Of a stretch of 43,641 bases of DNA, positions 1 to 43,641 are shown in pieces. The DNA is taken from NCBI GenBank assembly GCA_902788275.1, contig CADAJV010000010.1, positions 1 through 43,641 on the forward strand. The letters are read 5' to 3'. A model generated the notes under the pieces. It had not been told where the DNA came from. It saw only the letters and a list, made by a program, of their open reading frames with translations, and searched no databases. The translations under genes and the position numbers were made by a program. Position 1 is the first letter of the stretch. Each line of letters begins with the position of its first letter. Origin of the DNA: an uncultured Bacteroidales bacterium (GTDB lineage Bacteria > Bacteroidota > Bacteroidia > Bacteroidales > Bacteroidaceae).

Positions 1-12
1 GCATACGTTGTT

Positions 13-157
13 ATCATACGCCCCCGGCCCTATGGGCCACCCCCTCTATCTTAGAGGGGGAGTCTGCAAGCCGTTGGACATGAGACAAATAGGTATGACA
101 GACTTGACTCTCCCTCTAAGATAGAGGGAGTACCCCGAAGGGGGGAGGGCGTATGAT
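13..157. repeat. Long imperfect palindrome with nested hairpins
   Basis: Arms at about 13-64 and 105-157 are reverse complements of each other with several substitutions. Both begin with ATCATACGCCC and both contain CCCTCTATCTTAGAGGG, which is itself a hairpin with a 3-nt loop. The left arm also holds GGCCC-TAT-GGGCC and the right arm a C-rich/G-rich hairpin (TACCCCGAAGGGGG). Such nested palindromes resemble REP/BIME-type intergenic elements. It lies downstream of the minus-strand operon ending at 299, so it could also act as an mRNA 3'-end structure. No ORF is apparent here. Confidence 0.75.
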
Positions 158-163
158 ACTAAC

Positions 164-181
164 TTTCCCCGGACACCAATA
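164..181 (+). repeat. 18-bp motif, left copy of the edge inverted repeat
   Basis: TTTCCCCGGACACCAATA here is the exact reverse complement of 43544-43561. Both copies are followed, on the side facing the genes, by AT-rich sequence and then by arrays of 21-bp repeats. This suggests the 18-mer is one end of a dispersed modular repeat. Confidence 0.8.
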
Positions 182-184
182 AAT

Positions 185-289
185 TCTAATCGCGCCAAAG
201 TCAAAACTAATCGCGCCGAAACTGACTATCTCGGCGCGATTAAAATTTTTCCCTGCGCGATTAGAATTTTTCTTCTCGCGATTGGATTA
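185..289. repeat. Array of five 21-bp degenerate repeats
   Basis: Units start at 185, 206, 227, 248 and 269. The first two carry CTAATCGCGCC. The last three carry the opposite orientation, (G/T)CGCGATT(A/G). The array changes orientation in its middle, creating the hairpin at 208-242. It stops about 10 bp short of the stop codon of the 2803-aa gene. The same unit length recurs in four other arrays at the far right of the window. Confidence 0.8.
208..242 (-). terminator. Perfect 12-bp stem-loop downstream of the 2803-aa gene
   Basis: TAATCGCGCCGA (208-219) and TCGGCGCGATTA (231-242) are perfect inverted repeats around an 11-nt loop. The hairpin lies about 57 bp past the stop codon and is plausible as a transcript 3' end for the minus-strand operon. 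There is no strong T-run directly after it, so a role in termination rather than in the repeat array is inferred. Confidence 0.5.
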
Positions 290-298
290 CGGCTTCTC

Positions 299-8710
<8,412 letters not shown>

Positions 8711-8722
8711 AGCTATTCCTGT

Positions 8723-11700
8723 TTACTTGATGATTACCTTTTTACCGTTCACGATTAGGATGCCCTTAGGTAATTGAGAGTTGATAATTGATAGTTGATA
8801 ATTGATTTTGCGGCCTTGGAGGTCGTAGGCTGATTGATCATTACCAACTCCTAACTCCTCACTCCTAACTCCTGACTCATCTATTCCCGTGAGAAGCTGG
8901 GCTTCAGGATTGTTGAGAGCGACTGTTATATCCTGAGCATCTTCATCTACAAGCATGGCGTGGCTGATGGTGCTGCCATCAGCTACGTTGCCTAGAACGG
9001 TCTCACCCGTCGGCAGCGTCTTACCCGATATGTCGTAGATGACGAGATGCAACTGTCCGTCGTCCTGTGTATGCTGACCCACAGCCATACGCGTCGTTTC
9101 CATGAATGAAGGTGATGTCAGCACGATGTCGAGAGCTGCAATGGGCTGAGCAGTGTTGAGTATCAGCTTGCCATCGCTGCAATAGAGGCTGGCTGCATAG
9201 GTGTCGGTTGAAGCCTGCTTCTTGCTGCTCTTAGAGCCTGCACCCGTCGGGATATCGTTGGTGAGCAAGAGGTCAACTTGCTGCACAACATCCAGCACAT
9301 TGATGCCGTTGTCGGCATTCAGGTCGCCGGCAGTGAAATTGTAGCGGTTGTAGTCGCCGTAACCATCACGGAACAGATAGTTGATGGTCTGCTGGAGGTC
9401 GCTGACATTGATTGCCCCGTTGAAGTCCACATCGCCCATGTCGTAGATAAACACGGCATTGAAGTTTGTGGTCTTGTTCTTAGAGTCGGTGTAGCTGCAT
9501 TTTGCAATGTCGCCCGAAGCGCCCTTCCACAGACAATAGCCCGTAATGTCAAAGTCGTTAGAACCGTTGTAGTTTACCGTAAAGGAGCTCCAGTTAGTCT
9601 GGCTCTGCACACCTATTTTAATATTATCCGCGTACGTGCGCGCGATGGGGTTATAGAAGATGATGCTCGGCAACGTGGAGAAGAATCCCGAGTCAGTCAT
9701 GTCGCGCAGATCGACGGTCGCCACGATGTCAGTGATGGTCTGGTTGCTGATGTTCACGCTCTCCAGAGCCTCAGGCAATGCGGGCCACAGGGTGGAGAAG
9801 CGGTTTTCATGCACGTCGAGCGTCTTGAGGGACGGCAGCGCATTGGCGAGTGTCGAGATATTGCCCTCGAGCTTGTTGCGCTGCAAGTCGAGGTATTCGA
9901 GCGTGGGGCTGAGTGTCCTGCCACTGGCGAGCCACTCCTCCACCTTGTCGCTTATATTGCCATAGAACTCCACGTTGGCAAACTCAATCTTCTTAACTTG
10001 CGGTAGGGCGAAGATGCTGACGGGTGTCTCGTTGGCGTTGAGGTTGTAGAGACTGGTGCCGGTGCCGAGATTGATTTCCTGCACATGGCCATTGTTCCAT
10101 TTCACGCCAAAAATGCCGACTGCCGACTCTTTCACTCCTTCAATCAGCTGCCAGTTGGCTTTGGCGCCGCCACCGCCGTTACCCGTCCAAGTAGATTTCT
10201 GCTTTGTAAAGTCGTAGGTCTTGCTGTAGAAGTCCCAAAGCAGGGCGAAGTCCTCGTCGGCAATCTCTTTGACAGTCAAGGTGCCTACCTCATTGAATGT
10301 TGCCGGCAGGTAGTAAGGACCTTCCTCAAACTCCAGCGAGATGGTGTAGTTGCCGCCTGCCGAGGGAAGGGCTGTGGTGCGGTTGCCCTGGGCGTCGGTG
10401 TAGAATACGCGATAGTTGCCCATTCCCTCAAACCAATCTACATAAACAGCCTCGGGACTTCCCGAGAAGTATGTCTCTTTGTTCAGGCAGGTGAGGTGGA
10501 TGAGGTCTTGCGTCAATGTCTGCTTGGTGGACGGATAGCCTATTATGGTGCGGTTGTCCTGTACGTCGGGTGTCCAGGAAGTGCTGTTCTGGTAGCCAGC
10601 CTCCTGCCCTGACGGCACAAGCAGGCTGAATGACGGCTGGTACTGCCAGAAAACATGCTGGGCGGTGGAGGGCATGCTATTGCCCATGATGCCAACAGAC
10701 TTGAAGTTAGTGTTGGAAGAGGTCGCCGTGGTGTGGATAGCATATTGGCCGATGCTGGTCACGGTGGAAGGAATGTTGATATACTGCAGCCGCTCACAAT
10801 AGCCGAAGCAGGCGGTGCCGATGCTCTCCAATTTTTCGGGCAATCTGACATAGCGCAGTCCGCGGCAGTAGTCGAAAGCGTAGTCGCCGATAGATGTCAC
10901 ATTGTCGGGGATGTATATGGTCTGCAATGAGTCGCAGCCGTAGAAGGCATTGTCGCCGATGGAGGTAAGAGTGCCAGGCAACTCGATATTGCGCAGGCGC
11001 GGGCACTCACTGAACATATTAGCGGTTATGGTGGTCAGACCCGTCCGGGGCAGTGTCACTTTCACTAACTGAGCGCAGTGACCGAAGTGGCTGTCGCCGC
11101 TAAAGGTAAGCTGCGGCATATTCTGGGCGAAGGTAATAGTGCGCAGCGAGTCGCATGTCCAGAACGCGGCGTGGCCAAGGCTCTTGATAGTGGACGGGAG
11201 GGTGATGTGCTTGATTCGATCGCACTCGCGGAAAGCGTTCTTGCCTATGGTCTCCAGTCCCTCGGGGAGGGTGAGCGAGGGCAACATGGAATAGTGGTAA
11301 GCTTCCTCGCCGACGGTCTTGACGGTAGAAGGCAGAACGAGGCTGTCGAGGCTGAGGGTGTTATAGAAAGCGTAGGGCTCAACTGTCTGCAGATTAGCGG
11401 GGAGTGTGACTGTGTGCAGCTGCTTGCAGCTCATGCATGTCGCCCTAGGTATGGTGGTAAGGTCATTGGGGAAATGGACTGCGCAGAGTGAGTCGCAGTC
11501 GTCGAAGATATAGCCGCCCAGCGAAAGTAAGGAGAGGGGGTGAAAAGTGACGGCGGTAAGGCGGTTGCAGTTATAGAAAGCGTGCTCGCCAATGGACGTA
11601 AGGCTTTGCGGCAGAAGCACGGGTGCGGCAGAGAGGTCTTTGCTCTCGGCAAAGGTGTAGTTGCCTATAGTCTGCAGGCCGTCGGGGAGCTGCAGGTGAC

Positions 11701-13618
11701 GGATGTTGTTGTTGTAGAAAGCTTGCTCGCCGATGGTGGTCAGTGTGGTGGGGAACTGCACAGTGGTGAGTACCTTATTATTATAGAATGCATAAGGACG
11801 TATCTCGGCGACGTGTGTCCGGCTCAGGTCGATGGTCTCAAGCTTCTCGCAGCCGTAAAACATGCTGCGGGTGATGGTGCTGAGGTTATCGGGCAGCTTC
11901 ACACTCTTCAGGTTCTTCATCGTTGCGAACTGTGACTCGCCTGTCAGCGTAACATCGCCGTTGCCTAAGAAGGTAACGCTCTCTACTCCATCACAATTCG
12001 CGAAAGCATAAGAGCCGAGGGCGTTGAGGGCGGCAGGCAAGATAATTTTGTCAAGCAATTTGCAGCCATTAAAGGCATCGTCGCCTATGGAGGTCACTCC
12101 GGAGGGTATGTCGATAGTGGGCAGGCTGCTGCATTGATAGCATAATCTGGGTCCGATGGTAGTCAGCGTGGAGGGCAGCTCCAGCGACTCCATCGCCTTG
12201 CACCCCCAGAACACGCTCTGACCAAGGGTGGTGATGCCCTCTGGCACACGTAAGGATGTCAGTCCCTCACAATTGTCGAAGGCATTACGGCCTATGGTCG
12301 TCATGGTGGCAGGCTGCATTTCCACGGTTGCCAACTGTTTGCAGTATTGGAAAGCATACTCATCAATCACCGTCACATTGGAGGGGATGGTGATGGAAGG
12401 CAGAGTCCTACAGTTGGCGAAGGCGTATGTGCCGATGGTGGTCAGCGTGGAGGGCAGCACGACGCTCTTTAAGGCATCGTCCTCATAAAAGACTCCGCGC
12501 GCAAGAGTTGTAATACCCTCTGGCAGGGTGACAGAGCGAAGACTGTCACAATATGACAAAAAGTCGCGCGGCACCGTAGTCATGCTACTGGGAATAGTAA
12601 TCGAGGTCAGTCCGCTGCCTGAGAACACATACTCGCCTGCCGTCTCCAACGACGCCAGGTCGATGCTCGTCAGCGACTTGCAATAGCGGAACGCCTCGTC
12701 GCCAAGCCTCTTCAGCGTGGGAGGTAAGGTGATGGAGGTTAGCGACTCGCACTGATAGAAGAGTGCTCTGGGCGTGGAGGTCAGCTGGGTTTTCTCAAAG
12801 TTGTTGACCGTCTGCAGGGCCTTGCAATAGGCAAAAGCATCCGACCCTAACGCAGTGAGCGATGAGGGAAGCGTGACAGAGGTCAGCGACTCGCAACTAC
12901 AAAAAGCATTCTCGCCGATGGTCTGCACCATGGACGGCAGCTGCATTGTGGTAAGGGCCTTACACTGGAAGAAAGCGTATGGGTAGATGTTCGTCACCTG
13001 GGTGGAGGCGAGGTTGACATTCTCCATCGATGCATTGCCGTAGAACATGCTTCGGCTCAGCATACTCAAGTTGGCAGGCAGCGTAATGCTCTTCAGACTG
13101 TACATACCGCTAAAATGCGACTCTCCCTGCAGAGTGACATCGCCGCCGCCAAGGAAGGTGACATTTTTCACTGCCTCGCAATGAGAGAAGGCATAGGTGC
13201 CGAGCGAGGTGAGCGTGGCAGGCAGCGTAATGTCGCCGCCCAACTGCTTGCAGTTATAGAAGGAATAGCTGCCGATGCTTGTCACCGCTGACGGGATATT
13301 AACGGACGTCAAGCTGCTACAGTCATTGAACGCATTACTGCCGATAGTCTGCAGCCCGTCGGGCAGTTGAACAGATGTGATAAACTTTTTTCCTCCAAAG
13401 ACGTTTGAGCCGATGGACTTGACCTGATAGGTCGTGCCCTCGACTGTGACGGTCTGCGGAATGGTAATGTTCGGAGTACCCTGATACAGACAACTCTTCA
13501 CCGTAGCCGAGCCGTCATCGTTGAGCACATAGCGCAACGAGTCGATATCTACCTCCGTGGCACCGCGTGCAGCACCTGCTGCCAACAATGCAATCAGTAA
13601 AATAATTTTAGATTTCAT
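8723..13618 (-). CDS. BspA-family leucine-rich repeat surface protein with dockerin-like module
   Basis: A 1631-aa protein with a short signal peptide (ending AAGAARG). About 39 BspA-type LRR_5 units (SIGxxAFxxCxxL) fill residues 60-970. A sugar-binding or Ig-like stretch (about 1050-1115) and a short run of ordinary LRRs (LEYLDLQRNKLEGN) come next. Residues 1393-1456 form a dockerin-like pair of calcium loops, DVDFNGAINVSD and DLNADNGINVLD. A beta-sandwich-like region follows, then a type IX-type tail (AYDLQGRKIN, LPKGILIVNGKK). BspA-like proteins are known adhesins in oral and gut Bacteroidetes; binding to host or bacterial surfaces is inferred. It is the first gene of a pair with the 2803-aa protein. 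A block containing VTFLGxGDVTL recurs at about residues 153 and 549, with a weaker third copy near 829. Confidence 0.93.
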   Translation of the reverse strand: MKSKIILLIALLAAGAARGATEVDIDSLRYVLNDDGSATVKSCLYQGTPNITIPQTVTVEGTTYQVKSIGSNVFGGKKFITSVQLPDGLQTIGSNAFNDCSSLTSVNIPSAVTSIGSYSFYNCKQLGGDITLPATLTSLGTYAFSHCEAVKNVTFLGGGDVTLQGESHFSGMYSLKSITLPANLSMLSRSMFYGNASMENVNLASTQVTNIYPYAFFQCKALTTMQLPSMVQTIGENAFCSCESLTSVTLPSSLTALGSDAFAYCKALQTVNNFEKTQLTSTPRALFYQCESLTSITLPPTLKRLGDEAFRYCKSLTSIDLASLETAGEYVFSGSGLTSITIPSSMTTVPRDFLSYCDSLRSVTLPEGITTLARGVFYEDDALKSVVLPSTLTTIGTYAFANCRTLPSITIPSNVTVIDEYAFQYCKQLATVEMQPATMTTIGRNAFDNCEGLTSLRVPEGITTLGQSVFWGCKAMESLELPSTLTTIGPRLCYQCSSLPTIDIPSGVTSIGDDAFNGCKLLDKIILPAALNALGSYAFANCDGVESVTFLGNGDVTLTGESQFATMKNLKSVKLPDNLSTITRSMFYGCEKLETIDLSRTHVAEIRPYAFYNNKVLTTVQFPTTLTTIGEQAFYNNNIRHLQLPDGLQTIGNYTFAESKDLSAAPVLLPQSLTSIGEHAFYNCNRLTAVTFHPLSLLSLGGYIFDDCDSLCAVHFPNDLTTIPRATCMSCKQLHTVTLPANLQTVEPYAFYNTLSLDSLVLPSTVKTVGEEAYHYSMLPSLTLPEGLETIGKNAFRECDRIKHITLPSTIKSLGHAAFWTCDSLRTITFAQNMPQLTFSGDSHFGHCAQLVKVTLPRTGLTTITANMFSECPRLRNIELPGTLTSIGDNAFYGCDSLQTIYIPDNVTSIGDYAFDYCRGLRYVRLPEKLESIGTACFGYCERLQYINIPSTVTSIGQYAIHTTATSSNTNFKSVGIMGNSMPSTAQHVFWQYQPSFSLLVPSGQEAGYQNSTSWTPDVQDNRTIIGYPSTKQTLTQDLIHLTCLNKETYFSGSPEAVYVDWFEGMGNYRVFYTDAQGNRTTALPSAGGNYTISLEFEEGPYYLPATFNEVGTLTVKEIADEDFALLWDFYSKTYDFTKQKSTWTGNGGGGAKANWQLIEGVKESAVGIFGVKWNNGHVQEINLGTGTSLYNLNANETPVSIFALPQVKKIEFANVEFYGNISDKVEEWLASGRTLSPTLEYLDLQRNKLEGNISTLANALPSLKTLDVHENRFSTLWPALPEALESVNISNQTITDIVATVDLRDMTDSGFFSTLPSIIFYNPIARTYADNIKIGVQSQTNWSSFTVNYNGSNDFDITGYCLWKGASGDIAKCSYTDSKNKTTNFNAVFIYDMGDVDFNGAINVSDLQQTINYLFRDGYGDYNRYNFTAGDLNADNGINVLDVVQQVDLLLTNDIPTGAGSKSSKKQASTDTYAASLYCSDGKLILNTAQPIAALDIVLTSPSFMETTRMAVGQHTQDDGQLHLVIYDISGKTLPTGETVLGNVADGSTISHAMLVDEDAQDITVALNNPEAQLLTGIDESGVRSEELGVGNDQSAYDLQGRKINYQLSIINSQLPKGILIVNGKKVIIK
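8771..8807 (-). repeat. Short heptanucleotide repeat in the C-terminal tail of the LRR gene
   Basis: A 7-bp repeat of the GATAATT/GATAGTT type encodes INYQLSIINSQ between the two conserved halves of the tail (YDLQGRK and LPKG). The 2803-aa protein has a degenerate NSQSSTDKDQ at the equivalent point. Confidence 0.75.
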
Positions 13619-14065
13619 ATTCGATTTAATTAAATTGTTGCCGATTCAGTCGTAAGAATATTTGAAATTCTGTTGTAAAATTACGAAAAAAAAGACTGCA
13701 ACCATGCTACAAACAAGACATTTTGATGAACTGGCATCTGGGAGTGACGAACTAATGCCTAAATTGGATACCGAAGGCATCGCAAGCTGCTCGCCAGTGG
13801 TCGCGCCATCGACGTAGGAAGACATAAAAAGGGCAGCGAGAGCGGAGCAGAAAGAGCGAAGGCATCGCGACAACTGACAGAGTCTTCGCGATGCCTTCAG
13901 AATTGCCGCTTCGCTCTCAAAGGCTCCTTCAAGTTTCGCTCCGGCTTCGCCGACAGCGAAAGAGCCTTTTCGCGATACCTTCGGTATTCAAAATTTTCTC
14001 TCCTCCTTTTTTCTGTTCGTCAAAGGTGAAAGGCTATTCGCCGGGAGCCTTGTACTCCGTTTCTT
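13619..14065. other. Intergenic stretch with short hairpins, no convincing gene
   Basis: About 450 bp upstream of the BspA-like gene. It holds variants of ATACCGAAGG(C/T)ATCGCGA at several places and a perfect hairpin at 13858-13898. A motif ACTGACAGAGTCTTCGCGA and CGGCTTCGCCGAC recur near 43490-43525. A weak TAATTTTA at 13676-13683 (minus strand) is the nearest thing to a -7 box for the BspA-like gene, but no well-placed -33 element was found. Short ORFs here have atypical composition and are not called. Confidence 0.6.
13858..13898. repeat. Perfect 13-bp stem-loop
   Basis: GAAGGCATCGCGA (13858-13870) pairs with TCGCGATGCCTTC (13886-13898) around a 15-nt loop containing CTGACAGAG. The hairpin lies in the stretch upstream of the BspA-like gene. 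Related sequence occurs near the right edge, so it is probably a dispersed palindromic element. Confidence 0.75.
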
Positions 14066-14320
14066 TCACTTTATTCCCCTTTCATTGAGTGCGCGGACAT
14101 ACCTGGCGGCATTCTGCAGGTGCTCGCCATAGGTGGAGGCAAAGGCATGGGTGCCACTGAAGTCGCTATTGGCGCACATGTAGAAATAGTCATGGGTCTC
14201 ATGGTTGAGCACCAGCTCGGGCCAAGCTTCCTGCAGGCCGAAGTGAGCAACGGCATAAAGCATGACACCTACCGAAAGCACACCAGCCACAGCAGTAATG
14301 CCAATGTCAATGGTCAATCG
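14066..14320 (-). pseudogene. Chimeric remnant: 5' part of the small membrane-protein gene fused to the 3' end of an mltG gene
   Basis: Read on the minus strand, [20 protein letters not shown]...PELVLN matches residues 13-47 of the membrane protein at 27540-28103. It runs in frame into [20 protein letters not shown]...ALNERGIK, which matches the last 45 residues of MltG (28553-29578). The junction falls at a VLN shared by both parents (GTGCTCAA versus GTGCTTAA). The first part is about 95% identical to its parent. The second is about 84% identical, with mostly synonymous changes and only four amino-acid differences. It lacks a normal start and most of both proteins, so a functional product is unlikely. 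The two parents are on opposite strands today, so a simple deletion cannot explain the fusion. Confidence 0.85.
14205..14308. repeat. 104-bp direct repeat, left copy
   Basis: It matches 27964-28067 at about 99 of 104 positions, in the same orientation. The two copies bracket the lipoprotein, the 3664-aa giant, the 47-aa ORF and the fimbrillin-like gene. This copy forms the first half of the chimeric remnant. Confidence 0.88.
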
Positions 14321-14360
14321 TAAATGGTGAGCCGGGGGCGTATAAGAGTAACTTTTACCC

Positions 14361-14419
14361 CACAGCAACGAAAAGCCAATCCCACTGACCTGTAGCTATG
14401 GATCAGCGGGATTGCTGTG
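14361..14419 (-). terminator. Stem-loop terminator after the lipoprotein gene
   Basis: On the minus strand AATCCCGCTGATCC pairs with GGTCAGTGGGATT around a short loop, followed by GGCTTTTCG. CACAGCAA/TTGCTGTG can extend the stem outward. It lies about 40-100 bp past the stop codon at 14459 and is a reasonable end for the adhesin transcript. Confidence 0.6.
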
Positions 14420-14458
14420 ATGGTAAGTATTATACTGGCTGTTATCCTTTAGGCTGAA

Positions 14459-15217
14459 CTAAAGGCTTACGGCATGGTCTATGGTGAACAGCCGTTTTGT
14501 TGAAGCATAGTAATACTTCAGCGTCAGCGACTCCCCCGCTCTGCGGCCATAGACGACTAGTGGGGTGACTCCCGAAGCTGTAAGGGTTGCCATGCCCCTG
14601 CACTCTTCACCTGCGAAGGCTGCCACCATGTTGCCTGCAACTGTGGGTATGCCGGCCTTGGACAGTATGCCCTCCACGTCCACGGTCTTGACTACGGGAT
14701 ACTTTGACGAGCCTCTGGTGAACGGAGGTATGTAGTCCTCTTCTATGCCGGTACTCTCGTCAGTGTCCAGGGTGATATCGTCAGACAGGGTGAAGATGTG
14801 ATGCAGTTTCTCGTTGTAGTATTGCAGCGACATGGTCACAGTCTCAGTGCCTGTCTCGTTGCCATAAGCTTTCATCAGGAAAGTGTCATAGCCAGTCTGA
14901 CTGCCCCCCATGAAGACAGCAGGCTTGGCCAATCCGCGCAGTTCGCCGTTTACAAAGAGCGCCATCATATCATCCTTGGAGACGAAGGGTTGCAATGCCT
15001 CTTCAATTTTCACCATCAGGATGGTCCAGTTTTCATAGAGGCTTGCGTCGGGGGCCGTCCAGTTGGGACGCTCCTGATTGTTGCTCCAGTCTATCTGCCA
15101 GTCGGGAGTCTCATTGATTGTGGTCTCCTTGTAAGCGGCATTGTTGTCATCGTCGCTGCTGCAAGCCCCAAGTATGAGGCTTGCGAGCAAAGCGAACATT
15201 AATTTAATTCTATTCAT
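14459..15217 (-). CDS. Surface lipoprotein with two AF-x-GE-x-RG-type modules
   Basis: A 252-aa protein. The start is set at 15217 because MNRIKLMFALLASLILGAC is a clear lipoprotein signal (lipobox LGAC) followed by SSDDDNN; an upstream in-frame start would run back into the giant gene. After the Asp-rich linker come two related modules: MMALFVNGELRGLAKP...YDTFLMKAYGN and MVAAFAGEECRGMATL...PLVVYGRR. The same type of module occurs near the C-termini of the 3664-aa and 2803-aa proteins. The gene begins 59 bp after the giant's stop codon and is probably its operon partner. A role as a lipid-anchored surface component that works with the giant is inferred. No Pfam name can be given with certainty. 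Confidence 0.88.
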   Translation of the reverse strand: MNRIKLMFALLASLILGACSSDDDNNAAYKETTINETPDWQIDWSNNQERPNWTAPDASLYENWTILMVKIEEALQPFVSKDDMMALFVNGELRGLAKPAVFMGGSQTGYDTFLMKAYGNETGTETVTMSLQYYNEKLHHIFTLSDDITLDTDESTGIEEDYIPPFTRGSSKYPVVKTVDVEGILSKAGIPTVAGNMVAAFAGEECRGMATLTASGVTPLVVYGRRAGESLTLKYYYASTKRLFTIDHAVSL

Positions 15218-15276
15218 AATTATTTGATGAGTTTTTATTTGTTTTGTTAAGACCTTGAGCTTGCTCCATTCGTTGC

Positions 15277-18200
15277 TCACTTGATCAGGATCTTCTTTCC
15301 TTTGAAGATGTACACGCCAGGCTGCGTAGGCTTCTTCTGCAGTTGAACGCCACTGATGGTGTACCACTTGCCTGCCGTGCCATACTCCTGGGCGGTCTGT
15401 GCAAAATTGATTGCTGTAGGCTCATCAGGACTACCTATGACATCGTTTGCCTGGAAGGTCATAATCTCACCGGTAGAGGCGACGGTCTCGCCTTCGCGCT
15501 CGATAGCAAATCGGATGCTCTGATTGGCTTCGCCAGCGATGCTCAGGTAGAAGAGTTGTCCGTCATCCTCTGTTAACATACCATCTCCAACAACCTCGCC
15601 GTTGGCATAGGCCACCAGACGGTCGCCCTCTTCGGGCTCGAAGCCCACCACGGTAGCCGACAGCGACATGGTGTTGCGCAGCTGCGGGGAGGATGCGCGT
15701 TTGGCGCTTTGTGTCCAGTCCTCGTAGAAGTTGCTGTTCATATCGTAATACGGATAGGTAAACGAGGCTTCAGAAGCACCCTTGCGGAGCATCATATAGC
15801 CTTCGCCGGGCTTCATATACTGCAGGCTGCCGCGCCAGCGTCCGGTGTTGCCTGTCTTGGTGAAGTAGGCAAACTCGGTGTGGCTCTTGATGACATCGCC
15901 GGGTTCGGCATTGTCGAAGTAGTCGCTCAGTGCCGTCTCTACGGTAAGGTTGGTCATCGGCGTATAGCCAATGGCATTCCATCCCTGCTTCAGTTTGATG
16001 GTGCGAGCGTCCGCATTCTTGATGACGGTGCCTTCGATGGGGAAGGAACAAGCCTCCTTAACCTTGATGGCATAGGCCTTCTTCGGCGAGATAACGACTT
16101 GCGTTGTGCTATCAGTTGCTATCCACAGCTTCTGCGCTTTATCATAAGTAAGCGTCAGGTCGCTGCTCATGTCGGTCAGGATATCGCCGTTGCTCCATGA
16201 TATGCTGCTGAGCAGTTTGTTCAGATTGAACAGGCGTTCGCTCTGTACGTTGAACGATACCCAGTTCCAACCCTTCTTCAGGCTGAAATTCTGCACGAAG
16301 CTGTTTCTGCCGTCGAAGCGCACGGGTTGCTCAGTGCCAAGTATGGCATCTTTAGCAAACTTGATGGTGTCTTGTGGTGTGAGCACCAGTTCGCGTCCGG
16401 TGCTGTACTGCCACAGGCGGAAGTTCAACAGTCGGCCGTTGGCCTGGTTGTCATAGACGGTCAGGAATAGTCCGGCCTCGCCGCTCTGTACATCGTGACT
16501 GATGTTGGCAAAGCCGTGGCATACATTATTACTGTCGAACACACCCACGATGTCGCGTGTATCGGTGTCTATCTCATCAAACAGATATACCTGTCCGCTG
16601 ATGTTCATCGAGTTCTCCAGGAGGTCGCCGTCGATACTTGTAGCCCACTCGGGTTGCTCGCCCTCCACAGTGAGGTTAAGGTAGAAGGGCTCTGTTATGC
16701 CTTCCTCATCGGTAAGATAGATTATCTCGTTGTACGTGCCGATGTTCAGGCCTTTGTTGATGGTAGCATCGACGTATGACAGGCTCTGCGGTGCCATGGC
16801 ATCAGTGTAACTGTCGAGAGTGAGCCAGCGCGGGCAGTTCTCGATGGTGTAGGTGTGGTTGGTGGCACCGTAGTTGTAGAACGGCAGGCTCAACGTGTCG
16901 CCTACGCCGTACTTGACAGTGTAGTCCAGCCTGTTGACCAGCCACTGCAGGCTGCTGTTGGTAACGTAGTAGCAGGCAGTCTGGGGCGAGGCCATGGTGT
17001 TGCCGTTTTTGTCCTCGATGTCGCGCAACGTGACATAGATGTTGCGGTGGTTCAGTCGGGCTGCCGACTCGTCAAGTTCCACGAGCACTTGGTTGCCCTT
17101 GCCGATGAACGAGAACTTGAGGTTCTTGACTTCCTCGTAGGGCACCACGGGTGCAGCCTGGCTGGCATCAAAGTGCTTCAAGACGACGTCCTCCTCGTCA
17201 ACGAACAGATAGTCGCGCACCAGTATGCCGGTGGACTCCTTGGTCTGCGGGTCGAGCTGGTAGCGCGGCTGACCCTTGTCGTCGAGGTAGAGTTTCTTGC
17301 TGTATGCATAGGGCACCAGCTCGAGGTCGTTGTCTGACTGACGCTCTATGCGGTCAAACGACAGGTAGGTCATCAGGCCGGCCTCGTCGCCGTTGGGGCT
17401 CTTTGAGGCGTAGGTGCTGATGAGCTGCTGCGGCAGAGCCTGGGCAAAGAACATCAGTTCGTCCACGTTGCCGGTCAAGGCATCAGTATCGTCAATAACT
17501 ACTGTCTCGCCAGTCTCCGTTGTATGGTCATAGCGCGTTGCGCCGATGAGCGGATAGCCACCGCTAATGCCTCCCAGACTGTCAGCCTCGAAGGTTGTGC
17601 GCAGATTCTTGTCCACATAGATGTTGGCCACGTTGCGACCGCGGTTGACAGTCATGGCGAAGTTGTGCCACTGGCCGTCGCTCCAGTCGCCGGGTACCTC
17701 TACGGCAAAGCCGTTGGAGCGGTACATCAGTTTCTCAGCCTCAAATCCGATATGGAACTGGTTCTCGGCGCCGAGGTCTTCTTTCTTGCCCCGGCCGTTA
17801 GAGAGCAGCGTGCCGCGTCCGTCGGCGTCGGTCTTAAACCAGAACATAAGCGTGTAGTCGTGTTCGGCAGAACGGTTCATAGCATCCTGGGTCAAGAGCA
17901 CGCCCTTGTCAGCCTTGTCCAAGTGCAGCGACAGGCCGCGCGGTATTGCCCAGTTGGCATTGATGAGCTTGGCATTGGCTCCCTGCGTGTGGTCGATGAC
18001 GTAATCGCCCGAGCCTTCGTTCATCGGGTAGTAATCTACCAGGTCTTTCTCGTAGCCCGTCAGATGATGGTTGCCATAAGTAGTGCCGATGAGGCTGCCG
18101 TCCATGGCGCTATACCACAGGCGTGCCTCCATCATGCGGCCCTCGTAGTACTGGCTATGGCTGCGGTCCTGCTCGTTGGTGCGACCGAAGATGAGCGTAC

Positions 18201-21200
18201 CCGTACCATTATATGGAGCGTTCAGCTTGTGGCGGCCAATCTCTAAGCCGCCTTTGAAGAATGTCAGCAGGCTGTCGGTCTGGTTGAGTACCATGGCCAC
18301 CTGACGGAAGGCATTCTTTCCAATGACGGAATCAGAGGTGTAGGTCTGGTCGTCGACCACGGCCTTCAGTTTGAAATCCTTGGTGAGCCACAGTTGCAGC
18401 TTCTGTCCGTTGGTGCCGTGAGAGAAGAGCGGCATGTCACGCTGGGTCTCGGCAGGCTTGATCATCAAGTCGATAGTCAGGTCCTTGCCACTGAAGTTGC
18501 GCTTGGCATCGCTCTCCACGCTGGCCTGACCGTTGAACTGTACGCTGACCAATTCGGATAGGTTATCATTGTTGACCTCGCCCTTCACCTCAAAGTTGGT
18601 GATGGCACTGAGGTAGTTGTACTCAATATCCTCAGAGAAGTTGAAGATGATGTCATCGCCCTGGGTTATCAGTCCGTTCTTGGGCTCGGGTGTGCCGAAC
18701 AGTTGCGGACGGCGGGTGTCCTTGATACCGCTGATGACCTTCGACGGCTTGGTGAGGAAGTCGCTGCCGTTGCGGCAGAAGACTACGGCCCGCAGGTCGT
18801 AGTTGCGCTCCATTGTCCAGCCTTCGCCGTAGAACTCGGTCACGATGTTATCGTTTTCGGGTATCATCTTGCATACGCCGTTGGCCTTGGCCATCAGCGT
18901 TTCGTCGGCATAGAATGAGCAGAGGTTAGTCCACGTGTCATCGCCGCGCTGCGACTCCTTGTACTGCAGCTCAATGTGGTCGAAGTTGTGCTGGTGGCGG
19001 TCAAAGCCGTTGATGATAACGGGAATGAACCATCCGCGCTTGGAATCCTTCTCAGCATCGGTGTTGAGCACCCACTTGTCGCCGGGGGTCAGAATGTTCA
19101 CATCACCGGCTTCGTGCATAAAGTGTACGTCGAACGTGGTGAGTGTGGTGGTGTGGTCGGCATCGGTGGGCGACATGACGCCTATGGCCAGGTCGTTGAA
19201 GTCGAAGCCCTGGCCGGCACGAACCTCCATCTGCAGGGCTGTCTCCATGCCCGGCACGACAGATACGGCCATACCGCTGGTGGTCAGCGTCTGTCCGTTG
19301 ACGCTGATCTTGGCACCACTCGGGTTGGCATTGTCGGGAGCAAACAGCTGCAGTACGGTCAGACCACCGGTGGCCTCAGGCTTCTCGCTCTCGTTGCTCA
19401 AATAGACGGTGAAGCGGGCTGCGTCGTTGATGGACACGCCGCTCACACTCTGCTTGTCCAGTCTAATCTTGGGGTTGCAAATCTTCTGCGTGCGCTCGTC
19501 AAGCAGGCTGCCCGCCTGATAGAACAGGGTGCGACGCTCGTCCTCCCACTGGTTTTGGGTGGCACCGCCACGGGTACGGAATACGAAGCCTCGAGGCGTG
19601 TTGTAAACATCTTGCAAACGGCCTTTCATGTGACCAAGCACGTCTTCAGACAACGTATTGTAGTTGAGGTTGGTGAAGATGTCGGTTGCTGCTACATTCT
19701 GTCCGTGAATAGTGGCGGTGTCGCGGGTTGCCACTCTATATACATCTACATTAAGGCGGCTCATCGGGTCACAGGCAATGGTAAAGCTCTCCGTGCGGGT
19801 GTAGGATGAAGTCTTTGAGTCGGTGCCCTGAGAGACCATGCTCAATGCGGGCACTAATGCCCACTTAAGCACCATACCGGTAAACTTGATCTCGGTGTAC
19901 TTTTGTCCGTCTTTTTCCTGTATCCATTGTGACGGATTATTCGGTTTTGAAGTCAATGCCAGTTTAGAAAACTGTGCAGCCACCAGACCGCCGAGAAAGG
20001 TGGCAGCAAGGCTGACGGGTGCCTGCCACGAACCGTTTTTGTTCGTTTTGGTAAAGTAGTCAGGCTGCTTGCCCCAGGGGAAGTGGAGCATCTCTGAGTT
20101 GGTGTACTGGGTGGCGAAGGTCTCGCTGTGGTTTACACCCTGTGCGCCGGCTATGTCGTAGTTGACCACGTGGTCGCTGGCATAGAGTTTCTCGTGCTCG
20201 TTCTGGGTGATCATCTGCATCCAGGCATAGATAATCTCTGCCTTCTCGTTCACCTCGTCTTCAAAGTCACTCTTATTTGCTCCTGCGGGCAGCACCATCA
20301 CGTAGTTAATGGTATCGTTGGGCACCTTGATGGAGGTGTTATGGTAATCGCCGTACTTGCCGTTGGGTAGGGCGTATTTCGGGTCACCGGGGGTTCGCAG
20401 CGACAGATAGACGGGGCGCTTGGTCTTGTTGGCCAGCACCTGGGCAGAGTCCTCGGTGCCGGTGTACATCAGCGCGAGTATCTCCTTGACCTTGTCGGGA
20501 ATAATCTGCGTGAGCAGCTGCTTCTGCGAATAGATGAAGTTTGACTGCAACTTCGGGCCGTAGCCCAGCGAGAGGTCGCGCACCAGGTGGAACTTCTTGC
20601 CATTGGCATCGTAGCCCTCGGCAATGGGCACCAGCGTGCCATACTGGCGATAGTTGGCCAGCGGGCCCTCGCTGCCGGCATCGGGGTCGGCCAGACGGGT
20701 GCTGATCTCAACGTACATGCTGTCGGTTATCGCACGGATGGTTGACATCGGGGCTACCTGCATATTCTGCACGGTGCCGATGTAGAGGTCGGCATCGGCT
20801 CCCACCATCGACGGGTCGCCGCTGGTGCTGATGTTCTCGCCGACATTTACGGTGTAAGACCAGGCTTTGCTGCCCTGCATATTGAACACAAGATCCTGCA
20901 GGGTGACGGCGGTGTTATCTGATGAGGATGTGTAACCGCCTGTGTGACCGGTGCTGGTTCCGGGAGCACCGGAAATTGTCGTATTAACCGTACCGAAGAA
21001 GGTCTCCTTCTGCTGGCCTACTGTGGCAGTGATGGCCATACCGCCGGAGAGGGCCAGGTTGATCATATAGGAGTAGTTGAGCGTAGCGCCCTTGGCCAAA
21101 GTGCTCGAGCTGTATGCTCCCGGCGGGTCGCGCAGGATGTCGAACAGCACTGGCTGGCCATCAGCCAGGATGTCCTTGCCCTCAGCCAGGGGGAACATAT

Positions 21201-24200
21201 TGAGGACATAGGCCTGCAGGGGTTTAGCTTCGTAATGGGTGTTGTCCTGCTCCACGCTGAAGGTTATGGTCTTCAGGGCGTCGGTCTTGGTCAGCAACTT
21301 GCTAACCTGGCTGGCCTTGACGGTGAAGACGGCCTGTCCTAGACTGTCTATCAGCTGATAGTCTTCGAGCGACGTCACGCCGCTGTTCAAGCCGTTGTGC
21401 ATGGTGGCAATACCGCCGCCCACCTTCACCAAGTCTATGTCGCGGCTCAGCGGGTCGTTGTTGTAAGGATAGTTCTCGGCCACCTGCAGCTGGATATAGT
21501 ACTTACGCTCCAGGCTGAACACGGGGTAGTCGAAGGTGTAGTGCGTCAGACTGTCGGGGCCCATATAGGCCAGCGGCACCTCGCTCTGCTTTCCTGCCAG
21601 GTTGGTCGCCATGTAGCTCTTGTCGCCGAAGTAGTCGAACTCGTCGTAGCCCTTCTGCCTGTAGGTAACCTCCACGGGGTTGTGGTAGATGCGGTTGTAG
21701 ATGGCGTTGTATTTCAGCGTGGGCTTATAGACGCTGTTCTTATTAAGGTCGGTAAATGTACCCACGTAGGTGGTGTCCTTCTCGTCGAGACAGTCAGTAA
21801 GGTCGATGACCTCGCTCACCTGTCCCTTCTGGAACAGGGTGGGATAGCCGGTGCAATAGACCTGCTGCACCTTCCAGCGCACGGGCGGCAGCATCAGTTC
21901 ATACTCACCGGTACGCACGTCGGGCGTCACAATTATGCGCTTGCGCTTTGTCTCCACCAGTGTCTGGTAGGGCTTCACTGTGCTGGGGTGGAGGGCATGC
22001 AGCTTGTGCTTATAGACGGTGGTGCGCTCGGTGCGGTTGGGGTTGAGGTTGTCATAGACGAGCCACGACGTGTTGTCGCCCTCCAGGGTGAGCACCATCT
22101 GCAGCGAGTCGCCCAGGTTGTTCTTCGACAGGTTGTTGCCCAGGGGCTTGCTGCCCTGTTCGTCACCGCCCACGATGCGGCCGGTGAGTTTCACCTTTGT
22201 GGAGTCATAGAAGTAGATGCCGGCTATGTCGTCGCGGATGTCTTGTACGTTGCTGTTCTTATACCAGCCGCCGTTGACGAACTTGTGTTTGTCCATCACG
22301 GCCTGGATGGTGTTGTCGCCTTCCTTCACGCGGAATGAAAAGCTGCCATCGTAGTCACTCTCCACATAGTCGCCCTTGGCGTTGTGTATCAGCATGCCGT
22401 TGACCTTGAAGTTGACACCCTTAACGGGGATGCTGGTGCCTTCGTACATCACGTAGCCCGAGAAGCGCTTGCCGTTCGTAAGGATGAACTCGTGCACCGT
22501 CTCGTTGTTGCTATGGGCATTGAAGGTCACCATGTAGTGGTCGGTCTCCAGTTGTATGGCCTCTCCTACAGGGGATACCTTGTAAGTAACTGTGGAATCA
22601 CCCTGATACGACAGCTCGTCGGCCTCGAAGAAGCCGCTTTCGTCGGTAATGACTGACTTCACCTTATTATTGCCATAGATGATGTCCACATTGACCTTGG
22701 GCACGCCCGTGCCATCGTTGAAGCGCACATAGCCCTCCAAGCGGCCTGTATGCTTGCTCTCACCAGTCTGGATATTGGTAGAGGTGTGGTTCTCTCCTTC
22801 GCAGTCGGAAGTCGCGCGTACCATATATTCATATGTCAGCAATGGTGACACGCTGGTATCCTCGTAGCTCATGTCGGTGATGTGGGTGGCAATCTTCTTC
22901 CAATCTTTGTCACCTTGACCCTTCACGCGGCGCATCACGGTGAAGTAGTCAATGGGGTTGCCATCGGTGTTCCAGGCCAGCACCACGCTGCTCTGGCGAG
23001 TAGTGGTCAGCAGCTCAAGCTCTATCTTGCCAAGACTCTCGTGGTGGAAGGTCTTCAGGGTGGGCTTGGTGTAGGTGGGATAAGTGGGTTCGTCAATCGA
23101 GGTGACGGCGGGCACCGGATGTCCGTTTACCCTCATCCAGCCGTTGATGAGATTGACATTGATGGAGTCGATGATCTCCTGGCTCGCATATACTTCTGCA
23201 TCAAAAATGCGTTTCGACATCTTGGGGACAACTTTTCCGTCAACCACTTGCCAGTTGGCGCTGCCCAGGTAGCTTGCCATTGTTTGTACCGACTCGCCGG
23301 TAACCTTGGAGGCCCCTGCCACGCCGGTGTAACTCCAGTTGTTTTTGGTGCCTGAATTTTCACCATTACCCCAAGAAGTCCATGGCTTCACGTTTAGATG
23401 TTGGTGTATAATGTTATGCCACTCAGCTTTCTCTAAGCAGTTTTGTACTGCTGCATTGGTGACAGTAGTACCTGCGTCGCCATCTCGGAAACCATGGAAT
23501 GCACCAGCCCAGTTCTGACTACCATTAGCCTGTTCTTTTTTACACCAAATATGACCGTCGAACAGGCAGTTTTGTATGTTTGCATTGGTTCCGCGCCCGA
23601 CGAAGCCGCCTGCCATACCACCAGAACTCTCTACACTGACCGATACACGGCAGTTATTGATGTCGGTCCACTTGCCGGACACCTCACCTGCATAACCCAC
23701 AAGAGCAGCCACATGGTCACCGCCTTTGATTTTGCCGTCGAGATGCAGATTCTTGATAGTGCAGCCTTGACCATATTGGAACAGGCCAAAAGGTGAGACT
23801 TTTGCATCAGCCTCATTGAGATTGAGAGTCAGCTTATGGCCGTTGCCGTCGAAGATGCCACGGAAAGTACCCTCGCCTTGGAAGGCAACACATTCGGTTA
23901 CCGTAAAGTCGTTAGCCAGAATGGCATTGGTGTAGTAATCGGTCTTCACGGCTTCCTTGAACTTCAGCCAGTCAGCGTTGTTATACAGCACCATGAAGGT
24001 CTTGCCGTCGATGACGGTGGTCTTTTCGCCCTCCTCATATCCCATGGAGGCAAAACTGTACCTGACAGACAGCGTGAAGTTGGCTGTTGAGCTGTTGTCC
24101 TGACATGCCCACGTATTGCACTCGCTCAGGCTGGTACTGATGTGATCGGGCGTGAAGAGGCTGTTGTCGATGACAACATTGCTGTTGGGGGCTATCCAAC

Positions 24201-26271
24201 CTATGAAGCCACCGTTCTCGGTGGAGTTCTCGCCCTCAAAACTGCCGTCGAACATACTATTGCGTATCGTGACATTGGCTCCGCTTACTCTTCCTATAAA
24301 ACCACCATTGTCGGAAGCACCATTATAAGTGGTGTTGATGGTGACCGACGAGCGACAGTTCTCGATGTTGACCGTACTTCCTTCAATGACATTTGCAATG
24401 AGGCCGGCCACATTTCTTTCGCTTGTCTTAACAGTGCCCGCTGTACGCAGATTGCGTATGGTAGCATTGCCTACATAGCGGAAGGGGGCCATAAAACGCT
24501 CGTCATAAGGAGCCTTGAAGGTCAGTGTGTGACCATTACCATCAAAGATACCTCGATAGGCAAAGTTTGCGTCCCAGCCGATTGATACGTCGGTTTCAGG
24601 AATGTCGGCATAGAGGCGGGCGTTGACGTCGTACTTTCCCTGGGCTTTCGCCACCATATCACGAAACGTTGTCCAGTCTTTGGCGTTGCTTATGGGGAAG
24701 AATAAGTCGGTCGGTTTGTCCAACAGCTGGATTGGCGACTGCTTGCGATCCACACTCATGTCTATATCAAAATCTATGCAGGGGCGCGTGAGGGTCAGAA
24801 TCTTGTAGCGCTGCTCGCGCTCGGTGGAGTTAAGTACATAGAGCATGCTGTCAACAAGTTCGCCGGCGCGATTCTTCATGTTGACGCGCAGCACCATCTC
24901 GGCACGGTCGTCCCACACACCGCCTATCTCGTTGGCGTAGTCCCATGCCACGCGTACGGTGTAAGACAGAGAATCTTCCCATTCGGCGGTATAGTTGGCT
25001 ATGCGCAGCAGGTGCAGCTGTTCCAGTGTGCACGAGGCACTGCTGGCGCAGTTGTTGTCAAGACCCCAACCCCAGTTGGACGACATGGCACGGCGAACGC
25101 GATAGGTGACATGGTTGAGCGTGTTGCCGTCCTGCAGCATACGCGCATCGATGGCCTCCACCAAGGTGCTGTCGACGAACGTAAAGACACCTTCCTTGCA
25201 TAAATCCTCGCTGAACAGCACCTGGCCGATGGGCTCGAAGTCGGACTCCAGGCCCGTCAGCGAGCGCTCAATCTCGAAGAAGTCGGTAAGAGCCATGTCG
25301 GCCACGTCGGTATAGCCCACGTTCCACTTCACTTCTACCTTCGACTTGGCACCACCCAAGGGGCGGACAGTCAGTCCGTGGGGCGCATGGATGACGGGAA
25401 TGTTCTGCACGTCCGAAGCGATGTTGTTGATTTGGTAGCCACTGTTGTCCTTGTAGCTTACATACACACGGAAGTTGTTGCGTGGCTCTAAGACACTCAG
25501 ATAGATGATACCGCTGTTGGTATTGGTCAGTATGGTTTGCTTGACCTTCTTGCCGTTATCGTCAATATATTCATAGTATGCTGATGTCACCTTGTCGGAG
25601 GGCATGACCCAAGGTATCTCCATCATGCCAGGCTTGCTATACGACAGCATGGCCGTGGTGACAATAGGTGTCATGACAGACTGTGCCGCCGGCATGTCGA
25701 TGGTTGCACTGGTAAGCTTGTCGTCAACCTTCGGAGTACCTGCGGTGGTACGGTCCAGCGTCACGCTCCAATAGAATTCCAGTTGCTTGCCCAGCATCTC
25801 ATAGGGCAGCGTCCAGTTGGCGGTGAAGTCGTAGGTGTTGGCACCGCTGTTCTCGGTAATATTACACGATTTTGTCTTGTCGCCTTTGGTCAGCATGAAG
25901 TGGTTGCTGGAATTGCCTTGGGTGATGTCGATACTGCCACCGACGTCGGTTCTGAACTCGGTGCTCAACTCCGAATCGTCGTTGTCATGGCTTTTGGTAC
26001 CCCAGTACAGAACGACATCATCATGCGAATTGCCGGAATCGTCCTTCCATTTCACCTTCAGGTTACCATCTTTCACCCAGTAGTCGTCCCATTTCTCGTC
26101 GTAAACGGGCGCCTTGATGCGGATGGAGTTCATGCCGTTGAGCATGACCATATAATTGTAGCCCTTCTCAACGTACCTGTCAGCTGCCGCCGGCTGAGGC
26201 AGCAGCCATGCGAAGAATGACAGCAGCAGTAGCCACAGCCACATTCGCAGAATGTTTAGCGTCTTTTGCAT
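15277..26271 (-). CDS. Giant secreted protein with GLUG-like, Fn3, carboxypeptidase-regulatory and LamG domains
   Basis: A 3664-aa protein with an N-terminal signal (hydrophobic 10-26, then PQPAAA). Fn3-like repeats occupy the first 500 residues. GLUG-like repeats (NGGFIGR, MAGGFVGRG) lie at about 560-930, an Fn3 domain near 1094, and carboxypeptidase-regulatory-like beta-sandwiches at about 1180-1400. Two LamG/concanavalin-like domains are at about 2575-2725 and 2755-2940 (GQWHNFAMTVNRGR). Near the C-terminus come a VGVFDSNNVCHG module, two GWNWVS/QGWNAIGY modules (about 3336 and 3434), an AYANGEVVGDG module, and the tail TISGVQLQ...PGVYIFKGKK. LamG and Fn3 domains suggest binding to glycans or matrix; no catalytic motif was recognised. 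It sits between a 47-aa ORF and a lipoprotein gene, all minus strand. No frameshift was seen. Confidence 0.92.
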   Translation of the reverse strand: MQKTLNILRMWLWLLLLSFFAWLLPQPAAADRYVEKGYNYMVMLNGMNSIRIKAPVYDEKWDDYWVKDGNLKVKWKDDSGNSHDDVVLYWGTKSHDNDDSELSTEFRTDVGGSIDITQGNSSNHFMLTKGDKTKSCNITENSGANTYDFTANWTLPYEMLGKQLEFYWSVTLDRTTAGTPKVDDKLTSATIDMPAAQSVMTPIVTTAMLSYSKPGMMEIPWVMPSDKVTSAYYEYIDDNGKKVKQTILTNTNSGIIYLSVLEPRNNFRVYVSYKDNSGYQINNIASDVQNIPVIHAPHGLTVRPLGGAKSKVEVKWNVGYTDVADMALTDFFEIERSLTGLESDFEPIGQVLFSEDLCKEGVFTFVDSTLVEAIDARMLQDGNTLNHVTYRVRRAMSSNWGWGLDNNCASSASCTLEQLHLLRIANYTAEWEDSLSYTVRVAWDYANEIGGVWDDRAEMVLRVNMKNRAGELVDSMLYVLNSTEREQRYKILTLTRPCIDFDIDMSVDRKQSPIQLLDKPTDLFFPISNAKDWTTFRDMVAKAQGKYDVNARLYADIPETDVSIGWDANFAYRGIFDGNGHTLTFKAPYDERFMAPFRYVGNATIRNLRTAGTVKTSERNVAGLIANVIEGSTVNIENCRSSVTINTTYNGASDNGGFIGRVSGANVTIRNSMFDGSFEGENSTENGGFIGWIAPNSNVVIDNSLFTPDHISTSLSECNTWACQDNSSTANFTLSVRYSFASMGYEEGEKTTVIDGKTFMVLYNNADWLKFKEAVKTDYYTNAILANDFTVTECVAFQGEGTFRGIFDGNGHKLTLNLNEADAKVSPFGLFQYGQGCTIKNLHLDGKIKGGDHVAALVGYAGEVSGKWTDINNCRVSVSVESSGGMAGGFVGRGTNANIQNCLFDGHIWCKKEQANGSQNWAGAFHGFRDGDAGTTVTNAAVQNCLEKAEWHNIIHQHLNVKPWTSWGNGENSGTKNNWSYTGVAGASKVTGESVQTMASYLGSANWQVVDGKVVPKMSKRIFDAEVYASQEIIDSINVNLINGWMRVNGHPVPAVTSIDEPTYPTYTKPTLKTFHHESLGKIELELLTTTRQSSVVLAWNTDGNPIDYFTVMRRVKGQGDKDWKKIATHITDMSYEDTSVSPLLTYEYMVRATSDCEGENHTSTNIQTGESKHTGRLEGYVRFNDGTGVPKVNVDIIYGNNKVKSVITDESGFFEADELSYQGDSTVTYKVSPVGEAIQLETDHYMVTFNAHSNNETVHEFILTNGKRFSGYVMYEGTSIPVKGVNFKVNGMLIHNAKGDYVESDYDGSFSFRVKEGDNTIQAVMDKHKFVNGGWYKNSNVQDIRDDIAGIYFYDSTKVKLTGRIVGGDEQGSKPLGNNLSKNNLGDSLQMVLTLEGDNTSWLVYDNLNPNRTERTTVYKHKLHALHPSTVKPYQTLVETKRKRIIVTPDVRTGEYELMLPPVRWKVQQVYCTGYPTLFQKGQVSEVIDLTDCLDEKDTTYVGTFTDLNKNSVYKPTLKYNAIYNRIYHNPVEVTYRQKGYDEFDYFGDKSYMATNLAGKQSEVPLAYMGPDSLTHYTFDYPVFSLERKYYIQLQVAENYPYNNDPLSRDIDLVKVGGGIATMHNGLNSGVTSLEDYQLIDSLGQAVFTVKASQVSKLLTKTDALKTITFSVEQDNTHYEAKPLQAYVLNMFPLAEGKDILADGQPVLFDILRDPPGAYSSSTLAKGATLNYSYMINLALSGGMAITATVGQQKETFFGTVNTTISGAPGTSTGHTGGYTSSSDNTAVTLQDLVFNMQGSKAWSYTVNVGENISTSGDPSMVGADADLYIGTVQNMQVAPMSTIRAITDSMYVEISTRLADPDAGSEGPLANYRQYGTLVPIAEGYDANGKKFHLVRDLSLGYGPKLQSNFIYSQKQLLTQIIPDKVKEILALMYTGTEDSAQVLANKTKRPVYLSLRTPGDPKYALPNGKYGDYHNTSIKVPNDTINYVMVLPAGANKSDFEDEVNEKAEIIYAWMQMITQNEHEKLYASDHVVNYDIAGAQGVNHSETFATQYTNSEMLHFPWGKQPDYFTKTNKNGSWQAPVSLAATFLGGLVAAQFSKLALTSKPNNPSQWIQEKDGQKYTEIKFTGMVLKWALVPALSMVSQGTDSKTSSYTRTESFTIACDPMSRLNVDVYRVATRDTATIHGQNVAATDIFTNLNYNTLSEDVLGHMKGRLQDVYNTPRGFVFRTRGGATQNQWEDERRTLFYQAGSLLDERTQKICNPKIRLDKQSVSGVSINDAARFTVYLSNESEKPEATGGLTVLQLFAPDNANPSGAKISVNGQTLTTSGMAVSVVPGMETALQMEVRAGQGFDFNDLAIGVMSPTDADHTTTLTTFDVHFMHEAGDVNILTPGDKWVLNTDAEKDSKRGWFIPVIINGFDRHQHNFDHIELQYKESQRGDDTWTNLCSFYADETLMAKANGVCKMIPENDNIVTEFYGEGWTMERNYDLRAVVFCRNGSDFLTKPSKVISGIKDTRRPQLFGTPEPKNGLITQGDDIIFNFSEDIEYNYLSAITNFEVKGEVNNDNLSELVSVQFNGQASVESDAKRNFSGKDLTIDLMIKPAETQRDMPLFSHGTNGQKLQLWLTKDFKLKAVVDDQTYTSDSVIGKNAFRQVAMVLNQTDSLLTFFKGGLEIGRHKLNAPYNGTGTLIFGRTNEQDRSHSQYYEGRMMEARLWYSAMDGSLIGTTYGNHHLTGYEKDLVDYYPMNEGSGDYVIDHTQGANAKLINANWAIPRGLSLHLDKADKGVLLTQDAMNRSAEHDYTLMFWFKTDADGRGTLLSNGRGKKEDLGAENQFHIGFEAEKLMYRSNGFAVEVPGDWSDGQWHNFAMTVNRGRNVANIYVDKNLRTTFEADSLGGISGGYPLIGATRYDHTTETGETVVIDDTDALTGNVDELMFFAQALPQQLISTYASKSPNGDEAGLMTYLSFDRIERQSDNDLELVPYAYSKKLYLDDKGQPRYQLDPQTKESTGILVRDYLFVDEEDVVLKHFDASQAAPVVPYEEVKNLKFSFIGKGNQVLVELDESAARLNHRNIYVTLRDIEDKNGNTMASPQTACYYVTNSSLQWLVNRLDYTVKYGVGDTLSLPFYNYGATNHTYTIENCPRWLTLDSYTDAMAPQSLSYVDATINKGLNIGTYNEIIYLTDEEGITEPFYLNLTVEGEQPEWATSIDGDLLENSMNISGQVYLFDEIDTDTRDIVGVFDSNNVCHGFANISHDVQSGEAGLFLTVYDNQANGRLLNFRLWQYSTGRELVLTPQDTIKFAKDAILGTEQPVRFDGRNSFVQNFSLKKGWNWVSFNVQSERLFNLNKLLSSISWSNGDILTDMSSDLTLTYDKAQKLWIATDSTTQVVISPKKAYAIKVKEACSFPIEGTVIKNADARTIKLKQGWNAIGYTPMTNLTVETALSDYFDNAEPGDVIKSHTEFAYFTKTGNTGRWRGSLQYMKPGEGYMMLRKGASEASFTYPYYDMNSNFYEDWTQSAKRASSPQLRNTMSLSATVVGFEPEEGDRLVAYANGEVVGDGMLTEDDGQLFYLSIAGEANQSIRFAIEREGETVASTGEIMTFQANDVIGSPDEPTAINFAQTAQEYGTAGKWYTISGVQLQKKPTQPGVYIFKGKKILIK

Positions 26272-26353
26272 AATAAACTTATTTATTGATATTTATTTTT
26301 AGATGCGTTATCTATTTAAGATGCGTGGTTAATAAAGCAAGGCTTCCCGCCTG

Positions 26354-26497
26354 TTACTGTTCTTCTTCATCGGTATCGCCGATGCTGAAATCTGCTCCCT
26401 TCTGGTACTCATTTACAGTTTTTGAACCACTCAGCATCAGGGCTGGACCGCGAAGGATTACGATGTCCACCTGTGGATTTTGATATGTCTTTTTCAT
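26354..26497 (-). CDS. 47-aa small protein, function unknown
   Basis: Reads MKKTYQNPQVDIVILRGPAL, continues with MLSGSKTVNEYQKGADF and ends DTDEEEQ. It begins 3 bp after the stop codon of the fimbrillin-like gene, a spacing that suggests translational coupling, and ends 82 bp before the giant gene. The MKK-x-Y-x-x-P-x-x-x-(I/V) opening and a mid-protein M-x-SGS are, from memory, typical of short Bacteroidales ORFs found beside surface-protein genes; this was not searched. There is no signal peptide or membrane segment, and the C-terminus is acidic. Confidence 0.72.
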   Translation of the reverse strand: MKKTYQNPQVDIVILRGPALMLSGSKTVNEYQKGADFSIGDTDEEEQ

Positions 26498-26500
26498 AAC

Positions 26501-27478
26501 TTAGTTGATAATTTTAGTGTTTGGACCGCTATAGAGCGAATTTTTGCCGATATTGATTTTCACGTCGTGCTGGTAGCCGGCGTTAAAGGTGGCACCAAAG
26601 GGGATGTAGGCTGTGCCGCTGAACTGCGAATTGCCATCCTTTAAGATTTCGCACTCAATTTGCAGATAGCATTGCGTAGTGGCTGAACTGATGGCTGTCG
26701 AGGTGTCCCACGCCGTCAGCGTTTGCGGAATCAAGAACAGGTAGGAGTCCGTCTCGCTGCCCACCAAAAGGCTGTAGTCTGTAGTGGAAAGTGTCTTTGT
26801 TCCGTCAAAAAGGGTATAATCGGAGCGGTTGTTGTATAGCTTCCAATTCCTTACTTGGTAGTAGTACTCGCCTTGCTCGACAACATTCTTGAGCACAATG
26901 CTCGACACTGTCAGTGTGTAGTCCCTAAGATTCGTAGCTTTCTTTACATAGAATCGCAAAGCAGAGCATGCATGGTCAAAGGCAAAGGAGAGGACGCCAC
27001 CAGTGTTGGCCCAGGTGCCATTGGCAGTAGCAACTAACAGATCCTTCTGCTCCATGGCTTGGTTCTCAACCGTGAAATTGATGTAGGGGTTGTTTTCGTT
27101 TAGCTGGAATGTGCCAGCTGTAGAGGCGTACCAAGCTACATCAGCACCGTTGTCAGCAGCATCATTAGGCCAACTTCCTTCGCTCTTCCATTTTCCTTCT
27201 CCGTTTTTCGTTGCAGTCTCTGAGCCGGTAGAGTTATTGCCATAGACATAGTTCATGCTGAACTGCGAAAGTGTTGATGTCGTGGTGATGACCGCTTTGG
27301 TCGCACTGCGAACCGCATCCCCGTCGGGGACAAGGGGATTTTCCGTCACCTCGATGGTTAGCGGGTACGACTGCTTTGAGGGCTGTGGCCCCTCTACTTC
27401 GTCATTGTCACTGGAGCATGCTGCGCAGAGCGCGAGGCATAGCATCATACTGCAGAATTTCATTGTTCGTATCATCAT
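26501..27478 (-). CDS. Fimbrillin-like lipoprotein
   Basis: A 325-aa protein with a lipoprotein signal (MKFCSMMLCLALCAAC, lipobox CAAC) followed by SSDNDE. The sequence VAWYASTAGTF, then DLLVATANGTW and LSFAFDHACSALRFYVKK are characteristic of the fimbrillin-like family of Bacteroidales, which includes subunits of type V pili and related surface lipoproteins. An Arg near residue 57 (AVRSATKAV) is a possible maturation site. The start could be either of two adjacent Met codons (27478 or 27475) or the Met six codons in. It is followed directly by the 47-aa ORF and the giant gene, so it may supply the anchor or a pilus subunit for that assembly. No FimC/D/E-like usher or tip genes were seen. Confidence 0.85.
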   Translation of the reverse strand: MMIRTMKFCSMMLCLALCAACSSDNDEVEGPQPSKQSYPLTIEVTENPLVPDGDAVRSATKAVITTTSTLSQFSMNYVYGNNSTGSETATKNGEGKWKSEGSWPNDAADNGADVAWYASTAGTFQLNENNPYINFTVENQAMEQKDLLVATANGTWANTGGVLSFAFDHACSALRFYVKKATNLRDYTLTVSSIVLKNVVEQGEYYYQVRNWKLYNNRSDYTLFDGTKTLSTTDYSLLVGSETDSYLFLIPQTLTAWDTSTAISSATTQCYLQIECEILKDGNSQFSGTAYIPFGATFNAGYQHDVKINIGKNSLYSGPNTKIIN

Positions 27479-27539
27479 AGTTTTAATTAATAATTTATAA
27501 GATTTCTGTGTCGTATTTGTCTTTGTCTCTGACTGCTAT

Positions 27540-28103
27540 TTACCCGGTTTTCTTGGTCTCTGTCACGAAGCAGGCCACCAACCCGTAGGTGATGGTGGGA
27601 CGTATCCATATCTCAGTGAGGAGATAGTTGGTATATTCGTTGATAGGCTCAATGTATATGTCGTAGTTGTAGAGTGTGGCTATGAGCATATCGACGATGC
27701 AGATAGCCCACAGGTTGCGTTTGGTGTAGCTCTGCCAGTTGCGGCGGGCATAGAAGAAGGTGAGCATACACAGCAGCAGCACCGAGAGGGTGAGACATAT
27801 CAGATGGAGGGCAAAATTGGCCAATGGCGGTGCAAAGAGGATGTCGCGCAGCAACACCGTTATTCCTACCGAGATGGAGCACCAGTAGTTGAACTGGTGG
27901 GTAGTAATGCGGTAGTTGAAAAAGTACATCCATATCATCACCAGACAGGCGATGTAGAAAAGGTTGAGCACCAGCTCAGGCCATGCATCCCGCAGGCCGA
28001 AGTGAGCAACGGCATAAAGCATGACACCTACCGAAAGCACACCAGCCACTGCAGTAATGCCAATGTCGAAAATCTTGGCATTCTTCTTGAATCTTGTCTG
28101 CAT
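27540..28103 (-). CDS. Small integral membrane protein, function unknown
   Basis: A 187-aa protein with about five hydrophobic segments: 13-35 ([20 protein letters not shown]), about 40-63, two between 73 and 120, and one near 130-152. The N-terminus is basic (MQTRFKKNAK). No catalytic or binding motif was recognised, and I cannot assign a family. It has its own promoter (28179-28210) and is divergent from mltG. The fimbrillin-like gene starts 61 bp downstream, so read-through is possible. Part of its 5' region is duplicated in the chimeric remnant at 14066-14320. Confidence 0.82.
   Translation of the reverse strand: MQTRFKKNAKIFDIGITAVAGVLSVGVMLYAVAHFGLRDAWPELVLNLFYIACLVMIWMYFFNYRITTHQFNYWCSISVGITVLLRDILFAPPLANFALHLICLTLSVLLLCMLTFFYARRNWQSYTKRNLWAICIVDMLIATLYNYDIYIEPINEYTNYLLTEIWIRPTITYGLVACFVTETKKTG
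27964..28067. repeat. 104-bp direct repeat, right copy
   Basis: This is the 5' part of the membrane-protein gene. It is about 95% identical to 14205-14308 in the same orientation, so the two form direct repeats about 13.7 kb apart around the adhesin cassette. Confidence 0.88.
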
Positions 28104-28178
28104 AAGCTATTAAGGCAATTCTTTAATTCTTTGTTTCCAATAAAGGATTGTTGTCGTTTTTAACGAGAAAATAGGGTG

Positions 28179-28210
28179 CAAAGTTAGTGCAAACCGAGAT
28201 AAAAACCAAA
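28179..28210 (-). promoter_or_regulatory. Bacteroidetes-type promoter for the small membrane-protein gene
   Basis: On the minus strand TTTG (28207-28210), a 20-bp spacer and TAACTTTG (28179-28186) match the TTTG / TAnnTTTG consensus closely. The inferred start lies about 70 nt upstream of the ATG at 28103. This may be the main promoter for the whole adhesin gene run down to 14459. Confidence 0.75.
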
Positions 28211-28277
28211 TAATTTTTGAGCTTTTCCGAGGTGAAGCCTAACTTGACTCACATCGTGAGACAAAGTTGTTAGACTA

Positions 28278-28477
28278 GAAGTTAAGAAGTTAAGTAGTTA
28301 AGAAGTTAAGCCGTTAGTCATGACTATTGAATGAATGATTATAGGTTAGTGGTTATAGACGCCAAGTCCGGGAACTAAAACGTTCCGCTTACTCATGACT
28401 ATTGTCCTCTATCTCCTTCTATCTCCTTTTAACTCCTAAATGTTCAATTTCAAATCTGTAAACCGTAAACCGTAAAC
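28278..28477. repeat. Dispersed intergenic repeat, copy 1
   Basis: Begins with 8-bp units of the GAAGTTAA/GTAGTTAA type ending GCCGTTAGTC (28278-28319) and ends with 7-bp units CTGTAAACCGTAAACC (28456-28477). About 135 bp between them contain CATGACTATT twice (about 28319 and 28395). The same two ends, without the long insert, occur at 30635-30730 and, inverted, at 29584-29668. It fills much of the 450-bp gap between the divergent membrane-protein and mltG genes. Confidence 0.8.
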
Positions 28478-28520
28478 TAAAAAAAAATATATATAGGTGG
28501 CAAAATCGGGGAAAAACTCT

Positions 28521-28528
28521 TAAATTTG
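28521..28528 (+). promoter_or_regulatory. -7 box for mltG
   Basis: TAAATTTG matches TAnnTTTG exactly and lies 24 bp before the ATG at 28553, implying a leader of roughly 18 nt. No clear TTTG was found at -33. Confidence 0.6.
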
Positions 28529-28552
28529 CACCTAAAAAGTCTCTGACGCCTC

Positions 28553-29578
28553 ATGCCTAAGTATCTCCGCAAGAAGAAAAAAAAGATTTTCCTGTTCTCT
28601 GCCGTCATCATCGCCCTGTGCCTGGCTGTATATCTGTTTGTGATGCCCTTCAGCAGTCGTGAGGAACCGGTGCGCATATTCATTGACTCTGACGACAACC
28701 TCGACTCTGTGCTCAGCAAGGCCTCTGCGGCTGCGCCCCGTCAGCTGGTGGGCTTCCGCCTGGCTGCCATGCTGCGTGGCATCAGGGGGCATGTCCATAC
28801 GGGATGCTACGAAATAGGCCCTTCGCTCTCCACGTGGCAGCTCGTCACTAATATCTATCACGGCAAGCAGACTCCCATAAGCCTCACGGTGCCCTCTACC
28901 TGGACCAAAGAGATGGCGCTGGGGAGGATGGCCCGTCACCTGATGGCCGACTCCGCCTCGCTAGTCGAGGCTTTCTGCAGCCCGGAGACCCAGCTGGCTT
29001 ATGGCGTTGACAGTGCCACGGCTGCCACCCTGCTGCTGACTGACACCTACCACGTTTACTGGGATATCAGTCCCCAGCAGTTTGTCAGGCGCATGGCCCG
29101 GGAGCGAGACTACTTCTGGAATGCCCACCGCACGGCCAAGGCCAAGGCTCTCGGCATGAGCCGTGAGGATGTCTATACGCTGGCCTCCATAGTTGATGCC
29201 GAGACGGCCAACAATGGCGAGAAGCCCACCGTGGCAGGCCTCTACATCAACCGTTTGCGCCAAGGCATGCCTCTGCAGGCTGACCCCACGGTGAAGTTTG
29301 CCCTTCAGAATTTCGGTCTGCGTCGCATCTATGGCCACATGCTCAGCACCCCCAGCCCCTACAACACTTACCTACACAAGGGGTTGCCACCAGGCCCCAT
29401 ACGCCTGCCACAGCTGAGCAGCATTGACGCTGTGCTTAATCATGAGCACCACAACTACCTCTATATGTGCGCCAACAGCGATTTCAGCGGCACGCATGCC
29501 TTTGCCGCCACTTATGGAGAGCACCTCCAGAATGCCGCCCGCTATGTACGCGCACTCAATGAGAGAGGGATAAAGTGA
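28553..29578 (+). CDS. mltG: Endolytic murein transglycosylase MltG
   Basis: A 341-aa YceG/MltG family protein. A basic N-terminus and one membrane helix (11-33) anchor it in the inner membrane with the catalytic domain in the periplasm. A LysM-like region is followed by the transglycosylase domain with the signature ASIVDAETANNGEKPTVAGL; E217 is the expected catalytic glutamate. YINRLRQGMPLQADPTV, the sequence STPSPYNTYLHKGLPPGPI and the C-terminal [14 protein letters not shown] are family landmarks. MltG cleaves nascent glycan strands and sets their length during peptidoglycan synthesis. The length is normal. A diverged copy of its last 45 codons is found in the remnant at 14066-14320. Downstream lies the repeat-flanked aguB-like gene. 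Confidence 0.95.
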   Translation: MPKYLRKKKKKIFLFSAVIIALCLAVYLFVMPFSSREEPVRIFIDSDDNLDSVLSKASAAAPRQLVGFRLAAMLRGIRGHVHTGCYEIGPSLSTWQLVTNIYHGKQTPISLTVPSTWTKEMALGRMARHLMADSASLVEAFCSPETQLAYGVDSATAATLLLTDTYHVYWDISPQQFVRRMARERDYFWNAHRTAKAKALGMSREDVYTLASIVDAETANNGEKPTVAGLYINRLRQGMPLQADPTVKFALQNFGLRRIYGHMLSTPSPYNTYLHKGLPPGPIRLPQLSSIDAVLNHEHHNYLYMCANSDFSGTHAFAATYGEHLQNAARYVRALNERGIK

Positions 29579-29583
29579 GGTTT

Positions 29584-29668
29584 GTTTACGGTTTACGGAT
29601 TTGAAAAGTTCGAAAGAAGAAAGACTAACGGCTTAACTTCTTAACTTCCAGTCTAACGGCTTAACTTC
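29584..29668. repeat. Dispersed intergenic repeat, inverted copy 2 (left flank of the aguB-like gene)
   Basis: 29600-29638 is a perfect 39-bp reverse complement of 30662-30700. Beyond the core, GTTTACGGTTTACGGA (29584-29599) mirrors the GTAAACC units at 30701-30730. The CTAACGGCTTAACTTC motif occurs twice here. Confidence 0.9.
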
Positions 29669-29722
29669 TTTTTCATTTGAAATTTAGGACTGACAATGGT
29701 AAAATGTTCTAATCGTGAAATT

Positions 29723-30589
29723 ATGAGATATCTGACTATAGGAATTATCCAGCAGCACAACTCTGCTGACGTGGCTGACAACAAGGACAGGCTTGGTAAC
29801 AAGATTCGCTCTCTGGCTAAGCAGGGCGCCGAGCTCATTGTGCTGCAGGAACTGCACAACTCTCTCTATTTCTGCCAGGAGGAAAACACGGCTTACTTTG
29901 ACCTGGCTCACCCTATCCCGGGGCCTGACTCTGAGTGGCTGGCCGATCTGGCCAGGGTGTGCGGGGTGGTGATTGTGGGATCGCTGTTTGAACGCAGGGC
30001 GGCGGGGCTGTATCACAACTCTGCCGTAGTGTTTGACAAGGACGGCTCGCTATGCGGCAAATACCGCAAGATGCATATTCCCGACGACCCGGGCTACTAT
30101 GAGAAGTTTTATTTCACTCCCGGCGACCTGGGGTTTCTGCCTATACAGACCAGCGTGGGACGGCTAGGAGTTATGGTTTGCTGGGACCAATGGTTCCCCG
30201 AGGCTGCACGCATCATGGCTCTGAGGGGTGCCGAGATGCTGATATACCCTACTGCCATTGGCTACGACCCTAACGACTCTACCGATGAGCAGGAGCGCCA
30301 ACGCGAGGCGTGGACTACTGTGCAACGTGGCCACGCTGTGGCCAACGGTCTGCCTGTGGTTGCTGTCAACAGGGTGGGCAAGGAACGGGATGCTGTCTTT
30401 TGGGGCAGCAGCTTTGTGGCTGGGCCGCAAGGTGAGCTGCTCTATCGCGGCCCACAGGACGAGGAGGCTGAGGCGCTGGTCAAGGTCTGCATGGACCGCA
30501 GCGAGGAGGTGAGACGCTGGTGGCCGTTCCTCCGCGACCGCAGGATAGAGGAATATGGCTGCCTTACGAAGCGATTTGACGACGATTAA
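29723..30589 (+). CDS. aguB: N-carbamoylputrescine amidase (carbon-nitrogen hydrolase)
   Basis: A nitrilase-superfamily enzyme of 288 aa from MRYLTIGIIQQ; a start nine codons earlier (29696) is possible but adds residues unlike the family. The Glu-Lys-Cys triad is visible: E43 in LQELHNSLYF, K116 in YRKMHIPDDPGYYEKFYF, and C153 in VMVCWDQWFPEAAR. LHNSLYFCQ and the DDPGYYEKFYFTPGD loop are typical of AguB, which releases ammonia and CO2 from N-carbamoylputrescine to give putrescine. The usual partner, agmatine deiminase, is not in this window. The gene stands alone between inverted copies of a dispersed repeat, and no clear promoter was seen. Confidence 0.9.
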   Translation: MRYLTIGIIQQHNSADVADNKDRLGNKIRSLAKQGAELIVLQELHNSLYFCQEENTAYFDLAHPIPGPDSEWLADLARVCGVVIVGSLFERRAAGLYHNSAVVFDKDGSLCGKYRKMHIPDDPGYYEKFYFTPGDLGFLPIQTSVGRLGVMVCWDQWFPEAARIMALRGAEMLIYPTAIGYDPNDSTDEQERQREAWTTVQRGHAVANGLPVVAVNRVGKERDAVFWGSSFVAGPQGELLYRGPQDEEAEALVKVCMDRSEEVRRWWPFLRDRRIEEYGCLTKRFDDD

Positions 30590-30634
30590 GAATTTGAAAT
30601 TTGGGTTGTGTTCTGGAGTTAATCGTTTCGCGAT

Positions 30635-30730
30635 GGAAGTTAAGTAGCTAAGAAGTTAAGTAGTTAAGCCGTTAGTCTTTCTTCTTTCGAACTTTTCAAA
30701 CCTGTAAACCGTAAACCATAAACCGTAAAC
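30635..30730. repeat. Dispersed intergenic repeat, copy 3 (right flank of the aguB-like gene)
   Basis: Holds the 8-bp GAAGTTAA/GTAGTTAA units, the 39-bp core (30662-30700) that is the perfect inverse of 29600-29638, and four 7-bp GTAAACC-type units. It has the same orientation as the copy at 28278-28477. It occupies the gap before the glnN promoter. Confidence 0.9.
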
Positions 30731-30857
30731 AAACATATCTCCTTATTTGAAATTACAAATGTAAAGATTTTGAAAACCGAATGTCGCAAAATTAAAGATT
30801 TTTGTGCGCCAAAGTTAAAAAGTGTCAACTTTTACTAGTGACAAGAATAAAAACGCT

Positions 30858-30865
30858 TAACTTTG
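30858..30865 (+). promoter_or_regulatory. -7 box for glnN
   Basis: TAACTTTG matches TAnnTTTG, 35 bp before the ATG at 30900. The upstream sequence is AT-rich, but only a poor -33 match (near TTTTAC, about 30829) was seen. A palindrome-like GTGTCAACTTTTACTAGTGAC lies just upstream and could bind a regulator; this is speculative. Confidence 0.55.
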
Positions 30866-30899
30866 CTATCGGATAACAAAGCTTTAATACACCCTAACA

Positions 30900-33092
30900 A
30901 TGTCCAGACTTAGATTTAATGTAGTGGAGGCTGCCTTCAAAAAGAAGGCTCTCGAAGTGGCTGTACCTAAGATGCGCCCCTCGGAGTATTTTGCCAAGTA
31001 TGTCTTCAACAAGGAGAAGATGCGCAAATATCTGCCGGAACAGATCTGCCGTCAGCTCTATGACGTGATTGAGCAGGGCTCACGCCTTGATCTCTCGGTG
31101 GCCGACGAGGTGGCTAAGGGTATGAAGAAATGGGCGCAGGAGTTTGGGGTGACGCATATCACCCACTGGTTTCAGCCGCTGACTGAGGGTACTGCCGAAA
31201 AGCACGATGCTTTTATTGAGTATGCCAAAGGACAGGAGGGACTGATTGAAGAATTCAGCGGCAAGGCCCTGGTGCAACAGGAGCCCGACGCTTCATCGTT
31301 CCCTTCGGGAGGCATACGCTCAACTTTTGAGGCCCGCGGCTACAGCGCATGGGACCCTGCCTCGCCGGTCTTTGTTATTGGCGACACGCTGATGATTCCC
31401 ACTGTGTTTATATCTTACACGGGAGAGGCCCTGGACTATAAGGCTCCGCTCAAGAAGGCCCTGGGCGCCATCGACAAGGCTGCCACTGCCGTGTGCAGAT
31501 ATTTTGACCCGAGTGTCAGCAAGGTGACTGCCAACCTGGGCTGGGAACAGGAGTATTTCCTCGTGGACGAAGACCTATACGCCGCACGCCCTGACCTGCT
31601 GCTGACGGGCCGCACCCTGGCAGGCCACGACTCGGCAAAGAACCAGCAGATGGAGGACCACTACTTCGGTGCCATACCCGACCGCGTGGCTGAGTTCATG
31701 AAAGACTTGGAGATTCAGGCCCTGGAGCTTGGCATACCCTGCAAGACCCGCCACAACGAGGTGGCCCCCAACCAGTTTGAGCTGGCCCCCATCTATGAGG
31801 AGTGTAACCTGGCTGTTGACCACAACATGCTGCTGATGAGCCTGATGCGCAAGACGGCAAGGAAACACGGATTTCGCTGCCTGCTACATGAGAAGCCCTT
31901 TGCCGGCATCAACGGCAGCGGCAAGCATGCCAATTGGTCACTGGCCACTGACACAGGCTCTGTGCTGCACTCACCAGGCAAGACCAAGGAGGACAATCTG
32001 CGCTTCCTCACCTTCGCCGTGGAGACGCTAGTAGGAGTCTATAGGCACAACGGACTGCTCAAGGCCTCCATCATGAGTGCCACCAACCAGCATCGACTCG
32101 GCGCCAACGAGGCTCCGCCAGCCATTATCTCCGCATTCCTAGGCAAGCAAATCTCTGAGGTACTGGAGAAGATTGAGAACTCGTCTAACGAGGAGCTGGT
32201 AAGCATCAAGGGCGCCAGCGAGCTGAGCCTCGATATTCCGCAGATTCCCGACCTGAAGATTGACAATACGGACCGCAACCGCACTTCGCCCTTCGCCTTC
32301 ACCGGCAACAGGTTTGAGTTCAGGGCCGTGGGAGCACAGGCCAACTGCGCCGAAGCTATGACCGTGCTCAACACTGCCGTGGCAGAGGCCCTCACCAACT
32401 TCAAGGCAAGGGTAGATCAGCATATAGCCTGTGGCGAGGACAAGATTACAGCCATCATACGGGTGCTGCGCGAAGACATCAAGACCTGCAAGCCTATCCA
32501 CTTTGAAGGCAACGGCTACTCCGACGAGTGGAAGGCCGAGGCTGCCCGCCGCGGACTGGACTGCGAGACCTCATGCCCCGTAATCTTTGACCGCTACCTC
32601 GATGACGAGAGCATCAAGATGTTTGAGGGACAAAACGTGATGCGCGAACTGGAACTCAAGGCCCGCAACGAAATAAAGTGGGACACCTACACCAAGAAGA
32701 TACAGATTGAGGCCCGCGTATTTGGCGACATGGCCATGAACCAGATTATCCCTGTGGCCACCCGCTACCAGAGCATGCTCATTGACAATGTAAGCAAGAT
32801 TGCCGCCATATTCCCCAAGGAAGAGGCCGACCACCTCAACGCCGACAACATCAAGATTGTGCGTGAGATATCTGAGCACACTCGCTTCATCATTGAAAAT
32901 GTCAACGCCATGATTGAGGCCCGCAAGGTAGCCAACCGCATTGAGTCGGAACGCGAGAAAGCCATACAGTATCACGACACCGTGCAGCCATATCTTGAGA
33001 CCATCCGCTACCACGTGGACAAACTGGAACTGATAGTAGAAGACGAACTTTGGGTGCTGCCCAAATACCGCGAACTCCTGTTCATCAGATAG
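30900..33092 (+). CDS. glnN: Glutamine synthetase type III
   Basis: A 730-aa GSIII enzyme, the long form common in Bacteroidetes. It makes glutamine from glutamate, ammonia and ATP in the cytoplasm. Visible landmarks are LGWEQEYFLVDEDLY, the sequence HNEVAPNQFELAP, INGSGKHANWSLATDTG, and NRTSPFAFTGNRFEFRAVG near residue 460. The N-terminus FEARGYSAWDP and the long C-terminal extension (about 560-730) are specific to type III. The start ATG fits the -7 box 35 bp upstream. The downstream DUF308 gene begins 45 bp after the stop and may be co-transcribed. No GlnK/AmtB genes are nearby. Confidence 0.96.
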   Translation: MSRLRFNVVEAAFKKKALEVAVPKMRPSEYFAKYVFNKEKMRKYLPEQICRQLYDVIEQGSRLDLSVADEVAKGMKKWAQEFGVTHITHWFQPLTEGTAEKHDAFIEYAKGQEGLIEEFSGKALVQQEPDASSFPSGGIRSTFEARGYSAWDPASPVFVIGDTLMIPTVFISYTGEALDYKAPLKKALGAIDKAATAVCRYFDPSVSKVTANLGWEQEYFLVDEDLYAARPDLLLTGRTLAGHDSAKNQQMEDHYFGAIPDRVAEFMKDLEIQALELGIPCKTRHNEVAPNQFELAPIYEECNLAVDHNMLLMSLMRKTARKHGFRCLLHEKPFAGINGSGKHANWSLATDTGSVLHSPGKTKEDNLRFLTFAVETLVGVYRHNGLLKASIMSATNQHRLGANEAPPAIISAFLGKQISEVLEKIENSSNEELVSIKGASELSLDIPQIPDLKIDNTDRNRTSPFAFTGNRFEFRAVGAQANCAEAMTVLNTAVAEALTNFKARVDQHIACGEDKITAIIRVLREDIKTCKPIHFEGNGYSDEWKAEAARRGLDCETSCPVIFDRYLDDESIKMFEGQNVMRELELKARNEIKWDTYTKKIQIEARVFGDMAMNQIIPVATRYQSMLIDNVSKIAAIFPKEEADHLNADNIKIVREISEHTRFIIENVNAMIEARKVANRIESEREKAIQYHDTVQPYLETIRYHVDKLELIVEDELWVLPKYRELLFIR

Positions 33093-33137
33093 CATATCAT
33101 CTTGTCTGAAACAAATAACAACTTAACAACTTATACA

Positions 33138-34058
33138 ATGAAAACAAGCCGCTCTACCGTAATCCTTGCGCTCTGCACCCTGCTGATAGGAGCGCTGCTC
33201 ATAGCATTCCCCACCCATGCCACCAAGTGGCTCATCATGGCCATCGGCGCCCTATTCCTAGGGCCCGGCCTGTATACCGTCGGCACTTATATCCTTCAGC
33301 GCAGACGCAAGCCCAACAACATCGCCAAGCAGAACGACAAAAGCAGCAAGGACGACAAGGACAAAGAGCCAAAGGTGGCTTCCTTCCCCTTCATCGGCAT
33401 TGGCAGCATACTATTTGGCAGCGTGCTGCTCATCATACCCAGCAGCTTCCTCAACGCACTGCTATACCTGCTAGGAGCATTCCTGTTGCTAGCCGGAGCA
33501 GCACAACTGTACCGCCTCATCAAACTGCGCAAGCATTACCAGCTCGGCGCCCTGCCCTACGTGGTGTCATCGCTTATCAGCATTGCCGGCATAGTGATTA
33601 TCATCCTCAACTACAACACCGCCACCGACAAAGCAGGGCAAGAACCCATCACCTCATATATCTTTGGCGTGGCTAGCATAATCTTCGGACTAAGCGAAAT
33701 AATCTATGCCATTCAGTTCCGCAACAGCGGCAAAGATGCCATCCCCGAGCCAGAGGACGGAGAAGAAGAAAAACCTATGCCGCAAGTAGAGGAGAAAACG
33801 ACAGCTGCAGAACCGCAGGCACCGGAAACACCAAAGCCTCTAGTGACACCGCAACCGCAAGTGCCAGTATCTGCCCCACAGACTGCAGCACCGCAATCGC
33901 AAGTGGCAGAGATGCCCAAACAGCAGACTGCAGGCGAATCAACTCCAAATACTCCAACAAGAGAAGCATCCGTAGGACCTATAACCTATACATCGACACA
34001 AACATTTGAGACTCCCTCCTCGTCCACCATTGAGGCCGAGGTGGATGGTGAAGTATAA
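33138..34058 (+). CDS. DUF308 (HdeD-like) membrane protein with Pro/Gln-rich tail
   Basis: A 306-aa protein from MKTSRSTVILALCTLL; an in-frame ATG at 33102 adds 12 polar residues before the first helix and is less likely. Six hydrophobic segments form two sets of three: about 6-24, 30-50, 83-103, 106-124, 138-158 and 172-190. This matches the DUF308/HdeD repeat architecture. A charged loop (RRRKP...KDDKDKEPK) separates helices 2 and 3. The last 110 residues are a Pro-, Gln- and Ala-rich tail, probably disordered. HdeD in E. coli is linked to acid stress; the function here is unknown. The stop is 3 bp before the next start codon, so these two genes are surely co-transcribed. Confidence 0.85.
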   Translation: MKTSRSTVILALCTLLIGALLIAFPTHATKWLIMAIGALFLGPGLYTVGTYILQRRRKPNNIAKQNDKSSKDDKDKEPKVASFPFIGIGSILFGSVLLIIPSSFLNALLYLLGAFLLLAGAAQLYRLIKLRKHYQLGALPYVVSSLISIAGIVIIILNYNTATDKAGQEPITSYIFGVASIIFGLSEIIYAIQFRNSGKDAIPEPEDGEEEKPMPQVEEKTTAAEPQAPETPKPLVTPQPQVPVSAPQTAAPQSQVAEMPKQQTAGESTPNTPTREASVGPITYTSTQTFETPSSSTIEAEVDGEV

Positions 34059-34061
34059 AAG

Positions 34062-34628
34062 ATGATAGTCCTCACCCTTACCCGCCACGGCCAGACAACA
34101 GAGAATCTGGAAGGCATCTTGCAGGGGCAGTCGCCAGGTCACCTCAATGCCACAGGCATAGCGCAGGCCGAAGCCCTGCGTGAACAGCTATGTGCCGAGG
34201 ACTACGACATTTTTCTCTGCAGCGACCTCGAGCGCACACGCATATCTGCCGACATTATCAACCGCAAATTGCAGCTGCCCATCATCTATACCCCACTGCT
34301 GCGCGAGCGCGACTGGGGAGAATACACTGGGCGCTTCATCAAGGACATCACAGTTCATCCCTCACAGTTTCCACCGAGCATAGAGAATGCCGACCAGCTG
34401 GCTGCCAGGGCAGAGCAATTCCTTAAATACATTTTCAACAACTACAACGGACAGCGCATCCTTGCCATGGGCCACGGCTACTTCAACCGTTGCGTGCAAG
34501 CGCTCATCGAGAAACGCACCGTCCACGACACTCCCCGCTGGGACAATACCGAGTTGCGCACATTCCACATTGACAGCAAAGTGCTTACCCACCGCGGCCC
34601 CACCGACTATCTGGTCAGCGAGAATTAG
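34062..34628 (+). CDS. Histidine phosphatase family protein
   Basis: A 188-aa protein with the phosphoglycerate-mutase-like fold. The catalytic motif is LTRHGQTTEN (H9 is the expected phospho-histidine), followed by SDLERTRISA, LRERDWGEYTG and MGHGYFNRC (H138). These supply the usual RHG, Arg, Glu and second His. Related proteins include alpha-ribazole phosphatase and various sugar-phosphate phosphatases; the substrate cannot be told from sequence. There is no signal peptide, so it acts in the cytoplasm. The gene lies 3 bp after the DUF308 gene and ends just before a strong terminator. Confidence 0.9.
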   Translation: MIVLTLTRHGQTTENLEGILQGQSPGHLNATGIAQAEALREQLCAEDYDIFLCSDLERTRISADIINRKLQLPIIYTPLLRERDWGEYTGRFIKDITVHPSQFPPSIENADQLAARAEQFLKYIFNNYNGQRILAMGHGYFNRCVQALIEKRTVHDTPRWDNTELRTFHIDSKVLTHRGPTDYLVSEN

Positions 34629-34638
34629 AACACAAAGA

Positions 34639-34669
34639 AATCCGTGCCTACGGTTTGTAGGCACGGATT
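34639..34669. terminator. Bidirectional rho-independent terminator
   Basis: AATCCGTGCCTAC and GTAGGCACGGATT form a perfect 13-bp stem with a 5-nt loop. It sits in the 64-bp gap between the converging phosphatase and TonB-receptor genes. T-rich sequence follows on both strands (ATTGTCATTAT on plus, TCTTTGTGTT on minus). Confidence 0.9.
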
Positions 34670-34692
34670 ATTGTCATTATCTGTACACAGTG

Positions 34693-36582
34693 CTAAATGT
34701 TCAGCAAAACACCAGCCATCACCGTGGCACGGGGCATGGGGAATCCGGCATTTATTTCATAGCGCTGAGCCAAGAGATTCTCACCGCGCAGCCATAGCTT
34801 AAGCATACTTATGGGCTTGTAATACACAGAGGCATTTAGCATAGTGAAATTCTCCGTCGCCGCAGCAGTGTCGGTGAAGAGTCCTGCCACCTGCATCACT
34901 CCCGCCGTAACTCCCCAGCAGCGTCCATTATAGGTCGCCCCCAGATAGCCTTTATATTTGGGAGAAGCCAACACGTGGTTGTGCATGTGAAGCACACTGT
35001 GATTAGTGTTGAGAGTCAGACGGTCGCATACTCGCCAAGTGGCCTCCAGTTCGGCTCCCGTGTTTTCAATCTCACCCGTGTTCACATTGCGTGGACGCCC
35101 GTCAACCTGCTGCGTCTGAATGATATTGTCACCTTTTATATAATAAAGGTTGAAAGCATAATTAAGTCGGTTGTCCATCAGGCTGTGGCGCCATGAGAGT
35201 TCGTACTGTACCAAGCGCTCTGGCGCCAACTCGGTATTGGATGGCGGGTAGAGATACATCTCGCGCATTGACGGATTGCGGAAACCCTTGCTGACAGTGG
35301 CCTTGAGGGCTCCATTGGCAATAGGTCGTACCACAAGGCCACCCTGCGGTATCCACTCGGTGCCGGTTATGGAATGATGGTCCATGCGCACACCGGCATC
35401 AAGGGTCAGCCAAGAGGCCAAGTCCTGTCGCATCTGGGCATAGACAGCCAACTCGTTGCGGTGGGAATGTCCCGACTGCTTGTTGGGGGTGTCCAGCACC
35501 TCACCGGTAGCAATGGAGGTGTAGAATGCACGCCCATAAATGTGCTGGTAGTCCAGCCCACCCGTAACACGGCCGCCCTGCCAAAGGCCCACACTCTGCC
35601 AAAGGCTCACGCCAGTCAGCGCATCCTTTGAGCGAAAGTAGCGCTGAGAGGGGTTGGAGGGGTCGGCTGTTCCATCGTTTATCTTATGGCGGCCAAAATT
35701 GGTGTAAACGCTCAGCGCACCGGAGGTGCGGCCATAATGATTTTCCAGGGCCACAGTGGCAGCGCCACGGGTAATCCATTGGCGTGCATCATAAAGCGGA
35801 CGGCTTACGGGACCTGGATTGGAGGCGTTAAAATGAGTGAGATTGAAGTCCGCGTAGGCATTCCAATGCTCAACAATGTCATAGTTAAACTTCGCATATC
35901 CGCCATACTGCTCAAAGCCCATGTTGGAGCGATGGTTATCGGTACGAGCATAGTTGGCTGCCACAGTGTGAGAATAACGTCCGCTGCGCACCTGATTGGC
36001 AGCCTCTGCCTGCACTGTGCCATAGTTGCCTGCACCCAGATTGACACTGGTCTGTGCACCGTCCTTACGCTTCTCTCGTGTAACGATGTTGATTACTCCG
36101 CCCATGGCATTGCTGCCATAAAGCACCGAGGCAGGACCACGCAGCACCTCCACCCTATCGGCCAGCATCGTCTGGCTGGCATCGGCAATGGAATGGCTGT
36201 AGATGCCCTGATACTGCGGATGACCATCAATCAGCACCAGCATCTGGCCCGTGCTGCTGCCCAGGCCACGCAGACTGAGACCTCCGGCAGCATTGGTGCT
36301 GACGGCATACCCCATCACACCGCGGCTGGTAAGGAAAAGGCCGGGCACCTCCTCACAGAGCGTAGGCAGTATGTTGAGGCGTTGCTGCTCTGTCAATTTC
36401 TCACGCCCTACCACACTGACGGTGTAGGGCTGGTGGCGCTGGTCGGCAGCTACGCGGGTGCCGGTAACCACAACATCGCCAAGCTTATGGTCCAGCGTAT
36501 CAGCCGTCTGCGCTGAAGCCGAACCAACGGCCGTCAGCAACGAGAGCACAATAGCATAACGAACACTTCTCATGTCTTTCAT
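34693..36582 (-). CDS. TonB-dependent outer-membrane receptor
   Basis: A 629-aa receptor with a signal peptide (cleaved near GSASAQ). The plug domain (about 35-150) has VVVTGTRV, the sequence LSLRGLGSS, MLVLIDGHPQYQG and VEVLRGPASVLYGSNAMGGVINIVT (quoted here as VEVLRGPASVLYG then GGVINIVT). A 22-strand-type barrel follows, with GFRNPSMREMYLYPP near residue 435, and the protein ends LLNI. There is no N-terminal carboxypeptidase-regulatory extension and no SusD neighbour, so it is not a SusC-type glycan importer. It is closer to the vitamin B12, siderophore or haem receptor class. It follows the DUF362 gene by 13 bp. The substrate is unknown. Confidence 0.93.
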   Translation of the reverse strand: MKDMRSVRYAIVLSLLTAVGSASAQTADTLDHKLGDVVVTGTRVAADQRHQPYTVSVVGREKLTEQQRLNILPTLCEEVPGLFLTSRGVMGYAVSTNAAGGLSLRGLGSSTGQMLVLIDGHPQYQGIYSHSIADASQTMLADRVEVLRGPASVLYGSNAMGGVINIVTREKRKDGAQTSVNLGAGNYGTVQAEAANQVRSGRYSHTVAANYARTDNHRSNMGFEQYGGYAKFNYDIVEHWNAYADFNLTHFNASNPGPVSRPLYDARQWITRGAATVALENHYGRTSGALSVYTNFGRHKINDGTADPSNPSQRYFRSKDALTGVSLWQSVGLWQGGRVTGGLDYQHIYGRAFYTSIATGEVLDTPNKQSGHSHRNELAVYAQMRQDLASWLTLDAGVRMDHHSITGTEWIPQGGLVVRPIANGALKATVSKGFRNPSMREMYLYPPSNTELAPERLVQYELSWRHSLMDNRLNYAFNLYYIKGDNIIQTQQVDGRPRNVNTGEIENTGAELEATWRVCDRLTLNTNHSVLHMHNHVLASPKYKGYLGATYNGRCWGVTAGVMQVAGLFTDTAAATENFTMLNASVYYKPISMLKLWLRGENLLAQRYEINAGFPMPRATVMAGVLLNI

Positions 36583-36595
36583 CTCAAATTGTCAA

Positions 36596-37549
36596 CTATT
36601 TATCAAGGTTGACAATCTTATAATTCTTGCTGCCAAGGCCAATCTGCTCGGCGTAGTCCACTATATAAGTGCCATGCTGGCGGTTGATGCGCTCAATGAG
36701 AGGCTTCTCGTCATCATCAGGGCCTGCCTTGTGATTGAACACAAGATCAAGGCAAGCCTTGTCGAGAGCCACAGGGTCAGTGGAGGCCAATATGCCCATA
36801 TCCTTAAGCTTGGGATCGGCGGGGTGTGAATCGCAGTCGCAGTCAACGCTCATATTGTTCATCACGTTGATATAGACAATATTACCCTCGCCAAACCAAT
36901 TGTGAACGCCCTGCGCTGCTGCAGCCATCGACTCAAGGAAGTAGTCTTGGGCAGGCAGGTTCTGCCATAGCTCCTTGGGACTCTGCGCCTTGCCAGCCGT
37001 ATGGATGTAAGTCTTGCCTACAGAGGAAGCAACACCGATGCTGGCATTCTTCAGCACGCCGCCAAATCCGCCCATTGCATGGCCCTTAAAGTGTGCAAGA
37101 TTAATCATAAAATTGTAGTTTCCAAGATGGCTGCCCACAATGTCATACTTTATGTGCTTCTTGTCTTGCACAGGAATACGCAGGTCGCCATACTCGTCCA
37201 TCAGGTCAACGGCAGCAATGCTGTCGAACCCATGATCCTTCACCACCTGCCAGTGGTCAGCGGCATTGGCGCGCTTGCCAGGATAGGCAGTGTTGCACTC
37301 AACGATGGTGCCGTTTACCTTATCCACGAGGTCGCGGATAAGCTCAGGCTTGAGGTAGTTGTGACCACCTGCCTCACCGGTACTAATCTTGACTGCTACG
37401 CGGCCATGGGCCTTAACGCCGAGTGCTTCATAAATCTTGACAAGGGATTGCGGGGTGATTTGCTTAGTAAAATACACCTTTGACTGGGCAAATGCTGCCG
37501 TTGCCATAACCTGAACAAGCGCAACGGCCAAAAGTGTTTTTAGTTTCAT
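36596..37549 (-). CDS. DUF362 domain periplasmic protein
   Basis: A 317-aa protein with a signal peptide (MKLKTLLAVALVQVMATAAFAQ). The DUF362 landmarks are NLAHFKGHAMGGFGGVLKN near 170, VDCDCDSHPADPKLKDMGI near 235, and ASTDPVALDKACLDLV. The CDC motif may bind metal. There is no 4Fe-4S ferredoxin domain, unlike some DUF362 proteins. The gene leads a two-gene unit with a TonB-dependent receptor 13 bp downstream and has a promoter at 37605-37612. A role in handling a metal or metal cofactor taken up by the receptor is an inference from the pairing. Confidence 0.88.
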   Translation of the reverse strand: MKLKTLLAVALVQVMATAAFAQSKVYFTKQITPQSLVKIYEALGVKAHGRVAVKISTGEAGGHNYLKPELIRDLVDKVNGTIVECNTAYPGKRANAADHWQVVKDHGFDSIAAVDLMDEYGDLRIPVQDKKHIKYDIVGSHLGNYNFMINLAHFKGHAMGGFGGVLKNASIGVASSVGKTYIHTAGKAQSPKELWQNLPAQDYFLESMAAAAQGVHNWFGEGNIVYINVMNNMSVDCDCDSHPADPKLKDMGILASTDPVALDKACLDLVFNHKAGPDDDEKPLIERINRQHGTYIVDYAEQIGLGSKNYKIVNLDK

Positions 37550-37604
37550 GGTATTAGATGTAAGGTTATTATTGCTAAATAAAACGCTTGAAATATTTTC
37601 GATG

Positions 37605-37612
37605 CAAAATTA
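37605..37612 (-). promoter_or_regulatory. -7 box for the DUF362-receptor operon
   Basis: Minus-strand TAATTTTG matches TAnnTTTG and lies 56 bp before the ATG at 37549. A TTTG at 37640-37643 is 27 bp away, longer than the usual 19-21 bp, so the -33 element is uncertain. No riboswitch-like structure was recognised in the short leader. Confidence 0.6.
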
Positions 37613-37715
37613 CGACAATCCAGGCAGACTGATGTTACACAAATTGCGGATATTATTATCTAAATTGAAGAAATAACTGTTGTAGTAGGGATTGAGCGGC
37701 ATCTTCATGCCCCAC

Positions 37716-39590
37716 CTACGAGCTCTGACTCTGCTGAATCCACTCCTGCTGCGGAGGAATTTGGGCATAGACATAGTAATACCAAAACGTGCCGCGGAAG
37801 GCAGAGTCATCCTGCCCGCTATTATGAAGCTGAATAAACTGCTCGAACTGACGGTCATATTCGGGGGCATACTGCAAGACTGGCGAGAGCGATGTCGGTT
37901 GCAAGTGGTTTATCATGGCCGCTGCCTCGGCGTAGGCTCGGGGCAGATAGATGCCGTCATACCTATCAGCAAAATCATTGAGTACCGTCTTAAATACCTC
38001 CAGCCGCTTGGTAAGCAGCAGGCTGCAAAGCAGATAGTCAAGGGCCGGACGGTTATTGCGGTCGTAGTCAAGGAAATGGGCCATCTCGGAAGCAAAGGCA
38101 TAAGCCTTGGCAAAGTTGTCAGCCCTGAGCACCGTACTGTCGGGCGTGGTCTTACTGTTGGCCAGGAGCTGCCGCTGCTCAGCCACAAACTCGCCATTAT
38201 TTGACGTGCGTTCCAGCAGATAGAGGTATTTCTCCGCCAGCGGTCTGTCACCCTGACAAACGCTATACTCTGCCATGTGGCGCAGCGACGCAGCGCAAAA
38301 ACCGCTGGTCCGCGAGACCATCATCCCGTACTGGAAAGCCTGATGGAAGGCCTCATCGTAGAAGCCAAGTTCACGATAGAATATACGGCAAAAGTCGCTG
38401 CTGAGAGGATTGGTCTCAAGGCGCGGACAGAAGGTTTCCGGAGTATTGATGGGATAGTTAAAGATATTTTCCGGCAGTGTGCCGAGCCGAGCTTCCGCCA
38501 GCAGCGCAAATTGCAGAAACACATTGTTTTCTATCGCACCACGGCTGTTGATATCACTCAGCAACGCCTGCCACTCTCCGCGCTCGGCCATGGCAGAATA
38601 GCGGTAAACGTCTTCCGACTGCCGTGACTGCTCATTGTCGGTTATGTGGCTGTAGCACACCACTCCCGCCACAATGCTCAGCACAACGGTCAGGCTGGCA
38701 TGAAACACCGTCCCACCCTTCTGTGGCACAAACATCACTACCACTGGGACTGCCAGCAACACGACAAGACCCAGCACAGAGCCGTCAACATCGGGAATGT
38801 ACCACCATCGCTCAGCACTCGGAATATAGCCCAAGCAAGAGGAAGAAACCTTCACAAAAACTATCGTCAACACCACCAGCAAAACTGGCAGCAAAAGGCA
38901 GACCATCCTCATGCGCTTGCCGACACCACGGCCTCTGACGACAAGCTGCAGCGCCGTTATTCCGAGCAACAGCATCACAGCCACAGGGAAAGACACCATC
39001 CACACAGACACCATGCCAACAATGGCAACGACTGCAAGGAAAATGGCAGGACGACATTTTCTGTAGGCATAGCCGGCTACCACAAGGGCAGCAAAGAAGA
39101 ATATACCCTGGATGCTTACCGACGGACGATGCAAGGCAATAAACGCCAGCCCTACGGCAGGAACGATGCTAAAAGGAACCCACGCCTTGTGACCCCAAGC
39201 CCTGGGCAGCATGGCGGCAAACAGAGTCATCAGCCCCAGCAGCAGCGACTCTATCAACACGCCCGTTGTCGGATCCTTGCAGAATTGCACGAGCCAATCG
39301 GCCATAATCCGCGTACCGCCGGGATAGGCGGCCAACTTCTGTGCCATGCACTCGGGGGTCCACACAAAGAAATTGAGAGCCTCCATCATGCGCTCTGTTT
39401 CAGGAAAACAGGACAAGGCCAGCCACATATACACAAGCACCGCAACGGCAGGCACCGTCATCAGCCACCACGGCACCATGTCCCCACTCTTGCCTGCGGG
39501 CCTTACCACCGTAGCAGCCTTATGCGGGATGGCCTCTTGTTGGCGCATCTTGTTATTTTGTCGTCGCTTACTCATCGCATTGACAGCCAA
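37716..39590 (-). CDS. DUF6057-type membrane protein
   Basis: A 624-aa protein. A basic cytoplasmic N-terminus (1-40) is followed by about nine or ten membrane helices up to residue 320, then a soluble C-terminal half (330-624) with helical TPR-like repeats. Visible examples are LPRAYAEAAAMINHL near 555 and FYYVYAQIPPQQEWI-like sequence at the end. FFVWTPECMAQKLAAYPGG near residue 75 is typical of the Bacteroidales DUF6057 family as I remember it. The function is unknown. The first ATG (39590) lies 3 bp after the propeller gene; a second at 39575 (MSKRRQNNK) is also possible. It is the last gene of the alpha-galactosidase operon. Confidence 0.85.
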   Translation of the reverse strand: MAVNAMSKRRQNNKMRQQEAIPHKAATVVRPAGKSGDMVPWWLMTVPAVAVLVYMWLALSCFPETERMMEALNFFVWTPECMAQKLAAYPGGTRIMADWLVQFCKDPTTGVLIESLLLGLMTLFAAMLPRAWGHKAWVPFSIVPAVGLAFIALHRPSVSIQGIFFFAALVVAGYAYRKCRPAIFLAVVAIVGMVSVWMVSFPVAVMLLLGITALQLVVRGRGVGKRMRMVCLLLPVLLVVLTIVFVKVSSSCLGYIPSAERWWYIPDVDGSVLGLVVLLAVPVVVMFVPQKGGTVFHASLTVVLSIVAGVVCYSHITDNEQSRQSEDVYRYSAMAERGEWQALLSDINSRGAIENNVFLQFALLAEARLGTLPENIFNYPINTPETFCPRLETNPLSSDFCRIFYRELGFYDEAFHQAFQYGMMVSRTSGFCAASLRHMAEYSVCQGDRPLAEKYLYLLERTSNNGEFVAEQRQLLANSKTTPDSTVLRADNFAKAYAFASEMAHFLDYDRNNRPALDYLLCSLLLTKRLEVFKTVLNDFADRYDGIYLPRAYAEAAAMINHLQPTSLSPVLQYAPEYDRQFEQFIQLHNSGQDDSAFRGTFWYYYVYAQIPPQQEWIQQSQSS

Positions 39591-39593
39591 TGT

Positions 39594-41054
39594 CTAATCT
39601 AACTTAAAAAGCTCAGCCACCTCATCGGCATCAAACAGCACGGGGGCCTTAATAAACTCAGGAATATTGTAGCTGTACATCCGTTGTACATTGTGCTCGG
39701 GGTCGCGCTGCGGCAAAAGCATAGGCTTGGAGAAGCGATGACCATCCCAATGGCAGAGGAAGAGGCGCGTGTAGCGTCCGTCGATGCGTTTGCTACTCAG
39801 CATCACCCATTTGCCGCTGCTGCTCCATGAGTGGTAGCTGTCAACATCGGCACTGTTGATGTCGCCAATATCATCAAGCACGGCAAATCCGCCGTTCTTA
39901 ATGTCCACCAATTTAAGGTCAGCTTCCTTGTGATGAATGGGGAAAGTGCCGCACTGTGTCCAAGTAAAAAGCATATGGCGCCCATCGGGCGAGATGCGCG
40001 GAAACGAGGCACTGCCGCCCTGTCGAGCTGCGCTATAGACAGTGTCTATCGGTGTGCCCAGCTGCCCCGTCGTCTCATCAAAAGGTACGCGCACCACACT
40101 GTAGTGCAGGTCATTAAACTGCGAAGGCATCTTCACCGCCTTGGCCGTACAGAAATACAGCCACCTGCCGTCAGGCGAGAAGGCCGGGAATGTCTCCCAG
40201 TTGAGGCTGTCGGTAAATCGTTCGTCGGTCATTACCTGCCGGGCTTTGGTGTCGTAGATAATAAGGTCTGAGCGCTGGTCGTAAACCTCTATTTTGTCCT
40301 GCGAGTGAGCATAAAATGACTGCCGCGTCATGTTGCTGGAGAAAACCACGAACTTGCCGCTGGGATGCCACATAGGATAAGTACCACTCTTCTCGGGACC
40401 CATTGTCTCAAGGATAATCTTATCTAACTTTCCATTCTGATAAACGACTGTACCTCCGCCACTTCCGCGCGAATGAAAGACCATTCCTTTATCAGCGTCA
40501 TACTGCGCAAAGGAGTGGCAGTTGAGACAGCCGTCATTGTTTTGGCGGTTGGTGATAATGGCTCGTTCGTCAAAGCTGGTGAGGTCGCGCTCATATATGC
40601 CCATACGGCACCACAACTCATAGCCAGGCGGTATCTGGCGGTAGGCAACCCAGGGGTCAACCTCGTCCTCGCTGACCAGTATATCGAAGGGGCTGTACTC
40701 TACCCCGTCGGGCTCCTGCTCGGTCCACACGCTGACAGTCACGCTGACCTTGCCGCCGCTCTTGACAGCCTCGGCCAGCAGCGTCCTCCAGTCGTCAATA
40801 TCGATATCTACGTAGCGTTCACCCACCGCCCGTACCTCCTCATTGCTAGCCTTGAGGTCTGCCTGGATATGCGTGGCACCCTTCACCTCAAAGTTAAGCG
40901 GAGCGATATTGGCAGGCACCGTGACGCCCACATAGTCGGGAAAGATAGGCGGCAGGGCCTTATCAACCCTGGCAGCCTCGCGCCAACCGCCACCACAGCC
41001 GCACATCAACAGACATAGAAGCGCAAGAAAATGGTATCCGAACAGCCTGACCAC
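39594..41054 (-). CDS. TolB/PD40-like beta-propeller lipoprotein with a CxxCH haem motif
   Basis: A 486-aa protein with a lipoprotein-like signal (ALLCLLMCGCGGG). An N-terminal beta-rich domain (about 30-165) precedes CLNCHSFAQYD, where C176, C179 and H180 form a classical c-type haem attachment site. The C-terminal part (about 195-460) has propeller blades with PD40-type motifs: YPMWHPSGKFVVFSSN, the sequence FPAFSPDGRWLYFCTA, and FPRISPDGRHMLFTW. It would be exported and face the periplasm or surface. Its genes on either side are the alpha-galactosidase (23 bp upstream) and the DUF6057 protein (3 bp downstream). A redox or sensory role is possible, but no cytochrome-maturation genes are in the window. 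Confidence 0.87.
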   Translation of the reverse strand: MVRLFGYHFLALLCLLMCGCGGGWREAARVDKALPPIFPDYVGVTVPANIAPLNFEVKGATHIQADLKASNEEVRAVGERYVDIDIDDWRTLLAEAVKSGGKVSVTVSVWTEQEPDGVEYSPFDILVSEDEVDPWVAYRQIPPGYELWCRMGIYERDLTSFDERAIITNRQNNDGCLNCHSFAQYDADKGMVFHSRGSGGGTVVYQNGKLDKIILETMGPEKSGTYPMWHPSGKFVVFSSNMTRQSFYAHSQDKIEVYDQRSDLIIYDTKARQVMTDERFTDSLNWETFPAFSPDGRWLYFCTAKAVKMPSQFNDLHYSVVRVPFDETTGQLGTPIDTVYSAARQGGSASFPRISPDGRHMLFTWTQCGTFPIHHKEADLKLVDIKNGGFAVLDDIGDINSADVDSYHSWSSSGKWVMLSSKRIDGRYTRLFLCHWDGHRFSKPMLLPQRDPEHNVQRMYSYNIPEFIKAPVLFDADEVAELFKLD

Positions 41055-41077
41055 GTTACACTTGTATCATGAAATCG

Positions 41078-42874
41078 TCAAATAGCGGGCTCACCGACCA
41101 CCGACGGCTTCATCTTTTTCTTGTTGTTCTCAATATAGATGGTGCCGCTGGGCAGCGCATCGGGATTTGCTATCGGCCTGCCCTGAATGTCGTAGGCTGT
41201 CTTAGCGGAGGTCTCGGCTCCGGCCTCCTCGCTCCCTGCCGCCTTGATAGCCGCAGGTGCCTCAATAAGTTCCAGCGTCATGCGGTCCATGTCGGGAGCC
41301 CAATCAGTGTTATTATATAGGCGCACCACGTTTTCACCCGGCTCAAGCTCAATCTCGCAATCCACAGAGGAAGGTTTGTCCCAATTACCGTTGTTGACGG
41401 TGAAGGTCTTGACAAACTTACCGTTGACATCAACACTGAACTTACGCTGCTGACCCGTGCAGTAGTAGATGGTCATCTTATACTTGCCGCCCTCGCGGCT
41501 CCACACGTTCTGCCACTGCATGTCGTTCTCCGGACGACTGCCAAGCCAGCCCACCTTATATTTGCCCGAGCACCCGTCGCTGCTACTGAAATTGGCAGCA
41601 CTCAGTCCACTCTCGTGGAACTGCGACAGAAAGGCAGTCTCGGCCTCATAATTGGTGCGCTCAATACGCTCCTGGGCGTCCAAACGGAACACGCGCGTGG
41701 CATGGGCAGGAATCTTCTGCTTGTAACTACCCTCATATTCCTGCATAAGGTCCATGCCGTAAGTTATCGAGCGAATCTTCACCTTGCCGCCAAGTTCCAA
41801 CTTATCAAACTCCATTGTATATTCCACCTGGCTGTCAGTGGAGTTGTAAACGGCTGCCACACGCATGGTATCATAAGCACTTATCACGTCACGCACAAGC
41901 AAATAGACACCGTCCTTTTCGTCCACCACATAGGCCTGCTTATAGAGCGTGTCCTGATTGATGGCAATCAGCTCGGTGTTAGTCAGCAGCTTGAGGGCAT
42001 TGGTCTTGATGGTGGCCAGGTCACAGCCTATCAACAGCGGTGAATTCATTATGCACCACATGGAGAAATGGGTGCGGTCTTCCTCGGTACTCATACCGCG
42101 ACCCACCTCCAGCATATCCATATCGTTGTAATGGCCCTTGCGGCAGAAGGCCGACAGGGGCAAGTTGGTCTTGATGATACCCTTCACACTCTCCCATGCG
42201 CAATAAATGTCACCAGTAGTACGCCAAGAGCCCGCACGGCCGTAGGCCCAAGTGCCAGGATAAGACCATCGGCAGATATTAAAGCGTAGCGAGTCACGCC
42301 CTGTCTCGCGGGCAATCTTCTCGAAAGCATCGAGCGACAGACCGTAAAGCACGCGGTCGTTGAGAGTCTTGTCCTTATCCTGCAGCTGCATGCCGCCGCA
42401 GAAGTCCACCTTGATAAAGTCGAAGCCCAGGTCGCCGAACCACCACTTCATGTCCTGATCCTGATGGTCATACATGCCCGAGCCGATGCCCCAGGGGTCG
42501 CCGCTGCCCTGCGAGCCGCAGGTGTTGTAACCCACGTCAGAATAGATGCCAGCCCTCAGTCCCTTAGAGTGAATATAGTCCACCACGTCCTTCAGACCGT
42601 TAGGAAAACGCGTTGGATGAGTAAGGAGAGCACCTGTTTCGGGATCACGCTTACCGAAATAGCCGTCGTCAATATTAATATAACGGTAGCCGACATCAAG
42701 CAGCCCCTTCTTTACCATGTTATCGGCCTGCACCTTAATCAACTTATCGCTTATGTTAATACCATAAGTGTTCCATGAGCTCCACCCCATCGTGGGCCCG
42801 TCCTTAGTGGTCTGCCCTGATGCCACAACACCCAGGCAAAGCGCAACACAGGAAAGAAAAAATCTTGTCTTCAT
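41078..42874 (-). CDS. GH27 alpha-galactosidase with C-terminal carbohydrate-binding-like domain
   Basis: A 598-aa secreted enzyme with a signal peptide (VVASGQ). The GH27 catalytic barrel spans about 25-320. It has GWSSWNTYG, the sequence YINIDDGYFG, FDFIKVDFCGG (D157 is the expected nucleophile) and HYNDMDMLEVG with the acid/base aspartate at 251-253. A C-terminal antiparallel beta domain follows (about 320-400), then a CBM35/CBM6-like domain (405-540). The tail AYDIQGRP...LPSGTIYIENNKKK resembles a type IX sorting tail but carries about ten extra residues after it. It removes terminal alpha-galactose from galactosides such as raffinose-type sugars or galactomannan. It is the first gene of an operon whose leader contains 42-bp repeats. 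Confidence 0.94.
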   Translation of the reverse strand: MKTRFFLSCVALCLGVVASGQTTKDGPTMGWSSWNTYGINISDKLIKVQADNMVKKGLLDVGYRYINIDDGYFGKRDPETGALLTHPTRFPNGLKDVVDYIHSKGLRAGIYSDVGYNTCGSQGSGDPWGIGSGMYDHQDQDMKWWFGDLGFDFIKVDFCGGMQLQDKDKTLNDRVLYGLSLDAFEKIARETGRDSLRFNICRWSYPGTWAYGRAGSWRTTGDIYCAWESVKGIIKTNLPLSAFCRKGHYNDMDMLEVGRGMSTEEDRTHFSMWCIMNSPLLIGCDLATIKTNALKLLTNTELIAINQDTLYKQAYVVDEKDGVYLLVRDVISAYDTMRVAAVYNSTDSQVEYTMEFDKLELGGKVKIRSITYGMDLMQEYEGSYKQKIPAHATRVFRLDAQERIERTNYEAETAFLSQFHESGLSAANFSSSDGCSGKYKVGWLGSRPENDMQWQNVWSREGGKYKMTIYYCTGQQRKFSVDVNGKFVKTFTVNNGNWDKPSSVDCEIELEPGENVVRLYNNTDWAPDMDRMTLELIEAPAAIKAAGSEEAGAETSAKTAYDIQGRPIANPDALPSGTIYIENNKKKMKPSVVGEPAI

Positions 42875-42905
42875 TATCTTGAGAGTTTATTTCTTTAACA
42901 TCAGC

Positions 42906-43039
42906 ACTTTCTCCGTTAGTATCAATACTTTATCAGCCAGTATCGACACTTTCTCCGTTAGTATCAATACATTATCAGCTAGTATCGACACTTTCTCCGT
43001 TAGTATCAATACTTTATCAGCTAGTATCGACACTTTCTC
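42906..43039. repeat. Array i: three 42-bp repeats (alternating 21-bp halves) upstream of the alpha-galactosidase gene
   Basis: Full 42-bp units start at 42906, 42948 and 42990, with a partial unit from 43032. Each is made of two 21-bp halves sharing AGTATC and (A/C)ACTTT but differing elsewhere, so the two types alternate. Copies differ at very few positions, so this is the youngest array. It ends 31 bp before the start codon and lies downstream of the likely promoter, so it would be in the 5' leader of the mRNA. Confidence 0.92.
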
Positions 43040-43041
43040 TG

Positions 43042-43075
43042 CAAAGATACAACATTTTTTTATAACGCCTACAAA
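43042..43075 (-). promoter_or_regulatory. Putative promoter of the alpha-galactosidase operon
   Basis: On the minus strand TTTG (43072-43075), a 22-bp spacer and TATCTTTG (43042-43049) fit the TTTG / TAnnTTTG pattern with a slightly long spacer. Transcription would start near 43035, giving a leader of about 160 nt containing all of repeat array i. Confidence 0.6.
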
Positions 43076-43094
43076 ACAACCCCATGATAAACTC

Positions 43095-43192
43095 TTTACT
43101 CGCCTTGAACAGAAATTTAATCGCGTGAAAACACATCTTAATCGCCTAGAGACGACATCAAGACGCGTAGAGCCACGAACTAAAGGCGAGCT
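43095..43192. repeat. Array ii: degenerate 21-bp repeats of the TTAATCGCG type
   Basis: Units begin at 43095 (TTTACTCGCC), 43116 (TTTAATCGCG), 43137 (CTTAATCGCC), 43158 (TCAAGACGCG) and 43179 (ACTAAAGGCG). The spacing is exactly 21 bp while the sequence has diverged. The TAATCGCG core is the same as in the left-edge array at 185-289. Confidence 0.82.
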
Positions 43193-43339
43193 CACGCGAA
43201 AATTCCTTAGAAATCTTAAAAAATTCATTATAAGTTTTTGAAAATTCCTAAGCAATTTTTGAAAACTCCTTAAGAATTTTGAATAATTCCTTAGGAATTT
43301 TTTATTATTCCTTAAGAATTTTTGAAAATTCCTAAGGAA
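43193..43339. repeat. Array iii: 21-bp repeats of the GAAAATTCCTTAGGAA type
   Basis: Seven units run from 43193 to 43339; the last five (starts 43235, 43256, 43277, 43298, 43319) are close copies. Each contains ATTCCT(T/A)A(A/G)GAA or a close variant, itself partly palindromic. The unit is again exactly 21 bp, but the sequence is unrelated to array i. Confidence 0.88.
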
Positions 43340-43345
43340 TTATTA

Positions 43346-43471
43346 CAGCTTGACGCTATTAGATTACGACTCTGCGCAATAAACGCACAGCTTGGCACGA
43401 TAAAATCACAGTTCGACGCGTTTAAATCACAATTCGCCGCGATAAAAATACGGGAGGACACAATAAAAACA
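43346..43471. repeat. Array iv: six 21-bp degenerate repeats
   Basis: Units start at 43346, 43367, 43388, 43409, 43430 and 43451, making exactly 126 bp. Most share CA(G/A)(C/T)T(T/C)G-x-CGCG or CACG followed by ATAAAA(T/A). A short plus-strand ORF reads through with an AIxxQLxTIKSQF-like 7-residue pattern, but its start and context do not support a gene. Confidence 0.85.
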
Positions 43472-43543
43472 TCGCTCTTTATTTCTCAGACCGGCTTCGC
43501 CGACCACTGACAGAGCCTTCGCGAAGAAATTACCATAAATTTC

Positions 43544-43561
43544 TATTGGTGTCCGGGGAAA
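43544..43561 (-). repeat. 18-bp motif, right copy of the edge inverted repeat
   Basis: Plus-strand TATTGGTGTCCGGGGAAA is the exact reverse complement of 164-181. Between it and array iv (about 43490-43525) are CGGCTTCGCCGAC and ACTGACAGAGCCTTCGCGA, also found around 13870-13955. The last 80 bases of the window show no gene. Confidence 0.8.
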
Positions 43562-43641
43562 AATCTATAAACCTCATAGAAGCCTTTATACATGTGACCT
43601 TCCGAATGTTATAGTATATTAGAGCTTACTTTCTTGCAATT

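What the first reader, a model, noticed from the sequence alone, without database searches (positions are those of the whole stretch)
42906..43471. Four unrelated tandem-repeat families, all with a 21-bp unit, stacked upstream of one gene
The 570 bp before the alpha-galactosidase gene is a mosaic of arrays whose sequences differ but whose unit is exactly 21 bp in every case (starts given in the features). A conserved length without a conserved sequence suggests something selects or generates the period itself: two helical turns of DNA (2 x 10.5 bp), or seven codons. Both strands can be read as 7-residue heptads (minus: ILTEKVSILADKV; plus: SINTLSASIDTFS), so decayed coiled-coil genes are an alternative. 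I know of no described system that fits.
Basis: partly seen in the sequence, partly recalled or inferred. Interest (0 to 1): 0.82.

Follow-up and report, generated by a model that had tools for sequence, protein, structure and literature searches.

The report
Phased binding-site arrays for HU-like proteins
Beside a sugar-cutting gene of an uncultured gut bacterium lies a stack of DNA sites repeated every 21 letters; the evidence suggests that such stacks, scattered over these genomes, are landing strips for DNA-bending proteins of the HU type, each protein with its own site.

Summary
The 21-bp periodicity is real. Arrays 2-3-4 are best read as one element: seven 21-bp palindrome units (AATTC-CTWAG-GAATT) between two arms. 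At least eight such loci exist in this genome. Core units vary independently between and within loci, yet their spacing is 21 bp throughout, with no indel beside 134 substitutions (about 10 expected). That points to selected sites rather than fresh repeats. One of these loci lies directly upstream of a HU-HIG gene (PF18291: HU domain plus winged helix), and a second core class lies upstream of a paralogue. In 8 genomes, phased palindrome arrays sit upstream of HU-HIG genes more often than of other genes (13 of 64 against 4 of 398). Of 23 palindromes read there, 8 recur elsewhere in their own genome, scarcely ever in others; one gives 198 tandem pairs in its genome and none in 11 others. Best reading: cooperative binding arrays of lineage-specific HU-HIG proteins. 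The pairing of protein and site is well supported; binding and function are inferred. Array 1 is a private palindrome array in the alpha-galactosidase leader, partner unknown.

The parts
42898..43045 (-). Array 1: about seven 21-bp units (a 42-bp higher-order repeat), six of them with a clear palindrome AGTRTYGATACT; lies in the presumed 5' leader of the alpha-galactosidase mRNA. Private to this locus.
   Evidence: in 12 genomes the tandem pattern hits only this place of G000, apart from one isolated 2-3-mismatch hit each in G004 and G023, which equals the control rate (one backward-control hit in G012); absent from sister species G016
43042..43049 (-). Putative promoter -7 box TATCTTTG of the alpha-galactosidase gene (Bacteroidetes TAnnTTTG; motif recalled, not from a call)
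   Evidence: sequence; lies in the 43032-43099 block that is 84% identical in G016
43085..43197 (.). Array 2: left arm of the element, degenerate 21-bp units; its inner end resembles the boundary motif seen at the other loci (about AATCTAAACGCGNGCTCC)
43198..43344 (.). Array 3: core of the element, seven 21-bp units round the palindrome AATTC-CTWAG-GAATT (class A1)
   Evidence: same core at seven other loci of the genome
43345..43470 (.). Array 4: right arm, of the type that at the other loci is the reverse complement of the left arm
41078..42874 (-). alpha-galactosidase gene downstream of the arrays (Melibiase_2, PF16499, E 1e-43)

Best explanation
The core of the element (43198-43344) is an array of seven dyad-symmetric sites, two helical turns apart, for a dimeric HU-HIG protein (HU domain plus C-terminal winged helix). 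The likely partner in this genome is the gene at G000:C3:23648, whose own upstream region carries the same array. Shown: the arrays, their exact spacing, independent drift of units, eight loci, adjacency to HU-HIG genes, and genome-specific recurrence of some HU-HIG-upstream palindromes. Inferred: the wings read the half-sites, the HU bodies bend or wrap the DNA so that neighbouring dimers cooperate on one face, the arrays in front of HU-HIG genes autoregulate them, and the dispersed arrays act as nucleoid nodes or silencing/insulating sites. The arms (arrays 2, 4) are probably boundary or accessory sites that grow by unit duplication. Array 1 has the same syntax (promoter, then phased palindromes) but no identified partner.
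For: A1 core: 7 units in 7 of 8 loci (8 in L007); unit identity between loci 0.733 at the same index, 0.730 at different indices, 0.754 within a locus. Spacing 21 in 48 of 50 neighbour distances, the other two (10 and 11) being one 21-bp step split by an extra overlapping hit in the window; other classes 17 of 17 and 10 of 10 at 21; 43 of 44, 6 of 6 and 18 of 18 at 22. 134 substitutions over 41 interior units without an indel, against 8 indels per 106 substitutions in a dispersed repeat: Poisson 4e-5. T7 and A9 of the palindrome invariant in 41 of 41 units; no covariation between half-sites. HU-HIG genes directly behind A1 (L002) and A2 (L217) arrays. Period 20-23 arrays (or double) upstream of 26 of 64 HU-HIG genes against 44 of 398 controls (Fisher p 5e-8). 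Sequence-blind tandem-palindrome score at threshold 17: 13 of 64 against 4 of 398, shuffled 0 of 64, p 3e-9; at 18, 6 against 2, p 1e-4; at 19, 2 against 0, p 0.02. Cognate recurrence: 23 HU-HIG-upstream motifs give 17 loci in their own genome, 5 in 161 foreign cells, 0 in shuffles; G005 motif 198 tandem pairs, 0 in 11 other genomes; G012 motif 57, 0 in 11 others. Similar proteins tend to have similar palindromes (Mantel r 0.48, p 0.0002, 25 non-redundant). Palindrome kept, with 4, 3, 6 and 5 units, in four orthologues of one HU-HIG. G007, whose only hits are weak ones of 21-33 bits, shows no 21/22-bp TRF array in 12 kb of intergenic DNA. Model of L238: HU fold plus a winged-helix-like domain.
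Against: No binding was measured. 15 of 23 HU-HIG palindromes have no second locus in the sampled stretches, so many may be plain operators. 38 of 64 HU-HIG genes show no such TRF array, and only 2 of 22 genes coding 185 aa or more pass the palindrome score at 18. Only 2 of the 14 G000 element loci examined lie beside a HU-HIG gene (several have no readable neighbour on one side). The orthologous element in sister G016 has a changed inner palindrome (AWTWT for CTWAG) although the HU parts are very alike; that G016 gene is cut short or chimeric, so its wing could not be compared. Two pairs of fairly similar proteins have dissimilar palindromes (L284/L268, 51% and similarity 0.00; L279/L273, 65% and 0.31). 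G007 still shows weak lag-21 and lag-42 signals (z 3.8). In G012 the dispersed copies share unit order, as for a mobile element. Motifs were read by eye; A1, A2 and the G012 motif were first seen in dispersed arrays. The arms carry 21-bp repeats with no known partner.
Confidence: 0.75

Rival explanations
1. Mobile minisatellite-bearing MITEs of the BrickBuilt kind, spread by a transposase; the tandem units are replication slippage inside them, without host function.
For: G012 copies share unit order, and several show ends TGATTTTTGAGCCT...AGGCTCAAAAATCA by eye; the elements are modular with inverted arms; several contigs begin in such repeats; in G016 the alpha-galactosidase upstream region holds a different dispersed repeat.
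Against: A1 units show no memory of unit index and hardly any of locus, which copying would leave; spacing is exact despite divergence; the G005 sites have varied spacers; palindromes match HU-HIG upstream arrays. It may still explain how arrays are seeded.
Confidence: 0.15
2. Neutral persistence of a period: unit-wise duplication keeps 21 bp once an array exists; nothing selects it.
For: Outer arms and array 1 are locally homogenised.
Against: Core units are not recent duplicates but keep spacing without indels; 21-22-bp TRF arrays have an indel to mismatch ratio of 0.063 against 0.207 for other periods of 12-60 (overlapping TRF rows not merged); different HU-HIG genes have different palindromes at 21-23 bp.
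Confidence: 0.08
3. RNA-level hairpins: bidirectional terminators or structured leaders.
For: Units are palindromes with T-runs; in G000 8 of 14 classifiable arrays (in 6 gaps) lie between convergent genes against 16 of 88 background gaps, and 3 of 4 in G005 against 4 of 16.
Against: Half-sites do not covary; in G016, G011, G012, G020 and G023 arrays lie mostly between genes of other orientations; no Rfam match in the window and only tRNAs in three further loci.
Confidence: 0.05
4. Decayed or live coiled-coil genes read as heptads.
For: 21 bp is seven codons and open frames cross the arrays.
Against: Related core units are 22 bp in G012; array 1 is absent in G016; palindrome constraint.
Confidence: 0.02

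Closest known systems
BrickBuilt, 23-bp minisatellite MITE of Porphyromonas gingivalis (PMC4596501; abstract, passages and section 5 seen)
   Same: Intergenic, dispersed (19 loci), tandem unit of fixed length near two helical turns, conserved and variable positions within the unit, flanking leader/tail. Its table places BrickBuilt_14, the shortest (84 nt), between a minus-strand gene and a plus-strand DNA-binding protein gene (PF00216), i.e. upstream of a HU-family gene as here.
   Different: 23 bp; one sequence family; described as a MITE with IS5-type inverted ends; the HU-family neighbour is listed but the parts I saw draw no link; the unit palindrome (TATGA-NN-TCATA across the unit junction) is my reading of its consensus.
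HU-HIG proteins (Pfam PF18291; expansion in Bacteroidetes described by Burroughs and colleagues 2017, recalled, paper not held)
   Same: The proteins coded behind the arrays are over the curated cut-off of this family.
   Different: I know of no DNA sites assigned to them; searches listed none. One paper that names a HU-HIG protein (PMC11035120, one passage seen) only lists it in a gene table.
Phased operator arrays and chromosome-site systems (Lrp-type arrays, ParB/parS, MatP/matS; recalled)
   Same: Dimer-binding palindromes, some in helical phase, dispersed over a chromosome.
   Different: Here the site sequence is private to each species while array design and protein family stay.
BOX and REP/REPIN elements (recalled)
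   Same: Modular, palindromic, intergenic, dispersed.
   Different: No strict 21-22-bp phased multi-unit core.

Membership tests
BrickBuilt-type MITE | tandem unit of 23 bp | tested here: not met
   units are 21 bp in the window and at the A loci counted
BrickBuilt-type MITE | defined terminal inverted repeats resembling an IS | tested here: inconclusive
   A1 elements have inverted arms and a boundary motif, but I found no defined outer ends; no comparison with IS elements was made
BrickBuilt-type MITE | intergenic and dispersed | tested here: met
   eight A1 loci, none inside a long gene apart from array-spanning frames
HU-HIG (PF18291), the protein behind A1 and A2 | profile match over the curated cut-off | tested here: met
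   63.6 and 68.9 bits against 26.2; the cut-off alone is weak, since ordinary HU of control genomes also passes it
HU-HIG (PF18291), the protein behind A1 and A2 | HU fold plus an extra domain (here winged helix) | tested here: met
   model of L238, pLDDT 85.5, pTM 0.55; Foldseek 4fmr and HU/IHF chains, low-scoring CRP/FNR and IclR matches; TrmB and HTH_11 matches just under cut-off in two relatives
Operator/binding array of a dimeric protein | dyad symmetry with position-specific constraint | tested here: met
Operator/binding array of a dimeric protein | bound by the protein | not testable with these tools
   needs EMSA, DAP-seq or ChIP
Structured RNA / terminator | compensatory changes in the stem | tested here: not met
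   complementary cells equal or fall just below independence at all seven pairs
Coding heptad repeat | unit length a multiple of three, frame conserved | tested here: not met
   22-bp related units; array 1 absent from G016

The most novel reading that the evidence does not exclude
HU-HIG paralogues are species-specific chromosome-structuring proteins. Each has a private palindromic address written in phased arrays over the chromosome (in G005 at least 38 loci, with 12 same-contig gaps of 7-27 kb), and address and protein are rewired together between congeneric species. The window's element is one such node beside a polysaccharide gene.
Probability: 0.35. Interest if true: 0.92.

Novelty: new variant of a known kind. 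Interest (0 to 1): 0.8.

Why it matters
Bacteroidetes carry many HU-like proteins of the HU-HIG type without DNA targets known to me. If these arrays are their sites, the targets can be read from sequence, protein by protein, and tested directly. It would also explain a puzzling class of bacterial minisatellites (21-23 bp, any sequence, fixed length) and suggest that the nucleoid of gut Bacteroidales is organised by fast-changing, sequence-specific HU proteins.

Tried and rejected
Genus-wide unit length: the first surveys suggested 21 bp in this genus and 22 bp in others. Rejected as stated: G016 and G012 hold both 21- and 22-bp arrays; the length goes with the site class.

RNA hairpin and terminator: no covariation, no Rfam family in the window; some excess between convergent genes in G000 and G005 only. 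Coding heptads: rejected. Dispersal by copying as the whole story: rejected for A1, accepted in part for G012.

Array 1 partner: no second locus, so no HU-HIG could be assigned. Literature: eight searches listed nothing linking HU-HIG to repeats; BrickBuilt was the only close paper. PMC4596501: abstract, passages and section 5 seen. PMC5771137: passages. PMC11035120: one passage.

Rows left out: in the HU-HIG census 64 hits were used. Left out were six hits over 34 bits (G021:C57 at a contig edge, G021:C76 twice, G016:C63, G023:1139317, G023:2829134) and the weaker ones, taken to be ordinary HU/IHF; one weaker hit (G011:C46:45603, 23.6 bits) was kept. The 26 of 64 was counted by hand from the printout; one of the 26 (L288) lies in predicted coding sequence, one (L250) has period 20. 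L298 and L284 proteins are cut by the fetched stretch. The score was read at three thresholds; the headline uses the lowest.

Full report
OBSERVATION. Array 1 (42898-43045) is a 42-bp repeat of two 21-bp halves; arrays 2 and 4 are degenerate, array 4 being visible to autocorrelation only. The period is a property of the genome: of 81 TRF arrays in 439 kb, 34 have period 21 (contig starts, the window and one chosen stretch), and intergenic lag-21 identity stands out from lags 20 and 22.

ONE ELEMENT, EIGHT LOCI. A BLAST of the region against its own genome listed seven further loci, each with the plan left arm, core, right arm. The core is built of AATTC-CTWAG-GAATT palindromes. Over the 8 loci the right arm resembles the reverse complement of the left (mean best unit identity 0.66, against 0.51 direct and 0.50 shuffled); in the window alone the difference is small (0.59, 0.55, 0.53). 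A boundary motif, about AATCTAAACGCGNGCTCC, can be recognised by eye at most of the 16 arm-core junctions, in inverted orientation on the two sides. So arrays 2, 3 and 4 are best read as one element and array 1 as a separate thing.

THE CORE LOOKS LIKE SELECTED SITES. Seven of eight loci have exactly seven units, L007 has eight, and palindrome scores fall from 11-15 of 15 inside to 1-4 just outside. Units at the same index in different loci are no more alike than units at different indices (0.733 against 0.730), and units of one locus hardly more (0.754). Thus neither recent tandem duplication nor recent dispersal explains the likeness. Yet neighbour spacing is 21 bp: 48 of 50 distances, the remaining 10 and 11 being one step split by an extra hit. 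In 41 interior units there are 134 departures from consensus (centre base left out) and no indel; a dispersed repeat of the same genomes shows 8 indels per 106 substitutions, so about 10 would be expected (P 4e-5; rough, since that yardstick is itself an assumption). The bases T7 and A9 never vary; half-sites vary independently, which fits two protein subunits reading two half-sites and not an RNA stem.

CORE CLASSES. Other loci have the same design with another inner palindrome: AASTT at five loci counted and at C57; AGWCT at C34, two to three units; AWTWT at the G016 orthologue of L002, again with seven units at 21 bp; a 22-bp version in G012.

THE HU-HIG LINK. I looked at the neighbours of 15 such loci, 14 of them in G000. 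L002 (class CTWAG), its G016 orthologue L010, and L217 (class AASTT) lie directly upstream of a gene matching HU-HIG, PF18291 (63.6, 50.9 and 68.9 bits; cut-off 26.2); the other 12 do not, or have no readable neighbour. I then took 64 HU-HIG genes in eight genomes. TRF arrays of 20-23 bp (or double) lie within 420 bp upstream of 26 of 64, against 44 of 398 control genes with a noncoding upstream region (p 5e-8). The controls are high in this array-rich genus (G016: 11 of 30), so I used a score that ignores sequence and asks for three phased palindromes: at threshold 17, 13 of 64 against 4 of 398, and 0 of 64 shuffled (p 3e-9); at 18, 6 against 2 (p 1e-4); at 19, 2 against 0 (p 0.02). By eye more genes carry such arrays or a single palindrome; many, above all in G023, carry none. 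The palindromes differ from gene to gene; in several G021 genes they follow a promoter-like TAnnTTTG box (motif recalled), the place of an operator.

COGNATE RECURRENCE. If a palindrome is the site of the protein coded behind it, it should recur in that genome only. Of 23 motifs read upstream of HU-HIG genes, 8 recur as tandem pairs elsewhere in the sampled part of their own genome (17 loci), 15 do not; in 161 foreign motif-genome cells there are 5 loci, all in G000 and apparently due to likeness to its A classes; shuffled sequence gave none. Whole genomes: the motif of the single strong HU-HIG gene of G005 occurs as 198 tandem pairs at 21 bp in G005 and not once in 11 other genomes or in the backward control. 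Only the first places were listed; the 38 loci among them have 12 same-contig gaps of 7-27 kb, mean 14.5 kb, an upper estimate, since places with a mismatch were not listed. The G012 motif occurs 57 times at 22 bp and not in 11 other genomes, but those copies share unit order, so in G012 the element has been copied about. Similar HU-HIG proteins tend to have similar palindromes (Mantel r 0.48, p 0.0002, 25 genes; motifs read by eye), with exceptions (L284/L268, L279/L273). In four species the orthologues of one HU-HIG keep TTCTTARYTAAGAA at 22 bp with 4, 3, 6 and 5 units. G007, same genus, 99% complete, has only weak hits of 21-33 bits and no 21/22-bp TRF array in 12 kb of intergenic DNA sampled, though lags 21 and 42 are slightly raised (z 3.8).

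THE PROTEIN. An AlphaFold model of the L238 protein (196 aa, pLDDT 85.5, pTM 0.55) has a HU-like domain and a C-terminal winged-helix-like domain; Foldseek finds Bacteroides vulgatus BVU_2165 (4fmr), many HU/IHF chains, and low-scoring CRP/FNR and IclR matches. Two relatives match TrmB and HTH_11 just under the cut-off in that domain. The profile of ten such proteins finds HU and IHF chains in the PDB.

THE WINDOW'S LOCUS. In the sister species G016 (alpha-galactosidase 91% identical) the stretches 42822-42897 and 43032-43099 are conserved at 84%. Between them G016 has 32 bp where the window has 134 bp of array 1, and beyond 43099 homology stops: G016 has another dispersed repeat there. So array 1 and the element are recent or fast-changing here. 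Array 1 lies between a conserved promoter-like box and the start codon, is palindromic (AGTRTYGATACT), and is private to this locus.

MECHANISM. Most likely, HU-HIG dimers bind each palindrome through their winged helices; at 21 bp the sites face the same side of the helix, so dimers can touch and their HU bodies can bend the DNA in one direction, giving a cooperative wrapped array. At their own genes this would give autoregulation; elsewhere, nodes that silence, insulate or fold the chromosome. The first half rests on the data above by inference; the last step is open (I put about 0.35 on a chromosome-structuring role).

KNOWN WORK. BrickBuilt of P. gingivalis is the nearest described thing. 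Its table lists its shortest copy just upstream of a HU-family gene, which fits this reading and which the parts I saw do not remark on. Full-text searches for HU-HIG, PF18291 and related terms listed no paper on its DNA sites (one passage opened); the library holds open-licence papers only, and the paper on HU superfamily expansion that I recall is not held.

Noticed in passing
L116:3461-3812; L101:19-366; L066:10-267; L070:2-307; L063:2216-2532: A dispersed repeat of about 350 bp or more ('repeat B') shared by G016 and G000, often at contig ends, with its own 21-bp arrays (AAACTAAAAGCCTTGAAACG) next to a constant part of about 190 bp; no Rfam match to it in L116, L063 or L222.
   Followed up: partly
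window 4502-4577, 6459-6573, 8771-8806, 8846-8878: Heptanucleotide arrays (AGTTGAG, TTGAGAG and others); period 7 is also common in the sampled rest of the genome.
   Followed up: no
L010:1848-2514: The G016 HU-HIG frame continues into a glycosyl hydrolase 65 match (PF14498), at a contig end: probably a chimeric contig, possibly a real fusion.
   Followed up: no
L104:7515-7591, L167:15461-15545 and similar G012 loci: G012 22-bp arrays sit between inverted sequences like TGATTTTTGAGCCT / AGGCTCAAAAATCA (by eye), as in a MITE: a site array that seems to have become mobile.
   Followed up: partly
L096:17341-17560 and L261 upstream: Arm-like repeats contain TTTAATCGCG, the half-site of the palindrome upstream of the G016 HU-HIG gene L261; the arms may belong to a second HU-HIG paralogue.
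   Followed up: no
L071:1964-4041, L068:1039-1269, L101:5713-5873: 69-bp repeats (23 codons), perhaps leucine-rich repeat surface proteins; not checked.
   Followed up: no
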